From: Motilibacter aurantiacus
Lineage (GTDB): Bacteria; Actinomycetota; Actinomycetes; Motilibacterales; Motilibacteraceae
Direction of reading: 5' to 3'
DNA: 64,000 bases
Assembly (NCBI RefSeq): GCF_011250645.1
Contig: NZ_JAANNO010000007.1
Span: 132,635 to 196,634 of the forward strand
Each line of letters starts with the position of its first letter. Within the stretch, counting starts at the first letter, position 1. The notes beneath the pieces are model-generated. The model ran no database searches. It saw only the letters and a list, made by a program, of their open reading frames with translations, and was not told where the DNA came from. The position numbers were made by a program, and so were the translations under genes. Positions 1-64,000 of this stretch are shown in pieces.

Positions 1-416
1 CGGCTCATGGCGAAATTGAAGGCCGGGACGATGAAGACGAGATTGCCCCCGGGCCTCACCAGGCCCGCGAAGCTGCGCAGCGCCGCCGTGTCGTCCTCGA
101 TGTGCTCCAGCACGTTGAGCGCGACGACCGCGGTGTGCATGGCCGTATCCACGACCGGCGCCTGCAGCTCACGAACGGTGACCCGCTGATTGCCCGCGAA
201 CCTCTCGCTCAACATGGCAAGGCGAGACGGATCGGCCTCCGACACGGTGATGCGCGGCAGGCCGGACCGGATCCACTCCTCGGCATAATCCCCGTTCCCG
301 GACCCGATCTCGAGAGCATCGTCCCCGAGATAGGGCTGCGCCAGGCCAGCCAGCCAGGCCCGGTAGTTGTGGGCTGAGGACAGGTCCTCGAGGATCAGCG
401 TCTGAAACTCACTCAC
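1..416 (-). CDS. Class I SAM-dependent methyltransferase (3' end cut by window)
   Basis: This is the N-terminal 138 residues of a class I methyltransferase that runs off the left edge. Reading the minus strand from GTG at 416 gives an AdoMet-binding motif I of the form LEIGSGNGDYAEEW near residues 32-45, a post-I acidic turn (SEADPSR), and a motif ending NVLEHIEDD followed by RPGGNLVFIVP, the usual order in the Methyltransf_11/23 type. The GTG lies 4 bp after the stop of the upstream GT2 gene, so the two are probably co-transcribed. GT2-methyltransferase pairs are common in cell-surface glycan loci. The substrate cannot be told from the sequence, and the C-terminal half is missing only because the window ends. 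Confidence 0.8.
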   Translation of the reverse strand, partial: MSEFQTLILEDLSSAHNYRAWLAGLAQPYLGDDALEIGSGNGDYAEEWIRSGLPRITVSEADPSRLAMLSERFAGNQRVTVRELQAPVVDTAMHTAVVALNVLEHIEDDTAALRSFAGLVRPGGNLVFIVPAFNFAMS

Positions 417-420
417 GCGC

Positions 421-1149
421 TCAGACCGCCCGGCCGGCGAGGGCCTGCTCGACGGGCGCCGGCGGCCGGTAGGTGACGCGGAGCCGGCCGAGGATCCAGA
501 GCGCCTCGACGCCGTCCTTCCAGGTCAGCTTCTTGCCCTCTTCGCGACGGCGAGCTTTGTAGCTGATCGGCACCTCGTAGGGGCGCACCCCGCTCTTGAG
601 CAGCTTGCCGGTCAGCTCGGCCTCCATGCCGAAGCCCGCCGAGCGCACGTCGAGCGCGCGGTACAGGTCCAGCGGCAGCAGCTTGAAGCACGTCTCGAGA
701 TCGCTGATCCACGCGTCATAAAGAACATTGGCGGCCATCGTCACACCCTTGTTCCCCATGACGTACCAGAAGGAGAAGGCGGTGTGACTGCCGAAGCTGC
801 GCGTGCCATAGACCACCGAGGCCTCGTTGTCCAGAACGGGGCGCAGCAGCCCGGGGATCTCCTCGGGCGCGTACTCGAGGTCCGCGTCGCACATGATGAC
901 GTAATCACCGGTGGCGAGGCCCGCGGCCGTTCGGATAGCGGCGCCCTTGCCCGCGTTCTGGGCGTGGTCGTGGCGGGTGACCCGCGGGTCCGTGATTCCG
1001 TCGAGGATCTTTCCGGTCCCGTCCACGCTGCCGTCGTTGACGATCACGAGCTCCATGTCGCAGCCGTAATCGACCGCGAGCACGCGCTCCAAGGCGTGCG
1101 CGAGCGTGCGCTCCTCGTTGTACACGGGCATGAGGATCGACAGCTTCAC
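421..1149 (-). CDS. Glycosyltransferase family 2 (DPM1-like)
   Basis: This is a 242-aa GT-A glycosyltransferase. From the chosen start it has the N-terminal strand LSILMPVYNEE (3-13), the nucleotide-binding VNDGS (37-41), and the DXD-type metal site MCDADLEY (87-93). The C-terminal EGKKLTWKDGVEAL segment recurs in dolichyl-phosphate-mannose-synthase-like GT2 enzymes. An in-frame ATG at 1197 exists, but the GTG at 1149 has GGAG 8 bp upstream and puts the beta-1 strand at the N-terminus as in the family. There are no C-terminal membrane segments, so it is probably a soluble or peripheral enzyme that transfers a sugar to polyprenyl phosphate or a lipid-linked glycan. The acceptor is unknown. Confidence 0.8.
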   Translation of the reverse strand: MKLSILMPVYNEERTLAHALERVLAVDYGCDMELVIVNDGSVDGTGKILDGITDPRVTRHDHAQNAGKGAAIRTAAGLATGDYVIMCDADLEYAPEEIPGLLRPVLDNEASVVYGTRSFGSHTAFSFWYVMGNKGVTMAANVLYDAWISDLETCFKLLPLDLYRALDVRSAGFGMEAELTGKLLKSGVRPYEVPISYKARRREEGKKLTWKDGVEALWILGRLRVTYRPPAPVEQALAGRAV

Positions 1150-1280
1150 GGGGCGCACTCCGTCCGAACGGAAGATTGGCAAGGGGGCCGGGACCACCGC
1201 ATGTTATGGCAGGACGCCGGGGTCATCACGCAGCGCGCAAGAAGGGCGACCCCGGCCGCCGGGGGGCGAAGGCTGCGAAC

Positions 1281-2459
1281 TCACTCGCCCTGCTGGCGGA
1301 GGTACCGACCAAAGTGCGGCACGGTGAACGACACGCTGCCTCGCTCCGCCGAGTAGACCAGCCCCTTCTTGAGCAGGCCGTCGCGCACCGGCGACAGGCT
1401 CGCCGGCTTTCGGCCGAGGGCCGTGGCCACGGCAGAGGTCGATACCGGCCCGTCGGCGGACTCACCTCCCAGTTCGGCCATGGTCCGCATGTACTCGCGC
1501 TCGGCCGGGGTCGCACGCTCGTAGCGGCTGCCGAAGAACCCGACCGCGAGCTCCCGCTCCGCCTCGGGAAGTCCGACGCGAACGTCCGCCGCGGTGATGG
1601 GGGAGCTCGGCGCCACGTCCCACGCCGCTTTCCCGTAGGCCTGCACGAAGTAGGGGTAGCCCTCCGTGGCGGCGTACAGGGCGTCGAGCGCGTCCTCGGA
1701 GTACTCGACGTCCTCGTCAGCAGCGGGCGCGACGAGCGCTCGGTCCGCCGCGTCCCGGTCGAGCCGGTCGATGCGCGCGTAGCGGAACAAGCGCTCGGAG
1801 TAGGACTTGCTCGCACTGAGCACCGCCGGAAGGTGCGGCAGCCCCGCCCCCACCACCACCAGCGGGCCGCCGGTCTGGCTCAGCTCGTGGCACGCTCCGC
1901 ACAGCGCGTCGACGTCCCCGCCCGGCAGGTCCTGCATCTCGTCGATGAACAGGGCGATGCCGGTGCCCACGTCGCCGGCCACGGCCGCGGCGTCACCCAG
2001 CAGCTCCACCAGGTCGATCTCGAGATCGCCGGTGTCGGCTCGCCCCCGCGCCGCCAGCCCGTCGATCCCCGGGTGCCACTTGCCGTTGCCGCTCTTGAGC
2101 GCGAACGCCTTGAGGACCGACAGGAACTCCTCGACCCGGTCGGGTGAACGGTGACGGGGAGCGATCTCGCGAACCGCCATGAAGAGCGCGCTCGACAACT
2201 GCCCGCGCATCGACTGGCCCGGCCGCGCCTCGATCTTGCCCGTGCCCCACAGCCGCTGCAGGGCAGCGCTGCGCAGCGTGTTGAGCAGGACGGTCTTGCC
2301 CACGCCGCGCAGCCCGACCAGCACGAGGCTGCGCTCCGGCCGGCCGCGGGCGACGCGCTCGAGCACCACGTCGAACACGTCGAGCTCTCGATCGCGCCCG
2401 GCGAGCTCGGGCGGCCGCTGACCGGCTCCAGGGGCGTACGGGTTGCGGACCGGGTCCAT
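1281..2459 (-). CDS. AAA-type ATP-binding protein with C-terminal winged-helix-like region
   Basis: This 392-aa protein resembles AAA_16/archaeal-ATPase-like P-loop proteins. Walker A is GLRGVGKT (about 49-56) and Walker B is ALFIDEMQD (about 169-177), followed by a sensor-like VVVGAGLP stretch. The last ~80 residues (YMRTMAELGG, VATALGRKPASLSPVRDGLL) look like a winged helix. It has no signal peptide or membrane segment. It lies between glycan genes but is not an obvious part of the pathway; ATPases of this kind are widespread single genes in actinomycetes with no firm function. The ATG at 2459 follows a TACAGT box by 7 bp, which suggests a leaderless message. Confidence 0.75.
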   Translation of the reverse strand: MDPVRNPYAPGAGQRPPELAGRDRELDVFDVVLERVARGRPERSLVLVGLRGVGKTVLLNTLRSAALQRLWGTGKIEARPGQSMRGQLSSALFMAVREIAPRHRSPDRVEEFLSVLKAFALKSGNGKWHPGIDGLAARGRADTGDLEIDLVELLGDAAAVAGDVGTGIALFIDEMQDLPGGDVDALCGACHELSQTGGPLVVVGAGLPHLPAVLSASKSYSERLFRYARIDRLDRDAADRALVAPAADEDVEYSEDALDALYAATEGYPYFVQAYGKAAWDVAPSSPITAADVRVGLPEAERELAVGFFGSRYERATPAEREYMRTMAELGGESADGPVSTSAVATALGRKPASLSPVRDGLLKKGLVYSAERGSVSFTVPHFGRYLRQQGE

Positions 2460-2466
2460 GTCGAGG

Positions 2467-2472
2467 ACTGTA
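2467..2472 (-). promoter_or_regulatory. Probable -10 box (TACAGT), leaderless start of the AAA ATPase gene
   Basis: On the minus strand TACAGT lies 7 bp before the ATG at 2459 and there is no Shine-Dalgarno sequence between them. The spacing matches the TANNNT boxes before several other starts in this window. I infer a leaderless transcript. Confidence 0.45.
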
Positions 2473-2565
2473 TAAGTGTTTCTAGTTGCCGAGCTAGAGG
2501 GCCAGCGCTCGACCGGTGGGGCACCGGGGCAACGGTCGTACCCCTCGCCGGGCGATCACGGCACT

Positions 2566-2571
2566 TACCCT
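2566..2571 (+). promoter_or_regulatory. Probable -10 box (TACCCT), leaderless start of the acyltransferase gene
   Basis: TACCCT ends 8 bp before the GTG at 2580, with no ribosome-binding site between. With the minus-strand box at 2467-2472 it makes 2460-2579 a divergent promoter region. Confidence 0.4.
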
Positions 2572-2579
2572 GTCCCCTC

Positions 2580-3729
2580 GTGTCGACCCGACCCCGCGAC
2601 GGCTACGTCCCCGGAGTGCACGCCGCGCGAGCAATCGCGGTCGTGCTGGTGCTGCTCGCCCACGTCATCGGGCTGTGGACGGCCACCCAGGGCGGGGTGA
2701 TCTGGAAGCCCTGGTCCGCGTACCTCGAGCTCTTCGTCGAGACCCTGCATGTGGACCACCAGAACGGCGGCCACGCCGGGCTGCTGCTCTTCTTCCTGGT
2801 CAGCGGCTTCATCGTCTCCCAGGCGGGGGAGCGCGAGGACCGCATCACGTTCTTCGTGAAGCGGGCTGCGCGGCTGCTGCCGGCCATGACCCTAGCCGTC
2901 CTCTTCGGCCTGTGGGTCGCTCGGCACGGGGAGGCCAAGGGCTGGTACCCGATGTTCGGATTCGTCTCGGGCAACGCGCACTTCCCCCACGTCGCCGTGG
3001 AGGCCGTCGGGTTCGGCGTGCTCTTCGGCGGGCTCAGCGTCCTGTTCGTGCTGTGGTCCCTGCACGTGGAGTACGCGTGGTACTTCCTGCTCGGCGCCTT
3101 TCCTCCCGCTGGCGCGGCGCTGGCCGGTCGGGATCACCGTCGCCCTCACCGCTGCGGTCAGCGCCCTGGGGCTCTTCGTCGAGGACCGGACATTCGGGCC
3201 CGCGTCTCCCAACGTCTCCCTCGTGCCGTACCTGCTCGTCATCCTGCTGGGCCGGTGGGTCTACCTGTGGCACTCCGACCGGCTCGCGACGCTGCCGGCC
3301 GTCGGGGCAGGCGTGGCCGTGCTCGTCCTCTACACCTTGTCCCAGAGGCACTTCGTCGGCGCCGACGCCTACTCGGGCGCCTACCCGCGCTGGCTGGCGG
3401 CCCTGTGGGCGACCGTCCTGTTCCTCGCACTGCTGCGGTTCGTCACGTCCGGCCCGTGGCGCCCGATCGCTTTCGTCGCAGACATCAGCTACGGCCTCTA
3501 CCTCTTCCACATCCCCGTGATGTGGGTGGTGCTGCCGATCGTGTCGCCGAACGGCACACGGCTGACCCTCGGGTTCACGTGCACAGCCGCGGCCCTCGTC
3601 CTGGTCGCCTGGGCGTCCGAGCGGTTCGTCGAGCGGCCGGTGCGCCGGGGTGCGCGGGCGACGCTGGCGCGGTGGCACGGCCGGAAGGGCGTCGACCGGG
3701 TCGCAGTGCCGTCGCTCCGGGGAGCCTGA
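2580..3729 (+). pseudogene. Acyltransferase family 3 (OafA/YrhL-like) interrupted by a one-base frameshift
   Basis: The first part (2580 to about 3100) reads as the N-terminus of an acyltransferase 3 membrane protein: HAARAIAVVLVLLAHVIG with the family histidine, then FFLVSGFIVSQ and several hydrophobic helices. At 3099-3101 (CTTTCC) the frame is lost. Removing one T restores GAFLPLARRWPVGITVAL and joins it to the downstream frame, which continues with PYLLVILLGRWVYLW, DISYGLYLFHIPVMW and ends at 3729 with ASERFVERPVRRGA, the normal end of the family. Both halves are otherwise intact, so this is either a very recent inactivation or a sequencing error in a T run. If functional, it would O-acetylate or otherwise acylate a surface glycan. 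Confidence 0.75.
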
Positions 3730-3760
3730 CGGGAGGGCAGGCCGCTCCCGTCAGGCTCCC
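3720..3760. terminator. Bidirectional terminator hairpin
   Basis: There is a perfect 16-bp inverted repeat, arms 3720-3735 (GGGAGCCTGACGGGAG) and 3745-3760, with a 9-nt loop. It lies between the convergent acyltransferase and fcl genes and includes the acyltransferase stop codon. No strong T tract follows on either strand, as is usual in high-GC actinomycetes. Confidence 0.75.
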
Positions 3761-3776
3761 GGGGCACGCAAGCGGG

Positions 3777-4742
3777 TCACAGCCGGGCGGAGTCCACGTT
3801 GTCGAGGAACCAGCGGTACGTGCTCGCGATGCCGTCGCGCAGACCGATCTCCGCCTTCCAGCCGAGGGCGTTGATCCGGGACACGTCGAGCAGCTTGCGC
3901 GGCGTGCCGTCGGGCTTGGTGGTGTCGAAGACGATCTCCCCGTCGAAGCCGACCACGTCGGCCACCGTCTCGGCGAGCTCGCGGATCGTGACGTCCTCCC
4001 CGACGCCGATGTTGATCGGGGCCGGCTCGTCGTAGCGCTCGAGCAGCGTGAGGACCGCGCGGGACAGGTCGTCGGTGTGCAGGAACTCCCGGCGCGGGGT
4101 CCCCGTCCCCCAGACGACGTACTCCTTGTCCCCCCGCTGCTTGGCCTCGTGCACCTTGCGGATCAGCGCGGGCAGCACGTGGGAGTTCTGCAGGTCGAAG
4201 TTGTCGCCGGGGCCGTAGAGGTTGGTGGGCATCGCCGACACGTAGGGCAGCGAGTGCTGCCGCCGCAATGCCTGCACCTGGAGGACGCCCGCGATCTTCG
4301 CGATCGCGTAGGCGTCGTTCGTGGGCTCCAGCAGCCCCGTCAGCAGCGAGTCCTCGCGGATGGGCTGCTCGGCGAACTTCGGGTAGATGCAGCTGGACCC
4401 GAGGAAGAGCAGCTTGCGCACGCCGACGCGCGCGGCGGCGTCGAGCACGTTGACCTGGATGCGGACGTTGTCGCTCAGGAAGTCCGCGGGGTAGGTGTTG
4501 TTCGCGACGATGCCGCCGACCTTCGCGGCCGCGAGGACCACGTAGTCGGGGCGCTGGTCGTCGAAGAAGGCGTCGACGGCCCCCCGGTCGCGCAGGTCCA
4601 GCTCCTTGGAGCTGCGGCTGACCACGTCGCTGAAGCCCTCGGCGACCAGGTGGCGGTAGATCGCGGAGCCGACGAGGCCGCGATGCCCCGCGACGTAGAT
4701 GCGCGCACTGCGGGGCAGCGTGGACTGGACCGCCGGTTCCAT
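3777..4742 (-). CDS. fcl: GDP-L-fucose synthase (GDP-4-keto-6-deoxy-D-mannose epimerase/reductase)
   Basis: This 321-aa short-chain dehydrogenase makes the last step to GDP-L-fucose, from the product of Gmd (18.3-19.3 kb). It shows the NADP-binding GHRGLVGSA (19-27), the serine of GSSCIYP (116-121), the catalytic YAIAK (145-149), and the family string PTNLYGPGDNFD. An upstream in-frame start at 4859 would add 39 basic residues. I chose ATG 4742 because GGAGGAG lies 8 bp before it and the length then matches the family (about 310-320 aa). Its 15-bp leader is shared with rmlB. The gene stands alone, convergent with the acyltransferase. Confidence 0.93.
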   Translation of the reverse strand: MEPAVQSTLPRSARIYVAGHRGLVGSAIYRHLVAEGFSDVVSRSSKELDLRDRGAVDAFFDDQRPDYVVLAAAKVGGIVANNTYPADFLSDNVRIQVNVLDAAARVGVRKLLFLGSSCIYPKFAEQPIREDSLLTGLLEPTNDAYAIAKIAGVLQVQALRRQHSLPYVSAMPTNLYGPGDNFDLQNSHVLPALIRKVHEAKQRGDKEYVVWGTGTPRREFLHTDDLSRAVLTLLERYDEPAPINIGVGEDVTIRELAETVADVVGFDGEIVFDTTKPDGTPRKLLDVSRINALGWKAEIGLRDGIASTYRWFLDNVDSARL

Positions 4743-4748
4743 CAACTG

Positions 4749-4763
4749 TCTCCTCCGCATCGA
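4749..4763 (-). promoter_or_regulatory. 15-bp leader with strong Shine-Dalgarno, identical to that of rmlB
   Basis: On the minus strand this reads TCGATGCGGAGGAGA, containing GGAGGAG before the fcl ATG. The same 15 bases precede rmlB at 25378-25392. This box decides the fcl start. Confidence 0.6.
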
Positions 4764-4913
4764 CCTGTGCATGCGCGACAACAGCACCCGCGCACGTATT
4801 CTTTCCAGCGTACTGGCGGCAGCGCCCCGCGTCCGCGGTTGTGCGGGGCCTCCGGGCAACGCTCAGGCCGTGGACCGTGCGCCGGTCGCCGTTCCGTCGC
4901 CACCGGGAGGGAC

Positions 4914-6431
4914 ATGCTCCAGCGGGGGGCCGCGACCGCGCCCGACGAGCCGACGACCGCGCGGGAGGAGCCGCTCCCGAGCGAGCCCGGGTCGGCACCC
5001 AGAGCCGGCTTGCTCCCGCGGCTGGCCTACGCGGGCCTCATCGCGCTGTCCCTGCTGACCGTGACGGTCCGACCGGTCACCGAGCTGCTGCATCTGCCCC
5101 ATGCGCTGGTCAACCTGGACGCCGTCCTCGTCCCACCGCTCGCCGCCGTGGCTCTTGCCCTCTCCCTGCGCACCTGGCGTACGACGGGCCGGTTCGGACG
5201 CGCGCTGACCGTTGTCGTGCTCGTCGCCTGCGCCGCCGCTGCCAGTTCCTGGGTGCTCGGCAGCCCGCACAACTGGGCCGGTTTCGGGCTGGCGTACTCC
5301 TCAGTCCTGCTCTTCCCCCTGGCGCTCTACGTCGCGTTCCACGCCGCTCGCCACGTCGGTGGCCGCGCCGACGTCATGGCCCTGCGGGTGATGGTGCTGC
5401 TGCAGATCGTCGTCTGCCTCGTGCAGTACGTGGAGAACGACGTGGCGGCGAAAGCCCCCTTCGCGGCTGACCTGGTCGACGGTACGACCTCGCACAATTT
5501 CTGGCCCGCCTTCGCGATGCCGGCTGCGCTCGTCCTCGCCCTCGTCGAGCGGCATCGCTACCGCTATCTCTGGCTGGTCAGCGTCTCCATCCTCGCGGTC
5601 TACTCCGAGGCCAAGACCGCCCTGCTGCTCTGGTTGCCCGCGGCGCTCGCCCTCCTCCCGCTGGCCGCCCTCGTGCGCGCCCGCGCTGCACGCCGCACCC
5701 GCCGCGAGCCTCGACCGGTCACCGCGGAGCGCTTGTCCGAATGGGCCGTGGGAGTCGCTGCGGTCGCCGTGATCGCGGCCGGCCTCGTGTGGAACCCCTC
5801 CGTGCAGGGCACCTGGGACGTCTTCGTGGGTCACGCCAACGAGATCGAGCAGTTCAGTGCCGGCAAGGAGACGCCCGAGACCGCCGGCTACCCCACCCTT
5901 CGCGACGCCGCGACCGCGGTTCGGGAGGGCACGACCGAGTCGCCGACGAGCTTCCTGTTCGGCCTCGGCCCGGGCAACTCGGTCAGTCACGCCGCCCAGG
6001 TGCTGGCGCAAGGACCGGCGAGCGGCGTGGGGCTGCCCGCGCCTTCGGACCTCGCCGTGCAGCTGGTCGGCAGGGAGTCCCGGCTCCAGTTCGAGGACGC
6101 GCAGAGCAGTCTGCTCGGCCTGTGGGGGGACCTGGGAGCAACCGGGACCCTCGCCTACGCCGGTGCCCTCGCACTCGCCGTACTGGGCCTCCTGGGCACC
6201 GTGCGTCGATCGGCCCTGCGCCTTCCACTGAGGGCTGCCGTCCTGGTACTCGCGGGAGGCGTGGTCGCCGTCGGCCTGCCGCTGGACTGGCAGGAGCAGG
6301 CCGGTGTCGTCCTGCCCCTCGCGCTGTCCATCGTGGTTGCGTGCCGCACGCGCGACCCGCAGCCTGCCGCCACCGTCGCAGTGGCCGGCGCCTCGGGCGA
6401 GCCGGGCGAGAACCATCCCGGACCCCGGTAG
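4914..6431 (+). CDS. O-antigen polymerase/ligase-like multi-pass membrane protein
   Basis: This is a 505-aa very hydrophobic protein with roughly ten or more membrane helices (for example about 38-58, 66-90, 100-120, 130-150, 190-235), a large extracytoplasmic loop around 300-400 and further C-terminal helices. The loop ending FLFGLGPGNSVS, then FEDAQSSLLGLWGDLGATGTL, is the pattern seen in O-antigen ligase/Wzy-type proteins, where a long periplasmic loop precedes a late helix. ATG 4914 has GGGAGG 3 bp upstream, rather close. It probably polymerises or ligates lipid-linked glycan repeats outside the membrane. The family is poorly conserved, so the exact role is inferred from topology and neighbours. 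Confidence 0.7.
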   Translation: MLQRGAATAPDEPTTAREEPLPSEPGSAPRAGLLPRLAYAGLIALSLLTVTVRPVTELLHLPHALVNLDAVLVPPLAAVALALSLRTWRTTGRFGRALTVVVLVACAAAASSWVLGSPHNWAGFGLAYSSVLLFPLALYVAFHAARHVGGRADVMALRVMVLLQIVVCLVQYVENDVAAKAPFAADLVDGTTSHNFWPAFAMPAALVLALVERHRYRYLWLVSVSILAVYSEAKTALLLWLPAALALLPLAALVRARAARRTRREPRPVTAERLSEWAVGVAAVAVIAAGLVWNPSVQGTWDVFVGHANEIEQFSAGKETPETAGYPTLRDAATAVREGTTESPTSFLFGLGPGNSVSHAAQVLAQGPASGVGLPAPSDLAVQLVGRESRLQFEDAQSSLLGLWGDLGATGTLAYAGALALAVLGLLGTVRRSALRLPLRAAVLVLAGGVVAVGLPLDWQEQAGVVLPLALSIVVACRTRDPQPAATVAVAGASGEPGENHPGPR

Positions 6432-6441
6432 CCTCGGCCGG

Positions 6442-7614
6442 ATGCGTGTCCTCGTCGCCCACAACTACTACCGATCGGCGATACCGTCGGGCGAGAACCG
6501 GGTCGTGGACCTCGAGATCGGGGCGCTCCGAGCCGCAGGGCACGACGTCGTCACCTACCTGCGCTCGAGTGACGAGATCCCTGGGATGGCCCCTGCCGAG
6601 AAGGTGCGCGCCGCCGTGTCGCCCGTCAGCTCCCCCCGCGCGGCCGCGGACGTCCGCCACTTGCTGGCCGAGTCGCCCGTCGACGTGATGCACCTGCACA
6701 ACCCGTACCCCTTGATCTCCTTGGACGTGGTCCGCGCGGCCCGGGCGGCAGGCGTGCCCGTGGTGCAGACGGTGCACAACCACCGGCACACGTGCATGAA
6801 GGGCACGTACCAGCGCGAGGGGCACGACTGTCGGGACTGTCTGACCCACCGCTCGCCCTGGCCCGGGGTGCATCACGCGTGTTACCGCGACTCCAGGGCG
6901 CAGAGCGCGGTGATGGCGGCAGCCCTGCTACGGCACCGCTCGACATATCAGCTCATCGACCGTTTCATCGCGCTCACCCCCGAGATCGAGGCCAGCCTGC
7001 TGGCGAGCGGCTTCCCGGCCTCCCGGATCACAATCAAGCCGAATTCCGTACCCGACCCCGGCCCGGCGAGCTCGCTGGGCGAGGGCTTCGCCTTCGTTGG
7101 GCGGCTCTCGGAGGAGAAGGGGGTGCTGGCGCTGATCGAGGCCTGGTCCCGCTTCGAGCCAGGCAGCCTCGGTAGGTTGCGCATCGCCGGCGACGGCCCC
7201 GCTCGGGACGAGGTCGACCGGCTCGCCGCGAGCAGACCGGACATCGACGTGCTGGGCCGTGTCGAGCCGGACGCGGTCGCGGACCTCCTGGCGACCAGCG
7301 CGGCGCTCGCGGTTCCCTCGCTGTGGGCCGAGGCGCTCCCGCTGGTCGTCCTCGAGGCACTGGCCGCCGGTCGTGCCCTGCTCGTCACCGACATGGGTGG
7401 CCTGCCGGGAGTCGTCGACGACGAGGTGGGCCTCGTGGTGCCACCGTCGGTGGACGGCTTGGCTGACGGGCTCGTGGCGCTGGCACGCGATCGGGAGGGG
7501 CTCACTCGGCGAGGTGCGGCCGCTCGGGCCCGCTACCTGACGAGGTACCACCCGAGCGTCGTGACCGAGAGCCTGGTCGCCGTGTACACGGCAGCGCGGA
7601 ACGAGCGCTCGTGA
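6442..7614 (+). CDS. Glycosyltransferase family 4 (GT-B)
   Basis: This is a 390-aa GT-B enzyme. The N-terminal acceptor domain (MRVLVAHNYYRSAIPSGENR) leads to an unusual cysteine- and histidine-rich stretch at about 112-145 (VHNHRHTCMKGTY, CRDC) seen in a subset of GT4 enzymes. The C-terminal donor domain has FVGRLSEEKGVLALIEAW, IAGDGPARDEV and PSLWAEALPLVVLEALAAG, the usual E-x7-E nucleotide-sugar site. ATG 6442 lies 10 bp after the upstream stop, with TAGCCT 7 bp before it, so a second promoter is possible. The stop overlaps the next start (GTGA). Donor and acceptor are unknown. Confidence 0.85.
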   Translation: MRVLVAHNYYRSAIPSGENRVVDLEIGALRAAGHDVVTYLRSSDEIPGMAPAEKVRAAVSPVSSPRAAADVRHLLAESPVDVMHLHNPYPLISLDVVRAARAAGVPVVQTVHNHRHTCMKGTYQREGHDCRDCLTHRSPWPGVHHACYRDSRAQSAVMAAALLRHRSTYQLIDRFIALTPEIEASLLASGFPASRITIKPNSVPDPGPASSLGEGFAFVGRLSEEKGVLALIEAWSRFEPGSLGRLRIAGDGPARDEVDRLAASRPDIDVLGRVEPDAVADLLATSAALAVPSLWAEALPLVVLEALAAGRALLVTDMGGLPGVVDDEVGLVVPPSVDGLADGLVALARDREGLTRRGAAARARYLTRYHPSVVTESLVAVYTAARNERS

Positions 7615-8912
7615 CCGTCCACGCCGCTGCCCGCCCGCAGGGCGGCCGGCATGCCCGCCGCCCCGGCCCCCCGCCGCTGCTCGTGCCCGGCACGATCGTG
7701 GTGACCTGGCTGCTCGCGTTCGGCCGATGGGGCAGCTACCTGGGCCTGGACTCCCGGTCCGTCTACGTCACCGACTGTCTCCTTGTGCTCGGAGCGGTCT
7801 GGCTCGTGGCCCGCCATCACCCGGCCCTGCGCTCGTCTGCGGCCGCTTGGCGGGTGCTCCTGCCCGTGCTCGCCCTCATGGGGTGGGCCCTCATCCGACT
7901 GCTCGGGAGCGAGGGCCTGGATCGCGACGTGCTGCGCGACGTCGCACCCTTCGTGTACGCGGGGATCGCCCTGGCAGCCGTCGTGCAGGCCGACCGCGCC
8001 GCGTGGCGGCGCTCCGCGGCCGTGCTCGGCGGCGGACTGTTCGTGCACGCAGCCTGGGTCACCATCGCCTTCTACCGCCCGGAGACCCTCCGCCCCTGGA
8101 CGACCACCCTTGGCGAGCGCACCAACACGTTCGAGATCCGCTCCGACTTCGACGGGGCAGTGCTCGCGCTGCTGGCTGCCCTGGGCCTGCACCTGCTGCT
8201 CTCGCACGGCTCCCCGTGGCGGCGCCTGCTCGGGCTCGTCCTGCTGCTGTGGCCGTCGTTCGTCATCTTCGAGATCGGCAACCGCGGGGCCCTGCTCTCC
8301 CTGATCACGGTCCTGCTGGTCGTCCTGGTGATGAACCTGCACGTGCTCGGACGCATCCCACCTCGCGTGCTCGTGCCCGCCGTGCTGGCGCTCGTCGCGG
8401 CGGCCGCGGTCGTCGTCCCGAGCACGAACGTCTACCAGCGGCTCACCGGTGGCGACGCCGAGTCCCGCAACAGCTCCGCCGGCACCACCTCTGCCCGCGA
8501 GCTCGCGTGGCGCGACGTGCTCGACTACACCTCCGCGGAGCCCGCCCGCTTGGTCGCGGGCGTCGGGTTCGGACCGGACTTTCTCGTGAAGTCCGGCGCC
8601 CGCGTCCACTTCGGCGGGTTCTACACCGACGTGCGCGCCGCCCACAACTCCCTGATCAACACGTACGCCCGCCTCGGCCTCGTGGGCATCGGGCTGCTCG
8701 CCTGGGTACTCGTGCAGGCCGGCCGCGGGGCCTGGCGGCTGCTACGGGCGTCGACCACCGACACCCCGAGCGTGCTGCTCGTGACCATCCCCGCGTCGCT
8801 GCTGGTCGCCAGCCTGGTCGGCGTGATCCTGGAGTCGCCGTTCGGCGCGGTCCCGATCTTCTGGGCGGTCGGCCGGCTCTGCGTCGAGCTCACCGGCCCG
8901 CGGCGCGCCTGA
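7611..8912 (+). CDS. O-antigen ligase/polymerase-like membrane protein
   Basis: This 433-aa polytopic protein starts at GTG 7611 and overlaps the GT4 stop by 4 bp. It has about ten hydrophobic segments, a central loop containing FEIRSDFDGAVLALLAALGL, and the C-terminal Wzy_C-like stretch FHGGF/AHNSLINTYARLGLVGIGLL, where the AHNSLI histidine corresponds to the conserved 'H-N' of O-antigen ligases. It is the second such protein in the window, after 4914-6431, so one may be the polymerase and the other a ligase. Which is which cannot be decided here. Confidence 0.75.
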   Translation: MTVHAAARPQGGRHARRPGPPPLLVPGTIVVTWLLAFGRWGSYLGLDSRSVYVTDCLLVLGAVWLVARHHPALRSSAAAWRVLLPVLALMGWALIRLLGSEGLDRDVLRDVAPFVYAGIALAAVVQADRAAWRRSAAVLGGGLFVHAAWVTIAFYRPETLRPWTTTLGERTNTFEIRSDFDGAVLALLAALGLHLLLSHGSPWRRLLGLVLLLWPSFVIFEIGNRGALLSLITVLLVVLVMNLHVLGRIPPRVLVPAVLALVAAAAVVVPSTNVYQRLTGGDAESRNSSAGTTSARELAWRDVLDYTSAEPARLVAGVGFGPDFLVKSGARVHFGGFYTDVRAAHNSLINTYARLGLVGIGLLAWVLVQAGRGAWRLLRASTTDTPSVLLVTIPASLLVASLVGVILESPFGAVPIFWAVGRLCVELTGPRRA

Positions 8913-8925
8913 GCGCCGCCCGCCC

Positions 8926-10674
8926 TCAGCCCGACCGGCGCTGGGCCTTGTGCAGCACCCGGCCCGCCTGCATCGCCAGCGGCTCGAGCACCGTGCCCAG
9001 GCGCCGCCGTCCGGTCCAGGTCCGGCGCCGCACCTCGCGGGCCTCGGCGGCGGACGCGTCCTGGCCGGCGACGGTGGTCGAGCCGGAGTGCCAGCGGAAG
9101 GCCGCGAGCACGCGGGGCACGTAGGCCACCGGTCCGACGTCCTTCAGACGGAGGAACAGGTCGAGGTCCATGGCGTACCGCAACGACTCGTCGATCCACC
9201 CGACGCGACGGACCGCCTCCGCCCGGGCCAGCGAGCCCGGCTGCGGGACGAGATCCGGCCCCCACCGCAGCAGGCGGCCCGCCAGCGGGCCCGGCCGGGC
9301 CTCGAAGAGCACCTCGCCCGCCTCGTCGATGTAGTCGCAGCGGCCGAAGACGAACGACGCCCGTGGCCGCGCGCGCAGCGCAGCGGTCGCCGCTCGCAGG
9401 CTCCCCGGGGTCAACAGATCGTCGTCTCCGAGCCAGCCCCAGAACTCGGCGTCACTCCCGGCGCCCTCGCGCCAGCCCTGGTTGATCGCCTGGCTCATGC
9501 CACGCCCGGTCTGCGCCAGGAACTCGAAGCCGGCGCTCGTCGCCTGCTCAGCCGCCGCGTGCGCGTCCGCGGGGGCCACGACCGTCACGCGCAGCTCGAC
9601 CTCGTCCTGCGCGGCCAGGGACGCGAGCGTCCGGGCGAGGTAGTCCGGACGCTGGCCGAGAGTAGGCACGACGACCGCTACGGTCGGGCGTGCGGGCCCC
9701 CGCTCGGCGTAGAGCCCGCGGACCCGCTCCGCCCAGCGCTCGATCGGGCGCTCGCGGGCCAGCCATGCCCGTCCCCGCTCACCCCTGTCGTCGAGCTCCG
9801 CCCGGGGCGCCTCCTGGGCCTGGCGCAAGGCGGCTTCCAGTGCGGGGACGTCACGTGCGGCCACCAGCCACCCGCATCCGGACCCGTCGACCATGGCGGG
9901 CATGTCTCCCACCCGGGTCGCGATGATGGGACGTCCCACGGCGGCCGCCTCGAGCGCGACGTAGGGCCCGGTCTCGGTCCAGCTCGGGATCACGACGACG
10001 TCCGCAGCGGCCAGCTCGGCCAGCGGCTCGGCGATGTTGCCGCGCAGGGTCACGCCCGGCGGCACCGCGAGCGTGGCGAGCGGCCCCTCGCCCAGGACCT
10101 CCAGCGACCAGCCGCGGTCGGCCGAGTCGGCGGGCCAGGCGGCGAGCAGGTCGGTGTAGCCCTTCTCCGCCGACAACCGCCCGAGGAACACCGCCCGCCG
10201 CGCACCCTCCCCCGGAGGACTGACCGGCGGCAGGCCCGGGTCCGGGACCGCGTTCGGCAGGACGACGCGGAGGGCGCCGGCCTCCGCGTACTCCTCCGCG
10301 AGCCACTCGTGGGTGAAGACCTGGGTGCTGGGGGACCGGCCGACCCGTGAAAGAGCCTCGTACGCGGCTCTACGGCGTGGCGACCCGAAGAAGGGGTCGC
10401 CGTGCCAGAACTCGACGTGCGCCACGTGGCGCAGCGCGCGGCCGCGCAGCCGGACCGCCAGCGCCGCTGCGACCCCGTGGGTGACCACCACCGGCGCGCC
10501 GCGCTGGGCCAGCTCCCGGCGCGCCCGGCGGACCTTCTCCGGCAGCGCGAGGGACTCCGGCAGCTCGACGACCTCCAGCGGCACGAACAGGCCCGTGATC
10601 TGCAGGTGCCGCGCGATCCCGCCACCGACGTTGCTGGCCAGGACGAGGGCAGGGCGCTCCGCCCCGCTGCTCAT
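8926..10674 (-). CDS. Two-domain glycosyltransferase: GT4-like fused to GT2
   Basis: This 582-aa protein joins two complete glycosyltransferase folds. Residues about 1-330 are [49 protein letters not shown] and the donor-site [19 protein letters not shown]. Residues about 335-582 are [22 protein letters not shown], then [14 protein letters not shown] as the DXD-type site, and a tail with [14 protein letters not shown]. It probably adds two successive sugars to one growing chain. The minus-strand ATG at 10674 has AGGGG about 8 bp upstream. It converges with the 7611-8912 gene (13-bp gap) and diverges from rfbH. Confidence 0.85.
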
Positions 10675-10886
10675 CGGCCCGTCCCCTGGGTGCGCCAGGC
10701 GCCGGCCCGGACGGCAGCCTGCTCGGGTCGTTCGGCGGCGACGGGGCGACGAGGCAGGGCGCGGCTCACGGGCACGACCCTAAGGGCGCGCCGCGGGCAG
10801 CCTGGCGGTGGCACGTGGGCGCGGACAAACCGGGCGTGCCTTGCTTCTGTATTCTGGCAGGCGCCCCACGCCCGCAAACCCCGAGG

Positions 10887-12263
10887 ATGTCCGTGTCGCA
10901 GGTGCCCGGTCCGACGACCGACGAGCCCGAGATCGACGACCTTCGCTCGCAGATCCTGGATCTCGTCCGACAGTTCTCGGAGCGATCGCTCGCGCCGGCG
11001 GAGTTCGTGCCGGGCGTCTCCCCGGTCCCGGTGTCGGGCAAGGTGCTGCGCCCGGACGACTTCGTCTCCCTGGTCGACAGCTCGCTGGACGGCTGGCTGA
11101 CCGCAGGCCGCTTCCACACCGACTTCGAGCGCGCCCTCGCGCGCTACGTCGGCGTCCGGCACGCGCTGATGGTCAACAGCGGCTCGTCCGCCAACCTCGT
11201 CGCGCTCACCACGCTGACCAGCCCCAAGGTCGGGCCGCGGCACCTCAAGCCCGGCGACGAGGTGCTGACCGTGGCCATGGGGTTCCCCACGACGGTCAAC
11301 CCGATCCTGCAGAACGGGCTTCGACCGGTGGTCGTGGACGTCGACCTCGGGACGTACGACGCGAACGCCGACCGGTTGCGCGAGGCCGTCGGGCCGCGCA
11401 CCAAGGCGATCATGATGGCGCACACGCTGGGCAACCCGTTCGACCTGGGTGTCGTCCGTGAGCTCTGCGAGCAGCACGACCTGTGGCTGATCGAGGACTC
11501 GTGCGACGCGCTCGGCGGCACCTACGACGGGCAGCGGGTCGGCACCTTCGGTGACCTGGCCACGCTCAGCTTCTACCCCGCGCACCACATCACCACGGGC
11601 GAGGGCGGCGCGGTCCTGATCAAGAAGCCCTCGATCAAGAAGGTCGCGGAGTCCTTCCGCGACTGGGGCCGGGACTGCTACTGCGAGACCGGCCACGACA
11701 ACACCTGCATGAAGCGTTTCGGGTGGCAGCTCGGCGATCTGCCCTTCGGGTACGACCACAAGTACATCTACAGCCACATCGGCTACAACCTGAAGGCGAC
11801 CGACATGCAGGCCGCGCTGGGGGTGACCCAGCTGACGAAGGTCGATGAGTTCGTGGCGGCGCGCCGCCACAACTTCGCCCACCTCACGGCGCGGCTCTCC
11901 GACGTCGAGGCCCTCATCCTGCCGCAGGCGACTCCCAAGTCCGACCCCAGCTGGTTCGGATTCCCGATCACTCTGGACCCCTCGGCCGGCATCGACCGCC
12001 GTGACCTGCTGCGCTTCCTGGACCACCGCAAGATCGGCACGCGGCTCATGTTCGCCGGCAACCTGCTGCGGCAGCCGGCCTACCGCAACGTCGACTTCCG
12101 CGTCGTCGGCGAGCTGACCAACACCGACATCGTCATGGAGCACACCTTCTGGGTGGGCGTCTACCCGGGCCTCACCGAGCCGATGCTCGACTTCATCGCG
12201 GACAGCATCCGCGAGTTCGTCGCCGACCCGGCTCGCGCGCTGAAGGAGCTCGACGCGGCCTGA
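10887..12263 (+). CDS. rfbH: CDP-4-keto-6-deoxyglucose-3-dehydrase (E1), PMP/[2Fe-2S] enzyme
   Basis: This 458-aa member of the DegT/DnrJ/EryC1 fold performs the C-3 dehydration that opens 3,6-dideoxyhexose synthesis. Two features identify E1 rather than a transaminase. The Schiff-base lysine is replaced by histidine ([14 protein letters not shown], His233). The iron-sulphur cysteines have the exact E1 spacing: Cys206, Cys264, Cys266 and Cys274, i.e. C-X57-C-X-C-X7-C. An in-frame GTG at 10815 would add 24 residues with no family match. I prefer ATG 10887, although its GAGG abuts the start codon, so the start is not certain. rfbF follows 84 bp later. Confidence 0.95.
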
Positions 12264-12347
12264 CCGCGCGACACCCGCTACGTTCCACGAGAGCCCGGGC
12301 CGCACGGCCCCGGCGCAGACTGCGGCGGCAGCGCCGGGGAGGACCAC

Positions 12348-13127
12348 GTGCAGGCGATCATCCTGGCCGGAGGGCTGGGCACCCGGCTCAGCGAAGAGAC
12401 CGGCACCCGCCCGAAGCCCATGGTGACCGTCGGCGGGCGGCCCATGCTCTGGCACATCATGAACATCTACGCCTCTCACGGCGTCCGCGACTTCGTCATC
12501 GCCCTCGGCTACCGCGGCGAGGTGGTGAAGGAGTACCTCCTGAACTTCAAGGTGATGTCCTCCAGCTTCCGCGTGGGCACCGCGGAGGGCAGCGTCGAGA
12601 TGCTCGACGAGTCCGCGGTCGCGGACTGGCGGGTCGCGGCGGTCGACACCGGCGAGCGCACCGAGACAGGAGGCCGCATCAAGCGCGCGGCTGCCCACGT
12701 CACCGACGACCTCTTCCTCGCGACCTACGGTGACGGCGTCGCGGACGTCGACATCAGCGCGCTGATCGCCTATCACCGCAGCCACGGCAAGCTCGCGACG
12801 GTGACGGCAGTCCGTCCCCCGGCACGCTTCGGGCGGCTGCACCTCGAGGGCGAGAACGGCGACATGGTCACCCGGTTCGGGGAGAAGCCGCAGTCCGAGG
12901 AGGGCTGGATCAACGGGGGCTTCTTCGTCCTGGACCGCAAGGTGCTCGACTACATCCGCGGCGACGGTGACGTCTTCGAGCGCGAGCCGCTGGAGGCGAT
13001 CGCCGCCGAGGGCCAGCTCATGGCGTACCGCCACGAGGGCTTCTGGCAGCCCATGGACACGCTGCGCGAGCGCATGCTGCTCGAGGAGCTCTGGGACTCG
13101 GGTAAGGCTCCCTGGAAGACCTGGTGA
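12348..13127 (+). CDS. rfbF: Glucose-1-phosphate cytidylyltransferase
   Basis: This 259-aa nucleotidyltransferase makes CDP-D-glucose from CTP and glucose-1-phosphate, the entry to CDP-dideoxy sugars. The N-terminal ILAGGLGTRLSEETGTRPKPM is the pyrophosphorylase signature with the activating arginine and lysine. MLWHIMNIYASHG, followed by NGGFFVLDRKVLDYI and FWQPMDTLRER, are RfbF-specific rather than RmlA-like. GTG 12348 has GGGGAGG 5-6 bp upstream. Its stop overlaps the next start by 4 bp, and the following four genes are joined the same way, so 12348-16906 reads as one operon. Confidence 0.95.
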   Translation: MQAIILAGGLGTRLSEETGTRPKPMVTVGGRPMLWHIMNIYASHGVRDFVIALGYRGEVVKEYLLNFKVMSSSFRVGTAEGSVEMLDESAVADWRVAAVDTGERTETGGRIKRAAAHVTDDLFLATYGDGVADVDISALIAYHRSHGKLATVTAVRPPARFGRLHLEGENGDMVTRFGEKPQSEEGWINGGFFVLDRKVLDYIRGDGDVFEREPLEAIAAEGQLMAYRHEGFWQPMDTLRERMLLEELWDSGKAPWKTW

Positions 13128-13951
13128 GCCGGGACGTCCTCGTCCTGGGCGCGTCGGGTCGGATCGGCGGCGCGGCCGCCGAAGCTCTCCGCGCGGCCGG
13201 CTACGCCGTCAGCATGCCCGGCCGGGACGAAGCCTGGCCCGAGCGCGGTTGGGTGGCCGTCGTCAATGCCGTGGGCGCGGGCATGTCGTCGGACGCCCGC
13301 GGCTCCGGCGACGCCCTACAGGCGGCGAACGTCGACGTGGCCCTCGCGGCGGCGGCGCACGCCCGGCGGTCCGGGGCGCGGCTGGTTCACATCGGGACGG
13401 TGCTGGAGCGGACGCCGCTCGCCACCACCGGCGACCCCTACGTCGCGAGCAAGCTGACCGCGGCGCGGGCATTGCGCGCGCAGCGCGCGGACCTCGACCT
13501 CATCGAGCTTTGGCCGCACCTCGTGGTGGGCGGGAGCGGGCGCACGCCCAGCCTGGTCGAGCGGGTGGCCGCGCGGCTGCGCGCCGGCGCGCCCTTCGAG
13601 CTGCGCACCCCGTACGTGCGGCGCGACCTCGTGCACGCCGCCGACATCGGACGCGCGGTCGCGCTCGCGGTGGCCTCCGAGACCGCACCGGCCGAGCCGC
13701 TCGAGATCGGCACCGGGAGCAGCCTCACGATGGCCGAGCTCGTCGACCTGGTCCGGGGCGTCCTGGGCACGGGCCACGGGTGGGTGCCGTCCCAGGGCCC
13801 GGCGCCGGGCTGGAGCGGGGACCTCGTCGCCGACCCGGGCCCGGCTGCGAGGATGCTCGGGTTCACGGCAGAGCGCACCGCGAGCGATGCCCTCCTGGCC
13901 GCGCTGAAGGCCGGCCAGCTCGACACCCCAGAGAAGGAATCCAGCGCATGA
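13124..13951 (+). CDS. NAD(P)-dependent sugar reductase/epimerase, probable CDP-paratose (or abequose) synthase
   Basis: This 275-aa short-chain dehydrogenase has a Rossmann GASGRIGGAA near the N-terminus and the catalytic YVASK at about 105-109, with VHIGTVLERTP supplying the serine/threonine position. The later RRDLVHAADIGRAVALA is the usual sugar-epimerase string. Between rfbF and rfbE the missing pathway step is reduction of CDP-3,6-dideoxy-4-keto-glucose, so the job of RfbS (paratose) or RfbJ (abequose) falls to this gene. Similarity to those enzymes is not obvious by eye. The next gene, a 2-epimerase, argues for the paratose product. GTG 13124 overlaps rfbF by 4 bp. Confidence 0.7.
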   Translation: MSRDVLVLGASGRIGGAAAEALRAAGYAVSMPGRDEAWPERGWVAVVNAVGAGMSSDARGSGDALQAANVDVALAAAAHARRSGARLVHIGTVLERTPLATTGDPYVASKLTAARALRAQRADLDLIELWPHLVVGGSGRTPSLVERVAARLRAGAPFELRTPYVRRDLVHAADIGRAVALAVASETAPAEPLEIGTGSSLTMAELVDLVRGVLGTGHGWVPSQGPAPGWSGDLVADPGPAARMLGFTAERTASDALLAALKAGQLDTPEKESSA

Positions 13952-14967
13952 AGTGGGTCGTCACCGGAGGCTGCGGCTTCATCGGCACCAACGTCGCCGA
14001 GCGGCTCGCGGCCGACGGCGAGGAGGTCGTGGTCGTCGACAACCTGGCCCGCCCCCGCGTGCACCGGAACCTCTCGTTCCTGCGCGACGAGCTCGGGCTC
14101 GAGGTCGTCGTCGCCGACATCCGCGATCTGGAGGCGGTCCGCAGCCTGCTGCGCACGCACTCGGACGCCGGAGCGGTCCTGCACCTCGCGGGGCAGGTGT
14201 CCTTCGTCGCCAGCCTGCGCGACCCGCGCTACGACTTCGAGGCCAACACCGTCGGCACCTTCAACGTCCTCGAGGCCGTCCGCGACTTCGCACCCCAGGC
14301 CGTGGTGGTCTACAGCTCCACGAACAAGGTGTACGGCGACCTCGACGAGCTCGCGGTGGAGGAGACGGAGACCCGCTACGTGCTGCGGGACTACCCCCAC
14401 GGCGTGCCGTCGACGCTGCCGCTGCGGCTGCACGGCGGCTACGGCTGCAGCAAGGGCGCGGCGGACCAGTTCGTCGTCGACTGGGCGCACTTCCACGACC
14501 TGCGCAGCGTCTCCTTCCGCCAGAGCAGCGTCTACGGCGGCCGGCAGTTCTCCACCGAGGACCAGGGCTGGGCGGCCTTCTTCGCCGAGCGCTTCAGCGC
14601 GAACGAGAGCTACCGGATCAGCGGGACCGGCAAGCAGGTCCGCGACCTCCTGCACGTGGACGACCTCTACCGGGCGTTCCGCGCCGCCGTCGCCGCTCCG
14701 GACGCCGTACGCGGGCGGGCGGTCAACATCGGGGGCGGGCCCTCCAACAGCGCCTCCCTCCTCGAGCTGTTCGACCAGCTCGCCGAGCTCACGGGGAACC
14801 GGCCGGACTACGAGCGCGGGCCCGGCCGGCCGGCCGACCAGAAGGTCTTCATCGCCGACGTGCGCGAGCTGGACGAGCTGCTCGGCTGGCGGCCGCAGAT
14901 CGGGCTGGACAAGGGCTTGCCCGAGCTCGTGGAGTGGGCCGGCCGCGTGGTAGGTGGAGCCGTATGA
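13948..14967 (+). CDS. rfbE: CDP-paratose 2-epimerase (CDP-tyvelose synthase) type SDR
   Basis: This 339-aa extended SDR shows GGCGFIGTN (7-15), the serine of VVYSSTNKVYGDL, and the catalytic tyrosine/lysine of GGYGCSKGAADQF. The string STNKVYGD and the long insertion before GGYGCSKG are characteristic of RfbE-type CDP-tyvelose epimerases, which invert C-2 of CDP-paratose. ATG 13948 overlaps the upstream stop (ATGA). With rfbF, rfbG, rfbH and the preceding reductase it completes a route to CDP-D-tyvelose. CDP-glucose-type relatives with other C-2 epimerase activity are a less likely alternative. Confidence 0.85.
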   Translation: MKWVVTGGCGFIGTNVAERLAADGEEVVVVDNLARPRVHRNLSFLRDELGLEVVVADIRDLEAVRSLLRTHSDAGAVLHLAGQVSFVASLRDPRYDFEANTVGTFNVLEAVRDFAPQAVVVYSSTNKVYGDLDELAVEETETRYVLRDYPHGVPSTLPLRLHGGYGCSKGAADQFVVDWAHFHDLRSVSFRQSSVYGGRQFSTEDQGWAAFFAERFSANESYRISGTGKQVRDLLHVDDLYRAFRAAVAAPDAVRGRAVNIGGGPSNSASLLELFDQLAELTGNRPDYERGPGRPADQKVFIADVRELDELLGWRPQIGLDKGLPELVEWAGRVVGGAV

Positions 14968-15857
14968 CCGGACCCCTCGTCTCGGTCGTCATCCCGACCT
15001 ACAACCGTGCGCGCACGCTGCGCCGGGCCATCGACTCCGCCGCAGGCCAGGACGTCGCGGGTGGCGTCGAGATCGTCGTCGTCGACAACGCCAGCTCCGA
15101 CGACACCGAGGCCGTCATCGAGGAGGCGCGTCGCGACGTCCCCGGTCTCGTCTACCGCCGGTGGGACGAGAACGTCGGCCCCGTGGAGAACTGGCGCCGG
15201 GGCATCGAGCTGTCCCGGGGCCCCTGGACGAAGGTCCTCTGGTCCGACGACTGGCTCGAGCCGTCGGCCGTGCGCTCGCTGCTGGACCTGACCAGGGACG
15301 GTGCGGTCACCGTGACGTGCCAGGCGCTCGTCCACGGGCCGGACGGGGAGCGGGTCGCGTACTCCGGCCGGCGCCACTCCTTCGGCGCGAAGGACGTGCT
15401 CTGCGGGTTGATCAGCCCGGACGAGGTGCTGCCCTTCTCACCGGCGGCCGGGCTGGTGCGCCGGTCGGACGCGCTGGCCGGCCTGGCCCAGGCGCTCCCC
15501 GGGCCGTGCACGCGCAAGGCGATCGGCCCTGACGTCGCGCTGTTCTACTGGGGCGTGCTGACCGGTGGGCGCGGGGAGCACCTGCCCGTGCCGCTCGCCC
15601 ACTTCGACGCCAAGCACGGCTCGATCTCGGTGGACGAGGGCGCGCGGATGCTGCGCGCCTGCTACGACTCCTCGTTGATGGCCCTGGCAGGCGCCGCCGG
15701 GGCGACCGTGCCCACCGAGGTGCAGCGGCGGGTGAGCCACCGCTCGGCCATGCTGCGCCGGCAGGGCGTCCCGGAGGACGCCCTGCACCCGGGCGGCCGG
15801 CTGTCCGTGCGCGAGCTCGTCGCCAGCGGGCGGCGCAAGGCGAAGGGGATGCTGTGA
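14964..15857 (+). CDS. Glycosyltransferase family 2, embedded in the dideoxyhexose operon
   Basis: This 297-aa GT-A enzyme has VSVVIPTYNRARTLRRAI, VVDNASSDDTEAVI, NVGPVENWRRGIELSRG and the metal site VLWSDDWLEP. ATG 14964 overlaps the rfbE stop (ATGA) and has GGTGGAG 5 bp upstream. Because it sits inside the CDP-sugar operon, between rfbE and rfbG, it is the best candidate for the tyvelosyl (or other 3,6-dideoxyhexosyl) transferase. That assignment rests on position only. Confidence 0.8.
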   Translation: MTGPLVSVVIPTYNRARTLRRAIDSAAGQDVAGGVEIVVVDNASSDDTEAVIEEARRDVPGLVYRRWDENVGPVENWRRGIELSRGPWTKVLWSDDWLEPSAVRSLLDLTRDGAVTVTCQALVHGPDGERVAYSGRRHSFGAKDVLCGLISPDEVLPFSPAAGLVRRSDALAGLAQALPGPCTRKAIGPDVALFYWGVLTGGRGEHLPVPLAHFDAKHGSISVDEGARMLRACYDSSLMALAGAAGATVPTEVQRRVSHRSAMLRRQGVPEDALHPGGRLSVRELVASGRRKAKGML

Positions 15858-16906
15858 GCCTGCCCGGATCCGGTCTGAGCGGCCTGGACGTCCTGCTCAC
15901 GGGGCACACGGGCTTCAAGGGCGCGTGGCTGACGCGGTGGCTGGAGCGCTGCGGTGCACTCGTGCACGGCCTCGCCCTCGACCCCGAGCCGGGTGCCCTC
16001 TACGAGGCGGCCGGCCTGGCGGGTTCGGTGCGGACGGATGCCCGGGTCGACGTGCGCGACGAGGCGGCGGTCCGCCGGGTGTTGGACGAGACCCGGCCCG
16101 ACGTGGTGCTGCACCTCGCGGCCCAGCCGCTGGTGCGCGCGTCGTACCGGGAGCCGCTCGAGACGTTCGCGACCAACGTGATGGGGACGGCTCACGTCGT
16201 GCGCGCCGCGCAGGAGACCCCCTCCGTGCGGGCTCTCGTGGTCGTGACCACGGACAAGGTCTACCGCAACGTGGAGCAGGTGTGGGGCTACCGGGAGTCG
16301 GACCCGCTCGGCGGGGACGACCCCTACAGCGCCAGCAAGGCCTGCGCGGAGATCGTGACCGCATCTCTGGCCCACTCCTTCCCGCGCCCCGACATCGCCG
16401 TTGCCACCGCTCGGGCTGGAAACGTTATCGGCGGCGGAGACGTGTCCCCCGACCGCCTGCTGCCCAACCTCCTGGACGCTTTCGCGTCCGGGGAGGCGGC
16501 CGTCCTGCGCTTTCCTCAGGCCGTCCGCCCGTGGCAGCACGTCGTCGAGCCCCTGGCCGGTTACCTCGTGCTCGCCGAGAACCTGCTCGCCGGCCGGTCG
16601 AGCGGGGCCTGGAACTTCGGCCCGCTCAACGACGGGCTGCGGACCGTCGCGGAGGTCGCGGACCTCGCAGCTCGCGTGTGGGGGGACGGGGCCTCCTGGC
16701 ACGTGCCTCCGGGGCAGGACAACCCGCACGAGGCAGGCCTGCTCATGCTGGACCCCGCGCTGGCGATCGCCCGTCTGGGCTGGCGTCCCCGGCTGGACGT
16801 GCAGCAGGCCGTGGAGTGGACCGTGGAGTTCACCCGGCGCTACCGCGACGGAGAACCGGCCCGAGCCCTGGTCGACGAGCAGTTGGACCGCTACGCGGCG
16901 CTTTGA
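15854..16906 (+). CDS. rfbG: CDP-D-glucose 4,6-dehydratase
   Basis: This 350-aa SDR converts CDP-glucose to CDP-4-keto-6-deoxyglucose, the substrate of RfbH. GHTGFKGAWLTRWL is the RfbG-specific dinucleotide motif (FKG in place of FIG). TTDKVYRNVEQVWGYRESDPLGG and DPYSASKACAE carry the catalytic threonine, acidic pair and YSASK. PWQHVVEPLAGYL and NFGP are also typical. GTG 15854 overlaps the upstream stop by 4 bp. The 3' end overlaps the convergent flippase gene by 16 bp. It is the last gene of the operon, out of biochemical order. Confidence 0.95.
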   Translation: MSLPGSGLSGLDVLLTGHTGFKGAWLTRWLERCGALVHGLALDPEPGALYEAAGLAGSVRTDARVDVRDEAAVRRVLDETRPDVVLHLAAQPLVRASYREPLETFATNVMGTAHVVRAAQETPSVRALVVVTTDKVYRNVEQVWGYRESDPLGGDDPYSASKACAEIVTASLAHSFPRPDIAVATARAGNVIGGGDVSPDRLLPNLLDAFASGEAAVLRFPQAVRPWQHVVEPLAGYLVLAENLLAGRSSGAWNFGPLNDGLRTVAEVADLAARVWGDGASWHVPPGQDNPHEAGLLMLDPALAIARLGWRPRLDVQQAVEWTVEFTRRYRDGEPARALVDEQLDRYAAL

Positions 16907-18279
16907 GCCGGAGACACAGGGGACCACAGCCGGCGCCGGACGTACACCGCTGACGGCACGGTGATGAACACGAGCTGAGCTATCACCGTGCCCCAGACGG
17001 GTCCGGCGACGCCTAGCGCTCGGGTCAGGGCGATCGACAGCCCGACGTTCGCGGCGGCCATGAGCACCGAGCAGACCACCTGGAACCGGACGACGTGGGC
17101 GCCGTTCAGCAGCATCGCGTACGGACCCTGGAACGTGGTGACCAACGTCCAGACCGCGAAGGCCAGCAGCAGGCTGGTGGGGACCGAGACCGGGTCCTCC
17201 GCGGTCCAAGCCCGGATCAAGGGCGCTCCGGCGAGGAAAAGCAGGACGGCCGCAGGAACGTTCACCACGGCCCCGAGCAGGATGGCCTTGCGCAGGGTGC
17301 CGCGCGCCCAGGCGAGGTCAGCACGAGCGAGCGCGTCGCCGAAGGCAGGCCACAGCGGTGTCATCACGAACGCGACGACCATGTAGGGCAGGTTGAACAC
17401 GCGCTGCGTGAAGTTGTACTGCGTGACCTGCTCTGCGCCGAGCAGGTGGGAGATCACCAGCGCATCGGTCTGGTAGGCCACGGCGGCCGCAGACCCGAGA
17501 ACGAGGAACAGGGCTCCGGACCGCCCGAGGAAGCCCAGCGTCTCGCGTCGCACCAGTCGCAGCGCGGGCCGGAGCCACGGCCGGCGCGTCCACAGCCAGA
17601 GGCAGTTGGCCGCTGCGGAGAACGTCTGTCCAGCGAACGCGGCGGCCACGAAGCCGACCACCGAGGCCGAGTTGACGATGCAGCCGACCGTCAGCGCGAT
17701 GCCCAACAGTGCCCCGGCGAGCTGCCACAGGTTGGCCTGAAGGCCCTCCTGCAGCGCCAGGTGCACCTTCTGCGCGAGTGCCAGCGGGATGGCCGTCAGG
17801 AACAGCGCCGCGAAGACCGCGACAGCACGCGCCGCATCGTCCCGCGCGGGGCCTTCCGCCCCCAACAGGCCACCCCAGTCCACGTGCGGGAACACCAGGG
17901 CGAGCAGGAGGGCGAGGGCTGCCGCCACGGCGAGCAGGAGGAACCAGGCCGTCGACACCAGGCGCCGAACTTGTTCCCTGTCCCCCTGCGCCTGCGCCCG
18001 TGCGAGCGGCGAGACGAGTCCGTTGCCCAGGCCGAGGTCGGAGAAGACGAGCAGCGTCGCGAGCTGCGTCACCAGGACGAAGAGCGCGTACCCCTCGCTG
18101 TCCAGGACGTTGTGGATGAAGGGGACCGTGACCAGGGATCCGGCGACGGTGACCAGACGGAAGCCGGCCGCGCCGACGACCGCCAACCCGATGCGCCGCC
18201 AACGCTCCTTGCCCAGCGCGGCCGCCTCGGCCTCGGCGGTCAGGGGCTCCTCGGTGACAGGCGAGCCCGGGACGGTCAT
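16891..18279 (-). CDS. wzx: Polysaccharide flippase (Wzx-like, MOP superfamily)
   Basis: This 462-aa protein has about 12-14 hydrophobic segments and no large soluble domain. The N-terminal helix pair with VPFIHNVLDSEGYALFVLVTQ followed by DLGLGNGLVSPLARA matches the PST/Wzx layout (a conserved 'FSDLGLGNG' loop after helix 2). Such proteins flip undecaprenyl-linked oligosaccharide to the outer face. It follows gmd on the same strand after 31 bp, and its stop overlaps the convergent rfbG stop region. The gene name is by role; Wzx proteins are too divergent to name more precisely. Confidence 0.85.
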   Translation of the reverse strand: MTVPGSPVTEEPLTAEAEAAALGKERWRRIGLAVVGAAGFRLVTVAGSLVTVPFIHNVLDSEGYALFVLVTQLATLLVFSDLGLGNGLVSPLARAQAQGDREQVRRLVSTAWFLLLAVAAALALLLALVFPHVDWGGLLGAEGPARDDAARAVAVFAALFLTAIPLALAQKVHLALQEGLQANLWQLAGALLGIALTVGCIVNSASVVGFVAAAFAGQTFSAAANCLWLWTRRPWLRPALRLVRRETLGFLGRSGALFLVLGSAAAVAYQTDALVISHLLGAEQVTQYNFTQRVFNLPYMVVAFVMTPLWPAFGDALARADLAWARGTLRKAILLGAVVNVPAAVLLFLAGAPLIRAWTAEDPVSVPTSLLLAFAVWTLVTTFQGPYAMLLNGAHVVRFQVVCSVLMAAANVGLSIALTRALGVAGPVWGTVIAQLVFITVPSAVYVRRRLWSPVSPAQSAA

Positions 18280-18310
18280 GGCCCCGCGGGGGCTCGCCGG
18301 TGCAAGCCGC

Positions 18311-19324
18311 TCAGCGGCTGGCGCGCGCGAGCTTGCCCGAGAGCTGGTCCTCGAGAAGCTGCCGGTCTGCGTCGACCATCAGCTCAGCGAGCGCCCGCCA
18401 GTCCGTCTTCGGCTCCCAGCCCAGCACCTCGCGGCACTTGGCCGGGTCCCCGATGAGGGCGTCGACCTCGGAGGGGCGCTCGTACCGGGCGTCGGTGCGG
18501 ACGTGCTTCTCCCAATCGAGGTCCGCGCGGGCGAACGCCACCTGGCAGAAGTCGCGGACCGTGCCGGCCTTGCCCGTGGCCACGACGTAGTCGTCGCCCT
18601 GCGGCTGCTGCAGCATGAGCCACTGCGCCTCGACGTACTCCTTGGCGTAGCCCCAGTCGCGCACGGCGTCGAGGTTGCCCAGGTAGAGGTAGTCCTGCAG
18701 CCCTGCAGCGATCCGGGCCACGGCGCGAGTGATCTTGCGAGTGACGAAGGTCTCACCCCGGCGCGGCGACTCGTGGTTGAACAGGATGCCGTTGGTCGCG
18801 TGCATCCCGTACGCCTCGCGGTAGTTCACCGTGGCCCAGTAGGCGTAGACCTTGGCCGCGCCGTAGGGCGACCGCGGGTGGAACGGGGTCTGCTCGTTCT
18901 GCGGCGGGGGCGTCGAGCCGAACATCTCCGAGCTCGACGCCTGGTAGAAGCGGGTGTCCACTCCCGAAGCCCGGATCGCCTCGAGCAGACGGATCGTCCC
19001 GAGCCCCGTGACGTCGCCGGTGTACTCCGGCATCTCGAACGAGACCTTCACGTGCGACTGCGCGCCGAGGTGGTAGACCTCGTCCGGCTGAACGTCGCGC
19101 ATGAGGTTGACCAGCATCGTCGCGTCCGACAGGTCCCCGTGGTGCAGCACCAGGCGCTGGTCCGGGTCGTGCGGGTCCTGGTAGATGTGGTCGATACGGT
19201 CGGTGTTGAAGGTGGACGCCCGGCGGATGACCCCGTGCACCTCGTAGCCCTTGTCGAGCAGCAACTCGGCGAGGTACGAGCCGTCCTGACCAGTGACACC
19301 GGTGATGAGCGCGGACTTCGTCAT
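18311..19324 (-). CDS. gmd: GDP-D-mannose 4,6-dehydratase
   Basis: This 337-aa SDR makes GDP-4-keto-6-deoxy-D-mannose. Signature strings are [56 protein letters not shown] and the catalytic YGAAKVYA, followed by [20 protein letters not shown] and [18 protein letters not shown], all diagnostic of Gmd. Its product is used by fcl 14 kb to the left. ATG 19324 is the only sensible start. Co-directional wzx lies 31 bp downstream. Confidence 0.96.
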
Positions 19325-19706
19325 GGAAAAGGCAGCCTCGAGGTCTCGGCGGGATCAGCGGCTCACAGGGCCGACGGGCGACTCAGTATTCCACGGCTCG
19401 GCCGTCCACCAGCATCGAAGGCACACAAGCGCACGGCGACACGCCGCCTCGCGGGACGCGGGCGAAAAAAAGTTGCGGCACCACTGAACCCCCGGTCGGG
19501 CCTGGGGCATCTCCAGTCTGACGAAGCTGACGCGGGCGCCTGCGGCGGTCACGTCCGCGCCGGTGAGCGGATGCGGACGCGGTTGCCTGTGGGCCCTGCT
19601 GAATGAGGGAGCCCGGTACATGAGCGCCGTACTTCACCCGGTGGGTCCTAGTCACCCCCAGCCACGGCGTGAAGCCAGCCGATCGCGCTCCGGTAGTCTC
19701 GGTCCG
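19325..19706. other. Divergent intergenic region between gmd and the wecG-like gene
   Basis: This 382-bp stretch has no supportable gene. It is slightly less G+C-rich than the flanks and includes a run of seven A at 19465-19471. The downstream end holds the TAGTCT box before the wecG-like gene. In-frame extension of that gene to 19563 is possible but gives no family-like residues. Confidence 0.5.
19694..19699 (+). promoter_or_regulatory. Probable -10 box (TAGTCT), leaderless start
   Basis: TAGTCT ends 7 bp before the ATG at 19707 and no Shine-Dalgarno sequence intervenes. It supports the 19707 start over the upstream in-frame starts at 19563 and 19620. Confidence 0.5.
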
Positions 19707-20540
19707 ATGACCTCCGTTCACGACTGCACCTGTGAGGCAGGCCTCACCGTGAGCCGTCCGCGGACGGGTGAGCTCGCTGCGCTGGACCGCTTCACCTCTT
19801 TCGGCTTCGCGGACGTCAAGCTTTACGACGCCGACGTCACCGAGGCGGCGGCCTTCGTCGAGTGGGCGGCACGTGCGCACACGCCGCTCGCGGTGCACAT
19901 GTGCAACGCGTACGTCTTGAGCTTGGTCCTGCGCCGGACCGGCTACCGGGAGGTGCTGAACCACCAGTCGGTCAACTTCCCCGACGGCACACCGGTGGCG
20001 TGGTTTCACCGCGTGATCAGCAAGTCCCGGGCGAAGGGGCCGGTCCGGGGTCCGGCACTCATGCAGGCCGTGCTCAGCCGGCCCGGGCTCCGCCACTACC
20101 TGCTGGGCGGCTCTCCCGAGGTGCTCGCCGACCTCGAGCGCGCGATCAAGACCGACTACCCCGACGCCGTCGTCGCCGGCTCGCTGGCCCCGCCCTTCCG
20201 GGACCCGACCCACGACGACGTGCTGGAGTACGCCCAGCTGATCGAGGAGGCCGCACCGGACCTGGTGTGGGTCGGCCTCGGCACACCCCGTCAGGACCAG
20301 CTCATCGCGCAACTGGTCGACCACGTGAGCGTGACGATGGTCGGGGTCGGTGCCGCTTTCGACTTCCTGTCGGGCCACAAGAAGGAGGCTCCGGCCGCGC
20401 TCCACGGGACCGGGTTCGAGTGGGTCCACCGGCTCGTCTCCGAGCCTCGCCGGCTGTGGAAGCGCTACCTGCTGGGCAACGCGCTCTTCCTCCTGCAGGC
20501 GGGGCGAGAGGTGCGCAAGCTCCGCAACGGCCAGGCGTGA
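19707..20540 (+). CDS. WecG/TagA/CpsF family glycosyltransferase
   Basis: This 277-aa GT26 enzyme adds an N-acetylated hexosamine to a lipid-linked sugar early in glycan assembly. Landmarks are MCNAYVLSLVLRR, FPDGTPVAWFHR (conserved D-G-x-P/G acceptor loop), HYLLGGSPEVLADLERAI, LVWVGLGTPRQDQLIA and GVGAAFDFLSGHKKEAP. In the family the threonine and aspartate near the first motif and the arginines near PRQ matter for activity. The length is close to the family's 240-280 aa. It opens a four-gene plus-strand operon ending with the gtrA-like gene. Confidence 0.9.
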   Translation: MTSVHDCTCEAGLTVSRPRTGELAALDRFTSFGFADVKLYDADVTEAAAFVEWAARAHTPLAVHMCNAYVLSLVLRRTGYREVLNHQSVNFPDGTPVAWFHRVISKSRAKGPVRGPALMQAVLSRPGLRHYLLGGSPEVLADLERAIKTDYPDAVVAGSLAPPFRDPTHDDVLEYAQLIEEAAPDLVWVGLGTPRQDQLIAQLVDHVSVTMVGVGAAFDFLSGHKKEAPAALHGTGFEWVHRLVSEPRRLWKRYLLGNALFLLQAGREVRKLRNGQA

Positions 20541-22072
20541 CCGGGCAGCACCCCCGCGCAGCACCTCCCCCCACCGGCTCGAGCGCGACGACCAGCGGGT
20601 CGTCGGCGCTGACGCAGCACGACAGCACCCGCCACCCGCGTTGGCTCCTGCCTGCCGGGCTGGTGGCTGTGCTGATGCTGTGGGCGCTGCTGCCCTGGGA
20701 ATGGTCGCTGGTCGACGACGCGCTCTATGTCGAGCAGTCGCGGGCCGCTCGTAGCGCCGACGGCCTGCTCGGGCTGTTCCAGATGGGCTGGGACATGCGG
20801 GAGGCGGACGTCGGGGCGGGCGTGTTCCGCCCCAGCTTCTACGCGATCGAGCCCTGGTTCTACGCCCTCCCGGTCGCCGGCGCTCGCACTTTACGACTTG
20901 CCCTCTTCCTTCTGGTCCTGCTGGCCCCAGCCGTCCTTGTCCGGCGACTTGCCGGCGGCCGCTGGGCGCTGGCCGTGGGCACGGCGGTAGCCGTCGGGCT
21001 CGCCAACCGCGCGCTGTACGACCAGCTGTTCTTCCCTTCTCTGCAGGAGCTGTGGGGGCTCGCCTTCATCGCGCTCGGGCTGCTCGCCCCACGGCCGTGG
21101 CTGCGCACCGTCGCGTGGGTGATCGCGGCCGGTTGGAAGGCGCCCTTCGCCTGGCTGCTCCTCGTCTACGCGCTCTCGCTGGCGGTGCGCCGGCGTTGGC
21201 TGCATGCTGCGGTCACAGCGGCTGCCGGACTGGGAAGCATCCTGTACAGCGCGTACCTCCAGCGCAGTGGCTGGTACACCGCCGGCTACACGTTCACGTT
21301 CGACGACCTCCCGCGAATCGTGGAGTCCACGGTGAAGTGGGGCGCGGCTCCCGGTCTGGCCCTGATCGCGCTCGCCGCGACCCGGGGACGGCGCGAAGGT
21401 CGCGACGAGGGTGGGGCGGCCGTCCGGGCGCGACGCGACCAGCTGCACGACGGCTACATCCTGCTCGGCACAGGGCTGCTCTACCTCGCGACTCTGACGC
21501 CCTGGTCGCCCGGCAGCAGCTACTACTTCGCCCCGCCCATCTGGCTGGGGGCCACCGGGCTCCTGCTGATCCTCGTCCAACACACGTCCCCGCGCGAGCT
21601 CGCATGGCCACGCTGGGGTGCTGCCGCGGTCGCGGCCGCCTGCGCCGCGGCAGTCGCGTTCATCGGCCTCCGGGACGGGCTCCTCCGCAACGCCTTCGTC
21701 GTCGAGACCAGGGACTTCGCCCTGTCGGTGTCCGACGAGCGCCCGCTGATAGCGATGAACGGGTGCGAGGCCAGCATCCGCTTCCAGCAGCTGCTCACCC
21801 TGCGGACCGACGGTCGCTGGCAAGGCCGCTTCAGCCACGGGACCGCGGGCGAGCCCAGCTCGTGCGACCCGAGCTTCATGACACTGCAGCCCGGTCCGCC
21901 CACGTTCTTCGCCTTCGCCGCGCCTCCCGCCGGCGAGAGCCGATCCTGTGCCGCGTACTACGTCGAAGGAACGGACTACCCGGGACTGCCGCACGACGCC
22001 GCCTGGCGCGTGCTGCGCCACACGGCCCGTGGCACCGTGTACGCGACGCCCTGCCCGGCCGAGCGGCCGTAG
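20537..22072 (+). CDS. Polytopic membrane protein, probable GT-C-type glycosyltransferase
   Basis: This 511-aa protein starts at GTG 20537, overlapping the previous stop by 4 bp. It has about ten membrane helices. The first loop contains WSLVDDALYVEQSRAARS, where the acidic pair after helix 1 resembles the D-D/D-E catalytic motif of GT-C (GT39/GT83-like) polyprenyl-phosphate-sugar-dependent transferases. The last ~130 residues form an extracytoplasmic domain with several cysteines (NGCEASIRF, SSCDPSF, RSCAAYY, ATPCPAERP). The GtrB-like and GtrA-like proteins that follow would supply and flip its polyprenyl-linked donor, a three-gene arrangement known from O-antigen glucosylation. Function inferred. 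Confidence 0.65.
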   Translation: MTGQHPRAAPPPTGSSATTSGSSALTQHDSTRHPRWLLPAGLVAVLMLWALLPWEWSLVDDALYVEQSRAARSADGLLGLFQMGWDMREADVGAGVFRPSFYAIEPWFYALPVAGARTLRLALFLLVLLAPAVLVRRLAGGRWALAVGTAVAVGLANRALYDQLFFPSLQELWGLAFIALGLLAPRPWLRTVAWVIAAGWKAPFAWLLLVYALSLAVRRRWLHAAVTAAAGLGSILYSAYLQRSGWYTAGYTFTFDDLPRIVESTVKWGAAPGLALIALAATRGRREGRDEGGAAVRARRDQLHDGYILLGTGLLYLATLTPWSPGSSYYFAPPIWLGATGLLLILVQHTSPRELAWPRWGAAAVAAACAAAVAFIGLRDGLLRNAFVVETRDFALSVSDERPLIAMNGCEASIRFQQLLTLRTDGRWQGRFSHGTAGEPSSCDPSFMTLQPGPPTFFAFAAPPAGESRSCAAYYVEGTDYPGLPHDAAWRVLRHTARGTVYATPCPAERP

Positions 22073-22086
22073 CCCCGGAGGTCGCC

Positions 22087-23073
22087 GTGCTGCTCTCGAT
22101 CGTCGTGCCGTGCTTCCGCGAGGAGGCATCCCTCCCTCACCTGCACCAGGCCCTGTCCGAGCAGGTCGAGCCGCTCGACCTCGAGGTCGAGATGCTCTTC
22201 GTCGACGACGGAAGCCCGGACGGCACGCTCGACGTTCTCCGTGAGCTGGCCGGGCGGGACAGCCGCGTGCGCTACCTGTCGCTGAGCCGCAACTTCGGCA
22301 AGGAGTCCGCCCTGCTGGCCGGTCTGGAGCACGCGGCCGGTGATGCAGTCCTGATCATGGACGCCGACCTGCAACACCCGCCCACGCTCCTGCCGCTGAT
22401 GCTCGCCCGGATGACCGAGGGCTTCGATCAGGTCGTCGCCCGACGCACCCGGCAGGGGGACCCGTTCCGGCGCACCTTCCTGGCGCGGACCTATTACCGG
22501 TTGATCAACCGGCTCATCGACGTGCGGCTCATGGACGGGGCCGGCGACTTCCGCCTGCTCAGCCGCCGTGCGGTGGACGCCCTGCTCGCGATGCCCGAGC
22601 GTAACCGCTTCTCCAAGGGCTTGTTCTCCTGGATCGGCTTCCCGACCGTGATGGTCGAGTACGAGAACGTGGTGCGGACCGCGGGCTCGAGCAGCTGGAC
22701 TTTCCGACGGCTGGTCAATTACGGCCTGGACGGCGTCCTCTCCTTCAACGACCGACCGCTCCGCCTGCTGGTGCACCTCGGCGGCGCGGTCACGTTGCTC
22801 TCGCTGACCTACATCGTCTGGCTGCTCGCGCGAGCGGCCTTGTACGGCATCGACCAGCCCGGCTACCTGACCCTGGTGTCAGCGGTGCTGATGCTCGGCG
22901 GGCTGCAACTGCTGGCTCTCGGGATTCTGGGCGAGTACATCGGGCGCATCTACTACGAGGCGAAGGCGCGGCCGGCCTACCTGCTGCGCGAGGGGAACGT
23001 CGCCCCGCCGCACGCCGGTGAGCTGCCGTTCCCGCCGCATCGCGCGGACCGGCAGAGCGGACGGGCGTCGTGA
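22087..23073 (+). CDS. GtrB-like polyprenyl-phosphate glycosyltransferase (GT2)
   Basis: This 328-aa GT2 has two C-terminal membrane helices (about 227-250 and 262-290) and a short cytosolic tail. LLSIVVPCFREEASLPHL, MLFVDDGSPDGTLDVL, SLSRNFGKESALLAGLEHA and VLIMDADLQHPP are diagnostic of the GtrB/DPM1 branch, which makes polyprenyl-phosphate hexose in the cytoplasm. GTG 22087 has GGAGG 5 bp upstream. Its stop overlaps the GtrA-like gene by 4 bp. The donor sugar is unknown. Confidence 0.9.
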   Translation: MLLSIVVPCFREEASLPHLHQALSEQVEPLDLEVEMLFVDDGSPDGTLDVLRELAGRDSRVRYLSLSRNFGKESALLAGLEHAAGDAVLIMDADLQHPPTLLPLMLARMTEGFDQVVARRTRQGDPFRRTFLARTYYRLINRLIDVRLMDGAGDFRLLSRRAVDALLAMPERNRFSKGLFSWIGFPTVMVEYENVVRTAGSSSWTFRRLVNYGLDGVLSFNDRPLRLLVHLGGAVTLLSLTYIVWLLARAALYGIDQPGYLTLVSAVLMLGGLQLLALGILGEYIGRIYYEAKARPAYLLREGNVAPPHAGELPFPPHRADRQSGRAS

Positions 23074-23567
23074 CCGCGTCGAGGGGAGCTTTACTCCGTT
23101 TCTGCGCGGTCGGGGTGGTCAACACCGGCGCGTACTACGGTCCCTACCTCGCCCTCCTCCCTCTGGTCGGCTACGTCGCGGCGCACCTCATCGGGTTCGT
23201 GATCAGTCTGCTGGTGTCCTTCGTCCTCAACAGCAAGCTGACGTTCCGGGTCCCGATGACCTGGCGGCGGCTGGCGCTGTACCCCTTGACCAACTTGACC
23301 AACTTCCTCGTCACAACGACGGGGGTTCTGGTCCTCGTGAACGCGCTGGCGGTGGACGAGACGTTCGCGCCATTGATCGCATCGGCCCCGGCGATCCCGG
23401 CAACCTTCGTCGTGACCCGGCTCGTCCTCGCCGGGCGGCGCCACCGCTCGGCTGCGACGGACGAGCGCGGCGCCGCCGGAACCGTCCAGGCCGGATTGCT
23501 CAGCGCAGGCCCGGCCACGCCTCGAGCGCCGCACGCAGCGCCTCCCGCCAGCCTCGGATCGGGCTGA
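23070..23567 (+). CDS. GtrA-like flippase-type membrane protein
   Basis: This 165-aa protein has four helices (about 7-27, 35-60, 75-97, 105-128), the GtrA pattern: LRFCAVGVVNTGAYYGPYL, then AHLIGFVISLLVSFVLNSKLTF, and FLVTTTGVLVLVNAL. GtrA-type proteins are thought to move polyprenyl-phosphate sugars across the membrane for a GT-C enzyme. It starts by GTG, overlapping the GtrB-like gene. Its low-complexity C-terminus (ATPRAPHAAPPASLG) overlaps the convergent rmlD gene by 68 bp. Confidence 0.85.
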   Translation: MTASRGALLRFCAVGVVNTGAYYGPYLALLPLVGYVAAHLIGFVISLLVSFVLNSKLTFRVPMTWRRLALYPLTNLTNFLVTTTGVLVLVNALAVDETFAPLIASAPAIPATFVVTRLVLAGRRHRSAATDERGAAGTVQAGLLSAGPATPRAPHAAPPASLGSG

Positions 23568-24384
23568 GCCCGGCCGCCTCCCAGCGGGCGTGACCGAGCA
23601 CGCTGTACGCCGGGCGCGGCGCCGGCCGCCGGAACGCCTCGCTGGTGGTCGGCCGCACCCGCTGCGGGTCGTGGCCCAGCTCCTCGAACACGGCTCGGGC
23701 CAGCCCGTGCCACGTCGTCTCACCGCTGCTGGTGCCGTGGTAGACCCCGGGCGGCGCGTCGACCGATCGGCCGAGGGCGACCAGCTGCTCGGCGAGGTCC
23801 CGCGACCAGGTCGGCTGCCCGAGCTGGTCCTGCACCACGTCGACCGTCCCGTCGGGCGCCTTCTCCGCCGCCAGCCGGGCCATCGTGGCGACGAAGCTGC
23901 GCCCGTGCTGCCCGTAGAGCCAGGCGGTGCGGACGACGAAGCCCCCGTCACGGTGCAGGCGCAGGACCGCCCGCTCGCCGGCGAGCTTGCTGCGGCCGTA
24001 CGCATTGAGCGGGGCGGGCGGGGCGTCCTCCGGGTACGGCCGGGTGGCGTCGCCGGCGAAGACGTAGTCGGTGGAGACGTGCAGCAGCCGGGCGCCGGTC
24101 TGCGTGCAGGCGGCGGCGAGCAGCGCGACGCCCTCACCATTGACCCGGGTCGCGTCGTCCTCGCGCTCCTCGGCGCCGTCGACGTCGGTCCACGCGGCGC
24201 AGTTGACGACCACCCCGGGCCCCTCCGGGCCGGCCAGGCTCGACACCGCCTCCTGCACCGCGTCCGCGTCCAGCACGTCGAGGCCGGCCCGGTCGCGCGC
24301 GTCGAGCCGCTCCCCTGCGGCGGTGAGCACCGAGGTGACGTCGCGGCCGAGCATGCCCCCGGCGCCGGTGACCAGCCAGCCCAT
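23500..24384 (-). CDS. rmlD: dTDP-4-dehydrorhamnose reductase
   Basis: This 294-aa SDR carries out the last step of dTDP-L-rhamnose synthesis. LVTGAGGMLGRDVTSVL (4-20), VVNCAAWTDVDGAE, HVSTDYVFAGDATRPY and the catalytic YGRSKLAGE are all RmlD-specific. PTWSRDLAEQLV and GVYHGTSSGETTWHGLA are typical of the C-terminal substrate domain. ATG 24384 shares one base with the rmlB stop (TGATG). The end runs 68 bp into the opposing gtrA-like gene. Confidence 0.96.
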   Translation of the reverse strand: MGWLVTGAGGMLGRDVTSVLTAAGERLDARDRAGLDVLDADAVQEAVSSLAGPEGPGVVVNCAAWTDVDGAEEREDDATRVNGEGVALLAAACTQTGARLLHVSTDYVFAGDATRPYPEDAPPAPLNAYGRSKLAGERAVLRLHRDGGFVVRTAWLYGQHGRSFVATMARLAAEKAPDGTVDVVQDQLGQPTWSRDLAEQLVALGRSVDAPPGVYHGTSSGETTWHGLARAVFEELGHDPQRVRPTTSEAFRRPAPRPAYSVLGHARWEAAGLSPIRGWREALRAALEAWPGLR

Positions 24385-25373
24385 CAGCGGGCCAGCGCGG
24401 CGCGCTGCTTCAGCGGCTCCCACCAGGCGCGGTTGTCGCGGTACCACTGCACGGTGTCGGCCAGGCCCTGCCCGAACGGCACCTGGGGCGCATAGCCCAG
24501 CTCCGCCGAGATCTTCGAGATGTCCACCGAGTAGCGCCGGTCGTGGCCCTTGCGGTCCTCGACCGGGACGACCCGGTCCCAGCCCGCGCCGAGCGCGTCC
24601 AGCAGCTGGCCGGTGAGCTCCTTGTTGGTGAGCTCGGTGCCACCACCGATGTTGTAGACCTCGCCGGCCCGGCCCTTCTCGAGCACGAGCGCGATCCCCC
24701 GGCAGTGGTCGTCGACGTGCAGCCAGTCGCGCACGTTGAGCCCGTCGCCGTAGAGCGGGACCGTCCCCCCGTCGAGCAGGTTGGTGACGAACAGCGGGAT
24801 GACCTTCTCCGGGAACTGGTACGGCCCGTAGTTGTTCGAGCAGCGGGTGATGCTGACGTCGAGCTGGTGGGTGCGGGCGTACGCCCGGGCGAGCAGGTCG
24901 CTGGAGGCCTTCGAGGCGGAGTACGGCGAGTTCGGCTCCAGCGGGTGCGTCTCCGGCCAGGAGCCCTCGTCGATGGAGCCGTAGACCTCGTCGGTCGAGA
25001 CGTGGACGAACTTGGCCAGCCCGCGCCGGTGGGCGGCGTCCAGCAGCGTCTGGGTTCCGACGACGTTCGTCATCACGAAGTCGGTGGCTCCCTCGATGGA
25101 GCGGTCGACGTGCGACTCGGCGGCGAAGTGGACGACCGCGTCGGAGGCGCTCACCAGCTCCCCCACCAGCTTCGTGTCCAGGATGTCGCCCTCCACGAAG
25201 GTCAGGCGCGGGCTGTCCTTCACCGGGTCGAGGTTCGCCCGGTTGCCCGCGTACGTCAGCTTGTCCAGGACGACGACGTCGGTGTCCGCGAAGGCGGGGT
25301 AGCCCCCCGACAGCAGGGTGCGGACGAAGTGCGAGCCGATGAAGCCGGCGCCGCCGGTGACCAGTACGGACAA
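24384..25373 (-). CDS. rmlB: dTDP-D-glucose 4,6-dehydratase
   Basis: This 329-aa SDR has VLVTGGAGFIGSHFVRTLL at the start, HFAAESHVDRSIEGATDFV, HVSTDEVYGSID and YSASKASSDLL, the RmlB signatures, then RCSNNYGPYQFPEKVIPL. The start codon is TTG at 25373, backed by GGAGGAG 5 bp upstream and by correct family length; no better ATG or GTG fits. The rare TTG may lower translation relative to rmlD. The leader is shared with fcl. Confidence 0.96.
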   Translation of the reverse strand: MSVLVTGGAGFIGSHFVRTLLSGGYPAFADTDVVVLDKLTYAGNRANLDPVKDSPRLTFVEGDILDTKLVGELVSASDAVVHFAAESHVDRSIEGATDFVMTNVVGTQTLLDAAHRRGLAKFVHVSTDEVYGSIDEGSWPETHPLEPNSPYSASKASSDLLARAYARTHQLDVSITRCSNNYGPYQFPEKVIPLFVTNLLDGGTVPLYGDGLNVRDWLHVDDHCRGIALVLEKGRAGEVYNIGGGTELTNKELTGQLLDALGAGWDRVVPVEDRKGHDRRYSVDISKISAELGYAPQVPFGQGLADTVQWYRDNRAWWEPLKQRAALAR

Positions 25374-25377
25374 CGCT

Positions 25378-25392
25378 TCTCCTCCGCATCGA
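25378..25392 (-). promoter_or_regulatory. 15-bp leader with strong Shine-Dalgarno, identical to that of fcl
   Basis: TCGATGCGGAGGAGA on the minus strand, ending just before the rmlB TTG. It decides the unusual start codon. Confidence 0.6.
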
Positions 25393-25500
25393 TGCCGTCG
25401 TCGCCGGGCACGGCGCGGGCGGTCCCGACCCTACCGGCGCCGGCCTGTCCCGTACGCGGCTCTTCGACCGCACGACCCGAACGGCAGAGCGGCCGGCCGC

Positions 25501-25506
25501 TAGGGT
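25501..25506 (+). promoter_or_regulatory. Probable -10 box (TAGGGT) of rmlA, leaderless
   Basis: TAGGGT ends 6 bp before the GTG at 25513; no ribosome-binding site is present. The same hexamer precedes rmlC. Confidence 0.55.
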
Positions 25507-25512
25507 CGCCAC

Positions 25513-26376
25513 GTGCGCGGAATCATCCTGGCCGGCGGGAGCGGCACGCGGCTGCACCCGATCACCCGGGGCATCAGCAAGCAGCTCGTGCCCGTCTACG
25601 ACAAGCCGATGATCTACTACCCGCTGACCACGCTGTTGCAGGCGGGGATCCGCGAGATCCTCGTGATCACCACCCCCGAGGACGCCGGGAGCTTCCGCCG
25701 GCTGCTCGGGGACGGCTCGGACCTCGGCATCCGGCTCGAGTACGCGGTGCAGCCCCGCCCCGAAGGGCTCGCCCAGGCCTTCCTGATCGGCGCCGACTTC
25801 ATCGGCGAGGAGAAGGTCGCGCTGGTCCTCGGGGACAACATCTTCTACGGCGTCGGCCTCGACGAGCAGCTGAAGGCGTGCACGGAGGTCGAGGGCGGCC
25901 GCATCTTCGCCTACCACGTCGCGGACCCGAAGGCCTACGGCGTGGTCGAGTTCGACGGCGCGGGCGTGGCGGTGAGCATCGAGGAGAAGCCTGCGCACCC
26001 GCGCAGCAACTACGCCGTCCCCGGCATCTACTTCTACGACAACGACGTGATCGGTATCGCCCGCGGCCTCGAGCCCAGCGCACGCGGCGAGCTCGAGATC
26101 ACGGCGGTCAACCAGGAGTACCTCTCGCGCGGCACGCTGACCGTCACCGTGCTCCCGCGCGGCACCGCCTGGCTCGACACCGGGACCTTCGACTCCATGG
26201 TCCAGGCCTCCGAGTTCGTCCGGGTGATCGAGGCGCGCCAGGGCCAGAAGATCGGCTGCATCGAGGAGGCCGCCTGGCGCGAGGGCTGGCTCTCCGACGA
26301 CCAGCTGCGGGCGGTGGCGGAGCCGCTGCGCAAGAGCGGCTACGGCGACTACCTGCTGGGCCTGCTGGGCGCCTGA
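25513..26376 (+). CDS. rmlA: Glucose-1-phosphate thymidylyltransferase
   Basis: This 287-aa enzyme makes dTDP-glucose. [59 protein letters not shown] and YFYDNDVI are the classic RmlA string set, and the [13 protein letters not shown] segment closes the core. The length is normal (about 290). It diverges from rmlB across a 139-bp region and is probably translated from a leaderless message starting at GTG 25513. Confidence 0.97.
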
Positions 26377-26393
26377 ACGGGCGCGGCCACGGC

Positions 26394-26399
26394 TAGGGT
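26394..26399 (+). promoter_or_regulatory. Probable -10 box (TAGGGT) of rmlC, leaderless
   Basis: TAGGGT ends 8 bp before the GTG at 26408. It shows that rmlC may have its own promoter although rmlA ends only 31 bp upstream. Confidence 0.5.
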
Positions 26400-26407
26400 T
26401 CTGCGAC

Positions 26408-27016
26408 GTGGAGATCCGCGAGCTCAAGGTCCCCGACGCCTACGAGGTCACCCCGGTCCAGCACCGGGACGACCGCGGCGTGTTCCTCGAGTGGTTCCGC
26501 GAAGCACGCTTCGTGGAAGCGGTCGGCCACCCGCTCGACCTGAGGCAGGCGAACGTCTCGGTGTCGTCGCGGGGCACCCTGCGCGGCATCCACTTCGCCG
26601 ACGTCCCACCGAGCCAGGCGAAGTACGTCACCTGCCTGCGTGGTGCGGTGCTCGACGTCGTCGTCGACATCCGAACCGGGTCTCCGGCATTCGGGACGTG
26701 GGACGCGGTGCGGCTCGACGACGTCGACCGGCGCGCCGTCTACCTGAGCGAGGGCCTCGGCCACGCGTTCGTCGCCCTGACCGACGACGCGACCGTCAGC
26801 TACCTCTGCTCCGAGGGCTACTCCCCCACCCGGGAGCACGGCATCTCCCCGCTCGACCCCGACCTCGCGATCGAGTGGCCGGCCGAGGCGGGGGAGCTGC
26901 TGCTCTCCCCGAAGGACACCGCGGCCCCGACGCTGCGCGAGGCCGAGGCGGCGGGGCTGCTGCCGTCGTACGACGCCTGCCGGCAGTTCTACGCCTCGCT
27001 CCGGCAGCGCCCCTGA
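26408..27016 (+). CDS. rmlC: dTDP-4-dehydrorhamnose 3,5-epimerase
   Basis: This 202-aa cupin-fold epimerase has FLEWFREARF, QANVSVSSRGTLRGIHF (with the catalytic histidine of LRGIHF), KYVTCLRGAVLDVVVDIR and YLSEGLGHAFVALTDDATV, where the family tyrosine/aspartate region lies. CSEGYSPTREHGI and DPDLAIEWP are also RmlC-specific. It is slightly longer than the usual 180-190 aa. With rmlA, rmlB and rmlD it completes dTDP-L-rhamnose synthesis. It converges with the hisF paralogue (10-bp gap). Confidence 0.95.
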   Translation: MEIRELKVPDAYEVTPVQHRDDRGVFLEWFREARFVEAVGHPLDLRQANVSVSSRGTLRGIHFADVPPSQAKYVTCLRGAVLDVVVDIRTGSPAFGTWDAVRLDDVDRRAVYLSEGLGHAFVALTDDATVSYLCSEGYSPTREHGISPLDPDLAIEWPAEAGELLLSPKDTAAPTLREAEAAGLLPSYDACRQFYASLRQRP

Positions 27017-27026
27017 CGCGTTCCGG

Positions 27027-27788
27027 CTACGAGCCCCGGCGTACCGGGACGCCGTGCGCCGCGAGGTAGTCCCGGGCCTCCGCGGGGGTCTGCTCGGTGA
27101 ACTGGAACATGGCTCCGGCAGCGACGGCGGAGGCGCCCCCCTCCCGGATCGCCGCGAGCATGTCGGCGTAGGACCCGGCCCCTCCGGACGCGATGACCGG
27201 GACGCCCACGGCCTGCGCCACCGACGCGACGAGGGGGATGTCGTAGCCGGTGAGGCGGCCGTCGTACTCGACCCGGGTCACGAGGATCTCGCCGGCGCCG
27301 CGGTCGGCGGCCTCCCTGGCCCAGGAGACGGGGTCGCGCTCGGTGGGCCTCGAGCCGGAGTGGCTGAAGCAGCGCCACGCCCCGTCGACCTCACGGACGT
27401 CCACCGACACCACGACGCACTGGCTGCCGAAGCGGCGGGCGGCCTGCTCGACGAGGCCCGGGCCGGCCAGCGCGGCGCTGTTCACGACCACCTTGTCGGC
27501 GCCGGCGGCCAGCAGCTCGGCCACGTCCTCGACCGTGTCGACGCCGCCGCCGACGGTCAGCGGGACACGGCTCTGGACGGCCGCCTCCGCCGCCGTGTCG
27601 AGGTCGACCGAACGCTCCTCCCGACGGGCCGCGACGTCGACGATGAGCAGCTCGTCGACGTCGCGGGAGTTGAACACCCGCACGGCAGGGACGAGCGTCC
27701 CGACCGTGCGCCAGCTGGCGAACGCCTCACCCTTGACGAGCCCGAAGCCATTCGAGAGCAGGGTCGGGATCACTCGAACCTTCAGCAT
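27027..27788 (-). CDS. HisF paralogue of the sugar-amidination type
   Basis: This 253-aa (beta/alpha)8 protein belongs to the HisF family but not to histidine synthesis. The catalytic Asp11 of HisF is replaced (IPTLLSNGFGLVKG has Leu11), while Asp130 is kept (VVVSVDV). Phosphate-binding glycines VGGGVDTVED and ASGGAGSYADML remain. In Pse/Leg and O-antigen clusters such HisF-HisH pairs feed ammonia to a PseA/WbpG-type amidotransferase, which is the gene two upstream. ATG 27788 has GAGAGGG 4 bp before it and lies 62 bp inside the end of the hisH paralogue, so the two are tightly coupled. Confidence 0.88.
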   Translation of the reverse strand: MLKVRVIPTLLSNGFGLVKGEAFASWRTVGTLVPAVRVFNSRDVDELLIVDVAARREERSVDLDTAAEAAVQSRVPLTVGGGVDTVEDVAELLAAGADKVVVNSAALAGPGLVEQAARRFGSQCVVVSVDVREVDGAWRCFSHSGSRPTERDPVSWAREAADRGAGEILVTRVEYDGRLTGYDIPLVASVAQAVGVPVIASGGAGSYADMLAAIREGGASAVAAGAMFQFTEQTPAEARDYLAAHGVPVRRGS

Positions 27789-28464
27789 CTGGCCCTCTCA
27801 CGGCGAGGAAGTTCTGCAGGAGGCGCAGGCCCGCAGCCGAGCTCTTCTCCGGGTGGAACTGCACGCCGTACGCGCTGCCGTGGCGGACGGCGGAGACGAC
27901 CTCCCCGGCGTACGGGGTGACGGCTGCCCGGTCCGCGGCGGACTCCGGCTCGAACTGGAAGCTGTGCACGAAGTAGAAGTCGGCGCCGGGGGCGATGCCG
28001 GCGAACAGCCCGCCGTCGTCGAGCGCGGTCACCTCGTTCCACCCCACGTGCGGCACGCGCTCGCCGGAGCGCGCGGTCAGCCGCACGACCTGCCCGGGGA
28101 CGAGGCCGAGCCCGGGAGTGGGTGCGCCCTCCTCGCTGCGGTCGCCGAGCAGCTGCATGCCGAGGCAGACCCCGAGCAGCGGCTTGCCCTGGCCGGTGGC
28201 CTCGCGCAGGGCCTGCGGCCAGCCGGCGGCGTGCAGGTTCTCCATCGCCGCGTCGAACGCCCCGACCCCCGGAAGGACCAGGTGGCTGAAGCGTTCCAGC
28301 CCCTCCGGACGGGCCAGCACCTCCAGGCCCGCGGCCCCGGCGTCCTCGAGGCGTCGGCAGATCGAGGCGAGGTTGTTGAGCTTGTAGTCGATGACCCCGA
28401 CCTTCGGCCCCGCCGGCTCGCCGAAGACGGAGGGCTCGGACAGCTGCGCCCACTCAGGGAACAT
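27727..28464 (-). CDS. HisH paralogue (class I glutamine amidotransferase subunit)
   Basis: This 245-aa glutaminase has the nucleophile elbow LLGVCLGMQLL (Cys100), the oxyanion loop LPGVGAFDAAM, and the catalytic GVQFHPEKSS (His204, Glu206). It would release ammonia from glutamine for the synthase complex with the HisF paralogue. ATG 28464 lies 8 bp after the stop of the amidotransferase; further upstream codons are not starts. About 15 residues at each end exceed the HisH core, and the C-terminal extra overlaps hisF by 62 bp. Confidence 0.9.
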   Translation of the reverse strand: MFPEWAQLSEPSVFGEPAGPKVGVIDYKLNNLASICRRLEDAGAAGLEVLARPEGLERFSHLVLPGVGAFDAAMENLHAAGWPQALREATGQGKPLLGVCLGMQLLGDRSEEGAPTPGLGLVPGQVVRLTARSGERVPHVGWNEVTALDDGGLFAGIAPGADFYFVHSFQFEPESAADRAAVTPYAGEVVSAVRHGSAYGVQFHPEKSSAAGLRLLQNFLAVRGPDAEGSSDPDPALEWLRARQG

Positions 28465-28472
28465 CGACGGAG

Positions 28473-29621
28473 CTACACATTGTCGTCGTTGACCTTCGTG
28501 AGGTTGCCGTGCCGGTCGCGCACGAGCTGCCCGCCCTCGGTGACGAAGAGCCGCTTGTTGGTGAACTGGTCGCAGATCTTCGCGAACTGGGCGACGCTCA
28601 TGTCGAGCGGCTCGAGGATGTCGGCCAGGGGCTTGCCGAGGTACTCCCACGGGAACTTGCCGTCGTGGAGCTTCACGAGGTCGAGCGCTTCCTCGCGGGT
28701 GAGCCGTCCCCGGCGCAGGTGCAGGCAGGCGATGTCGGTCGCGCGGCCGAACCCGAACTTCAGGAACTTGAAGTAGTCGTGGATGCCGGTCTGATGGTTG
28801 TCGAGGTTCTCGTAGTTGACGACCGAGCCCTCCACCGTCTTGTGGTAGGTCTCGAAGCCGTGCCCCTGGGCGACGAGCACGTTGGTGAACCCGTCCCACG
28901 GGAAGAAGTGCCCGAGGAAGACGCCCGTCACGCCGACCTCGCGCAGCCGCTCGTCCGAGGGGTACGTGTAGAGGATCAGGTCGCGCTGGCGGAGCCCGTG
29001 ACGCCCGGCCATGTCGCTGACGCGCAGGCCGAGCAGTCCGCCGAACTCCTCGAGCCAGCGCCGGTCCAGGACGTGGTTCTCCGACGCGGCGGCCGGGCCG
29101 CCGTACTCGTTCTGCGGGTTCTCACCCCACACGATGAGCGGGACGCGGTACTCCACCGCGGCGCGCACCGGGATCGTGAAGATCGACGCGTGCTCCGGCC
29201 AGGAGATGTCCCCGACTTCCTCGAGCCCGATGCGGTTGAGCGTGCGGCGCACCCGGGGGTTGCCCGTCACCTCGACGTAGTCCACGCCGAGCTGCTTGAT
29301 GTTCTCGATGTTGCGCCGCCCGATGTCGGACAGGTCGCACGTCGTCGAGGTGACGCACAGCGGGTTGAGCCCGAGGCTCAGCACCTTGAGCACCTGCGCC
29401 GTGCTGTCCTTGCCGCCGGAGACCGGCACGATGCAGTCCCAGCTGCTGCCGTCCTTGGAGCGATAGCGCTCGACGACGTCGAGGAACTCCTGCCGGCGGG
29501 CATCCCAGTCGACGCTCGTCCGCCGCTCGAAGTTGTGGCACGCCGAGCAGACGCCGTCGTCCTCGATGCGCAGGTCGGGCTTGGTCGACGGCATGACGCA
29601 CCGCCGGCAGTAGGTGATCAC
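28473..29621 (-). CDS. pseA: N-acetyl sugar amidotransferase (PseA/WbpG-like)
   Basis: This 382-aa ATP-pyrophosphatase-fold enzyme would replace an N-acetyl oxygen by an amidine, as in conversion of pseudaminic acid to its 7-acetamidino form. Two CXXC pairs (Cys5/Cys8 in YCRRC, Cys25/Cys28 in GVCSACHNF) form a zinc site, and the PP-loop VSGGKDSTAQ lies at 67-76. HASIFTIP, WGENPQNEYGG and RATDIACLHLRRG agree with the family TIGR03573 as I know it. It starts by ATG 29621, overlapping the methylase stop by 4 bp. It lies between the pse methylase and its HisH/HisF partners. The gene symbol is by analogy with Campylobacter. Confidence 0.88.
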   Translation of the reverse strand: MITYCRRCVMPSTKPDLRIEDDGVCSACHNFERRTSVDWDARRQEFLDVVERYRSKDGSSWDCIVPVSGGKDSTAQVLKVLSLGLNPLCVTSTTCDLSDIGRRNIENIKQLGVDYVEVTGNPRVRRTLNRIGLEEVGDISWPEHASIFTIPVRAAVEYRVPLIVWGENPQNEYGGPAAASENHVLDRRWLEEFGGLLGLRVSDMAGRHGLRQRDLILYTYPSDERLREVGVTGVFLGHFFPWDGFTNVLVAQGHGFETYHKTVEGSVVNYENLDNHQTGIHDYFKFLKFGFGRATDIACLHLRRGRLTREEALDLVKLHDGKFPWEYLGKPLADILEPLDMSVAQFAKICDQFTNKRLFVTEGGQLVRDRHGNLTKVNDDNV

Positions 29622-30307
29622 GACGTCTTCTCCAGCGTGAACCAGGTGAGGTCGTCCTGCGGGAACGGGCCACGGTGGTAGGCGAAGCCCGTGTCCACGA
29701 GGCGGAGGTCGGGGAACCGGTCGAGCAGGTCACCGGCCCAGTCGCGCTTGAACAGCCGGTCCTGCTCGCCGTGGTACACGATCGTCTCCGGGCGCGGGTT
29801 GTAGTACTCCGCGACGAAGACGTACCGGTTCGAGGCGTTGTAGAGCAGGTCGTAGACCGTGTTCAGCGCCTCGGGCGCGATGTGGATGAGCACGCCCTTG
29901 GTGAAGGTGAAGTCATAGGCCCGCGGCGGCGTGAAGTCGAGCGCCGAGCCGCGGAAGACGGTGCACCCGGTCTTCTCCAGCTCGTCGGCGGCGCCCGCGT
30001 TGATCTCCAGGCCGGCGATCTCGGCCTCGGGCAGCAGCGTCTGCAGCGCGCGGACGTTGAGGCCGATGTTGGCCCCGATCTCGAGCACCGAGCTCACCGG
30101 CGAGAGACCGGACAGGACCTTCGAGAACAGCGCCGTGTTCGCGGAGACCCATCGGGCACCGACGTTGCGCTCGGAGTACCGGTCCCCGAACTCACCCGAC
30201 CAGAACTCCTCCTGGGCTGTGGCGTAGGTGCTGTCTCCGGGCACGGTGTTCCCTTCTGAGCGGCTGGTTCGGGAGGTCGACGGGACGGGGGCGGAAGCCG
30301 GGCTCAT
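29618..30307 (-). CDS. Pseudaminic acid biosynthesis-associated methylase
   Basis: This 229-aa class I methyltransferase reads AQEEFWSGEFGDRYSERN then motif I SSVLEIGANIGLNVRALQ, motif II FTFTKGVLIHIAPEALN and a YYNPRPETIVYHGEQDRLFKRD tail. This N-terminal 'EEFWxGEFGxxYxxRN' and the tail are the signature of the methylase family (TIGR03587) that recurs in pseudaminic acid clusters. The substrate has not been firmly established in that family. ATG 30307 overlaps the pseC stop (ATGA). The first ~25 residues are low-complexity and may be untranslated. Confidence 0.85.
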   Translation of the reverse strand: MSPASAPVPSTSRTSRSEGNTVPGDSTYATAQEEFWSGEFGDRYSERNVGARWVSANTALFSKVLSGLSPVSSVLEIGANIGLNVRALQTLLPEAEIAGLEINAGAADELEKTGCTVFRGSALDFTPPRAYDFTFTKGVLIHIAPEALNTVYDLLYNASNRYVFVAEYYNPRPETIVYHGEQDRLFKRDWAGDLLDRFPDLRLVDTGFAYHRGPFPQDDLTWFTLEKTS

Positions 30308-31443
30308 GGGTCGAGGACCCCGCGCAGCGCCTCGACGACCCGGTCCTGGTCGGCATCGGTCATGTCCGGGAACAGCGGGAGGGAGAGCTGCTCGGCGTAC
30401 GCGGCCTCGGCCACCGGGCACATGCCCCGCCGGTAGCCCAGGTCGGCGAAGACGGGGTGCCAGTAGACCGGGATGTAGTTCACCTGCACGCCGATGCCGG
30501 CCGCCCGGAGCCGGTCGAAGACCTCTCGCCGTCGCCCGTCCAGGACGCGGACCGAGTAGAGGTGCCAGGCGGGCTCCACGTCCGCCCGCCTGGTGGGCAG
30601 CCGCAGCCCCGGCACCCCGGACAGCAGCTGGTCATAGCGCGCCACCAGCTCGTCGCGGCGGGCGAGGAAGGCGGGCAGCCGGCGCAGCTGGGCGGCCCCG
30701 AGCGCGCAGAGCACGTCGGGCAGCCGGTAGTTGAGCCCGAAGCCGCTCATCTCGTACCACCAGGCCCCCTGAGAGGTGTCCTGCGGCTGCGGGTCCCGGC
30801 CGATGCGGGCGAACCGGCGGGCCGCCTGCAGCACGGCGGGGTCGGGCGCCGCGACGGCCCCTCCCTCGGCGGTCGTCATGTGCTTGGTCGGGAAGAACGA
30901 GAAGCAGGTCGCGTCGGCGACCGACCCGACGGGCCGCCCCTTGTAGCGCGCGCCGATCGAGTGCGCGGCGTCCTCCAGGAGCCTGGCCCCGACCGAGTCG
31001 GCGACGGAGCGGAGCTCGTCGAGGTCGGCCGGGTGGCCGGCGTAGTCCACGGCCGCGATCACGCTTGTCCGCTCGCCGGCCAGGGCCGCCGCCGCCTGCG
31101 GGTCGAGGTTGAGCGTGTCGTCGCTGACGTCCGCGAAGCGCACGGTGGCGCCGAGCAGCGCAGCCGACGACGCCGTGGCGATGAAGGTGAACGGGCTGGT
31201 GACGACCTCGCTGCCGGGCCCTGCCCCCAGCCCGGCGTACGCGACGTGCAGCGCGGCCGTGCCGGAGGTCACGCTGACGCAGGGGGCCCCGACCGCCTGC
31301 GCGAGCGCCTCCTCGAAGGACTCGACGGCCGGGCCGGTCGTCAGCCAGTCGCCGCGCAGGACCTCGGCGACCGCGTCGATGTCCTCCTGCTCGACCGACT
31401 GCCGGCCGTACGGCAGCCAGCTCTGCGCGGCCTGCGTGGTCAT
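30304..31443 (-). CDS. pseC: UDP-4-amino-4,6-dideoxy-N-acetyl-L-altrosamine transaminase
   Basis: This 379-aa PLP enzyme of the DegT family makes the second step to pseudaminic acid. The Schiff-base lysine is Lys187 in SFFPTKHMTTAEGG, unlike RfbH of this window which has His there. LPYGRQSVEQEDI, GDWLTTGPAVESFEEAL, TSPFTFIATASSA, EDAAHSIGARYKG and GLNYRLPDVLCALG are the PseC-type strings. GTG 31443 overlaps pseB by 4 bp. Aminotransferases for other 4-amino sugars look similar, but the neighbour pseB settles the role. Confidence 0.93.
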   Translation of the reverse strand: MTTQAAQSWLPYGRQSVEQEDIDAVAEVLRGDWLTTGPAVESFEEALAQAVGAPCVSVTSGTAALHVAYAGLGAGPGSEVVTSPFTFIATASSAALLGATVRFADVSDDTLNLDPQAAAALAGERTSVIAAVDYAGHPADLDELRSVADSVGARLLEDAAHSIGARYKGRPVGSVADATCFSFFPTKHMTTAEGGAVAAPDPAVLQAARRFARIGRDPQPQDTSQGAWWYEMSGFGLNYRLPDVLCALGAAQLRRLPAFLARRDELVARYDQLLSGVPGLRLPTRRADVEPAWHLYSVRVLDGRRREVFDRLRAAGIGVQVNYIPVYWHPVFADLGYRRGMCPVAEAAYAEQLSLPLFPDMTDADQDRVVEALRGVLDP

Positions 31444-32423
31444 GCCGCCGCGACCATCTCCGCCAGCTCGTCATGGCTCAGCCACTGGTCGTTGAGGTCA
31501 GAGCGGTAGACGAAGTCGTTCGGCACCTCTTCCCCGCCCTCGACGTGCTTCCCACCCCACTCGGAGATGACAGGCTTGACCACGTAGTGGTCGGCGAACC
31601 GGAGTGTGCGGTGGGCGTCCTCGGCCCCGATCATCTCCTCGTGGAGCTTCTCGCCCGGGCGGATGCCGATGATGTCGAGCTCGGCCCCGGGCGCCAGGAC
31701 CTCCGCGAGGTCGGTGATCTTCATGCTCGGGATGCGCGGGACGTACAGCTCGCCGCCGGTCATCCGCTCGAACGCGTCGAGGACGAACTGCACGGCCTGC
31801 GGCAGCGTGATCCAGAACCGGGTCATGCGCGGGTCGGTGATCGGGACCTTGCGGACGCCCTCGGCGGCGAGCCTCTTGAAGAAGGGAACCACCGACCCCC
31901 GGCTGCCGACCACGTTGCCGTAGCGCACGACCGCCATGCGGGTGTCCGCCGCGCCGGCGTAGTGGTTGCCGGCGATGAAGAGCTTGTCCGCGCAGAGCTT
32001 GGTGGCGCCGTAGAGGTTCGCCGGGCTGCTCGCCTTGTCGGTCGAGAGGGCGACGACCCGCTTGACCCCGAGGTCGATCGCCGTGTCGATGACGTTCTGG
32101 GAGCCGAGCACGTTCGTCTTCACGAACTCGTAGGGGTTGTACTCGGCGGTGTCGACCTGCTTGAGCGCGGCAGCGTGGACGACGTAGTCGACGCCGTGCA
32201 TCGCCCGGTGCAGGCGCTCCTTGTCCCGGATGTCGCCGATCATCCAACGCAGCCGGGGGTCGTCCCCGAGCAGCTGGCGGACCTCGTACTGCTTGAGCTC
32301 GTCGCGAGAGTAGATCACTATGCGGCTGACGTGACCGTCGTCGAGCAGGCGCCGGATGAAGGCCTTGCCGAACGAGCCGGTGCCTCCCGTGACGAACATC
32401 GAGGCGCCATCCAACGAGGTCAT
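31440..32423 (-). CDS. pseB: UDP-N-acetylglucosamine 4,6-dehydratase (5-inverting)
   Basis: This 327-aa SDR is the first enzyme of the pseudaminic acid route. MFVTGGTGSFGKAFIRRLL (9-27), IYSRDELKQYEVRQL, VDYVVHAAALKQVDTAEYNP, STDKASSPANLYGATK and VRYGNVVGSRGSVVPFF are the strings that separate PseB from retaining dehydratases of the LegB/PglF type. ATG 32423 has TAGGAG 6 bp upstream; a TTG two codons earlier (32429) is less likely. It opens the minus-strand operon pseB-pseC-methylase-pseA-hisH-hisF. Confidence 0.95.
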   Translation of the reverse strand: MTSLDGASMFVTGGTGSFGKAFIRRLLDDGHVSRIVIYSRDELKQYEVRQLLGDDPRLRWMIGDIRDKERLHRAMHGVDYVVHAAALKQVDTAEYNPYEFVKTNVLGSQNVIDTAIDLGVKRVVALSTDKASSPANLYGATKLCADKLFIAGNHYAGAADTRMAVVRYGNVVGSRGSVVPFFKRLAAEGVRKVPITDPRMTRFWITLPQAVQFVLDAFERMTGGELYVPRIPSMKITDLAEVLAPGAELDIIGIRPGEKLHEEMIGAEDAHRTLRFADHYVVKPVISEWGGKHVEGGEEVPNDFVYRSDLNDQWLSHDELAEMVAAA

Positions 32424-32459
32424 GCGCAACTCCTACAGTGGGGGCACGTTCCCTGACAC

Positions 32460-32469
32460 ACTGTAACGT
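32460..32469. promoter_or_regulatory. Overlapping divergent -10 boxes of the pse operons
   Basis: On the plus strand TAACGT (32464-32469) ends 6 bp before the pseF GTG at 32476, giving a leaderless start. On the minus strand TACAGT (32460-32465) lies 36 bp upstream of pseB, which has a normal Shine-Dalgarno. The boxes overlap by 2 bp, so the two pse operons may compete for polymerase. Confidence 0.45.
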
Positions 32470-32475
32470 GCAGGC

Positions 32476-33240
32476 GTGCAAGCACTTTCCGCGGAGACGG
32501 CGGAGGCAAACGGCACCCTGGCCGTGATCCAGGCCCGCGCCGGCTCGACACGGCTGCCCGGCAAGGTCCTCGAGCCGCTGGGCGGCCGGCCGGTGCTGGG
32601 CTGGGTGGTACGCGCCGCGCAGCTGGCCGGAGTGTTCACCAAGGTCGTGGTCGCCACCTCGACCGACCCGCGCGACGACGCGGTCGCCGACCTCGCCCTC
32701 GAGCTCGGCGCGGAGGTCGTGCGCGGCCCCGAGGAGGACGTGCTCTCCCGCTTCCTCCTGGTCCTCGACCACCACCCCGCCGCCGCCCTGGCCCGGCTCA
32801 CCGCGGACTGCCCGCTGCTCGACCCGGCACTGATCCGTCTCGCCGTCCGGACCTTCGCCGCGGCTGAGGGGGGCCTCGACTACCTGAGCACCGTCCTCGA
32901 GCGCAGCCTGCCGCACGGCCTCGACGTCGAGGTCCTGTCCGCGCAGACCCTGCGACGCGTGGGCGCGACGGCGACCGGGGTGCACCGCGTCCACGTGACC
33001 TCCGCCGTCTACACGTCCTTCGAGGACTACCGGGTCGCCGGCCTGGGCTTCCTCCCGCACGCCGCCGACCTGCGCGTCACGCTGGACACCCCGGACGACC
33101 TGCGCATGCTCCGTGCGACGGTGGCCGAGATCGGGGACCGGGCGCCCGAGTGGCGCGAGCTCACGCGGTTGCTGCGCTCGCGGCCGGACATCGTGGCGCT
33201 GAACGGCCACGTCGTCCAGAAGGAGCTGAGCGAGGGGTGA
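32476..33240 (+). CDS. pseF: CMP-pseudaminic acid cytidylyltransferase (SpsF/PseF-like)
   Basis: This 254-aa nucleotidyltransferase has LAVIQARAGSTRLPGKVLEPL near residue 15, the SpsF form of the activation loop, then VVVATSTDPRDDAVADLA and RLTADCPLLDPALI with the metal-binding aspartate. In pse clusters SpsF-like proteins take the PseF role, joining CMP to the nine-carbon sugar. The tail (LRVTLDTPDDLRMLRA) is standard for SpsF. It starts by GTG 32476 behind a TAACGT box, and its stop overlaps pseG. Confidence 0.85.
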   Translation: MQALSAETAEANGTLAVIQARAGSTRLPGKVLEPLGGRPVLGWVVRAAQLAGVFTKVVVATSTDPRDDAVADLALELGAEVVRGPEEDVLSRFLLVLDHHPAAALARLTADCPLLDPALIRLAVRTFAAAEGGLDYLSTVLERSLPHGLDVEVLSAQTLRRVGATATGVHRVHVTSAVYTSFEDYRVAGLGFLPHAADLRVTLDTPDDLRMLRATVAEIGDRAPEWRELTRLLRSRPDIVALNGHVVQKELSEG

Positions 33241-34304
33241 GCGGCCCCGTCGTCGCCGTCCGGTGCGACGCGAGCGCGAGCGGCGGGGTGGGGCACGTCA
33301 TGCGCTCGGCGGCCCTGTCGGAGGCGCTGCTCGCGCAGGGGCTCGGCGTCGTGTTCCTCGGTGACCTGCACGGCGTCGCGCTCGCCGAGCGGCGGCTCCG
33401 CGCCCTCGGGGTCGAGGCGCGCCCGGCCCCGGCCGGGCCCGCCGAGGTCGTCGCCACGCTCGACCGCGTCGACGCCGCCGCCGTGGTCATCGACTCGTAC
33501 TCCGTGCCGCCGGAGGTGCACGCGGCCGTGCGCCGGTCCGGGCGGGTCGTCGCGGCGATCGTGGACGCCGCGGCGCCGGGCCTCGAGGCCGACCTGGTGG
33601 TCAACCAGAACCACGGCGCGGAGCACCTCCCCCGCGACGGCTACCGCGGCCGGCTCCTCGCGGGCGCCCGGTACGCGCTGCTGCCGCGCCGGGTGACCCT
33701 GCGCCGCCCGCCGGCGCCGCCACCGGCGCCCCCGGTCGCCCGGCGGGCTCTCGTCGTCCTCGGCGGCACGGACGCCGCGCACGCCGCGGCCGACGTCGCC
33801 GAGCGGCTGCTGGGGACCGGGATGGCGGCCCACCTCGACGTCGTCTGCGCCACCGAGCAGCTCCGCCGGCGGGTGCAGTCCCTGCCGGTCGCCGCGGGCC
33901 GGTCGGTGGCCGCGCACGCGCCGGTCGACGACCTGGCCGGCCTCGCCACGGAGGCGGACCTCGTGATCAGCGCGGCGGGCACGACCGTCTGGGAGCTGGC
34001 CTGCCTCGGGCGGGCGGTCGCCCTCGTGCCGGTGGCCGACAACCAGCTTCCTGGGTACACCGCTCTCGTGCGGTCCGACGTGTGCCACGGCCTCGGCCCG
34101 GCGGCGCGGCTGCGCCAGGAGCCGGCAGCGGTGACCGCCGAGCTGGCGGAGCTGATGTCCGACCAGGGGCGGCGCGAGCGGCTGTCCACCGCGGCGTACT
34201 CGCTCGTCGACGGTGCCGGCAGCGACCGCGTCGCCGCAGAGTTGGCCGTGCTCCTCCGGACCACCGCCAGCAACTCGTCGACCAGAGAGGGAGAGACGTC
34301 ATGA
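33237..34304 (+). CDS. pseG: UDP-2,4-diacetamido-2,4,6-trideoxy-L-altrose hydrolase
   Basis: This 355-aa GT-B-fold hydrolase removes UDP from the pseudaminic acid precursor. The catalytic histidine lies in SGGVGHVMRSAALSEAL (about residues 14-30), then VVIDSYSVPPEVHAAV, VVNQNHGAEHL, ARYALLPR and the MurG-like donor site ISAAGTTVWELACLGRAVALVPVADNQ. GTG 33237 overlaps pseF (GTGA). The proline-rich linker RRPPAPPPAPPVARR between the two domains is a local oddity. Confidence 0.92.
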   Translation: MSGPVVAVRCDASASGGVGHVMRSAALSEALLAQGLGVVFLGDLHGVALAERRLRALGVEARPAPAGPAEVVATLDRVDAAAVVIDSYSVPPEVHAAVRRSGRVVAAIVDAAAPGLEADLVVNQNHGAEHLPRDGYRGRLLAGARYALLPRRVTLRRPPAPPPAPPVARRALVVLGGTDAAHAAADVAERLLGTGMAAHLDVVCATEQLRRRVQSLPVAAGRSVAAHAPVDDLAGLATEADLVISAAGTTVWELACLGRAVALVPVADNQLPGYTALVRSDVCHGLGPAARLRQEPAAVTAELAELMSDQGRRERLSTAAYSLVDGAGSDRVAAELAVLLRTTASNSSTREGETS

Positions 34305-35377
34305 CCGCACGCGTCTACGGCCGCCCGGAGATCTCGATCGGGCAGCGCCCGGTGGGCCCCGGCCACCCCTGCTACGTCATCGCGGAGGCGGGTGCGAACC
34401 ACAACCGGGACCTCGACACCGCGAAGCGGCTGATCGACGTCGCCGCCGAGTCCGGCTCCGACGCGGTGAAGTTCCAGACCTACACCGCCGAGGGCCTCTA
34501 CTCGCGCAAGACGCCGAACCCCTCGTACCTCAAGAACTCCAGCCTGCTCAAGGACCAGGAGACGGTCTGGGAGCTGATCAAGCGGGTGGAGATCCCCTGG
34601 GAGTGGCACGAGGAGCTGGCCAGCCACGCGGCCGCGGCCGGGATCGACTTCCTCTCGACGCCGTTCGAGGAGGCCGCGGTCGACTTGCTGGAGACCGTGA
34701 AGGTCCCCGCCTACAAGATCGCGTCCTACGAGATCACGCACCTGCCGCTCATCGAGTACGCCGCGCGGACTGGAAAGCCGCTTCTGCTGTCGACCGGCAT
34801 GGCGTCCCTGGCCGACATCGAGCGCGCGCTGGACGTGGCCAACGAGGCCGGCTGCGAGCAGGTGGCCCTGCTGCACTGCGCGATCAACTACCCGCCGCGT
34901 TTCGAGGACCTCAACCTGCGCGCGATCTCCACCCTCGCGAGCGCGTTCCAGGTCCCCATCGGCTGGTCGGACCACACTCCCGGCCACACCGCGGACGTCG
35001 CCGCCGTCACGCTCGGGGCCACCCTCGTGGAGAAGCACTACACGCTCAGCCGCGACCAGGAGGGCCCGGACCACGCCTTCGCCCTCGAGCCGGACGAGCT
35101 GACGGCGATGGTCAAGGCCATCCGCGAGGCGGAGGCGTCGCTGGGCACGCCGGTCAAGCGCGTGACGCCGGCCGAGGCGGAGATGTACCGCATCGGCCGG
35201 CGCAGCCTCGTCGCGGCCCGCGACCTGCCCGCCGGCACCGTGGTCACACGGGAGGACATCGCGGTGAAGCGGCCGGGATACGGCATCCCGGTCCACGAGC
35301 TCGACGCGGTGCTCGGGCGCACGACGAGCGAGGCCATCGAGGCGGACGAGATCCTCCAGTGGCCGATGTTCGGCTGA
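34301..35377 (+). CDS. pseI: Pseudaminic acid synthase (NeuB family)
   Basis: This 358-aa enzyme condenses phosphoenolpyruvate with 2,4-diacetamido-2,4,6-trideoxy-L-altrose. The NeuB TIM-barrel begins VIAEAGANHNRDLDTAKRLI and contains AVKFQTYTAEGLYS, FLSTPFEEAAVDLLE, YKIASYEITHLPLI, LSTGMASLADIE, ALLHCAINYPPRFEDLNL, GWSDHTPGHTADVAAV and GATLVEKHYTL. The C-terminal ~65 residues (RRSLVAARDLPAGTVVTREDI) are the SAF/antifreeze-like domain. ATG 34301 overlaps pseG (ATGA) and has GAGGGAG about 6 bp upstream. Confidence 0.96.
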   Translation: MTARVYGRPEISIGQRPVGPGHPCYVIAEAGANHNRDLDTAKRLIDVAAESGSDAVKFQTYTAEGLYSRKTPNPSYLKNSSLLKDQETVWELIKRVEIPWEWHEELASHAAAAGIDFLSTPFEEAAVDLLETVKVPAYKIASYEITHLPLIEYAARTGKPLLLSTGMASLADIERALDVANEAGCEQVALLHCAINYPPRFEDLNLRAISTLASAFQVPIGWSDHTPGHTADVAAVTLGATLVEKHYTLSRDQEGPDHAFALEPDELTAMVKAIREAEASLGTPVKRVTPAEAEMYRIGRRSLVAARDLPAGTVVTREDIAVKRPGYGIPVHELDAVLGRTTSEAIEADEILQWPMFG

Positions 35378-35847
35378 CCCCGGTCGTCCGGCCCGCCGGC
35401 CCGGACGACTCGCGCGCGCTGTGGGAGTGGCGCAACGACCCGACGACGCGCGCGATGTCGGCGCAGACCGACGAGGTCGCATGGGAGGCCCACCAGGCGT
35501 GGTACGCCCGCGCGCTCGACGACCCGCGGCGCCGGCTGCTGGTGGCCGAGCTCGACGGCGAGCGAGTGGGCATGGTGCGCTTCGACGACGCAGGAGAGGG
35601 CCACTGGGTCGTCAGCATCAACCTCGCGCCCGCAGCTCGCGGGCGGGGCCTTGCCGCGCCCGTGCTGCGAGCCGGGGAGGAGTGGCTCCGCTCGTCGGGC
35701 ACGGCCGAACTGCTCATCGCCGAGGTGCGAGACACGAACGCTGCGTCGTGGCGGACGTTCGAGCGGGCCGGCTACGTGCAGGCGGCCGGCGCCGAGGACG
35801 GCTGGCGGCGCTACGAGCTGAGGCCAGGGCCCGGCTCGCGCAGGTAG
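35359..35847 (+). CDS. pseH: GNAT N-acetyltransferase, probable PseH
   Basis: This 162-aa acetyltransferase would acetylate the C-4 amine made by PseC. VVRPAGPDDSRALWEWRND, then SINLAPAARGRGLAAPVL with the R/Q-x-x-G-x-G/A acetyl-CoA loop, and VRDTNAASWRTFERAGYV are standard for this GNAT branch. GTG 35359 is 19 bp inside pseI; no later start keeps the beta-1 strand. The 3' end overlaps the convergent cupin gene by 37 bp. The PseH name follows from being the only GNAT in an otherwise complete pse set. Confidence 0.85.
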   Translation: MADVRLTPVVRPAGPDDSRALWEWRNDPTTRAMSAQTDEVAWEAHQAWYARALDDPRRRLLVAELDGERVGMVRFDDAGEGHWVVSINLAPAARGRGLAAPVLRAGEEWLRSSGTAELLIAEVRDTNAASWRTFERAGYVQAAGAEDGWRRYELRPGPGSRR

Positions 35848-36209
35848 TGCTTGTCCTCCACCGGCGAGGTCCCGCTGCCGAAGCAGATCGCCACGCTCGG
35901 CTCGACCGACGTGAAGACGTGCAGCGTCATCGGCGGGATGTCGATGAGCTGCCCCGCGACGAGCCGGAACACGCCTCCCGGCGAGGCGCTGCCCGCGAGC
36001 GGGACCAGGCGGGCCTCGATCTCGCCGGACTGCACGTAGCCCCGCTCGTGGTAGCCGCGGTGGTAGTGGTTGCCGCGCACCACTCCGGCTGCCGCGAAGG
36101 TCACGACCTCGACGTACGTCACCGTGCCCGTGCCGCTGACGACGGTCAGCGAGCCGCGCTCGTCGGCGTACGACGGGCGGGTTTCCACCGGCGAGGAGTC
36201 CTGGACCAT
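35811..36209 (-). CDS. Cupin-domain protein of the sugar isomerase/CapF-tail type
   Basis: This 132-aa single-domain cupin has the metal/sugar site GVVRGNHYHRGYHERGYVQSGEI and IDIPPMTLHVFTSVEP. The RGNHYH motif resembles the C-terminal cupin of CapF and FdtA/WbtF-like sugar 3,4-ketoisomerases. Its place next to pseH suggests work on a nucleotide sugar. ATG 36209 is preceded by GGGAG 9 bp upstream; an in-frame start at 36347 adds 46 residues unlike the family. The exact reaction is unknown. Confidence 0.7.
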   Translation of the reverse strand: MVQDSSPVETRPSYADERGSLTVVSGTGTVTYVEVVTFAAAGVVRGNHYHRGYHERGYVQSGEIEARLVPLAGSASPGGVFRLVAGQLIDIPPMTLHVFTSVEPSVAICFGSGTSPVEDKHYLREPGPGLSS

Positions 36210-36388
36210 GCACGCATGCTCCCAGGCGAGCGCGCGCCCCGGCCCGGCCGGCCCGGCCACGGCGCTGACTGCGGCACCGGTCCCGACGGTCACCGGCACG
36301 GTGCGGCAGCCGTCCCACAGGTCCGACTGGATGCGGCATCGCTCCAAGGCGTCCGTGGCACGGTGCCGCGTTCAACCCGCAGCGCGGC

Positions 36389-38047
36389 TCAGCCGCACCC
36401 CCCGCCGGCCCGCAGCACGAGCAGCGGGTCCACGCCGACGCGTACCTCCTGGCCGCACTGCCGGAGCGCGGCGTCCCACGCCGGGCGCTCCTCCGCCGCG
36501 ATCTGCGTACGTACCACCCACACCCGCCCGTCGGGGCCCGCGCTGCCCACAGCCCGCCGGACGGCCTGCCTGACCGCCTCCGGGCCGCGGCCGCGCACCA
36601 CCTGGACGTCGGGGGCGCCGGCGAACGACGGGAGGAAGCGGGTAGCGACCGAGTCCGTCCGCTCGACCGGCACCGGGCCCGTGCCCGAGTAGTACGCGTA
36701 CGCCCACGTCGCCGACAGTGCCACGAGGACGACGTCCCCCGGCCGCTTGTCCGCGGCGACCCGCTCGGCCTGCGAGCGCACGTCCTGGGCGAAGATCGTG
36801 TGCCCCCTGACGTACGGGTGGGCGACGTGGGCCGCGGAGCCGGCCGCCGCGACCGCGAGCCCCGTCGCGGCCAGCCGAATGGCCGCTGCCGGAGCGGCAG
36901 GGGCCGGAGCGGCGAGTGCCCCGAGCGCCACCGCCACCGCCACCGCGGCCAGGACCGAGACGCCGACGAGCAGCCACGTGCTCGTGCGGACGTCGAGGAA
37001 CGGGTAGACGTGCAGCACCGCGGCGGCGGCGGACCCGAGGGCCGCGACCGGGACGAGGAGCGCGGACGCCACCTTGCCCGAGCGCCAGAGCGCCCACGCG
37101 CCGCCCGCCGCGAGCAGCAGGGCGGGCAGCGCGTGAGGGACGAGCGTGTACGCCGCTGCCGCCTCCCACCGCGACCAGGCCTCGGGCAGCGCGTCGACCG
37201 GGGAGCGCGGCAGGTAGTGGTCGACCCAGAACTCGCGCAGCGAGTCGGTGGAGTTGCGCAGGACCGTCAGCAGCAGCACGACGCCGAGTACCGCGCCGGC
37301 CGCCAGGGCCAGGAGCGACGCCTCGCGGACACGGGCCCGGTCGTGCGCGACCAGGGCGGCGCCCACGACCGCGACCAGGGCCGCCGGCCCGCTGAGCGCG
37401 GCGGCCGTCGACACCAGCGGCGCGAGCCCGACGAGCACGCCCAGGGCCACGAGCCGGCGGCGCGTCCAGGCGGCGTCAAGTCGGGCGACCGCCAGCCACA
37501 GCAGCAGGAGGACGGCGGCGTCGGCGGTGTACTGCTTGAGGTCGTCGCGGACCAGCATCGCGGGGGCGATCAGCACGGGGAGCGCCCCGGCCAGCGCGGC
37601 GACGAGCCGCCCGCGGCCGAGGGCGCGCAGCAGCAGGTAGCCCAGCGCCACGGCCAGCCCGGCGAACGCGAGCGGCACGAGGCGCTGCCGCTCCGGGCCG
37701 CCGAACGGCACCAGCCGGAGCAGGACGGTCCAGCCGAGCGGCGAGGACGCCGTCACGAGCGGCAGGTCGCGCAACGGGACGCGTGTCGAGACCGCGACCC
37801 AGCTCTCGTCGAGCCAGTACGGCTGGCGCAGCAGGTAGCCCACGTCGTGCACGAGGAGCACCAGCAGGCCGAGCGCGCCGGCGACGGGCAGGTCGACCGC
37901 CCGGGAGGCCCGGGCGCCCGTGGGAGGAGGGGTCAGGCGACCCGTCCCGGCGTGCCCGCGTCGGTCACCAGGGGCCTGCCGGCCTGCGCCCAGGCGTCGA
38001 GGCCGCCGGCGAGGTTGACCACGTCGTACCCCTGGCCCTGTAGCCAC
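36389..38047 (-). CDS. Multi-pass membrane protein, GT39/ArnT-like
   Basis: Up to 552 aa, with about 11-12 helices. After the first helix the loop reads YWLDESWVAVSTRVPLRDLPLVTASSPLGW, where the D-E pair is the catalytic acidic motif of GT-C enzymes, and ASSPLGW resembles 'HPPLYY'-type loops. The last ~150 residues form an extracytoplasmic domain. It probably transfers a sugar from a polyprenyl phosphate donor to an exported glycan. The start is uncertain: GTG 38047 overlaps the rhodanese gene by 115 bp, while the only start-like codon near its stop is CTG at 37936. The first helix lies well after both. Confidence 0.65.
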   Translation of the reverse strand: MATGPGVRRGQPRRRPRRLGAGRQAPGDRRGHAGTGRLTPPPTGARASRAVDLPVAGALGLLVLLVHDVGYLLRQPYWLDESWVAVSTRVPLRDLPLVTASSPLGWTVLLRLVPFGGPERQRLVPLAFAGLAVALGYLLLRALGRGRLVAALAGALPVLIAPAMLVRDDLKQYTADAAVLLLLWLAVARLDAAWTRRRLVALGVLVGLAPLVSTAAALSGPAALVAVVGAALVAHDRARVREASLLALAAGAVLGVVLLLTVLRNSTDSLREFWVDHYLPRSPVDALPEAWSRWEAAAAYTLVPHALPALLLAAGGAWALWRSGKVASALLVPVAALGSAAAAVLHVYPFLDVRTSTWLLVGVSVLAAVAVAVALGALAAPAPAAPAAAIRLAATGLAVAAAGSAAHVAHPYVRGHTIFAQDVRSQAERVAADKRPGDVVLVALSATWAYAYYSGTGPVPVERTDSVATRFLPSFAGAPDVQVVRGRGPEAVRQAVRRAVGSAGPDGRVWVVRTQIAAEERPAWDAALRQCGQEVRVGVDPLLVLRAGGGCG

Positions 38048-38256
38048 GCCGCGACCTGGGCGGACCGGTAGCCGCTGCGGCAGACGACCACGAGAGTGCC
38101 CGCCTCATCGTCGATCTCGTCGACGCGGGCGACGACCTCCCCGATGGGCAGGTGCTGCGAGCCCGCCACGTGCCCGGCCGCCCACTCCCCGGGCTCGCGG
38201 ACGTCCAGGATGCGGGCGTCGTCCGGCACGGAGGCGGCGTCGATGTCGGGGGCCAT
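37933..38256 (-). CDS. Single-domain rhodanese-like protein
   Basis: This 107-aa protein has a rhodanese fold: ILDVREPGEWAAGHVAGSQHLP, then the active-site loop VVVCRSGYRSAQVAAWL with the cysteine thiolate, and NLAGGLDAWAQAGRPL. It could move sulfane sulphur or act as a thiol regulator. I chose ATG 38256 (MAPDID); a GTG 8 codons earlier is possible. The 3' end is shared with the start region of the membrane protein downstream. Confidence 0.88.
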   Translation of the reverse strand: MAPDIDAASVPDDARILDVREPGEWAAGHVAGSQHLPIGEVVARVDEIDDEAGTLVVVCRSGYRSAQVAAWLQGQGYDVVNLAGGLDAWAQAGRPLVTDAGTPGRVA

Positions 38257-38281
38257 AGGCCCATCGTGCCTCAACGCCACG

Positions 38282-38315
38282 GTGCCCCGCCGTCTCCGGG
38301 GAGACGGCGGGGCAC
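38282..38315 (-). terminator. Terminator hairpin after the amidase-FFAVPW operon
   Basis: A perfect 15-bp stem, arms 38282-38296 (GTGCCCCGCCGTCTC) and 38301-38315, with a 4-nt loop. It lies 19 bp past the stop of the 63-aa gene on the minus strand and before the rhodanese gene. Confidence 0.75.
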
Positions 38316-38334
38316 GCGGCGTGCGGGAAGGGCG

Positions 38335-38526
38335 TCAGACGCGGTCCGACGCGGCCTCGAAGGCGTCCTCGGGGTCGTAGGGGTAGTAGACCGCCCCGGC
38401 CTTGTGGCCCCACGGGACGGCGAAGAACGGCTGGGCGTCCTTGCCGGGGGTGTCGAGGTAGACGGTCGCGTGCTCCACCGGGCGCCACGGCACGGCGAAG
38501 AACGCCTGGGGGACGGCGAGGCTCAC
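38335..38526 (-). CDS. 63-aa protein of two FFAVPW repeats, coupled to the amidase
   Basis: I do not recognise a family. The GTG at 38526 overlaps the amidase stop (GTGA), so translation is probably coupled. The protein is two imperfect 25-residue repeats: QAFFAVPWRPVEHATVY..DTPGKDA (about 8-31) and QPFFAVPWGHKAGAVYY..YDPEDA (33-55). Both follow FFAVPW-x6-VY-x4-P-x-x-D-A, with an acidic tail EAASDRV. It has no signal peptide, no transmembrane helix and no cysteine. The repeated motif, small size and coupling to an exported hydrolase are consistent with a substrate peptide, inhibitor or chaperone. No function is shown by the sequence. Confidence 0.7.
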   Translation of the reverse strand: MSLAVPQAFFAVPWRPVEHATVYLDTPGKDAQPFFAVPWGHKAGAVYYPYDPEDAFEAASDRV

Positions 38527-40430
38527 TTGAAGGCCTCCTCGGCGATCAGCGGGTCGGCCGAGAGCTCCGGCGGGACGTCCGCGCCGGTCTCGCCCGACGC
38601 CTGCACGGACAGGCGACGCAGCGACATCGTGCTGACGACCGGGGCCGGGTCCGGCGGAGCCATGTGGTTCCACTCGGGGTAGTTGGCCTGGTAGTCGATC
38701 GCCGCCTGGACGATCTGCGCCTCGGTGAAGCGCGGGCCCCAGAACGCGGCGTTGATCGGGAGCGGCTCGCTGGTGGAGTCCATGCCGATCGGGAAGCTGA
38801 CCATCGGCCAGGTCAGGGCGTTCGGCAGCTGGTAGTAGCGGCGGTAGTTGCGCAGCTGCGTCCCGCCGGTACGCGGGCCGGCCTTGGCGCCGAGCGGCAG
38901 GACGAGCATGAAGTCCACGCCGTAGTCGTCGAGCGCCTTCTGGAAGTTGGCCTGCAGCTGCTTGCGGCGGCGCTCGCCCTCCATCCGCACCGACTCGGGC
39001 ACCTCGCCGGCGCGGCGGGTCGCGACGTCGTAGTCGCCGAAGTTGCTGCGCAGCGTGTTCGCCTGCGGGGTGGGGACGGTCGCCGCGAACTGCTTGACCG
39101 CCTCCCAGTAGCCGATCTCGAAGCGGTTGGGGCTGAGCACCGCGCTCGCCGGCGAGATCGCCGCGCCGTCGGAGGTCCGGAAGAGGACGGTGCTCGCGCC
39201 CGCGCTGAAGTACGGGTCGTTCTCGATCTTCGTGACGTCGAGGCCGGGGAAGTCGATGACCTCGGCGCCCAGCTTGACCAGCTCGGCCTTGAAGCGGTTG
39301 AACGCGGCGAGGTAGTCCGCGTCGTAGGAGTTGGCCGGGGGCGTGCCGATGGCCGAGCCGCTCATCCAGTCCGTCTGCGGTACGCCGATGCGCACGCCGG
39401 TCAGCGGCTTCTTGCCGTTGCGCGCCTCGATCGGCATCTGCGGCGCGGGGATCGGTGCCGAGAGCGAGATCGGGTCGTTGACCTGGTCCGGGCCCTGGAT
39501 GACCGACTGGATCAGCGCGGCGTCGCGGACGGAGCGCGCGATCGGGCCGACCACGTCGTAGCCGGGGGACAGCGGCATGACACCGGAAACCGGGTTCAGG
39601 CCGAGCGAGGGCTTGATGCCGCTCGCGCCGTTGATCGCGGCCGGCATCATGATCGAGCCGCCGGTCTCCTCGCCGATCGTGGCCGCCGCGAGACGGGCGA
39701 TCGGCGCGACGCCCGAGCCCTGCGAGGACCCACCGGGGATGTACTTCTTGTTCCACGCGTTGCCGGAGAACGTGCCGCTGATCGAGCCGGAGAACGCCGA
39801 CGCCACCGTGTGTCCGATGAGGACCGCGCCCTGCGCGCGGAGGCGGGCGACGATCGTGGCGTCCTGGGACGCGACGTTGCCGTCGTACGCGTGCGTGCCG
39901 TTCTTGGACTCCCGGCCCTTGATCGCGACGGAGTCCTTGATGCCGAACGGGATGCCGCAGAGCGGGGGGACGTTCAGCGAGTAGTTCTCCCGCTTGAGCC
40001 ACGCGTCGGCCGCGGCGGCCTGGGCCAGCGCCTCCTCGCGGTCGATGCGCGCGAAGGCGTTGTAGCCGCCGTTGTCGCCGTAGACCTCGAAGGGGCCGTT
40101 GAACGTGTCGATCCGGTCGAGGTAGGCCTGGGTGATCTGGACGGCGGTCAGCTCCCGGCTGCGCAGGAGCACGATCATCTCGACGATTTCGTAGTCGACG
40201 ATCCGGGCGCGCGTCGGGATGTGCTGGCGCTTGGGCAGGTCCTTGGTGATCGGGTACGGGGCGGCGGCGTGCGCGGCCGGCGCGACGGCGACGCCGCCGA
40301 CGACGGACGCCGCAGCGCCCCCGGCGGCGAGGGCCGCACCGCGGCCGAGGAACGAACGGCGGCTGAAGCCGCGCTGCGCGGGGAGCTCGGCGTCGAGGTC
40401 GGTCGACGCGGGAGCGGGGAGATCGGTCAT
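38523..40430 (-). CDS. Tat-exported amidase-signature hydrolase
   Basis: This 635-aa enzyme starts with a twin-arginine signal (FSRRSFLGRGAALAAGG at about 22-38, then a hydrophobic stretch and APAAHA). The amidase-signature core follows: PLCGIPFGIKDSVAIKG carries the general-base lysine, YIPGGSSQGSG the bridging cis-serine, and GEETGGSIMMPA the nucleophilic serine. RIDTFNGPFEVYGDNGGYNAFARID near the start is unusual for the family. At 635 aa it is longer than most (450-500). It probably cleaves an amide outside the membrane. I chose ATG 40430; GTG 40472 adds 14 residues. It is first in an operon with the 63-aa FFAVPW gene. Confidence 0.88.
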   Translation of the reverse strand: MTDLPAPASTDLDAELPAQRGFSRRSFLGRGAALAAGGAAASVVGGVAVAPAAHAAAPYPITKDLPKRQHIPTRARIVDYEIVEMIVLLRSRELTAVQITQAYLDRIDTFNGPFEVYGDNGGYNAFARIDREEALAQAAAADAWLKRENYSLNVPPLCGIPFGIKDSVAIKGRESKNGTHAYDGNVASQDATIVARLRAQGAVLIGHTVASAFSGSISGTFSGNAWNKKYIPGGSSQGSGVAPIARLAAATIGEETGGSIMMPAAINGASGIKPSLGLNPVSGVMPLSPGYDVVGPIARSVRDAALIQSVIQGPDQVNDPISLSAPIPAPQMPIEARNGKKPLTGVRIGVPQTDWMSGSAIGTPPANSYDADYLAAFNRFKAELVKLGAEVIDFPGLDVTKIENDPYFSAGASTVLFRTSDGAAISPASAVLSPNRFEIGYWEAVKQFAATVPTPQANTLRSNFGDYDVATRRAGEVPESVRMEGERRRKQLQANFQKALDDYGVDFMLVLPLGAKAGPRTGGTQLRNYRRYYQLPNALTWPMVSFPIGMDSTSEPLPINAAFWGPRFTEAQIVQAAIDYQANYPEWNHMAPPDPAPVVSTMSLRRLSVQASGETGADVPPELSADPLIAEEAFK

Positions 40431-40728
40431 CGGGCGAGCAGCTCCGGGTTCGAACGAGGGTGCGACAGGCACGTGGCGGGGACGGTGACGGGCCCGTGCG
40501 CCGGGCCGGGTCGGGACGGCGCTGCAGAACGTTCGCAGGTCGAACCGCCCGTCGCGCTTGCCGGAACCGGCTATTTACGCGACGCCCGATGGATTTACGG
40601 TCGCGAAACACGCTCCGACGGTTTGGGCCGAATGGGCGTGACGAGGGTCACCGGCCCCGGGTGCCGGCCGCCTCGCTGCTGGGCACCCCGCACCGGAACC
40701 GCGCTCGCCGGGCGGACGTCTCACCACC
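40431..40728. other. Divergent control region between amidase and SSI-like gene
   Basis: This 298-bp stretch has no gene. In its centre is an A+T-richer segment (about 40570-40625) where promoters for both directions could lie. It contains the ATTTACG direct repeats listed separately. Confidence 0.5.
40573..40599. repeat. Two ATTTACG direct repeats spaced exactly 20 bp
   Basis: ATTTACG occurs at 40573-40579 and 40593-40599, so the copies lie on the same DNA face, two helical turns apart. They lie in the only A+T-rich part of the amidase/SSI-like control region. A dimeric regulator site is plausible but not shown. Confidence 0.5.
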
Positions 40729-41190
40729 ATGCGCACAGCTGCGATAGCCGCCGCGGCCCTGCTGGCCCTCGCCGGTTGCGGGGGCGAGGACGACGCGGGT
40801 ACGCCGACCAGCGCCGTGCCGACCGCCTCCGCGGGCGTCGGCACCCCCGAGCCGGGGACGCCGGCGACCGACCCGGCGGGCGCCCCCACCCGGCTGCAGG
40901 TCACCGTCGACCTCGCCGCGAACATGGCCTACGACTGGACGCTGACCTGCGACCCGCCGGGCGGCGACCACCCGCGGGCGGCCGACGCCTGCGCCGCGCT
41001 GGCGGCGTACGGGCTCGAGCAGCTGCCCCTGCCGGACCAGGTGTGCACCGAGCAGTTCGGCGGGCCGGAGACGGCCAGGGTGCAGGGGACCCTCGACGGG
41101 AAGCCGGTCGACGTGTCGCTCGACCGCACCGACGGCTGCCGCATCGCCCAGTGGGGCCGGTTGCGCCCGCTGCTGCAGCCGACGACCTGA
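40729..41190 (+). CDS. Lipoprotein with subtilisin-inhibitor-like (SSI) domain
   Basis: This 153-aa protein has a lipoprotein signal (AAIAAAALLALAGCGGED, lipobox cysteine 17), then a Thr/Pro/Gly/Ala-rich linker to about 45. The SSI-like domain follows: WTLTCDPPGGDHPRAADACAALAAYG, then QVCTEQFGGPETARVQGTLDGKPV and LDRTDGCRIAQW. Its four cysteines match the two disulphides of Streptomyces subtilisin inhibitor. The reactive-site loop around the third cysteine differs from SSI, so protease specificity, or any inhibition, is unknown. Membrane anchoring is unusual for SSI. It diverges from the amidase operon. Confidence 0.8.
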   Translation: MRTAAIAAAALLALAGCGGEDDAGTPTSAVPTASAGVGTPEPGTPATDPAGAPTRLQVTVDLAANMAYDWTLTCDPPGGDHPRAADACAALAAYGLEQLPLPDQVCTEQFGGPETARVQGTLDGKPVDVSLDRTDGCRIAQWGRLRPLLQPTT

Positions 41191-41253
41191 GCCGTCCACG
41201 ACCCCGCTGCTGCCGCGGGTGACAGGGGACGGGACGGGCGGCAGGATGGCCGG

Positions 41254-42228
41254 GTGCCCGAGGAGGAGCAGGCCGCGGGGGTGCGGCTGACCAACCTGGA
41301 CCAGCCGTTGCTCGAGGGCTCGGACGTCACCAAGCGCGACCTGGTCGACTACCTCGAGGCGATGGCCGACCGGCTGCTGCCCGTGCTCCGCGGGCGCGCG
41401 CTGAGCGTCGTCCGCGTGCTGCGCGGCCAGGCGCCCTTCATGCAGAAGAACCTCCCGACGTACGCCCCGGCGTCCGTTCCCACGCTCGAGGTGCCCACGC
41501 AGGACGGCCGACGGACGGTCCACTACCCGGTCTGCGACTCCCGCGAGACGCTGCTGTGGCTCGCGAACCAGCGGGCGGTCGAGTACCACCCCACGCTCTT
41601 CCGCGGCCTGGCGTTCGACGAGCCCACGCACCTGGTCGTGGACGTCGACCCCCCGGACGTCCCGGACGCCTTCGACCGCGCCGTCGCCGGTGCCCTGCTC
41701 GTCCGCCGGGCCCTCGACGACGCGGGCCTGGCCGCCGTGACGAAGACCAGCGGCGCCAAGGGCGTGCACGTCGTGGTGCCGCTCGCGCCCGGGCAGGCAG
41801 CCTCCGACGCCGCGGCCGCCACGCGGGCCCTCGCCGCCCGGGCCGAGCGGCTGGACCCGGAGCTGGCCACCACGGCGTTCGTCGTGGAGGAGCGCGGCGG
41901 CAAGGTGTTCCTCGACGCGACGCGCGCGGGGGGCGCGACGCTGGCGGCGGCCTACACCCCGCGGGCCCGTCCCGGGGCACCGGTGTCGTTCCCGATCGCC
42001 TGGGAGAGCCTCGAGGGCGCCTCTCCGGCGGCGTACACCATCCGGACCGTGCCCGGGCTGCTCGCCGGGGCCGACCCCTGGGCGGAGCTGATGCCGCCGC
42101 CCCAGGTGCTCCCGCAGGACCTGCTGGCCGAGGGGCACACGATCCCGGTGGCACGGGTCGCCGCCATGCACGCCGGCAAGCGCCGGGCGCGGGCACGCCG
42201 CGCCGCCGAGTCCGCGGCCGAGGACTGA
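41254..42228 (+). CDS. Stand-alone LigD-type polymerase (archaeo-eukaryotic primase family)
   Basis: This 324-aa protein corresponds to the polymerase domain of LigD, the end-joining repair enzyme. VRLTNLDQPLLEGSDVTKRDLVDYL opens the fold, FMQKNLPTYAP follows, VVDVDPPDVPDAF carries the metal-binding DVD pair, SGAKGVHVVVPL the S-G-x-K-G-x-H nucleotide-binding motif, and VFLDATRAGGATLAAAYTPR precedes the closing PVSFPIAWESL. No ligase or nuclease domain is attached, and no Ku gene lies in the window. It may fill gaps in end joining, or act as a primase-like enzyme. GTG 41254 is the family-consistent start. Confidence 0.88.
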   Translation: MPEEEQAAGVRLTNLDQPLLEGSDVTKRDLVDYLEAMADRLLPVLRGRALSVVRVLRGQAPFMQKNLPTYAPASVPTLEVPTQDGRRTVHYPVCDSRETLLWLANQRAVEYHPTLFRGLAFDEPTHLVVDVDPPDVPDAFDRAVAGALLVRRALDDAGLAAVTKTSGAKGVHVVVPLAPGQAASDAAAATRALAARAERLDPELATTAFVVEERGGKVFLDATRAGGATLAAAYTPRARPGAPVSFPIAWESLEGASPAAYTIRTVPGLLAGADPWAELMPPPQVLPQDLLAEGHTIPVARVAAMHAGKRRARARRAAESAAED

Positions 42229-42506
42229 CGTCCTGCCCGCCCCTGGACGGGCACCCGCCCCACGGTGGAGACGCGGCCCGGGCTGACCAGGCTCTGCCCG
42301 GACGTCACCCGTCCGGCCGGTTTGGACCGCTCGCGCCGGCTCAGCTCGGCCGGTCCCGGGCCGATCGGGGACTCGACCGTCGGTGCTGCCGGCGGACGGC
42401 AGGCGAGGGTAGCTGCGGGAGCCACGGGTAGTTGACCCACGCAGACCTGTCGTCGAAGGAGGCATGCCGCCCTCGGGCCGTGTAGGTCGAGGCGGAGACA
42501 CCTGGA

Positions 42507-43469
42507 GTGCGCGTGAAGAAGACCCCGCCGCCGGCACCGGCAGCATCTGCTGCCCCGTCCGAGACCCGGGTGCTCGCCCGCAGCTGCCTCTTCGCCGGGG
42601 TGCTCGGCCTGATGACCGCCGCCGTCCCCTTCTCGCCCACCGCCCCGCGCGGGCTCTCCTTCCTGCTCGGCGTCGCCGGGCTGGCCCTCGGCACGGTGCT
42701 CCTGCGGCTGCGTGCCGTCCCGCGTGCCGCGCTGCACGTCCTCGTCGCGTTCGCCACGCTCGTGCTCAGCGCGGGGATCTCGGCCTGCACGACCTCGGCC
42801 GGGGCCGCCGTCACGTCCTACTGCTTCCTCTGGCCGGCCATGTACGCCGCCTGGTTCTTCTCCCGCCGGGCCGCCTTCGCCCACCTGCTGCTCATGGGCG
42901 CGGGCTTCGCGGCCGGGCTCGCCGCGGCGGGGCTCCCGTCGGCCGCGCAGACCTGGGCCTTCGCCAGCGCGAGCATCGGCGCGGTCGCCGTCACGATCAA
43001 CTCGCTGGCGTCCCGGCTGCGCGTGCTCGCGGACCGCGACCCGCTCACCGGCCTGCTGACCCGGTCCGCGTTCGCGGAGGCGGCCGACCGCGCTCTGCGC
43101 CTGGGTGAGCGGACCGGCCGCCCGGTGAGCCTGGCGCTGCTCGACCTCGACGCCTTCAAGGCGGTCAACGACCGGGACGGGCACCAGGCCGGCGACCACC
43201 TGCTGCGGACCCTGACGCGGGCCTGGCAGGGGGCGCTCCGGCGCAGCGATGTCCTCGGCCGGTACGGCGGCGACGAGTTCGTGCTGCTCATGCCCGACAC
43301 CGACCGGGTCGCTGCCGCCGGGGTCCTGCACCGGCTGCGGCAGGCCACCCCCGACGGCAGCTGGACCTCCGGCACCGCGCAGTGGCAGGAGGGCGAGAGC
43401 TTCGACTCCTGGCTCAGCCGGACCGACGCCGACCTGTACGTGCACAAGCGGGCACGGCAGAGCGCCTGA
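42507..43469 (+). CDS. Membrane diguanylate cyclase (GGDEF)
   Basis: This 320-aa protein has an N-terminal membrane sensor of about five to six helices (residues 25-175), then a GGDEF domain: ADRDPLTGLLTRSAF, LLDLDAFKAVNDRDGHQAGD and GRYGGDEFVLLMP with an intact catalytic motif. No RxxD inhibitory site is obvious before it. It would make c-di-GMP from GTP. GTG 42507 was taken; a second GTG at 42513 has GGAG 5 bp upstream and may be used instead. The 278 bp upstream hold no other gene. Confidence 0.92.
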   Translation: MRVKKTPPPAPAASAAPSETRVLARSCLFAGVLGLMTAAVPFSPTAPRGLSFLLGVAGLALGTVLLRLRAVPRAALHVLVAFATLVLSAGISACTTSAGAAVTSYCFLWPAMYAAWFFSRRAAFAHLLLMGAGFAAGLAAAGLPSAAQTWAFASASIGAVAVTINSLASRLRVLADRDPLTGLLTRSAFAEAADRALRLGERTGRPVSLALLDLDAFKAVNDRDGHQAGDHLLRTLTRAWQGALRRSDVLGRYGGDEFVLLMPDTDRVAAAGVLHRLRQATPDGSWTSGTAQWQEGESFDSWLSRTDADLYVHKRARQSA

Positions 43470-43500
43470 GCGCTCGCCCCGGCCGGCCCGGTCTCAGGCG
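43463..43500. terminator. Possible bidirectional terminator between convergent genes
   Basis: Inverted repeat CGCCTGAG (43463-43470) and CTCAGGCG (43493-43500) with a G+C-rich inner segment that can fold further. It spans the stops of the diguanylate cyclase and oleD genes. Confidence 0.45.
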
Positions 43501-44459
43501 TACGCCGCCGCGAGCCGGTCGAACCCCTCGGCCAGCGACACCTGCGGCTCCCACGCCAGCAGCTCGCGCGTCCGCCGCTGGTCGAACCAGTGGGCGGTGG
43601 CGAGCTGCTCGGCGAGGAAACGCGTCATCGGCGGGTCGTCCTGCCGCCGCAGCGCGCTCCACACCCGCTCGACCAGTGCCCCCCCGGCCGCGGCCACCGG
43701 GAAGGGCACGTGCAGCCGGGGCGGCGCGACCCCGGCTGCGCGGCAGATCCGCTCGAAGAGCTCGGCCACGGTGCGCGGCTCGCCGTTGCTCACGACGAGC
43801 GGACGGCCGTGCGCGACGTCGGCCCGGTCCAGCGCGGCGACCATCGCGGCAGCAGCGTTGTCGACGTAGGTCGTGTCGATCAGCGCTGCGCCCGACCCGA
43901 CCAGGGCCAGCCGCCCGGAGCGTGCCCGATCCACGATTCGCGCAACGAGCTGCGTGTCCCCCGGGCCCCAGACGAGATGCGGGCGGATCGCGACGACGGC
44001 GAGGGACGGCGAGTCGGCGGCGAGGGCGAGCTGCTCCGCGGCTGCCTTGGTCCGCGAGTAGTGGCCGTGAGCGGCTTCCGGGTCGGCCGGTGTGGCCCCG
44101 ACGCCGATCAGCGAACGGCCGGCGTGCGCGACGGACGGGGAGGAGACGAAGACGAGCCGCGGCACCCCCGCCTCACGCGCCATGTCGAGGAGCACCTGCG
44201 TACCGACGATGTTCGCTTCCACGAACTGCTGTTCGGTACCCACGATGCCGACGCGGGCGGCGAGGTGGACCACCCCGTCGACGCCCGCGAGAGCGCCGCG
44301 GGCCGTCGCCCGGTCGGTGATGTCGCCGCGCACGTCCTGCGCCCCCTCGACGCCGGACGGCCGGCGCTGCAGCGTGCGCACCTCGTCACCTCGGGCGACG
44401 AGCGCGGCTGCGACGGCGCCGCCCAGCATCCCGCTCGCGCCGGTGACGAGCGCCCTCAC
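43494..44459 (-). CDS. oleD: 2-alkyl-3-oxoalkanoate reductase
   Basis: This 321-aa extended SDR reduces the beta-ketoacid from OleA to a beta-hydroxyacid. RALVTGASGMLGGAVAAAL (2-20), VHLAARVGIVGTEQQF, FVSSPSVAHAGRS (catalytic serine) and HGHYSRTKAAAEQL (YSRTK) are OleD-like. RPHLVWGPGDTQLVARI also matches. GTG 44459 overlaps the oleBC stop by 4 bp, so oleA-oleBC-oleD is one operon. Outside this operon it would be called only a 3-beta-HSD-like epimerase. Confidence 0.92.
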   Translation of the reverse strand: MRALVTGASGMLGGAVAAALVARGDEVRTLQRRPSGVEGAQDVRGDITDRATARGALAGVDGVVHLAARVGIVGTEQQFVEANIVGTQVLLDMAREAGVPRLVFVSSPSVAHAGRSLIGVGATPADPEAAHGHYSRTKAAAEQLALAADSPSLAVVAIRPHLVWGPGDTQLVARIVDRARSGRLALVGSGAALIDTTYVDNAAAAMVAALDRADVAHGRPLVVSNGEPRTVAELFERICRAAGVAPPRLHVPFPVAAAGGALVERVWSALRRQDDPPMTRFLAEQLATAHWFDQRRTRELLAWEPQVSLAEGFDRLAAAYA

Positions 44460-47035
44460 GGGGCGCCGACCCGCTCACCCGCGAGCACCCGCGACGCCCA
44501 GGCCGCGACGCGCGACCGGTCGATCTTGGAGTTGTGCCGGATGTCGGTCGGCAGCTCGCGCACGGCCAGCACCGCCGCGACCTCCACCCCGGCCACCGCG
44601 CGCACCTCGTCGGCGAGCGCGAGCGGGGCGAGCCCGCCGCGGCGTACGGGTGGCAGCGGCTCGACCACGACGACCGGCTGCTGCGTGCCGGCCGGGCCGA
44701 CCCCCACGAGCGCCGCGCGCGCCACCGCAGGCAGGGACTCGACCCGCTGCTCGACACCGACCGGCGGCAACGGCCTGTCGGCGGTCAGGACGAGGTGGGC
44801 CAGCCGGCCCTCGACCCAGAGCCGGCCCTCGCCGTCCAGGTGCCCGACGTCCCCGGTCCGGTGCCAGCCGGCGTCGCGCCGGCTGGCCCGCTCGGTCCGC
44901 CAGAGAGCGTCGTAGCGGTCCTTGACGTGCGCACCGCGCACCGCGATCTCCCCGAGCACGTACGGCTCGGCGGTCAACGTGCCCGTGGCGCCGCCCGCCG
45001 GGTCGAGCGGGCTGACCGCGACCTCGACCTGCGCGAGCGGGCGCCCGACGCAGACGCCCGCCCCCGGCCCGGCCTCCTCGACCTCGGCCAGCGTCACGTC
45101 GGTGACCGGCAACGCCTCGGTCATGCCGTACGGCGTGTGCGCCTGCGCGCGCGGCATCAGGGCCAGCACCCGGCGCAGCAGCGCGGCCGGGACCGGAGCA
45201 CCCGCGGAGAGCAGCGTCTCGACCCCGCCGAGCGCGGCCACCTGCGCCGGGGTCAGTCGGTCGGCGGTCGCCACGACGGACACCAGGGCCGCCGGCGACG
45301 CGAAGACCGTCGTGGCGTCCACGGCGGCGACGGCGTCGGCCAGGGCGGCCGCCGTCAACGTGCCGGGCGCGGTCACGTCCATGTCCGGCACGGCCGACAC
45401 CGCGCCGAGGGCCGGCCCGAACAGCGCGAACGGCGCGAAGGCGGCGACCAGCCGGGTGCCCCCGGTGACGAGGTACGCCGACGACAGCGCGTCGCGGACC
45501 GCCTCCAGCTGGGCGACGGTGTAGACCGCGCCCTTGGCCGGCCCGGTCGAGCCGGAGGTGAAGAGCACGGCCGCGTCGGCCTCGGACGGGGGTGGCTCCG
45601 GCAGCGCGCTCCCGGACCCGCGCCGGGCCAGCCCGGCCAGGGTCGTGCGCGCCCCCAGCAGGCGCACCGTCGCCGCGTCGACGGGCCCGGCCGCGATGCG
45701 CGTGCCCGGCCAGCCCAGCGCCCGGGCGGCGGCCAGGGCGCGCGGGATGCCGATGACGTACGCCGGGGCGGCCCCGCGGACGGCGCGGGTCAAGCCGCGC
45801 AGGCCGAGGCCGGCGTCCGCCACGACGACCGGGGCGCCGAGGCGCAGGCAGGCGTAGAGGGCGGCGGTGAGGTCGGCGCCGGGCGGCACGAGCAGCGCGA
45901 CGCGGTCGCCGCGGCGTACGCCGAGGTCGGCCAGGCCCGCGGCCAGCTCGTCGATGCGCCGGGCGAGCAGTGACCAGGAGACGGTGCGCCCGGAGGCGCC
46001 GAGCTCGACGACGGCGGGCGAGGGGTCGCCCGCGCGCTCCTGCAGGGCCGACCACAGCGGGACGCGCGCGGCGGCCGGGGCGGGGGGCGGGGGGGCGGCC
46101 GGGTCGGTCAGCGCGTCGAGCCACTCGAAGACCGTGCCGGCCACGTCGGCGTCCTCGGCCAGCAGGTGGCCGGCGCCCTCGAAGCGGTGCACGTCCGCGT
46201 GCGGGAGCCGGTCGCGCAGGTCGTGCAGGTAGCGCTCGCGGAACACCGGGTCGCGCGGCCCCCACAGGATCAGCGCCGGCACGTCGGTGAGGGTGCGCGC
46301 GCCTTCGGCCACCGCCGACAGCGCGGGGGTGCTCGGGTGGTCGGGCGCGAGCGGGATGTCGTCGACGAACCCGCCCACCGCGGCCCGCCGGCCCCGGGAG
46401 GCGTACGGCTCGAGGTACGCCCGGCGCACGTCCGCCGCCAGCGGGGGGGAGGCGAGCGCGAGCGTGGTCGCGACGAACGCGGGTGTGTGCACGGTGGACA
46501 GCGGCAGTACCGAGCGCGCGAGCGCGAGCGCCGGAGGCACCGGGGCACCCTCGGGCTGCGCGACGGCGGTGTTCGTGAGCACGACGCCGCAGAGCTGCTC
46601 CCGGTGGGCCAGCGCCCAGCCCAGCGAGATCACGCCGCCCCAGTCGTGGCCGACGGAGACGACGGGGCCGGTCAGGCCGAGCGCGTCGGTGAGCGCGCCG
46701 AGGTCGTCGATGCGGCGCTGCAGGCGGCGTACGGTGCCCGTCCGCTCGGACCAGCCCATGTCGAGCTGGTCCACGGCCACGACCCGCCACGAGGGCTCGC
46801 CCCGGGCGTCGCGCTCGGCGGCCGCGGCCAGCAGCGAGCGCCACAGGTAGGACCAGGTCGGGTTGCCGTGCACGCACAGCAGCGTCCCGACCGGCTCGCT
46901 CGTGAGCGTCCCACCGTTGTCGAGCACGTGCCAGGTGCGCGGGGTGCCGTCCTCGTCCGGGGTCTCGACCAGCCGCGACCAGCGCGCGTCGAGCCCGGGA
47001 AGGCCCGGAGGGGGCAGCTGGGCGGCTGCCCTCAC
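44456..47035 (-). CDS. oleBC: Fused OleB-OleC: beta-lactone decarboxylase plus beta-lactone synthetase
   Basis: This 859-aa fusion has an N-terminal alpha/beta hydrolase and a C-terminal AMP-forming ligase-like half. Residues 1 to about 310 resemble haloalkane dehalogenases: CVHGNPTWSYLWRSLL, nucleophile Asp131 in SVGHDWGGVISLG, and a late GAGHLLAEDA histidine. From about 330 the ANL domain runs, with AVLFTSGSTGPAKGAVYT, TPYGMTEALPVTDV and WHRTGDVGHLDGEGRLWVEG. OleC closes the beta-hydroxyacid to a beta-lactone and OleB removes CO2 to give the alkene. OleBC fusions are known in Actinobacteria. GTG 47035 overlaps oleA (GTGA). Confidence 0.93.
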   Translation of the reverse strand: MRAAAQLPPPGLPGLDARWSRLVETPDEDGTPRTWHVLDNGGTLTSEPVGTLLCVHGNPTWSYLWRSLLAAAAERDARGEPSWRVVAVDQLDMGWSERTGTVRRLQRRIDDLGALTDALGLTGPVVSVGHDWGGVISLGWALAHREQLCGVVLTNTAVAQPEGAPVPPALALARSVLPLSTVHTPAFVATTLALASPPLAADVRRAYLEPYASRGRRAAVGGFVDDIPLAPDHPSTPALSAVAEGARTLTDVPALILWGPRDPVFRERYLHDLRDRLPHADVHRFEGAGHLLAEDADVAGTVFEWLDALTDPAAPPPPAPAAARVPLWSALQERAGDPSPAVVELGASGRTVSWSLLARRIDELAAGLADLGVRRGDRVALLVPPGADLTAALYACLRLGAPVVVADAGLGLRGLTRAVRGAAPAYVIGIPRALAAARALGWPGTRIAAGPVDAATVRLLGARTTLAGLARRGSGSALPEPPPSEADAAVLFTSGSTGPAKGAVYTVAQLEAVRDALSSAYLVTGGTRLVAAFAPFALFGPALGAVSAVPDMDVTAPGTLTAAALADAVAAVDATTVFASPAALVSVVATADRLTPAQVAALGGVETLLSAGAPVPAALLRRVLALMPRAQAHTPYGMTEALPVTDVTLAEVEEAGPGAGVCVGRPLAQVEVAVSPLDPAGGATGTLTAEPYVLGEIAVRGAHVKDRYDALWRTERASRRDAGWHRTGDVGHLDGEGRLWVEGRLAHLVLTADRPLPPVGVEQRVESLPAVARAALVGVGPAGTQQPVVVVEPLPPVRRGGLAPLALADEVRAVAGVEVAAVLAVRELPTDIRHNSKIDRSRVAAWASRVLAGERVGAP

Positions 47036-48117
47036 CAGGCGATCTCGACGCAGGAGACGTTGAGCCCGGAGCCCACCCCCATGCAGAGCACGCGGTCGCC
47101 CGCGGTCAGGTGCTGCTGGTGCTGCGCGAGCGTGATCGGCAGCGCGGCGGGGCCGATGTTGCCCAGGCGCGGGAACGTCACGGGGAACTTCGCGGCGTCC
47201 AGCCCGAGCCGGTCGATGATCGTGGCGGTGTGGACCTTGGACACCTGGTGCATCACGTAGGCGTCCATGTGCGACCAGTCCCACTCGTCGGCCGCCTCGG
47301 CCCAGGCTCGCTCGGCGAGCGCCACGCCGGCCTCGAGCAGCGCGCCGTGGTCGGTGCGCATCTGCTCCAGGTCGCCCACGCAGAGCTCGTGGTGCTCGGT
47401 CCCGGCGCGCGAGATGCCGCCGAGGACCCGGTGCGCCCCGGGGTGGTCGGATGCGCGGCCGAGCACCGCTGCGGCCGAGCCGGACCCGAGCGTCAGGGTC
47501 GCGAACTCGCGCAGCCAGTCGGCCTTCGTGGTCTCCGGCCGCAGCAGGCGGGCGATGGTCGCCTCGTGCGTACGCCGGGCGCCCTCGCCGTCGACGATGA
47601 GGGCGTAGTCGATCTGCCCTGCATCGATCATCGTCCCGGCCAGCTGCATGCCGTTGACGAAGCCCAGGCAGGCGTTGGACAGGTCGAAGTTGAGCGCGGA
47701 GCGGGGCAGCCCCAGCGTGTGGTGCACGGCGGAGGCCGTGCTGGGCTCGAGGTGGTCACGGGAGACCGAGGTGTTGATCAGCAGCCCGACCGCGGACGCG
47801 TCGATGCCCGCCTCCGAGAGCGCCTTGGCACCGGCCATCGCGGCCGCGTCGGCGAACGACACCTCCTCGGGCCACCAGCGCCGCTCGACGATGCCGGCGA
47901 GCTTCTCGAACATCCCGGCCCGCAGGCCCAGGCGCTTCATCGTGGGCTCGAGCCACTCGTCGATCTGGGCCGACGTGACGACCACCGGGGCCTCGAGGCC
48001 CGACACGGACAGCAGGGCCGTGTCGGTGTGGCGGTAGGAAGCGTTTCCGTTCAAGGGGGTCCTCAGGTTCGGGTCGAGCGGCGTGGGTGCGCCCAACCGC
48101 ACCTGTCCATTGTCCAT
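47032..48117 (-). CDS. oleA: Acyl-CoA head-to-head condensing thiolase-fold enzyme
   Basis: This 361-aa FabH-like enzyme joins two acyl-CoAs to a 2-alkyl-3-ketoacid, starting long-chain olefin synthesis. The nucleophile is Cys150 in FDLSNACLGFVNGMQ. The catalytic histidine and asparagine are in MHQVSKVHTATI and RLGNIGPAALPI. ERRWWPEEVSFADAA near residue 79 is an OleA feature that separates it from FabH. ATG 48117 has GGAGGGG about 11 bp upstream. A longer frame to 48537 contains only G/R/A-rich shadow sequence. Confidence 0.93.
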   Translation of the reverse strand: MDNGQVRLGAPTPLDPNLRTPLNGNASYRHTDTALLSVSGLEAPVVVTSAQIDEWLEPTMKRLGLRAGMFEKLAGIVERRWWPEEVSFADAAAMAGAKALSEAGIDASAVGLLINTSVSRDHLEPSTASAVHHTLGLPRSALNFDLSNACLGFVNGMQLAGTMIDAGQIDYALIVDGEGARRTHEATIARLLRPETTKADWLREFATLTLGSGSAAAVLGRASDHPGAHRVLGGISRAGTEHHELCVGDLEQMRTDHGALLEAGVALAERAWAEAADEWDWSHMDAYVMHQVSKVHTATIIDRLGLDAAKFPVTFPRLGNIGPAALPITLAQHQQHLTAGDRVLCMGVGSGLNVSCVEIAW

Positions 48118-48194
48118 TGACGCGTCAGCCCCTCCGGGGGGCCGAGTGCCCGCCACGGCGGCTGCGTCCGCTGCCGGGCGCTCCGGCCGGCCGC

Positions 48195-50552
48195 TCAACG
48201 CGGGCGGGGCACGACGGCCCCGTCGGCGGGGAGGCCCGCCGTGCCGTCGGGGACGCCCGTGCCGTCCACACCGGCGCCGTCCGGGACACCGGTGCCGCCG
48301 GCCGTGCCGGCAGCGGGGGTGGCGCCCGGGTCCAGCGTGGCCGCCGGGTCGGGCACGACCGGCAGCGAGGCGTCCGGCGCGGGCACGCCGGGCTGCCCGG
48401 TCTGCCCCGTCTGGCCGGCAGCCGGCGCCGTGCCCTTCACGAGCGGGATCTGCACCGTCTGCTGGGCCACCATGACGGCGTTGACGACGGCCTGCCCGGA
48501 CACGACCTCCACGCCTGGCGCCGCGACGGCCTGCCACCCGGCCGGCGGGAGGACGACCGTCCGGGAGCGCACCGGGTTGAGCCCGTTGTCGGGGTCGAGC
48601 GTGAGCGTGAGACGCATCCCGCCGTCCGTGATCTCGGCGGCCTTCGGGATGCGGAACTCCAGCACCTGTGTTGCATACCCCTCGGGCGCCACTTCGACCA
48701 CCTGCGACCAGTACGGCCGTCCGGCCTGGTCGACGCCGGTCTGGGCGTCGCCGACGGCCCCGGCCGGCCGCCCCGGCGGGGTGAGCACCTCCGCGCCCTC
48801 GGGCAGCAGGTGGGTGAGCCCGACCCAGGACCAGGCGGTGCGGTAGCCCCTCTTCCGGTTGAGGGACTCGGGCAGCACCGCGCGCGCGGTGTTGCGCAGC
48901 GTGATCGTCCGGGTGACCGTGGCCGACCCGTCCTCCTGCAGCCGGACGACCTCGTCGATCGTGCGCTGGGCGAAGACGTCGACCTTGGACTCGTTGCCGT
49001 TCTGGGCGAAGACCGCGATGTGGTCCCCGCTCGAGGGGTCCGCCACCGCGCCGCCGAAGCCGTTGTCGGCAGCCATCTGCTGGGCGGTCGGGTCACGGAA
49101 CCACACCTGCAGGTGGCGGCTGGGAGCGGCGGCCGCCAGGGCCTTGACCTTGTCGAGCAGGCCCTCGCCCTGCGAGAGCCGGTCGACGACCGCGGTCATC
49201 AGCGCGAGGTTGAGCCCGGCCCGCGCGACGTCGTCCTGCTCGTAGTAGGCGTCCGCGAGCAGCCGCTGCACGATGTTGACGTCGTTGACCTCGCCGTACG
49301 CCGCGCTGGTCACCGGCCCCGTCGAGCGCAGCAGCTCACGGACGGCCGCGATGTCGAGCGCGATGACACCGTCGACCTTCTGCCCCGTGCCGCCCTCCCA
49401 GGCGCGGGCCATGTTCTCGCCCGCGACCCGGAAGTCGGGGTTGACGTTCGAGTTGACGAAGGGGATGCCCTGGGCCTCACCCTTGAGCTTCGGGGTGATC
49501 GGGTCGTCGGCAACGGGCTCCCACGGCAGCGGCGGGTTGACCCACGGCGTGCTCGGGTCGTTCGGCCCCTTGGGCAGCGCGTTGGGCCAGCGGATGCTGC
49601 CCGTGGCGTTCTTCTGGGGGATCGACAGCGCGCCCTCGTCGAGCCGCATCGTGGCGACGGTGAGCGGCGCACCGCCCGAGGCCCGCATCTCCGCCGGGTT
49701 GAGGATCGCGAGCAGGTAGTCCTTCGCACCACCTTCGCCGACCATGGCCGGAAGCTGCTGCAGGAGCGGCAGCGCGGCAGCCATCTGCGTACGCAGCTCG
49801 CGCACCTGCTCCAGAGCGGTCTCCTTGGCCTCCAGCACGCGCTCGGTCTTGGGGGCGGTCCCCTTGACGGCCAGCAGCTCGCGCTCCGCGCTCGCCGTCA
49901 GCCGGCTGATCTCCTCGGCGCGGGTGGCGGTGTCACGGATGACCGGGATGGAGAACTTGCCGTCGGCGTAGACCTTCGGCCCCGTCCCCCCGGACACCAC
50001 GCCGATGACGTCCACGCCCGTCCTGCCGGCCGTCACCATCTGGCCGGCCGCCGCGAGCAGGTGGTCGAGGTCGTCGACGGCCGTCGAGGCGACGGGCAGG
50101 TGCCCCGCGATGCGGACCTGCGGCTTGTCGGCCGCGTCCTCGGCGACCGCCAGGTGCGCTGCGGCGGCGTCCAGGTGTGCCACGGCGCCGGCCCGGTCAC
50201 CGCCGGTGAGCTGGGTACGGAACGCCTCGAGCTCGTCCTGGGCGCCGTTGGCGGAGTTCTGGATGTCGCGGGCCGACTGCAGCAGGCCGAGCGCCATCCA
50301 GGCCCCGGCCGCGCCGAGGGCACCCGCGACGACGAGGACGCCCACCGCCCAGAGCACCGGCTTGCGCCACCGCGGCCACTTGCTCCAGCGGCGCCAGACC
50401 AGCGCGCGCTTCCACCGCGCCTCGCGCCCGTCCTCGACGACCTCGACCCGGTCCAGCGGGTGCTGCCACACCACCGTCTCGGCGTCCGAGTCCTGGATCA
50501 GCGCGGGCGGCGGCTCGGGCGTCGCGGCACGGGGGTCGTGGCGGAGCGTCAC
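48195..50552 (-). CDS. DUF4012 membrane-anchored protein
   Basis: This 785-aa protein has a cytosolic basic N-terminus, one membrane helix (about 66-90, PVLWAVGVLVVAGALGAAG), a coiled or helical stretch, and a long extracytoplasmic part. YLLAILNPAEMRASGGAPL and GVIALDIAAVRELLRSTGPV are the DUF4012 core; this family lies near exopolysaccharide genes in many actinomycetes but its role is not settled. The last ~95 residues are low-complexity with repeated GVPDG/GVDGTG units (about 740-770) and probably unstructured, wall-spanning or cleaved. Neighbouring genes do not refine the role. Confidence 0.85.
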   Translation of the reverse strand: MTLRHDPRAATPEPPPALIQDSDAETVVWQHPLDRVEVVEDGREARWKRALVWRRWSKWPRWRKPVLWAVGVLVVAGALGAAGAWMALGLLQSARDIQNSANGAQDELEAFRTQLTGGDRAGAVAHLDAAAAHLAVAEDAADKPQVRIAGHLPVASTAVDDLDHLLAAAGQMVTAGRTGVDVIGVVSGGTGPKVYADGKFSIPVIRDTATRAEEISRLTASAERELLAVKGTAPKTERVLEAKETALEQVRELRTQMAAALPLLQQLPAMVGEGGAKDYLLAILNPAEMRASGGAPLTVATMRLDEGALSIPQKNATGSIRWPNALPKGPNDPSTPWVNPPLPWEPVADDPITPKLKGEAQGIPFVNSNVNPDFRVAGENMARAWEGGTGQKVDGVIALDIAAVRELLRSTGPVTSAAYGEVNDVNIVQRLLADAYYEQDDVARAGLNLALMTAVVDRLSQGEGLLDKVKALAAAAPSRHLQVWFRDPTAQQMAADNGFGGAVADPSSGDHIAVFAQNGNESKVDVFAQRTIDEVVRLQEDGSATVTRTITLRNTARAVLPESLNRKRGYRTAWSWVGLTHLLPEGAEVLTPPGRPAGAVGDAQTGVDQAGRPYWSQVVEVAPEGYATQVLEFRIPKAAEITDGGMRLTLTLDPDNGLNPVRSRTVVLPPAGWQAVAAPGVEVVSGQAVVNAVMVAQQTVQIPLVKGTAPAAGQTGQTGQPGVPAPDASLPVVPDPAATLDPGATPAAGTAGGTGVPDGAGVDGTGVPDGTAGLPADGAVVPRPR

Positions 50553-50806
50553 AGGCGAGTCCCGGGGTCGACGGCAGGGAGGCGAGTCCGAGAGGACGAG
50601 TCTACGTGCGTACGACGAGTCGGAGCCGTTGCGCGCTCCCCGGGGTTCAGTGCAGGCGCGGCCCTGCTCCGTCGGCCTCCTCGGGAGCGGGGCGCGTCGC
50701 CGAGGCGGTGGTCACGCGACCGCGTCCACCCGGTGCCCCCATGCGGTGCGCCGGACGTCATGATCGCCACGCCCCCGCGGCCGGCAGCGATCGCCCGCGG
50801 AGCGTC

Positions 50807-51670
50807 TCAGCGCAGCAGCTTCGACAGCCTGCGGTCGGCCAGCTTCTGGCCGCCGGTCTGGCAGGTCGGGCAGTACTGCAGCGACCGGTCCGCGAAGGAC
50901 ACCTCCGCGACCGTGTCCCCGCACACCGGGCACGCCTCGCCCGTCCGCCCGTGCACCCGCAGGCCGGTCTTCTTCTCCGCCTTCAGCTCGCCGGCCGCGA
51001 GCCCGACCGACCGGCCCACGGCGTCCTCGAGCACCTCGCGGATCACCGCGTGCAGGCGCAGCACCTCCTCCGAGGTGAGGTTCGACGCCGGCTTGAACGG
51101 CGAGAGCCGCGCCGCGTGCAGGACCTCGTCGGAGTACGCGTTGCCGATCCCGGCGACGACGGACTGGTCGCGCAGCACGCCCTTGACCTGCGCCTTGCCC
51201 GCCGCCTGAAGGATCCCGGCGAGGGCGTCCACGGTGAACTCGGCGGCGAGCGGCTCCGGCCCCAGCCGCGCGATACCGGGCACCTGCTCGACGTCGGGCA
51301 CGACGTAGACCGCGAGCCGCTTCTGGGTACCGGCCTCGGTGAGGTCGAAGCCCGACCCGTCGTCGAGGTGCACCCGCAGGGCCAGTGGGCCCTTCCCCGG
51401 ACGGGGCGGCACCGCCGGCAGCGACTCCTTCCAGCGCAGCCAGCCGGCCCGGGCCAGGTGGATCACGAGGTGCAGCCCGGAGACGTCGAGGTCGAGGAAC
51501 TTGCCGCGCCGGGTGGCGGCGGTGATCTCGAGGCCGCCGAGCGAGGTGACCGGCGGGTCGTACGTCTTCAGCACGTTGATCGCCGCGACGTCGACGCGCG
51601 CGACGACGCGGCCCACGGCCCGCTCGGTCAGGAAACGGGCGAGGGCCTCCACCTCGGGCAGCTCAGGCAC
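50807..51670 (-). CDS. Formamidopyrimidine-DNA glycosylase family (Fpg/Nei)
   Basis: This 287-aa base-excision repair enzyme shows PELPEVEAL immediately after the start, the helix-two-turn-helix region VVAGIGNAYSDEVLHAA, and a zinc finger CPVCG..QYCPTCQ at the end. The catalytic residue is the N-terminal proline exposed after start-residue removal, so GTG 51670 must be the start; an ATG three codons earlier would bury the proline. Several strings (FLTERAVGR, KTYDPPVTSL) match the mycobacterial Fpg2/Nei-like branch more than classical MutM. Divergent from the DUF1800 gene across 88 bp. Confidence 0.92.
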   Translation of the reverse strand: MPELPEVEALARFLTERAVGRVVARVDVAAINVLKTYDPPVTSLGGLEITAATRRGKFLDLDVSGLHLVIHLARAGWLRWKESLPAVPPRPGKGPLALRVHLDDGSGFDLTEAGTQKRLAVYVVPDVEQVPGIARLGPEPLAAEFTVDALAGILQAAGKAQVKGVLRDQSVVAGIGNAYSDEVLHAARLSPFKPASNLTSEEVLRLHAVIREVLEDAVGRSVGLAAGELKAEKKTGLRVHGRTGEACPVCGDTVAEVSFADRSLQYCPTCQTGGQKLADRRLSKLLR

Positions 51671-51758
51671 GCCGATCATCTTGCGCCAGCGCGGGCGGGA
51701 TCGGAAGGACTCCGCTCCAGGCGTACAGGAGCGGCCCGCGGCTGCCGAGACACCCCGG

Positions 51759-53156
51759 GTGAGCGACCCCGCCCTGCACCTGGCCCGCCGCGCGGCATGG
51801 GGACCGACCCCCGAGCTCGTCGCGGAGATCCGCTCGCTGGGGACGAGCGCCTGGCTCGAGCGCCAGCTGCGCCCGGCCGCGATCCCGGACCCCGCGATGG
51901 ACGCGCTGCTGTCCCGCTGGCCCCAGCTGCGCTGGGACATCCGCACCGCGCACCGCTCGGACAAGGGCTGGGACACGATGATGGCCCTCAGCTCCGCGGC
52001 GGTCGCCCGCGCCTGCTGGTCGCGCCGGCAGCTGCTCGAGGTGCTCGTCGACGTCTGGTCCAACCAGCTCAACGTCACGAACCCCTCCGGCGAGGTCTGG
52101 GGCACCCGCCACCGCTACGACCGCGACGTGATCCGCAAGCACGCGCTCGGCCGCTTCGACGACATGCTCGTCGGGGCGATCATGCACCCGGCGATGCTGC
52201 GCTTCCTCGACGGCGCGTCCAGCAACCGCTGGCAGCCGAACGAGAACCTCGGCCGCGAGCTGCTCGAGCTGCACACGGTCGGCCGGGCCAGCGGCTACAC
52301 CGAGCGCGACGTCCGCGACTCCGCCCGGATCCTCACCGGGCTGTCGGTCGACTGGGACCGCGGGCCGTTCGTCTACAAGCCGCAGGACCACTGGACCGGC
52401 CCGGTCCGCGTGCTCGGCTTCCGGCACGCCAACGCGACCCCCGCCGGGGGGAGGAAGGTCGCCGAGGCGTACCTGCGCTATCTCGCGCACCACCCGGCGA
52501 CGGCGCTCAACGTCGCCCGCCGGCTCGCCGTCCGCTTCGTCTCCGACACCCCGTCGGCGAAGCTGGTCCGCACGCTCGCCGCGACGTACCGCCGCAACGG
52601 CACCGCGATCGTGCCCGTGCTGCGCGCGCTGTTCGGCTCCGCGGAGTTCTGGGCGAGCGAGGGCCGGAAGGCCCGCACGCCGTACGAGTCGCTCGTCGCG
52701 GCCGTCCGCGCCCTCGGCATCGCGCCGCCCCCGTCGGGCACGCAGGGCGTGCTCGGCCTGGTGTGGGAGGCCCAGAGCCTCGGCCAGCCGCCGCTCGCCT
52801 GGCCCCGGCCGGACGGCTACCCGGACGTCGCGTCCGCATGGACCGGGGCGGCCGGAACGGTGCAGCGCTGGACGACGCACCTGGGCCTCGCCGGTCAGTG
52901 GAACCGGGAGCTCGGCCACCCGGACCAGAAGAGCTGGCTGCCTTCGCCGCTGCCGATGACGTACGCCGCTCTCATCGACGCCGTCGCGGCCCGACTGTTC
53001 GTGCCGGCGCTCACCGACCGGCAGCGCGCGGCGATCTGCACGTTCTTCGAGCGACGGCCGGGCGACCCGGTCAAGCAGGGGGACCCCGTCCTGCACTGGC
53101 GGCTGCCGCACCTGATTGCCCTGATCCTCGACGCACCCCAGGCGGTTCTGCGATGA
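51759..53156 (+). CDS. DUF1800 protein
   Basis: This 465-aa protein has the DUF1800 landmarks LHLARRAAWGPTPELVAEI, VDVWSNQLNV, LDGASSNRWQPNENLGRELLELHTVG and YTERDVRDSARILTG. DUF1800 and DUF1501 genes occur as pairs in many bacteria, usually exported, with no established function. No clear signal peptide is seen from GTG 51759. Frame extension upstream would enter the fpg promoter region. It overlaps the DUF1501 gene (ATGA). Confidence 0.9.
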   Translation: MSDPALHLARRAAWGPTPELVAEIRSLGTSAWLERQLRPAAIPDPAMDALLSRWPQLRWDIRTAHRSDKGWDTMMALSSAAVARACWSRRQLLEVLVDVWSNQLNVTNPSGEVWGTRHRYDRDVIRKHALGRFDDMLVGAIMHPAMLRFLDGASSNRWQPNENLGRELLELHTVGRASGYTERDVRDSARILTGLSVDWDRGPFVYKPQDHWTGPVRVLGFRHANATPAGGRKVAEAYLRYLAHHPATALNVARRLAVRFVSDTPSAKLVRTLAATYRRNGTAIVPVLRALFGSAEFWASEGRKARTPYESLVAAVRALGIAPPPSGTQGVLGLVWEAQSLGQPPLAWPRPDGYPDVASAWTGAAGTVQRWTTHLGLAGQWNRELGHPDQKSWLPSPLPMTYAALIDAVAARLFVPALTDRQRAAICTFFERRPGDPVKQGDPVLHWRLPHLIALILDAPQAVLR

Positions 53157-54430
53157 GCTCTTCGCTGAAGTCTGCCGCGCCTGACTGTGGCTGCGCCGAG
53201 CAGCGCGGGCTGTCGCGGCGTACGTTCCTGCGCGCCTCCCTGGCCACCCTCGCGGGGATCGCCGGGGGCGGGCTGCTCGACCTCGGCGGCGCCCAGGTCG
53301 CGCTGGCCGAGGCCGGCTACACCGGCGACGTGCTCGTCGTCGTCAGCCTGCGCGGCGGCTTCGACGGGCTCTCGGCCGTCGTGCCGGCGGGCGACCCCGG
53401 GTACGCCGCGGCGCGGCCGGGCATCGCCGTCCCCACGTCGAAGCTCATCGCCGCGGGCGGCATGTTCGGCCTGCACCCCGCGCTGAAGCCGCTGGAGCCG
53501 CTGTGGCGCGCCGGCACGTTCGGCGCCGTGCACGCGGTGGGGCAGAAGGACCCGACGCGCAGCCACTTCGCCGCGATGGAGGAGCTGGAGCGGGCCGCGC
53601 CCGGCTCGAGCCTGCGTACCGGCTGGATCGACCGGATGGTCGGCGCGAGCGGCGCGACGTCGACCTTCGCCGCGACCTCCCTGGGCTCGACCACGACGAC
53701 GACCGCCTTCGCGGGCCCGCAGCCCGAGCTGAGCCTGCGCAACCTCCCCGGCTTCAGCCTGGCCGGCGCCGGCAACGAGACCGCCCGGTGGAAGGCCGCC
53801 CTGGCCGAGCTGCACACCAGCGGCCCCGAAGCCGTCGTCGCGGCGGCCCGGCGGTCGCTGTCGGCGCTCGACACCGCCGCCGCGCTGCCCGGGGCGTCGC
53901 CGCTGCCGGAAGGAGTCTCCTACCCGGAGGGCTCCTTCGGGGAGGCGCTGCGGGACGTGGCACGGCTGATCCGCGGAGGCGTGGGCGCGCGCGTCGCGGC
54001 CGTCGACCTCGGCGGCTGGGACATGCACGAGGGGGTCGGCGGTGTCGACGGCGGGTGGATGGCGCGGCAGCTGGACCAGCTGGCCCGCGGCCTCGCGGCG
54101 TTCGCGGCCGACCTCGGCGAAGCGTTCTCCCGGACGACCGTGGTGACGCTGTCGGAGTTCGGCCGCCGGGTGCAGGAGAACGGGTCCGGCGGGCTCGACC
54201 ACGGCAACGGCAACGCGGTCCTGCTCCTCGGCGGCGGCGTCGCCGGCGGGCGCGTCCACGGGCGCTGGCCCGGGCTCTCGGCGGGATCGCTGGTCGAGGG
54301 CGACCTCGCCGGGACGACGGACTACCGCACGCTGCTCGCCGAGATCCTCGAGGCGCGGTGCGGGGTGCCGGCCCGGACGGTCTTCCCCGGGCTGGCGCCC
54401 GCGCGGCTGGGAGTGGTGCGGGCGCGGTAG
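53153..54430 (+). CDS. DUF1501 protein with Tat signal
   Basis: This 425-aa protein starts at ATG 53153 overlapping the DUF1800 stop. The N-terminus has a twin-arginine motif LSRRTFLRASLATLAGIAGG and a signal region ending near VALAEA. LVVVSLRGGFDGLSAVVP, SHFAAMEELE, VAAVDLGGWDMHEG and VVTLSEFGRRVQENGSGGLDHGNGN are the DUF1501 core, with D/H residues resembling the alkaline-phosphatase/sulfatase fold. The substrate is unknown. It is exported by Tat, probably carrying the signal-less DUF1800 partner. Confidence 0.9.
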   Translation: MSSSLKSAAPDCGCAEQRGLSRRTFLRASLATLAGIAGGGLLDLGGAQVALAEAGYTGDVLVVVSLRGGFDGLSAVVPAGDPGYAAARPGIAVPTSKLIAAGGMFGLHPALKPLEPLWRAGTFGAVHAVGQKDPTRSHFAAMEELERAAPGSSLRTGWIDRMVGASGATSTFAATSLGSTTTTTAFAGPQPELSLRNLPGFSLAGAGNETARWKAALAELHTSGPEAVVAAARRSLSALDTAAALPGASPLPEGVSYPEGSFGEALRDVARLIRGGVGARVAAVDLGGWDMHEGVGGVDGGWMARQLDQLARGLAAFAADLGEAFSRTTVVTLSEFGRRVQENGSGGLDHGNGNAVLLLGGGVAGGRVHGRWPGLSAGSLVEGDLAGTTDYRTLLAEILEARCGVPARTVFPGLAPARLGVVRAR

Positions 54431-54530
54431 GCATCCGGGTGCCACACGGTCACAGCCCGGGGACCCGGAGCGGGGAGCGCCGGCACGCCCCTACGTGTCG
54501 CACGCCGACAACCCGGGCAGAGCAGCGGGC

Positions 54531-54725
54531 ATGAGCACGCCGGACGAACGCCCGCCCGCCGACCCGTTGAGCGAGAGCCTGCTGGACCTCGGCCCGCAGC
54601 CCAGCGCCGAGCACGACCCGGAGGTCGCCGAGGACTACGCCGAGTCGGTCGGGGTCGACCCCACCCCGGACGAGGTCGAGCACTACAAGGAGCTGGTCGG
54701 CGACCCGACCGCCGAGCCCGCCTGA
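54531..54725 (+). CDS. Small acidic hypothetical protein
   Basis: This 64-aa protein is rich in Asp, Glu and Pro (PLSESLLDLGPQPSAEHDPE, DYAESVGVDPTPDEVEHYKE) with no cysteine or membrane segment. The short DPTPDEVEHYKEL motif recurs in small actinobacterial hypotheticals, to my recollection. ATG 54531 was chosen; GTG 54495 would add 12 residues. It lacks a clear Shine-Dalgarno. Function unknown. Confidence 0.6.
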   Translation: MSTPDERPPADPLSESLLDLGPQPSAEHDPEVAEDYAESVGVDPTPDEVEHYKELVGDPTAEPA

Positions 54726-54757
54726 GCGGCCGGGAGCACGGCTGAGAGGATCGTCCC

Positions 54758-55276
54758 GTGGCGCGGACGGTCGAGCTTCTCCTCGACGAGGAGCTCGATG
54801 CGGAGGTACGCCGTGTCTGGGCGGTCCTCGAGGCCGCGGGGCTGCCGAGCCAGTCGCTGCACCCCCACGAGTCCAACCGGCCGCACCTGACGCTGGGCGT
54901 CGCGAACGAGCTCGTCGCCGGCGGCGAGGCCGAGCTGGGACGGGCGCTGCGGCGCCTCCCGCTGCGGCTGCGGCTCGACGGGCTCGTGGTCTTCGGCGGC
55001 CGGCGGCGAACCCTCGCCTGGCTGGTCACGCCCTCACCCGGCCTCGTGGACCTGCACGCCGGGGTCGCGCAGGCCCTCGCGGCGTACGCCCCGGCCCCCA
55101 GCCCGCAGCACCTGCCCGGCCGCTGGACGCCCCACGTCACCCTCGCGGCCCGGCTCGAGCCGCAGGAGCGGGCCGCCGCGCTGGACGCGCTCGACGGGCT
55201 GCGCGCGGTGGAGGGGTCGGCGACGGGGGCGCGGTCGTACGACACCTCGACCCGCTCCGTCACACCGCTCGTTTGA
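54758..55276 (+). CDS. 2H phosphoesterase / 2'-5' RNA ligase-like protein
   Basis: This 172-aa protein has two HxT motifs at the correct spacing: NRPHLTLGV (about residues 44-52) and RWTPHVTLAA (about 127-136), which form the catalytic pair of the 2H superfamily. Members open cyclic phosphates or join RNA halves; the substrate cannot be read from the sequence. GTG 54758 has AGGAT 6 bp before it rather than a Shine-Dalgarno. It follows the small acidic gene by 32 bp. Confidence 0.85.
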   Translation: MARTVELLLDEELDAEVRRVWAVLEAAGLPSQSLHPHESNRPHLTLGVANELVAGGEAELGRALRRLPLRLRLDGLVVFGGRRRTLAWLVTPSPGLVDLHAGVAQALAAYAPAPSPQHLPGRWTPHVTLAARLEPQERAAALDALDGLRAVEGSATGARSYDTSTRSVTPLV

Positions 55277-55369
55277 ACGAATCACCCGAACGCCACGTGT
55301 AAGCGGTGACGGAACGGCTATCTAGACTGGACGTTCCGTTACCGGATGTTCGTGGCGCGGAGGCAGTTC

Positions 55370-57271
55370 GTGAGCATCGCCCAGTGGGGCACAGTGGCCC
55401 CGCCCATCGACTACGCCGGGATCTTCCACGTCACCACGACGCCCAGTCTCGTCCTGGACAGGGACTTCACGATCCTGGACGCGAACCCGGCGTACCTGCG
55501 GATGACGAACCGCCGCAGCGAGGAGCTGGTGGGCAGGTACTTCTTCGACGCCTTCCCCTCGAACCCGGCGGCGCGGGACGAGGAGGGCGCCCGCAACCTG
55601 CGCCGCTCGCTGGAGCAGGCTCGCGACACCGGCCGCCCGCACACGCTCGAGCTGCAGAAGTTCGACATCCCCTCGACGGTGCCCGGGCGCTTCGTCGAGC
55701 GGTTCTGGAGCCCGACGAACCTGCCGGTCCTCGACGCCCGCGGCGAGACGACGCTGATCCTGCACCGCGTCCTCGACGTCACCGACTTCGTGCTCAACCA
55801 GCGCGGCGACAGCGAGGGCACCGGGCTGTCCGGGCCGTCCGGGTCGCCCGCCGACGCCACGAGCGACCTGGTCGCCCGCGCCTGGGAGCTGCAGCAGCTC
55901 AACGCGGCCCTGCGCGACGCCCGGGACCAGCTCTCGGCCCGCGCCCACTTCGACCCGCTCACCGGCCTGCTGGTGCGCAGCGTCTTCCTCGAGTCGGTCG
56001 GCGACGCGCTGGGGCGGATCCCGTCGCGGTCCGACCACCCGGTCGCCGTCCTCTTCGTCGACCTCGACCGGCTCAAGTCGGTCAACGACACGTACGGCCA
56101 CGGCGCCGGCGACCAGCTCATCCGGTGCGCGGCCGAGCGGCTGAAGGCGAGCGTCCGCCCGAACGACGCGGTCGGCCGGCTCGGTGGCGACGAGTTCGTC
56201 GTCCTGCTCGGGGAGCTGAAGAACAAGGACGAGGCGACCGTCGTCGCCGAGCGCATCCTGGAGAACCTGGCCGCCCCGGCGCAGCTGGCCCCCGGGCTCA
56301 CCGTGCAGCCGTCCGCGAGCATCGGCGTCGCGGTGACCGACGACCCGGAGATGTCCGCGGACACGCTGCTCTCGCACGCGGACACCGCGATGTACCGCGC
56401 CAAGCAGTCCGGCCGCAACCGGTGGGAGCTGTTCGACGAGGCGGCGTACACCGCCATCACGGCCCGCCAGCAGCTGGAGGCCGAGCTGTCGGTCGCCCTG
56501 GCCGCCGACCAGCTCGAGCTGCACTACCAGCCGATCATCGACCTGCGCACCGACGCCGTGCACGCGGTCGAGGCGCTGCTGCGGTGGCAGCACCCCACGC
56601 GCGGCCTGCTGCCGGCCGGGGAGTTCATCGACGTCGCCGAGGACAGCCGGGTGCTGCTCGAGATCGGCCGACGGGTCATCAGCCTGGCCTGCCTGCAGCT
56701 GGCCGCCTGGGACCAGGAGCTCGGCGAGCTGGCCCCGAAGCGGATGTTCCTCAACGTGTCGGTCGCCGAGCTCGCCCACCCGGGGCTGGACGAGCACGTC
56801 CGGGCAGCGCTGGCCGCGGCGGGCATCGCCCCCGAGCGGCTCGTGCTCGAGATCACGGAGACCGGCGTGCTCGAGGACACCCACGTCGTCGGGTCGGCCG
56901 TCGAGGGCCTGCTCTCGCTCGGCTGCGAGCTGGCGATCGACGACTTCGGCACCGGCTACTCCTCCCTGAGCCGCCTGGTCCAGCTGCCGGCCCGGATCCT
57001 GAAGATCGACCGCTCGTTCGTGCGCGGCCTCGCCGCCGACCACGAGTCGGTGGCCGTGGTGTCCGCGGTGCTGCTGCTCGCCCACAACCTGCGCAAGTCG
57101 GTGGTGGCCGAGGGCGTCGAGGACCCGCAGGCGCTCGACGCGCTGCGCGAGCTCGGCTGCGCGTACGCCCAGGGCTTCCACCTCGCGCTGCCGAAGCCCG
57201 CGGCGGAGCTCACCCCGATCTTCGCGGCCGTGGTGCCGCACGCGGCGCCGGAGGAGGAGTACGTCGTCTGA
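55370..57271 (+). CDS. PAS-GGDEF-EAL c-di-GMP signalling protein
   Basis: This 633-aa soluble protein begins with a PAS-like sensor (VLDRDFTILDANPAYLRMT, about 25-150), then a GGDEF domain (HFDPLTGLLVRSVF, LFVDLDRLKSVNDTYGHGAGD, GRLGGDEFVVLL) and an EAL domain (HYQPIIDLRTDAVHAVEALLRW, EITETGVLEDTHVV, DDFGTGYSSLSRLVQL). GGDEF and EAL motifs are both intact, so it may synthesise and degrade c-di-GMP. GTG 55370 has GGAGG 6 bp upstream, better than ATG 55346. A TAGACT box lies 40-45 bp upstream. Confidence 0.93.
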   Translation: MSIAQWGTVAPPIDYAGIFHVTTTPSLVLDRDFTILDANPAYLRMTNRRSEELVGRYFFDAFPSNPAARDEEGARNLRRSLEQARDTGRPHTLELQKFDIPSTVPGRFVERFWSPTNLPVLDARGETTLILHRVLDVTDFVLNQRGDSEGTGLSGPSGSPADATSDLVARAWELQQLNAALRDARDQLSARAHFDPLTGLLVRSVFLESVGDALGRIPSRSDHPVAVLFVDLDRLKSVNDTYGHGAGDQLIRCAAERLKASVRPNDAVGRLGGDEFVVLLGELKNKDEATVVAERILENLAAPAQLAPGLTVQPSASIGVAVTDDPEMSADTLLSHADTAMYRAKQSGRNRWELFDEAAYTAITARQQLEAELSVALAADQLELHYQPIIDLRTDAVHAVEALLRWQHPTRGLLPAGEFIDVAEDSRVLLEIGRRVISLACLQLAAWDQELGELAPKRMFLNVSVAELAHPGLDEHVRAALAAAGIAPERLVLEITETGVLEDTHVVGSAVEGLLSLGCELAIDDFGTGYSSLSRLVQLPARILKIDRSFVRGLAADHESVAVVSAVLLLAHNLRKSVVAEGVEDPQALDALRELGCAYAQGFHLALPKPAAELTPIFAAVVPHAAPEEEYVV

Positions 57272-57317
57272 GCCGCCGCCAGGACGGGCGGCCAGGGCGG
57301 ACGGCCAGGACGGGCGG

Positions 57318-57998
57318 CTAGGACGGGTCGACCGGCATCGTCATGAGCGTCTGCCCGGCGGGCGTGACGATGTCGAACGTGGACAGCTGCGCGCGCGGGA
57401 TGCCGGTGTTGCCCTCGATGACGGCGACCCCGTCGGACTCGACGTTCCAGCTCGCGGCGACCTCGCGCTTGCCGTCCTTGGCCACGGCGACCAGCCGGCA
57501 GTCCAGCCGGCCGGAGATGCCGGACAGCCGCAGCGTGACCTGGGTACCGGCGGCCGAGTCGGCCATGGTGACCTGCGCGTTCAGGTGGCTGTTGCCCGCC
57601 GCGGCCTGCGTCGGCCCCGCCCGCTCCCCGGGGGCGGTCTCGCGGCCGACGACCCAGCCGGCGCCGGCGGCGACGAGCACCACCGCGGCGGCGACCGCGG
57701 CCAGCCGCCGGTAGCGGTGCGTACGCCGCTCCCGGCCGGCGGCGGACAGCAGCCGGTCCAGCTGGTCCAGGCGCGGCACGGGGGGACCGGCGACGACCTC
57801 GGCCGGGTCGAGCAGGTCCAGCAGCGCGGGCAGCCCGCGGAACTCCTCGAGCGCGGTCCGGCAGCCCGGGCAGTCGCGCAGGTGGGCCTCGACCTCGGCG
57901 GCCTCCTCCGCAGGCAGGGCGCGCAGCGCGTACGCCGCGAGCGCGCCCTCCACCGGGCAGCGCGGCGCGGGGCCGGGTGGGAGGGGTGGCAGGGTCAC
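57318..57998 (-). CDS. Zinc-type anti-sigma factor
   Basis: This 226-aa protein has an N-terminal zinc anti-sigma motif (CPVEGALAAYALRALP, then AEVEAHLRDCPGCRTAL: H-x3-C-x2-C), one membrane helix at about 104-122 (AAVAAAVVLVAAGAGWVVG), and an outside domain of about 100 residues ending TLMTMPVDPS, like RskA. It would bind and hold the ECF sigma encoded just upstream, releasing it on an outside signal. GTG 57998 overlaps the sigma gene by 4 bp. Confidence 0.9.
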   Translation of the reverse strand: MTLPPLPPGPAPRCPVEGALAAYALRALPAEEAAEVEAHLRDCPGCRTALEEFRGLPALLDLLDPAEVVAGPPVPRLDQLDRLLSAAGRERRTHRYRRLAAVAAAVVLVAAGAGWVVGRETAPGERAGPTQAAAGNSHLNAQVTMADSAAGTQVTLRLSGISGRLDCRLVAVAKDGKREVAASWNVESDGVAVIEGNTGIPRAQLSTFDIVTPAGQTLMTMPVDPS

Positions 57999-58525
57999 GG
58001 GGTCACCCCCCGCTCCTCCAGCGCGAGGCGGAGGGCGCGCAGGGCGTAGTGCGCCCGCGACTTCACGGTGCCGGGGGGCACGCCGAGCACCGCCGCCGCC
58101 TCGGCCACCGACCGTCCGCAGTAGTAGGTCTCGACGAGGACCTCGCGGTGCGCGGGCGAGAGCGCGGCCAGCGCGTCGGCCACGACCCAGGAGTCCAGCG
58201 CGCGCTCGATGTCGTCGGTCGCCGGGAGCGCCGCGAGCACCGCGTCGTCACCGGCCTCCCGGGGCCGGGCGAGCCGGGCCCGGTGCGCGTCCACGGCCAG
58301 GTGGCGGGCGACGGTGAACAGCCAGCCGCGCAGCCCTCCGCCCTCGCCCTTCGCCCGGACGTCGAGGTCGTCGCCGTGGCGCCAGGCGCGCAGCAGCGTC
58401 TCCTGCACGATGTCCTCGGCGCGGCCGCGGTCGCCGGTGAGCCGGGTGGCGTATGCCAGGAGCGCGGGGCCGTGCTCCTCCCACAGCGCGCGCAGGAGCG
58501 GCTCGCCCGCCGTGCGCTGCGCCAC
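57995..58525 (-). CDS. ECF-type RNA polymerase sigma factor
   Basis: This 176-aa protein has sigma-70 region 2 (LLAYATRLTGDRGRAEDIVQETLLRAWRH) and region 4 (ALSPAHREVLVETYYCGRSVAEAA, PPGTVKSRAHYALRAL), with no other domain. GTG 58525 has GGAGGAGGAGG about 8 bp upstream, one of the strongest ribosome-binding sites in the window. It is co-translated with the anti-sigma. The Rieske lipoprotein and DUF2231 genes upstream on the same strand may belong to the same operon. Confidence 0.93.
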   Translation of the reverse strand: MAQRTAGEPLLRALWEEHGPALLAYATRLTGDRGRAEDIVQETLLRAWRHGDDLDVRAKGEGGGLRGWLFTVARHLAVDAHRARLARPREAGDDAVLAALPATDDIERALDSWVVADALAALSPAHREVLVETYYCGRSVAEAAAVLGVPPGTVKSRAHYALRALRLALEERGVTP

Positions 58526-58570
58526 CCGACCCGCCTCCTCCTCCGACCTCGACGCCCAGCTCCCGCAGGC

Positions 58571-59110
58571 TCAGCCCGCGACGACCTGGTCGCCCTCGAC
58601 GCGCACCGAGACCGGGCTCAGCCCCGACTCCGCCGGCCCCTGCAGCACCGCGCCGTCGGTGACGTTGAACGCCGACCCGTGGCGCGGGCAGTAGAGCTGG
58701 TTGCCCCCCACGACCTCGACGGTAGCTCCCTGGTGCGGGCAGACGGCCGAGAACGCGACGACCTGGCCCGCGGCCGGCTGGGCGACGAGGACCGTGCTGC
58801 CGTCGGCGGCCGTGGCCGCCACGGCGCCGCCGACCGGGACGTCGGCGAGGGCGACGAGGCCCTGGGCCGTGCCCCCGCCGGTCGAGGCGGAGGCGGACCC
58901 GGAGGCGGACGCCGACGGGGCGGTGCCGGCGCCCGTCGAGGGCGAGCTGCCCCCGGACGTCGTCCCGGTCCCGGCGCCGGTGGCGGGCGTGTCGCTGTCG
59001 CCTCCGCCACAGCCGGCGACCAGTCCCACGCAGACGCCGCAGGCCCCGGCGAGCAGGGCGCGGCGCCCGAGAACGGGGCCGGTCGGGAGGTTCGAGGGGG
59101 AGATCGGCAC
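58571..59110 (-). CDS. Rieske [2Fe-2S] lipoprotein
   Basis: This 179-aa protein has a Tat-like, lipoprotein-type signal (VLGRRALLAGACGVCVGLVAGC; lipobox cysteine near residue 33), a Ser/Thr/Ala/Gly-rich linker (about 34-80), then a Rieske domain with the ligands in SAVCPHQGATVEVV and LYCPRHGSAFNV (C-x-H and C-x2-H). GTG 59110 has GGAGG 5 bp upstream. It would carry electrons outside the membrane; the partner could be the DUF2231 protein. It is not a bc1 subunit by context. Confidence 0.9.
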   Translation of the reverse strand: MPISPSNLPTGPVLGRRALLAGACGVCVGLVAGCGGGDSDTPATGAGTGTTSGGSSPSTGAGTAPSASASGSASASTGGGTAQGLVALADVPVGGAVAATAADGSTVLVAQPAAGQVVAFSAVCPHQGATVEVVGGNQLYCPRHGSAFNVTDGAVLQGPAESGLSPVSVRVEGDQVVAG

Positions 59111-59181
59111 GGAGGCCTCCGGTTCGTCGTGGGTCGGGCGCGGAAGGGCGGGTCGGTCCTGCAGGTGAGGTCGCGCGGAGG

Positions 59182-59658
59182 TCAGCCTGTGGTGCCCACC
59201 CCGTCCCACACGGCCTCGGCCCCGCTGTGCCCGGCCTGGTACACCGCCACCGTCGAGCCCACCGACACCACGACCGCGAGGACGGCGACGAGGGCGCGCA
59301 GGGCGACCGGCACGACCGCCCGGCGGAGCAGCGCCCAGGCACCGACCGCGACCACGAACAGCCCGATCACCCAGGGGAGCAGCCGGTTCGCGATGTCCTC
59401 GTGGCGCTCGACGGCGGGCAGTGGCTGGGCGAGGCCGCCCTGCAGGGCGTCGGCCAGCCACTCGCCGGCGTTGGCCGTGACCGGCACCGCGACCAGCGCG
59501 ACCAGCGCGACCAGCGGGGGCAGGACGCCGAGACGGCGGCGGGCCGCCGGCCAGACCGCGGCGAGGGTCACGAGCAGGGCGGCGAGCGGCACCGAGGCGA
59601 CAACCAGGTGGACCAGCAACGGATGTGCCGGCAACCCGCTCAACTGGGTCGGTCCCAC
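59182..59658 (-). CDS. DUF2231 membrane protein
   Basis: This 158-aa protein has four helices. It begins LSGLPAHPLLVHLVVASVPL, the DUF2231 signature with a histidine pair in helix 1, and contains a further histidine in VERHEDIANRLLPWVIG, compatible with haem binding. GTG 59658 has GGGAGG 5 bp upstream, better than ATG 59706. It lies 71 bp from the Rieske gene, same strand, suggesting a small redox module. Confidence 0.8.
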   Translation of the reverse strand: MGPTQLSGLPAHPLLVHLVVASVPLAALLVTLAAVWPAARRRLGVLPPLVALVALVAVPVTANAGEWLADALQGGLAQPLPAVERHEDIANRLLPWVIGLFVVAVGAWALLRRAVVPVALRALVAVLAVVVSVGSTVAVYQAGHSGAEAVWDGVGTTG

Positions 59659-59752
59659 GTCCGCCTCCCGGCTGCACGAGGGCCGGCCGGTCCGGCCCCT
59701 CGCCATCCCAACGGGCGCGGGCGGCGGGTGGTTCGATGACGTTGCTAAGAGT

Positions 59753-59782
59753 TTGACGACCGATCGGTCGTTCTTCTAGGTT
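59753..59782 (+). promoter_or_regulatory. tetR-like promoter: -35 TTGACG, 18-bp spacer, -10 TAGGTT
   Basis: TTGACG (59753-59758) and TAGGTT (59777-59782) are 18 bp apart, and the -10 box ends 7 bp before the GTG at 59790, so the message is leaderless. The operator fills the spacer. Confidence 0.75.
59756..59771. promoter_or_regulatory. 16-bp perfect palindrome, operator of the TetR repressor
   Basis: ACGACCGATCGGTCGT is a perfect palindrome overlapping the -35 box and spacer of the tetR-like promoter. Binding there would block polymerase, so autorepression is expected. The ACCGATCGGT core is typical of TetR-family fatty-acid/thioester regulators' sites, as I know them. Confidence 0.75.
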
Positions 59783-59789
59783 GCAGCGC

Positions 59790-60428
59790 GTGACCGCGCA
59801 GCAGCTGGACGCCCGCCGCGCCCGGGGCGCGCGCACCCGGGTGACCGTGCTCGACCGCGCCGTCGAGCTCGCGGCGAGCGACGGGCTGGAGGGGCTGACC
59901 CTGTCCCGGCTGGCCGCCGCCCTGCACGTCAGCAAGTCCGGGCTGTTCGCGCACTGGGCGTCCAAGGAGCAGCTGCAACTGGCCGCCATCGAGCACGCCC
60001 GGTCGCAGTGGGCCACCCGCGTCGTCGCCCCCGCCCTCGCCCGCCCGCGCGGCCTCCCCAGGTTGTGGGGGCTGCACGAGGAGCGGCTCGCGATGTACGC
60101 CGCCGACGCCGTGCCGGGCTGCTTCTTCGTCACGGTGGAGGCCGAGCTCGCCGGCCGTCCCGGGCCGCTGCGCAGCCGCGTCGCCGAGGTGCTCACCGAG
60201 TGGCTCGAGGTCGTCGAGGGGGCGGTCGCACGCAGCGTCGAGCTCGGGCACCTGCCGGCCGGCCTCGACCCGGCCCTGCTCGCCTACGAGGTCGAGGCCG
60301 CCGGGGTGGCCGCGGCGTACCAGAGCCGGCTGCTCGACCCCGACGTCGTCGCCGCCCGGTCCCGCCGCGTCGTCCTCGACCGGCTCCGGTCACTGGCGAC
60401 CGACGCTTCTCTGCTCCCCGATTCCTGA
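59790..60428 (+). CDS. TetR-family transcriptional repressor
   Basis: This 212-aa regulator has the TetR helix-turn-helix GLTLSRLAAALHVSKSGLFAHWASKEQL (written here in parts: LSRLAAALHVSKSGL at about 45-59) and a TetR_C-type ligand domain (EVLTEWLEVVEGAVARSVE, GHLPAGLDPALLAYEVEAAG). The start is GTG 59790, set by the leaderless promoter. It probably controls itself and the thioesterase gene 30 bp downstream, with an acyl-CoA-like ligand as a guess. Confidence 0.9.
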   Translation: MTAQQLDARRARGARTRVTVLDRAVELAASDGLEGLTLSRLAAALHVSKSGLFAHWASKEQLQLAAIEHARSQWATRVVAPALARPRGLPRLWGLHEERLAMYAADAVPGCFFVTVEAELAGRPGPLRSRVAEVLTEWLEVVEGAVARSVELGHLPAGLDPALLAYEVEAAGVAAAYQSRLLDPDVVAARSRRVVLDRLRSLATDASLLPDS

Positions 60429-60458
60429 GTCTCGTTGCACCCGAATGAAGGAGAGCCC

Positions 60459-60932
60459 ATGCAGACCGGTGACACCACCGGCGCCGGCAGCAGTGCCCAG
60501 CCCGAGTCGGTGGGGCACGTCGGCTACGTCGAGGTCCACTTCGACGACCTCGACGCGCTGGGCATGCTGCACAACTCCCGCTACGTCGTGCTCGTCGAGC
60601 GGGCGCTCGGCGCCTACTGGACCGAGCGCGGCTACACGTTCCACGACGGCCGGCCGACCAAGCCGGACGTGTTCCAGGTGGTGCGCGAGCTGCGCATCAC
60701 CTACTCGGTCCCGGTGACGCGCCCGAGCCGGTTGGCGGTGCACTTCTGGGTCGAGACCATGGGCCGCTCCAGCGCGACCTACCGCTTCCGCGTCATGTCC
60801 GAGGACCGCTCCGTCGTGCACGCCGACGGCAGCCGGGTGGTCGTGCGCGTCGACCCCGCGACGCGGCGGCCGACGCCGTGGACGGACGAGGCCCGGACCG
60901 ACGTCCGGGAGATCAGCGCCCCGTCCGGATGA
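60459..60932 (+). CDS. Hot-dog fold acyl-CoA thioesterase (4HBT-like)
   Basis: This 157-aa protein reads GYVEVHFDDLDALGMLHNSRYVVL, where the D-x-x-G-x-x-H/N motif is the 4HBT active site, then VVRELRITYSVPVTRPSRLAV and TYRFRVMSEDRSVVHADGSRVVV. It hydrolyses a CoA thioester; the acyl chain is unknown. ATG 60459 has AAGGAG 5 bp upstream. It sits in the TetR operon, so is likely induced by its substrate. Confidence 0.88.
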   Translation: MQTGDTTGAGSSAQPESVGHVGYVEVHFDDLDALGMLHNSRYVVLVERALGAYWTERGYTFHDGRPTKPDVFQVVRELRITYSVPVTRPSRLAVHFWVETMGRSSATYRFRVMSEDRSVVHADGSRVVVRVDPATRRPTPWTDEARTDVREISAPSG

Positions 60933-61012
60933 CCGTCCCGAGAGGCATCGCCGTGCAGTGGGTGCCGCGAACGGCGGGCTTGACCGCGTGCCGAACCGGG
61001 GAGGGGGCGGGG

Positions 61013-62026
61013 GTGCTAGGAGCCGTGCGCGTACACCTCGCCCTCTCGCTCACCGCTGCCTGCCTGCTCGCCGCCTGCTCGGGCGGGGACTCGCCCGACG
61101 CCGGCGCAGCCGCGGCCAGGCCCTCCGCCGAGGTCTCGCCACCGGGGGCCGGGGCCGGCAGCAGCCCGGCGGTGGGTGCTCCCGCCGGAACGGAGGAGAC
61201 GGCACCGGCGGTCGTACCGAAGCAGCGCAAGCTGCCGCGCGGCGGGACGACGGTCTTCCCCGAGCACCGGCTGGTCGGGTACGCCGGCAACCCGGGCTCC
61301 GCCGCGTTCGGCATCCTCGGCATCGGGGACCTCGGCGCCAAGGGGCGCGACATCGAGAAGCGCGGCGAGGCGTACGACTCCGACGGCCGGACGATCCTGC
61401 CGGTGTTCGAGCTGATCGCCACCGTCGTGCACCGTGGCGCCGGCGACGACGGCATGTACCGCAGCCGCATGGACGACGAGATCATCGAGCAGCACCTGAA
61501 GGCGGCGCGCAAGGCCAAGGGCCTGCTGCTGCTGGGGATCCAGCCGGGGCGCGCGGACTTCCTGCCGGAGGTCAAGGCGTACGAGCGCTGGCTCAAGGAG
61601 CCCGACGTCGGCGTCGCGCTCGACCCCGAGTGGGCGGTCGAGGAGGGCGACGTCCCGGGGGAGGCCTACGGCCGGACCACGGGCAGCGAGCTCGACGTGG
61701 TCGCCGGCTACCTGGCGGGCCTGGTGGCGGACAACGGCCTGCCGGAGAAGGTGATGGTCTACCACCAGGTCGCGCGGTCCGTCGTGGTGGACGAGTCCCG
61801 GCTGCACCGGCACGCGGGCGTCGCGCTGGTAAAGAGCATCGACGGCATCGGCGGGCCGGGGGCCAAGCGGGGCACGTGGTACCACGTGCTGCAGGACACC
61901 CCGGGCCACGTGCACACGGGGATGAAGCTGTTCCTCGAGGAGGACGTGGAGCGCGGCGGGCGGCTGATGAGCCCGGCTGAGGTGCTGGCGCTGAAGCCGC
62001 GCCCGTCCTACGTGCTGTTCGAGTGA
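61013..62026 (+). CDS. Lipoprotein of unknown function with possible TIM-barrel domain
   Basis: This 337-aa protein has a lipoprotein signal (LALSLTAACLLAACSGGD), then an Ala/Pro/Gly-rich linker to about 65. The folded part (LVGYAGNPGSAAFGILGIG, then LPVFELIATVVHRGAG, LLLLGIQPGRADFLPEVKAYERW, VGVALDPEWAVEEGD and KVMVYHQVARSVV) shows alternating beta strands and helices like a glycoside-hydrolase-type barrel, with DPEW as a possible active-site strand. I do not recognise the family. GTG 61013 was taken because it puts the signal peptide at the N-terminus. Confidence 0.7.
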   Translation: MLGAVRVHLALSLTAACLLAACSGGDSPDAGAAAARPSAEVSPPGAGAGSSPAVGAPAGTEETAPAVVPKQRKLPRGGTTVFPEHRLVGYAGNPGSAAFGILGIGDLGAKGRDIEKRGEAYDSDGRTILPVFELIATVVHRGAGDDGMYRSRMDDEIIEQHLKAARKAKGLLLLGIQPGRADFLPEVKAYERWLKEPDVGVALDPEWAVEEGDVPGEAYGRTTGSELDVVAGYLAGLVADNGLPEKVMVYHQVARSVVVDESRLHRHAGVALVKSIDGIGGPGAKRGTWYHVLQDTPGHVHTGMKLFLEEDVERGGRLMSPAEVLALKPRPSYVLFE

Positions 62027-62030
62027 GCGA

Positions 62031-62063
62031 CGGTGCCCGCCCCGGTCCTCGGGGCGGGCACCG
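62031..62063. terminator. Bidirectional terminator hairpin
   Basis: A perfect 13-bp stem (CGGTGCCCGCCCC with its complement) and a 7-nt loop between the convergent lipoprotein and Ig-like genes. Confidence 0.7.
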
Positions 62064-62075
62064 GCACCACGCGGG

Positions 62076-63368
62076 CTACTGCTCGACCGAGTAGTCGGGC
62101 TCGGTGTCGGTCTCCGGCTGCGGCGCGGGCTCCGGGTCGCTCCCGGTCACCGTCAGCTTGCCGATCCCGAGCGCCGCGGTCTCCTCCTCGGAGTACTCGT
62201 GGACGTTGCCGGCCACGTCCGTCACCGTGGCGGTCGCGCTCCAGGTGCCGGTCTCGTAGGCGCAGCCGAGCACCGCGCCCTTGCCCGTCCACGTGCCGTT
62301 CTGCGGGGTCCCGCCGGTCCGCGTCAGCGGGACGGTGAGCTGGCCGCCGTCGCCCTTCCACGTCACCATGACGCTCAGGACGCCGGACTGGGCGTCGGTC
62401 GCGCGCGCGGTCACGTTGACCGCCTGGCCCGAGGTGACCGTCGACGGGCTCGGGGCCGCGGAGACGAGCGCCGGGGCCGTGCGGTCCACGCCGCTGGTCA
62501 CGGACACCGAGCGCGCCCACTTCTTCTTGGCGAGCGCGGCGTTGGCGTACTCGGTCTGGTTCATCGCCATGTCCATGACGTACGCGCTGGCGAGCCACGC
62601 GTCCTTGCCGACCCAGCGCGGGATCTCGGCGTACCCGACGAACGTGCCGTTGGTCGCGGTCCCGCCGGAGCGCTTGAGCACGGTGAGGGTCGCGGGGGTC
62701 GTGCCGGCGCCCTTGGTCTTGCGGGTCAGCTGGACGCTGACGAACGAGACGCCGGAGAAGTTGTCCGTCGCCTTGGCGGTGATCTTCACGCGGCCGGCCT
62801 TCGCGGTGGTGTTCACCGCGGCGGGAGCGAAGGTCAGCGCGGTGAGCGCCGGCGGCTTGAGGTCGGGGGTGGACTTGACCGCGAGGTCGCGCGACCAGCC
62901 GCGCTCCTTGAGCTCGTCGTAGCGCAGGAAGTCGCTGCCGCCCAGCGAGTCGGTCGCCATCACCGACTGCACCTTCCAGGCGCCGGGGATCACGCCGCGC
63001 GGCACGACGGCCTCACCGGAGTAGGTGCCGTCGGTCTTGCTACCGGACGTGAGCTTCAGCAGTCCACCGGCGACGGACTGCTTGCCCTTGGGGCCGAGCG
63101 GCGAGACGAAGGACGCGAGCACGGTCTCGACGCCGTCCGGGTCGCTGACGCGGGCCGTGACCTTGACCTTCTTCTCGCCGGTGCGCACGTCGACCGAGGC
63201 GGGGCTGAAGGAGAAGGAGGTGATCTCCGGCGGGGTGAGCTGGGCACATCCGGCGGCGGAGGCCGGCATGCCGGCACTGATGACGAACGCGGTCGCTGCG
63301 GCTCCGACGCCGGCGACGGCGAGGGTCGCCCGACGACGCCCGATCGGCTTGCTGCGTGTGGTGGACAC
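62076..63368 (-). CDS. Secreted protein with three tandem Ig-like repeats
   Basis: This 430-aa protein has a signal region (RRRATLAVAGVGAAATAFVI, cleavage near ASAAGC) and three repeats of about 110-120 residues. Each starts with a strand like ITSFSFSPASVDVRTGEKK, LTALTFAPAAVNTTAKAGR or VSAAPSPSTVTSGQAVN, and contains VKVTARVSDPDGV, VKITAKATDNFSGV or VNVTARATDAQSGV; each ends with a G-T-(Y/F/W)-x-G turn (TDGTYSGEA, TNGTFVGYA, QNGTWTGKG). This is a bacterial Ig-like or cadherin-like array, probably on the surface. GTG 63368 has GAGGAG 4 bp upstream. The acidic tail (DPEPAPQPETDTEPDYS) has no sortase signal. Confidence 0.8.
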   Translation of the reverse strand: MSTTRSKPIGRRRATLAVAGVGAAATAFVISAGMPASAAGCAQLTPPEITSFSFSPASVDVRTGEKKVKVTARVSDPDGVETVLASFVSPLGPKGKQSVAGGLLKLTSGSKTDGTYSGEAVVPRGVIPGAWKVQSVMATDSLGGSDFLRYDELKERGWSRDLAVKSTPDLKPPALTALTFAPAAVNTTAKAGRVKITAKATDNFSGVSFVSVQLTRKTKGAGTTPATLTVLKRSGGTATNGTFVGYAEIPRWVGKDAWLASAYVMDMAMNQTEYANAALAKKKWARSVSVTSGVDRTAPALVSAAPSPSTVTSGQAVNVTARATDAQSGVLSVMVTWKGDGGQLTVPLTRTGGTPQNGTWTGKGAVLGCAYETGTWSATATVTDVAGNVHEYSEEETAALGIGKLTVTGSDPEPAPQPETDTEPDYSVEQ

Positions 63369-63500
63369 GGCTCTCCTCGTGGTGCTTCGCGATCTGCTGG
63401 GGGTACCGGGATTCCGGAGATCGAGATCCCCCGGCAGATACATGCACCCGTCGATCGGACCCGAAGGCCGTGCGCTTCGGGAGGAGATGTCCGGTACGCG

Positions 63501-64000
63501 TCAGGCAGCGGAGCGTCGGTACGGGCAGGTCCCGTCCAGCCGCAGCCCGCGCTCCTGCAGCAGCGGCGCGAGCTCGTCGGCCGGGCAGGGGCGCCCGAGG
63601 TGGTAGCCCTGGATGACGTCCACCCCGATGGCGGCGAGCCGCTCCCAGGCGAGCGCGTTCTCCACCCCCTCGGCGACGACCGAGAGGCCGAGCGCGTGGC
63701 CCAGGTCCACCGTGAACCGGATGACCGTGTCGTCGTGCTTCCAGTCGGCCAGGCGCTGGACGAAGCTCCGGTCGACCTTGACCTCGTTGAGCGGCAGCCG
63801 CTCCAGGTAGGCCAGCGACGAGTAGCCGGTGCCGAAGTCGTCGACCGACAGCTTGAGCCCGGCGGCCGCCAGCCGGTGCAGGACGGCCAGGCACCGCTCC
63901 GGGTCGCGCATGATGCCGCTCTCGGTGATCTCGAGCGTCAGGCGGCCGGCGGGCACGCCGGTCTCGCGCAGCAGCTGGTCGACGACCAGGGGCAGGTCGT
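63501..64000 (-). CDS. EAL-domain c-di-GMP phosphodiesterase (5' part outside the window)
   Basis: This is the C-terminal 166 residues of a protein entering from the right edge. It shows RLTLEITESGIMRDPERCL, VDDFGTGYSSLAYLERLPL, EVKVDRSFVQRL and VVAEGVENALAWERL, then GVDVIQGYHLGRPCPADEL, the second half of an EAL domain with its magnesium-binding residues (E, DD, K, E) intact. A GGDEF domain may precede it, as in most EAL genes. It ends in a short SAA tail. Confidence 0.92.
   Translation of the reverse strand, partial: DLPLVVDQLLRETGVPAGRLTLEITESGIMRDPERCLAVLHRLAAAGLKLSVDDFGTGYSSLAYLERLPLNEVKVDRSFVQRLADWKHDDTVIRFTVDLGHALGLSVVAEGVENALAWERLAAIGVDVIQGYHLGRPCPADELAPLLQERGLRLDGTCPYRRSAA

What the first reader, a model, noticed from the sequence alone, without database searches (positions are those of the whole stretch)
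38335..40430. Amidase coupled to a 63-aa protein built of two FFAVPW repeats
Seen: a Tat-signal amidase-signature enzyme is followed with a 4-bp overlap by a 63-aa gene whose protein is two 25-residue repeats, FFAVPW-x6-VY-x4-P-x2-DA, and a strong terminator ends the unit. I know of no described family with this motif. Coupling ensures a fixed ratio, as for a substrate peptide, maturation partner or inhibitor. The small protein has no signal of its own, so it may ride out with the folded Tat cargo or act inside on the precursor. This is the best candidate here for an undescribed system.
Basis: partly seen in the sequence, partly recalled or inferred. Interest (0 to 1): 0.8.

Follow-up and report, generated by a model that had tools for sequence, protein, structure and literature searches.

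The report
Amidase with a two-repeat partner protein
A secreted amidase is almost always encoded together with a tiny undescribed protein built of two similar repeats; the pair is kept in at least 23 genomes from soil actinobacteria to Pseudomonas, which suggests a new kind of helper subunit for this very common enzyme class.

Summary
On the minus strand, a 635-aa Tat-signal amidase (40430-38523) overlaps by 4 bp a 63-aa gene (38526-38335) coding for two repeats with a 25-residue period. The small gene is real and conserved: homologues lie next to amidase orthologues in 23 genomes (Motilibacter, Mumia, Micromonosporaceae, Streptosporangiales, Streptomyces, Cellulosimicrobium, Patulibacter, two Pseudomonas). 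Outside Patulibacter the overlap is always exactly 4 bp. In 394 genomes of the class, the small-protein profile hit strongly only the four that have the amidase. No Pfam, NCBIfam or PADLOC family matches. Most likely it is a non-catalytic partner that binds the amidase and stabilises or matures it, as AtzG does for AtzE, but of unrelated sequence; with Tat amidases it probably rides out with the enzyme. Pseudomonas amidases lack a Tat signal yet keep the partner, so export cannot be its only role. In Patulibacter one partner gene sits between two amidases of different clades, which fits a two-armed clamp. Binding, export and substrate remain untested; AlphaFold2 runs were uninformative. A new accessory-protein family; a new variant of a known kind.

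The parts
38523..40430 (-). Tat-signal amidase-signature enzyme, 635 aa; motifs IKDS (K165), GGSSQGSG and ETGGSI of the Ser-cisSer-Lys triad region intact; conserved C-terminal tail ELSADPLIAEEAFK after a variable linker
   Evidence: PF01425 E 5.5e-62; nearest solved relative peptide amidase 1m21, 3.5e-44 with the profile; Tat motif; tail conservation
38335..38526 (-). Two-repeat partner protein, 63 aa, GTG start overlapping the amidase stop by 4 bp; no signal peptide apparent
   Evidence: Homologues beside amidase orthologues in 23 genomes; alignment A3; dN/dS about 0.18
38485..38502 (-). Repeat 1 core, FFAVPW (residues 9-14)
   Evidence: Read from sequence; aligned
38410..38427 (-). Repeat 2 core, FFAVPW (residues 34-39); W39 is kept in at least 90% of the family
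   Evidence: Read from sequence; aligned
38275..38322 (-). Strong hairpin downstream of the pair (possible U-less terminator)
   Evidence: Fold -47.8 kcal/mol, z -5.8; no T-run; related inverted repeat in M. deserti

Best explanation
The 63-aa protein is a non-catalytic partner subunit of its amidase. SHOWN: the pair is a conserved two-gene unit, overlapping by 4 bp, with linked occurrence and parallel divergence, and nothing else is conserved around it. INFERRED: the two aromatic repeats (FLTVxW type) bind the amidase, possibly through its conserved C-terminal SNDPL tail or with each repeat holding one amidase protomer, and are needed for the enzyme to fold, stay soluble or assemble. Where the amidase has a Tat signal, the complex forms in the cytoplasm before export (Tat carries folded proteins) and the partner leaves with it as a hitchhiker. 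The substrate is unknown; a small amide or peptide amide used for nitrogen scavenging is a guess from the Pseudomonas neighbourhood.
For: Linkage: all amidase orthologues found by the genome scan carry the small gene immediately downstream or, in Patulibacter arrays, beside them, in actinobacteria, Patulibacter and Pseudomonas. Outside Patulibacter all overlaps are exactly 4 bp. Reverse test: the small-protein profile hits at E<1e-20 in exactly the 4 of 394 class genomes that have the amidase; next best is 0.0017. Parallel divergence of the two proteins, r = 0.93 over 20 pairs. No third gene is conserved across the neighbourhoods. Pseudomonas amidases have no signal yet keep the partner, as expected for a subunit or folding partner. 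Patulibacter partners have no N-terminal signal but carry a Pro-rich linker plus a C-terminal domain that weakly resembles (E 0.005) the C-terminus of a protein with an evident signal peptide, as expected if exported with the Tat amidase. Patulibacter gene order is amidase-small-amidase, with the upstream and downstream amidases in two separate clades, fitting two repeats bridging two protomers. [quoted passage not shown] PaoB/PaoC hitchhike on Tat-signal PaoA (PMC4273604).
Against: No physical interaction has been shown. AlphaFold2 gave no fold for the small protein alone (pLDDT 52.6), and the natural in-frame readthrough of a Patulibacter amidase plus partner was modelled too poorly (amidase residues 149-275 below 50) to show docking; both alignments were shallow. 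One related amidase, on a Streptomyces plasmid, has neither partner nor Tat signal. Most amidase-signature enzymes are not known to need a partner (general knowledge). The mirror-tree value is inflated by shared ancestry. Conservation of 'EE' in the amidase tail may partly reflect the GAGGAG ribosome site of the small gene rather than docking.
Confidence: 0.58

Rival explanations
1. Cytosolic inhibitor: the small protein blocks the amidase precursor until export, protecting the cell's own amides; the repeats plug two active sites.
For: The 4-bp overlap ties its synthesis to that of the amidase; it has no signal of its own; the amidase-signature relatives include the toxin Tse8.
Against: The Pseudomonas pair has no export signal on either protein, so a permanently co-made inhibitor would have nothing to release it. 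Patulibacter partners carry a domain of a kind expected outside the cell. One partner gene per two amidases in Patulibacter.
Confidence: 0.15
2. Dedicated Tat chaperone (proofreading type) that binds the precursor and stays inside, as redox-enzyme maturation proteins do.
For: Tat signal on nearly all actinobacterial orthologues; partner without signal.
Against: Partner kept with Tat-less Pseudomonas amidases; known Tat chaperones are larger helical proteins that bind the signal peptide (general knowledge).
Confidence: 0.13
3. Substrate or precursor peptide: the amidase processes the small protein, whose FFAVPW-type repeats are released as a bioactive peptide.
For: Two repeats with a hydrophobic hexapeptide core; adjacent hydrolase.
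Against: No leader-core split: the cores and their flanks are all conserved, with variable length mainly at the ends. No other maturation or transport gene is conserved. Characterised amidase-signature enzymes mostly act on small amides (general knowledge), and the enzyme is exported while the peptide has no signal of its own.
Confidence: 0.08

Closest known systems
AtzE-AtzG (1-carboxybiuret hydrolase of Pseudomonas sp. ADP)
   Same: Amidase-signature enzyme with a small non-catalytic partner encoded by an adjacent gene; AtzG is needed for solubility (PMC6219798).
   Different: AtzG is GatC-derived according to that paper; the window protein and its relatives match no GatC or other Pfam family and consist of two aromatic repeats; the partner gene lies downstream, not upstream (operon atzDGEHF); mostly Tat-signal enzymes.
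GatA-GatC of the tRNA amidotransferase
   Same: A small protein associated with an amidase-signature subunit (general knowledge; the paper derives AtzEG from GatCA).
   Different: No sequence similarity found; no GatB role; the small protein here is about 60 aa and made of two repeats.
Peptide amidase Pam (PDB 1m21)
   Same: Nearest solved relative of the amidase by sequence (3.5e-44); same active-site motifs.
   Different: Not known to me to have a small partner; the aligned region covers mainly the catalytic half.
Tat hitchhiker complexes (HybOC, PaoABC)
   Same: A signal-less partner carried out by a Tat-signal subunit (PMC4273604).
   Different: Those are cofactor-bearing redox enzymes; here a hydrolase, and the pair also exists without a Tat signal.

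Membership tests
Amidase signature family (PF01425) | Domain profile match above the gathering score | tested here: met
   210.7 bits against cut-off 27
Amidase signature family (PF01425) | Ser-cisSer-Lys catalytic motifs | tested here: met
   IKDS, GGSSQGSG and ETGGSI, aligned with 1m21
GatC/AtzG small partner family | Sequence match to GatC-type profiles | tested here: not met
   No Pfam hit for the window protein even at E 10; none to GatC among 22 members at E 1; no NCBIfam hit
GatC/AtzG small partner family | Forms an obligate complex with the amidase | not testable with these tools
   AlphaFold2 test of a natural readthrough fusion was inconclusive
Tat substrate | Twin-arginine motif, hydrophobic stretch, AxA-type site | tested here: met
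   SRRSFL...APAAHAAA for the amidase
Tat hitchhiker partner | Partner without a signal exported only with the Tat subunit | tested here: inconclusive
   No signal visible on any small protein; export itself cannot be tested; weak domain evidence in Patulibacter
RiPP precursor | Conserved leader with variable core and maturation genes nearby | tested here: not met
   Cores and flanks are both conserved; no shared neighbour genes

The most novel reading that the evidence does not exclude
The small protein is a two-armed clamp: each FLTVxW repeat holds one amidase protomer (in Patulibacter two different amidases), so that it builds a dimeric or heteromeric amidase complex that is exported through Tat as one unit. 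This would be an accessory-subunit family of amidase-signature enzymes unrelated to GatC.
Probability: 0.22. Interest if true: 0.7.

Novelty: new variant of a known kind. Interest (0 to 1): 0.6.

Why it matters
Amidase-signature enzymes are everywhere and are usually treated as single-chain enzymes; GatC and AtzG are known exceptions. A second, unrelated partner family would mean that accessory subunits arose more than once, and that some 'amidase' genes expressed alone in the laboratory may be dead or insoluble for want of a 60-aa neighbour that gene finders can miss. The Tat link would also give a minimal hitchhiker system.

Tried and rejected
Weak hits in the first relatives search (FAIPWG-like matches in L004, L006, L008, L012, E 0.01-0.05) look like chance matches inside longer ORFs, and nothing outside amidase carriers reached significance with the family profile. 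Structure prediction of the small protein: no fold. Natural in-frame readthrough of the Patulibacter amidase stop (TAA) used as a covalent pair for AlphaFold2: MAFFT misplaced the small rows until the amidase rows were cut to 8, and the resulting model was too poor to judge docking; no fold search was made because both models were low-confidence. PDB profile hits for the small protein (designed Ig proteins, E 0.0065 over 22 residues) and a PHROG hit (0.024) were judged chance. The plasmid and phage collections hold no copy of the small protein at the sensitivity used. Literature searches for a described pair returned nothing relevant. A phylum-wide profile search failed on the machine side; a phylum-wide search with the single amidase found only the window genome among 296.

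Full report
What is there. The window (a Motilibacter-like actinobacterium; the M. deserti amidase is 97% identical) carries on its minus strand an amidase-signature gene from 40430 to 38523 and a 63-codon gene from 38526 to 38335. They overlap in GTGA. The amidase has a clear Tat signal (SRRSFL), an intact active-site motif set and PF01425 at 5.5e-62; its nearest solved relative is peptide amidase 1m21. The small protein has two repeats with a 25-residue period.

Is the small gene real? Yes. The second Motilibacter genome has the same pair; the small protein is 87% identical with dN 0.069 and dS 0.376. A search of 394 genomes of the class for the amidase found only four carriers, and in the two that are not Motilibacter a 50- to 65-residue ORF of the same two-repeat design follows with the same 4-bp overlap. 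A scan of one genome for each of 84,980 species with the amidase alignment, family searches and a Streptomyces search extended this to 23 genomes: two Motilibacter, two Mumia-type, Micromonosporaceae KJ-029 and a Micromonosporaceae MAG, two Plantactinospora, Micromonospora rosaria, three Planotetraspora, Microbispora, Sphaerisporangium, Thermomonospora, Actinoallomurus, Cellulosimicrobium, two Streptomyces, two Pseudomonas (P. ovata, P. viridiflava) and two Patulibacter. Outside Patulibacter every overlap is exactly 4 bp.

Is the link specific? The profile of the small family was run against the same 394 genomes: four strong hits (E below 1e-20), exactly the four amidase carriers; the remaining five hits have E 0.0017-0.008, which is about what chance gives for that many genomes. 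The only related amidase without a partner is on an IS-rich Streptomyces plasmid and has no Tat signal either. Distances between the amidases and between the small proteins correlate at 0.93, which is inflated by common descent. No third gene family recurs around the pair across the family.

Anatomy of the family. Alignment A3 gives roughly M-S-x-PFLTVxWxPxxNxGFxP-spacer-LLTVxWxPKLGTSxxPYDPxD. The two halves are homologous to each other (score 32 against -19.5 +/- 6.8 for shuffles). No family in Pfam, NCBIfam or PADLOC matches, and the PHROGs and PDB hits are insignificant. AlphaFold2 with 22 sequences predicts no fold for the protein alone (pLDDT 52.6); with such a shallow alignment this is only a hint that it may fold on its partner. 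The amidases share a C-terminal tail of the type SNDPL/SNDPV after a variable linker; part of its EE conservation could be due to the ribosome-binding GAGGAG of the next gene.

Two informative variants. First, the Pseudomonas amidases have no signal peptide but keep the partner, so the partner's basic role does not require export. Second, Patulibacter has arrays of the order amidase-small-amidase (twice in P. minatonensis, once in P. americanus), where the upstream and downstream amidases form two separate clades. One two-repeat protein per two amidases fits a bivalent clamp. There the small proteins also carry a Pro-rich linker and a C-terminal domain, which weakly resembles (E 0.005) the C-terminus of a protein with an evident signal peptide; since they have no signal, export with the Tat amidase is the simplest route. 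This is indirect.

Mechanism. Shown: a conserved, overlapping, strictly linked gene pair. Inferred: the small protein binds the amidase and is needed for folding, solubility or assembly, and leaves the cell with the folded enzyme when a Tat signal is present. The working precedent is AtzG, non-catalytic and needed for soluble AtzE (PMC6219798); hitchhiker export has precedents in HybOC and PaoABC (PMC4273604). It is not a member of the GatC/AtzG family by sequence. Inhibitor, Tat-chaperone and precursor-peptide readings are less likely but open. A nitrogen-scavenging role is suggested by the Pseudomonas location just downstream of a kinase and a sigma-54 regulator resembling NtrB/NtrC; the substrate is unknown.

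Limits. No interaction data; the in-silico docking attempt through a natural in-frame readthrough was inconclusive. The hairpin after the pair is strong (-47.8 kcal/mol) but has no T-run. The literature searches cover open-licence papers only.

Noticed in passing
40729-41190 (+): Divergent gene for a lipoprotein-like protein with a subtilisin-inhibitor-like domain (SSI, E 9.6e-11); also present in M. deserti.
   Followed up: partly
L055 8212-16348 and L056 6551-11385: Patulibacter arrays amidase-small-amidase with two amidase clades, and small proteins extended by a Pro-rich linker and a basic C-terminal domain that matches no Pfam family.
   Followed up: yes
L030 and L031, about 1089-6958: The Pseudomonas copy of the pair sits directly downstream of NtrB/NtrC-like genes; an aldo/keto reductase gene overlaps convergently at its 3' end.
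   Followed up: partly
L042 5983-7668: Streptomyces sp. WZ-12 plasmid amidase of this family without Tat signal and without the small partner, in an IS-rich stretch.
   Followed up: partly
L032 about 3960-6049: Cellulosimicrobium funkei amidase reading frame is broken by frameshifts (decay or assembly errors) while the small gene is intact.
   Followed up: no
41254-42228 (+): LigD-type primase-polymerase domain protein (PF21686, E 8.4e-72) near the pair; also next to it in M. deserti.
   Followed up: no
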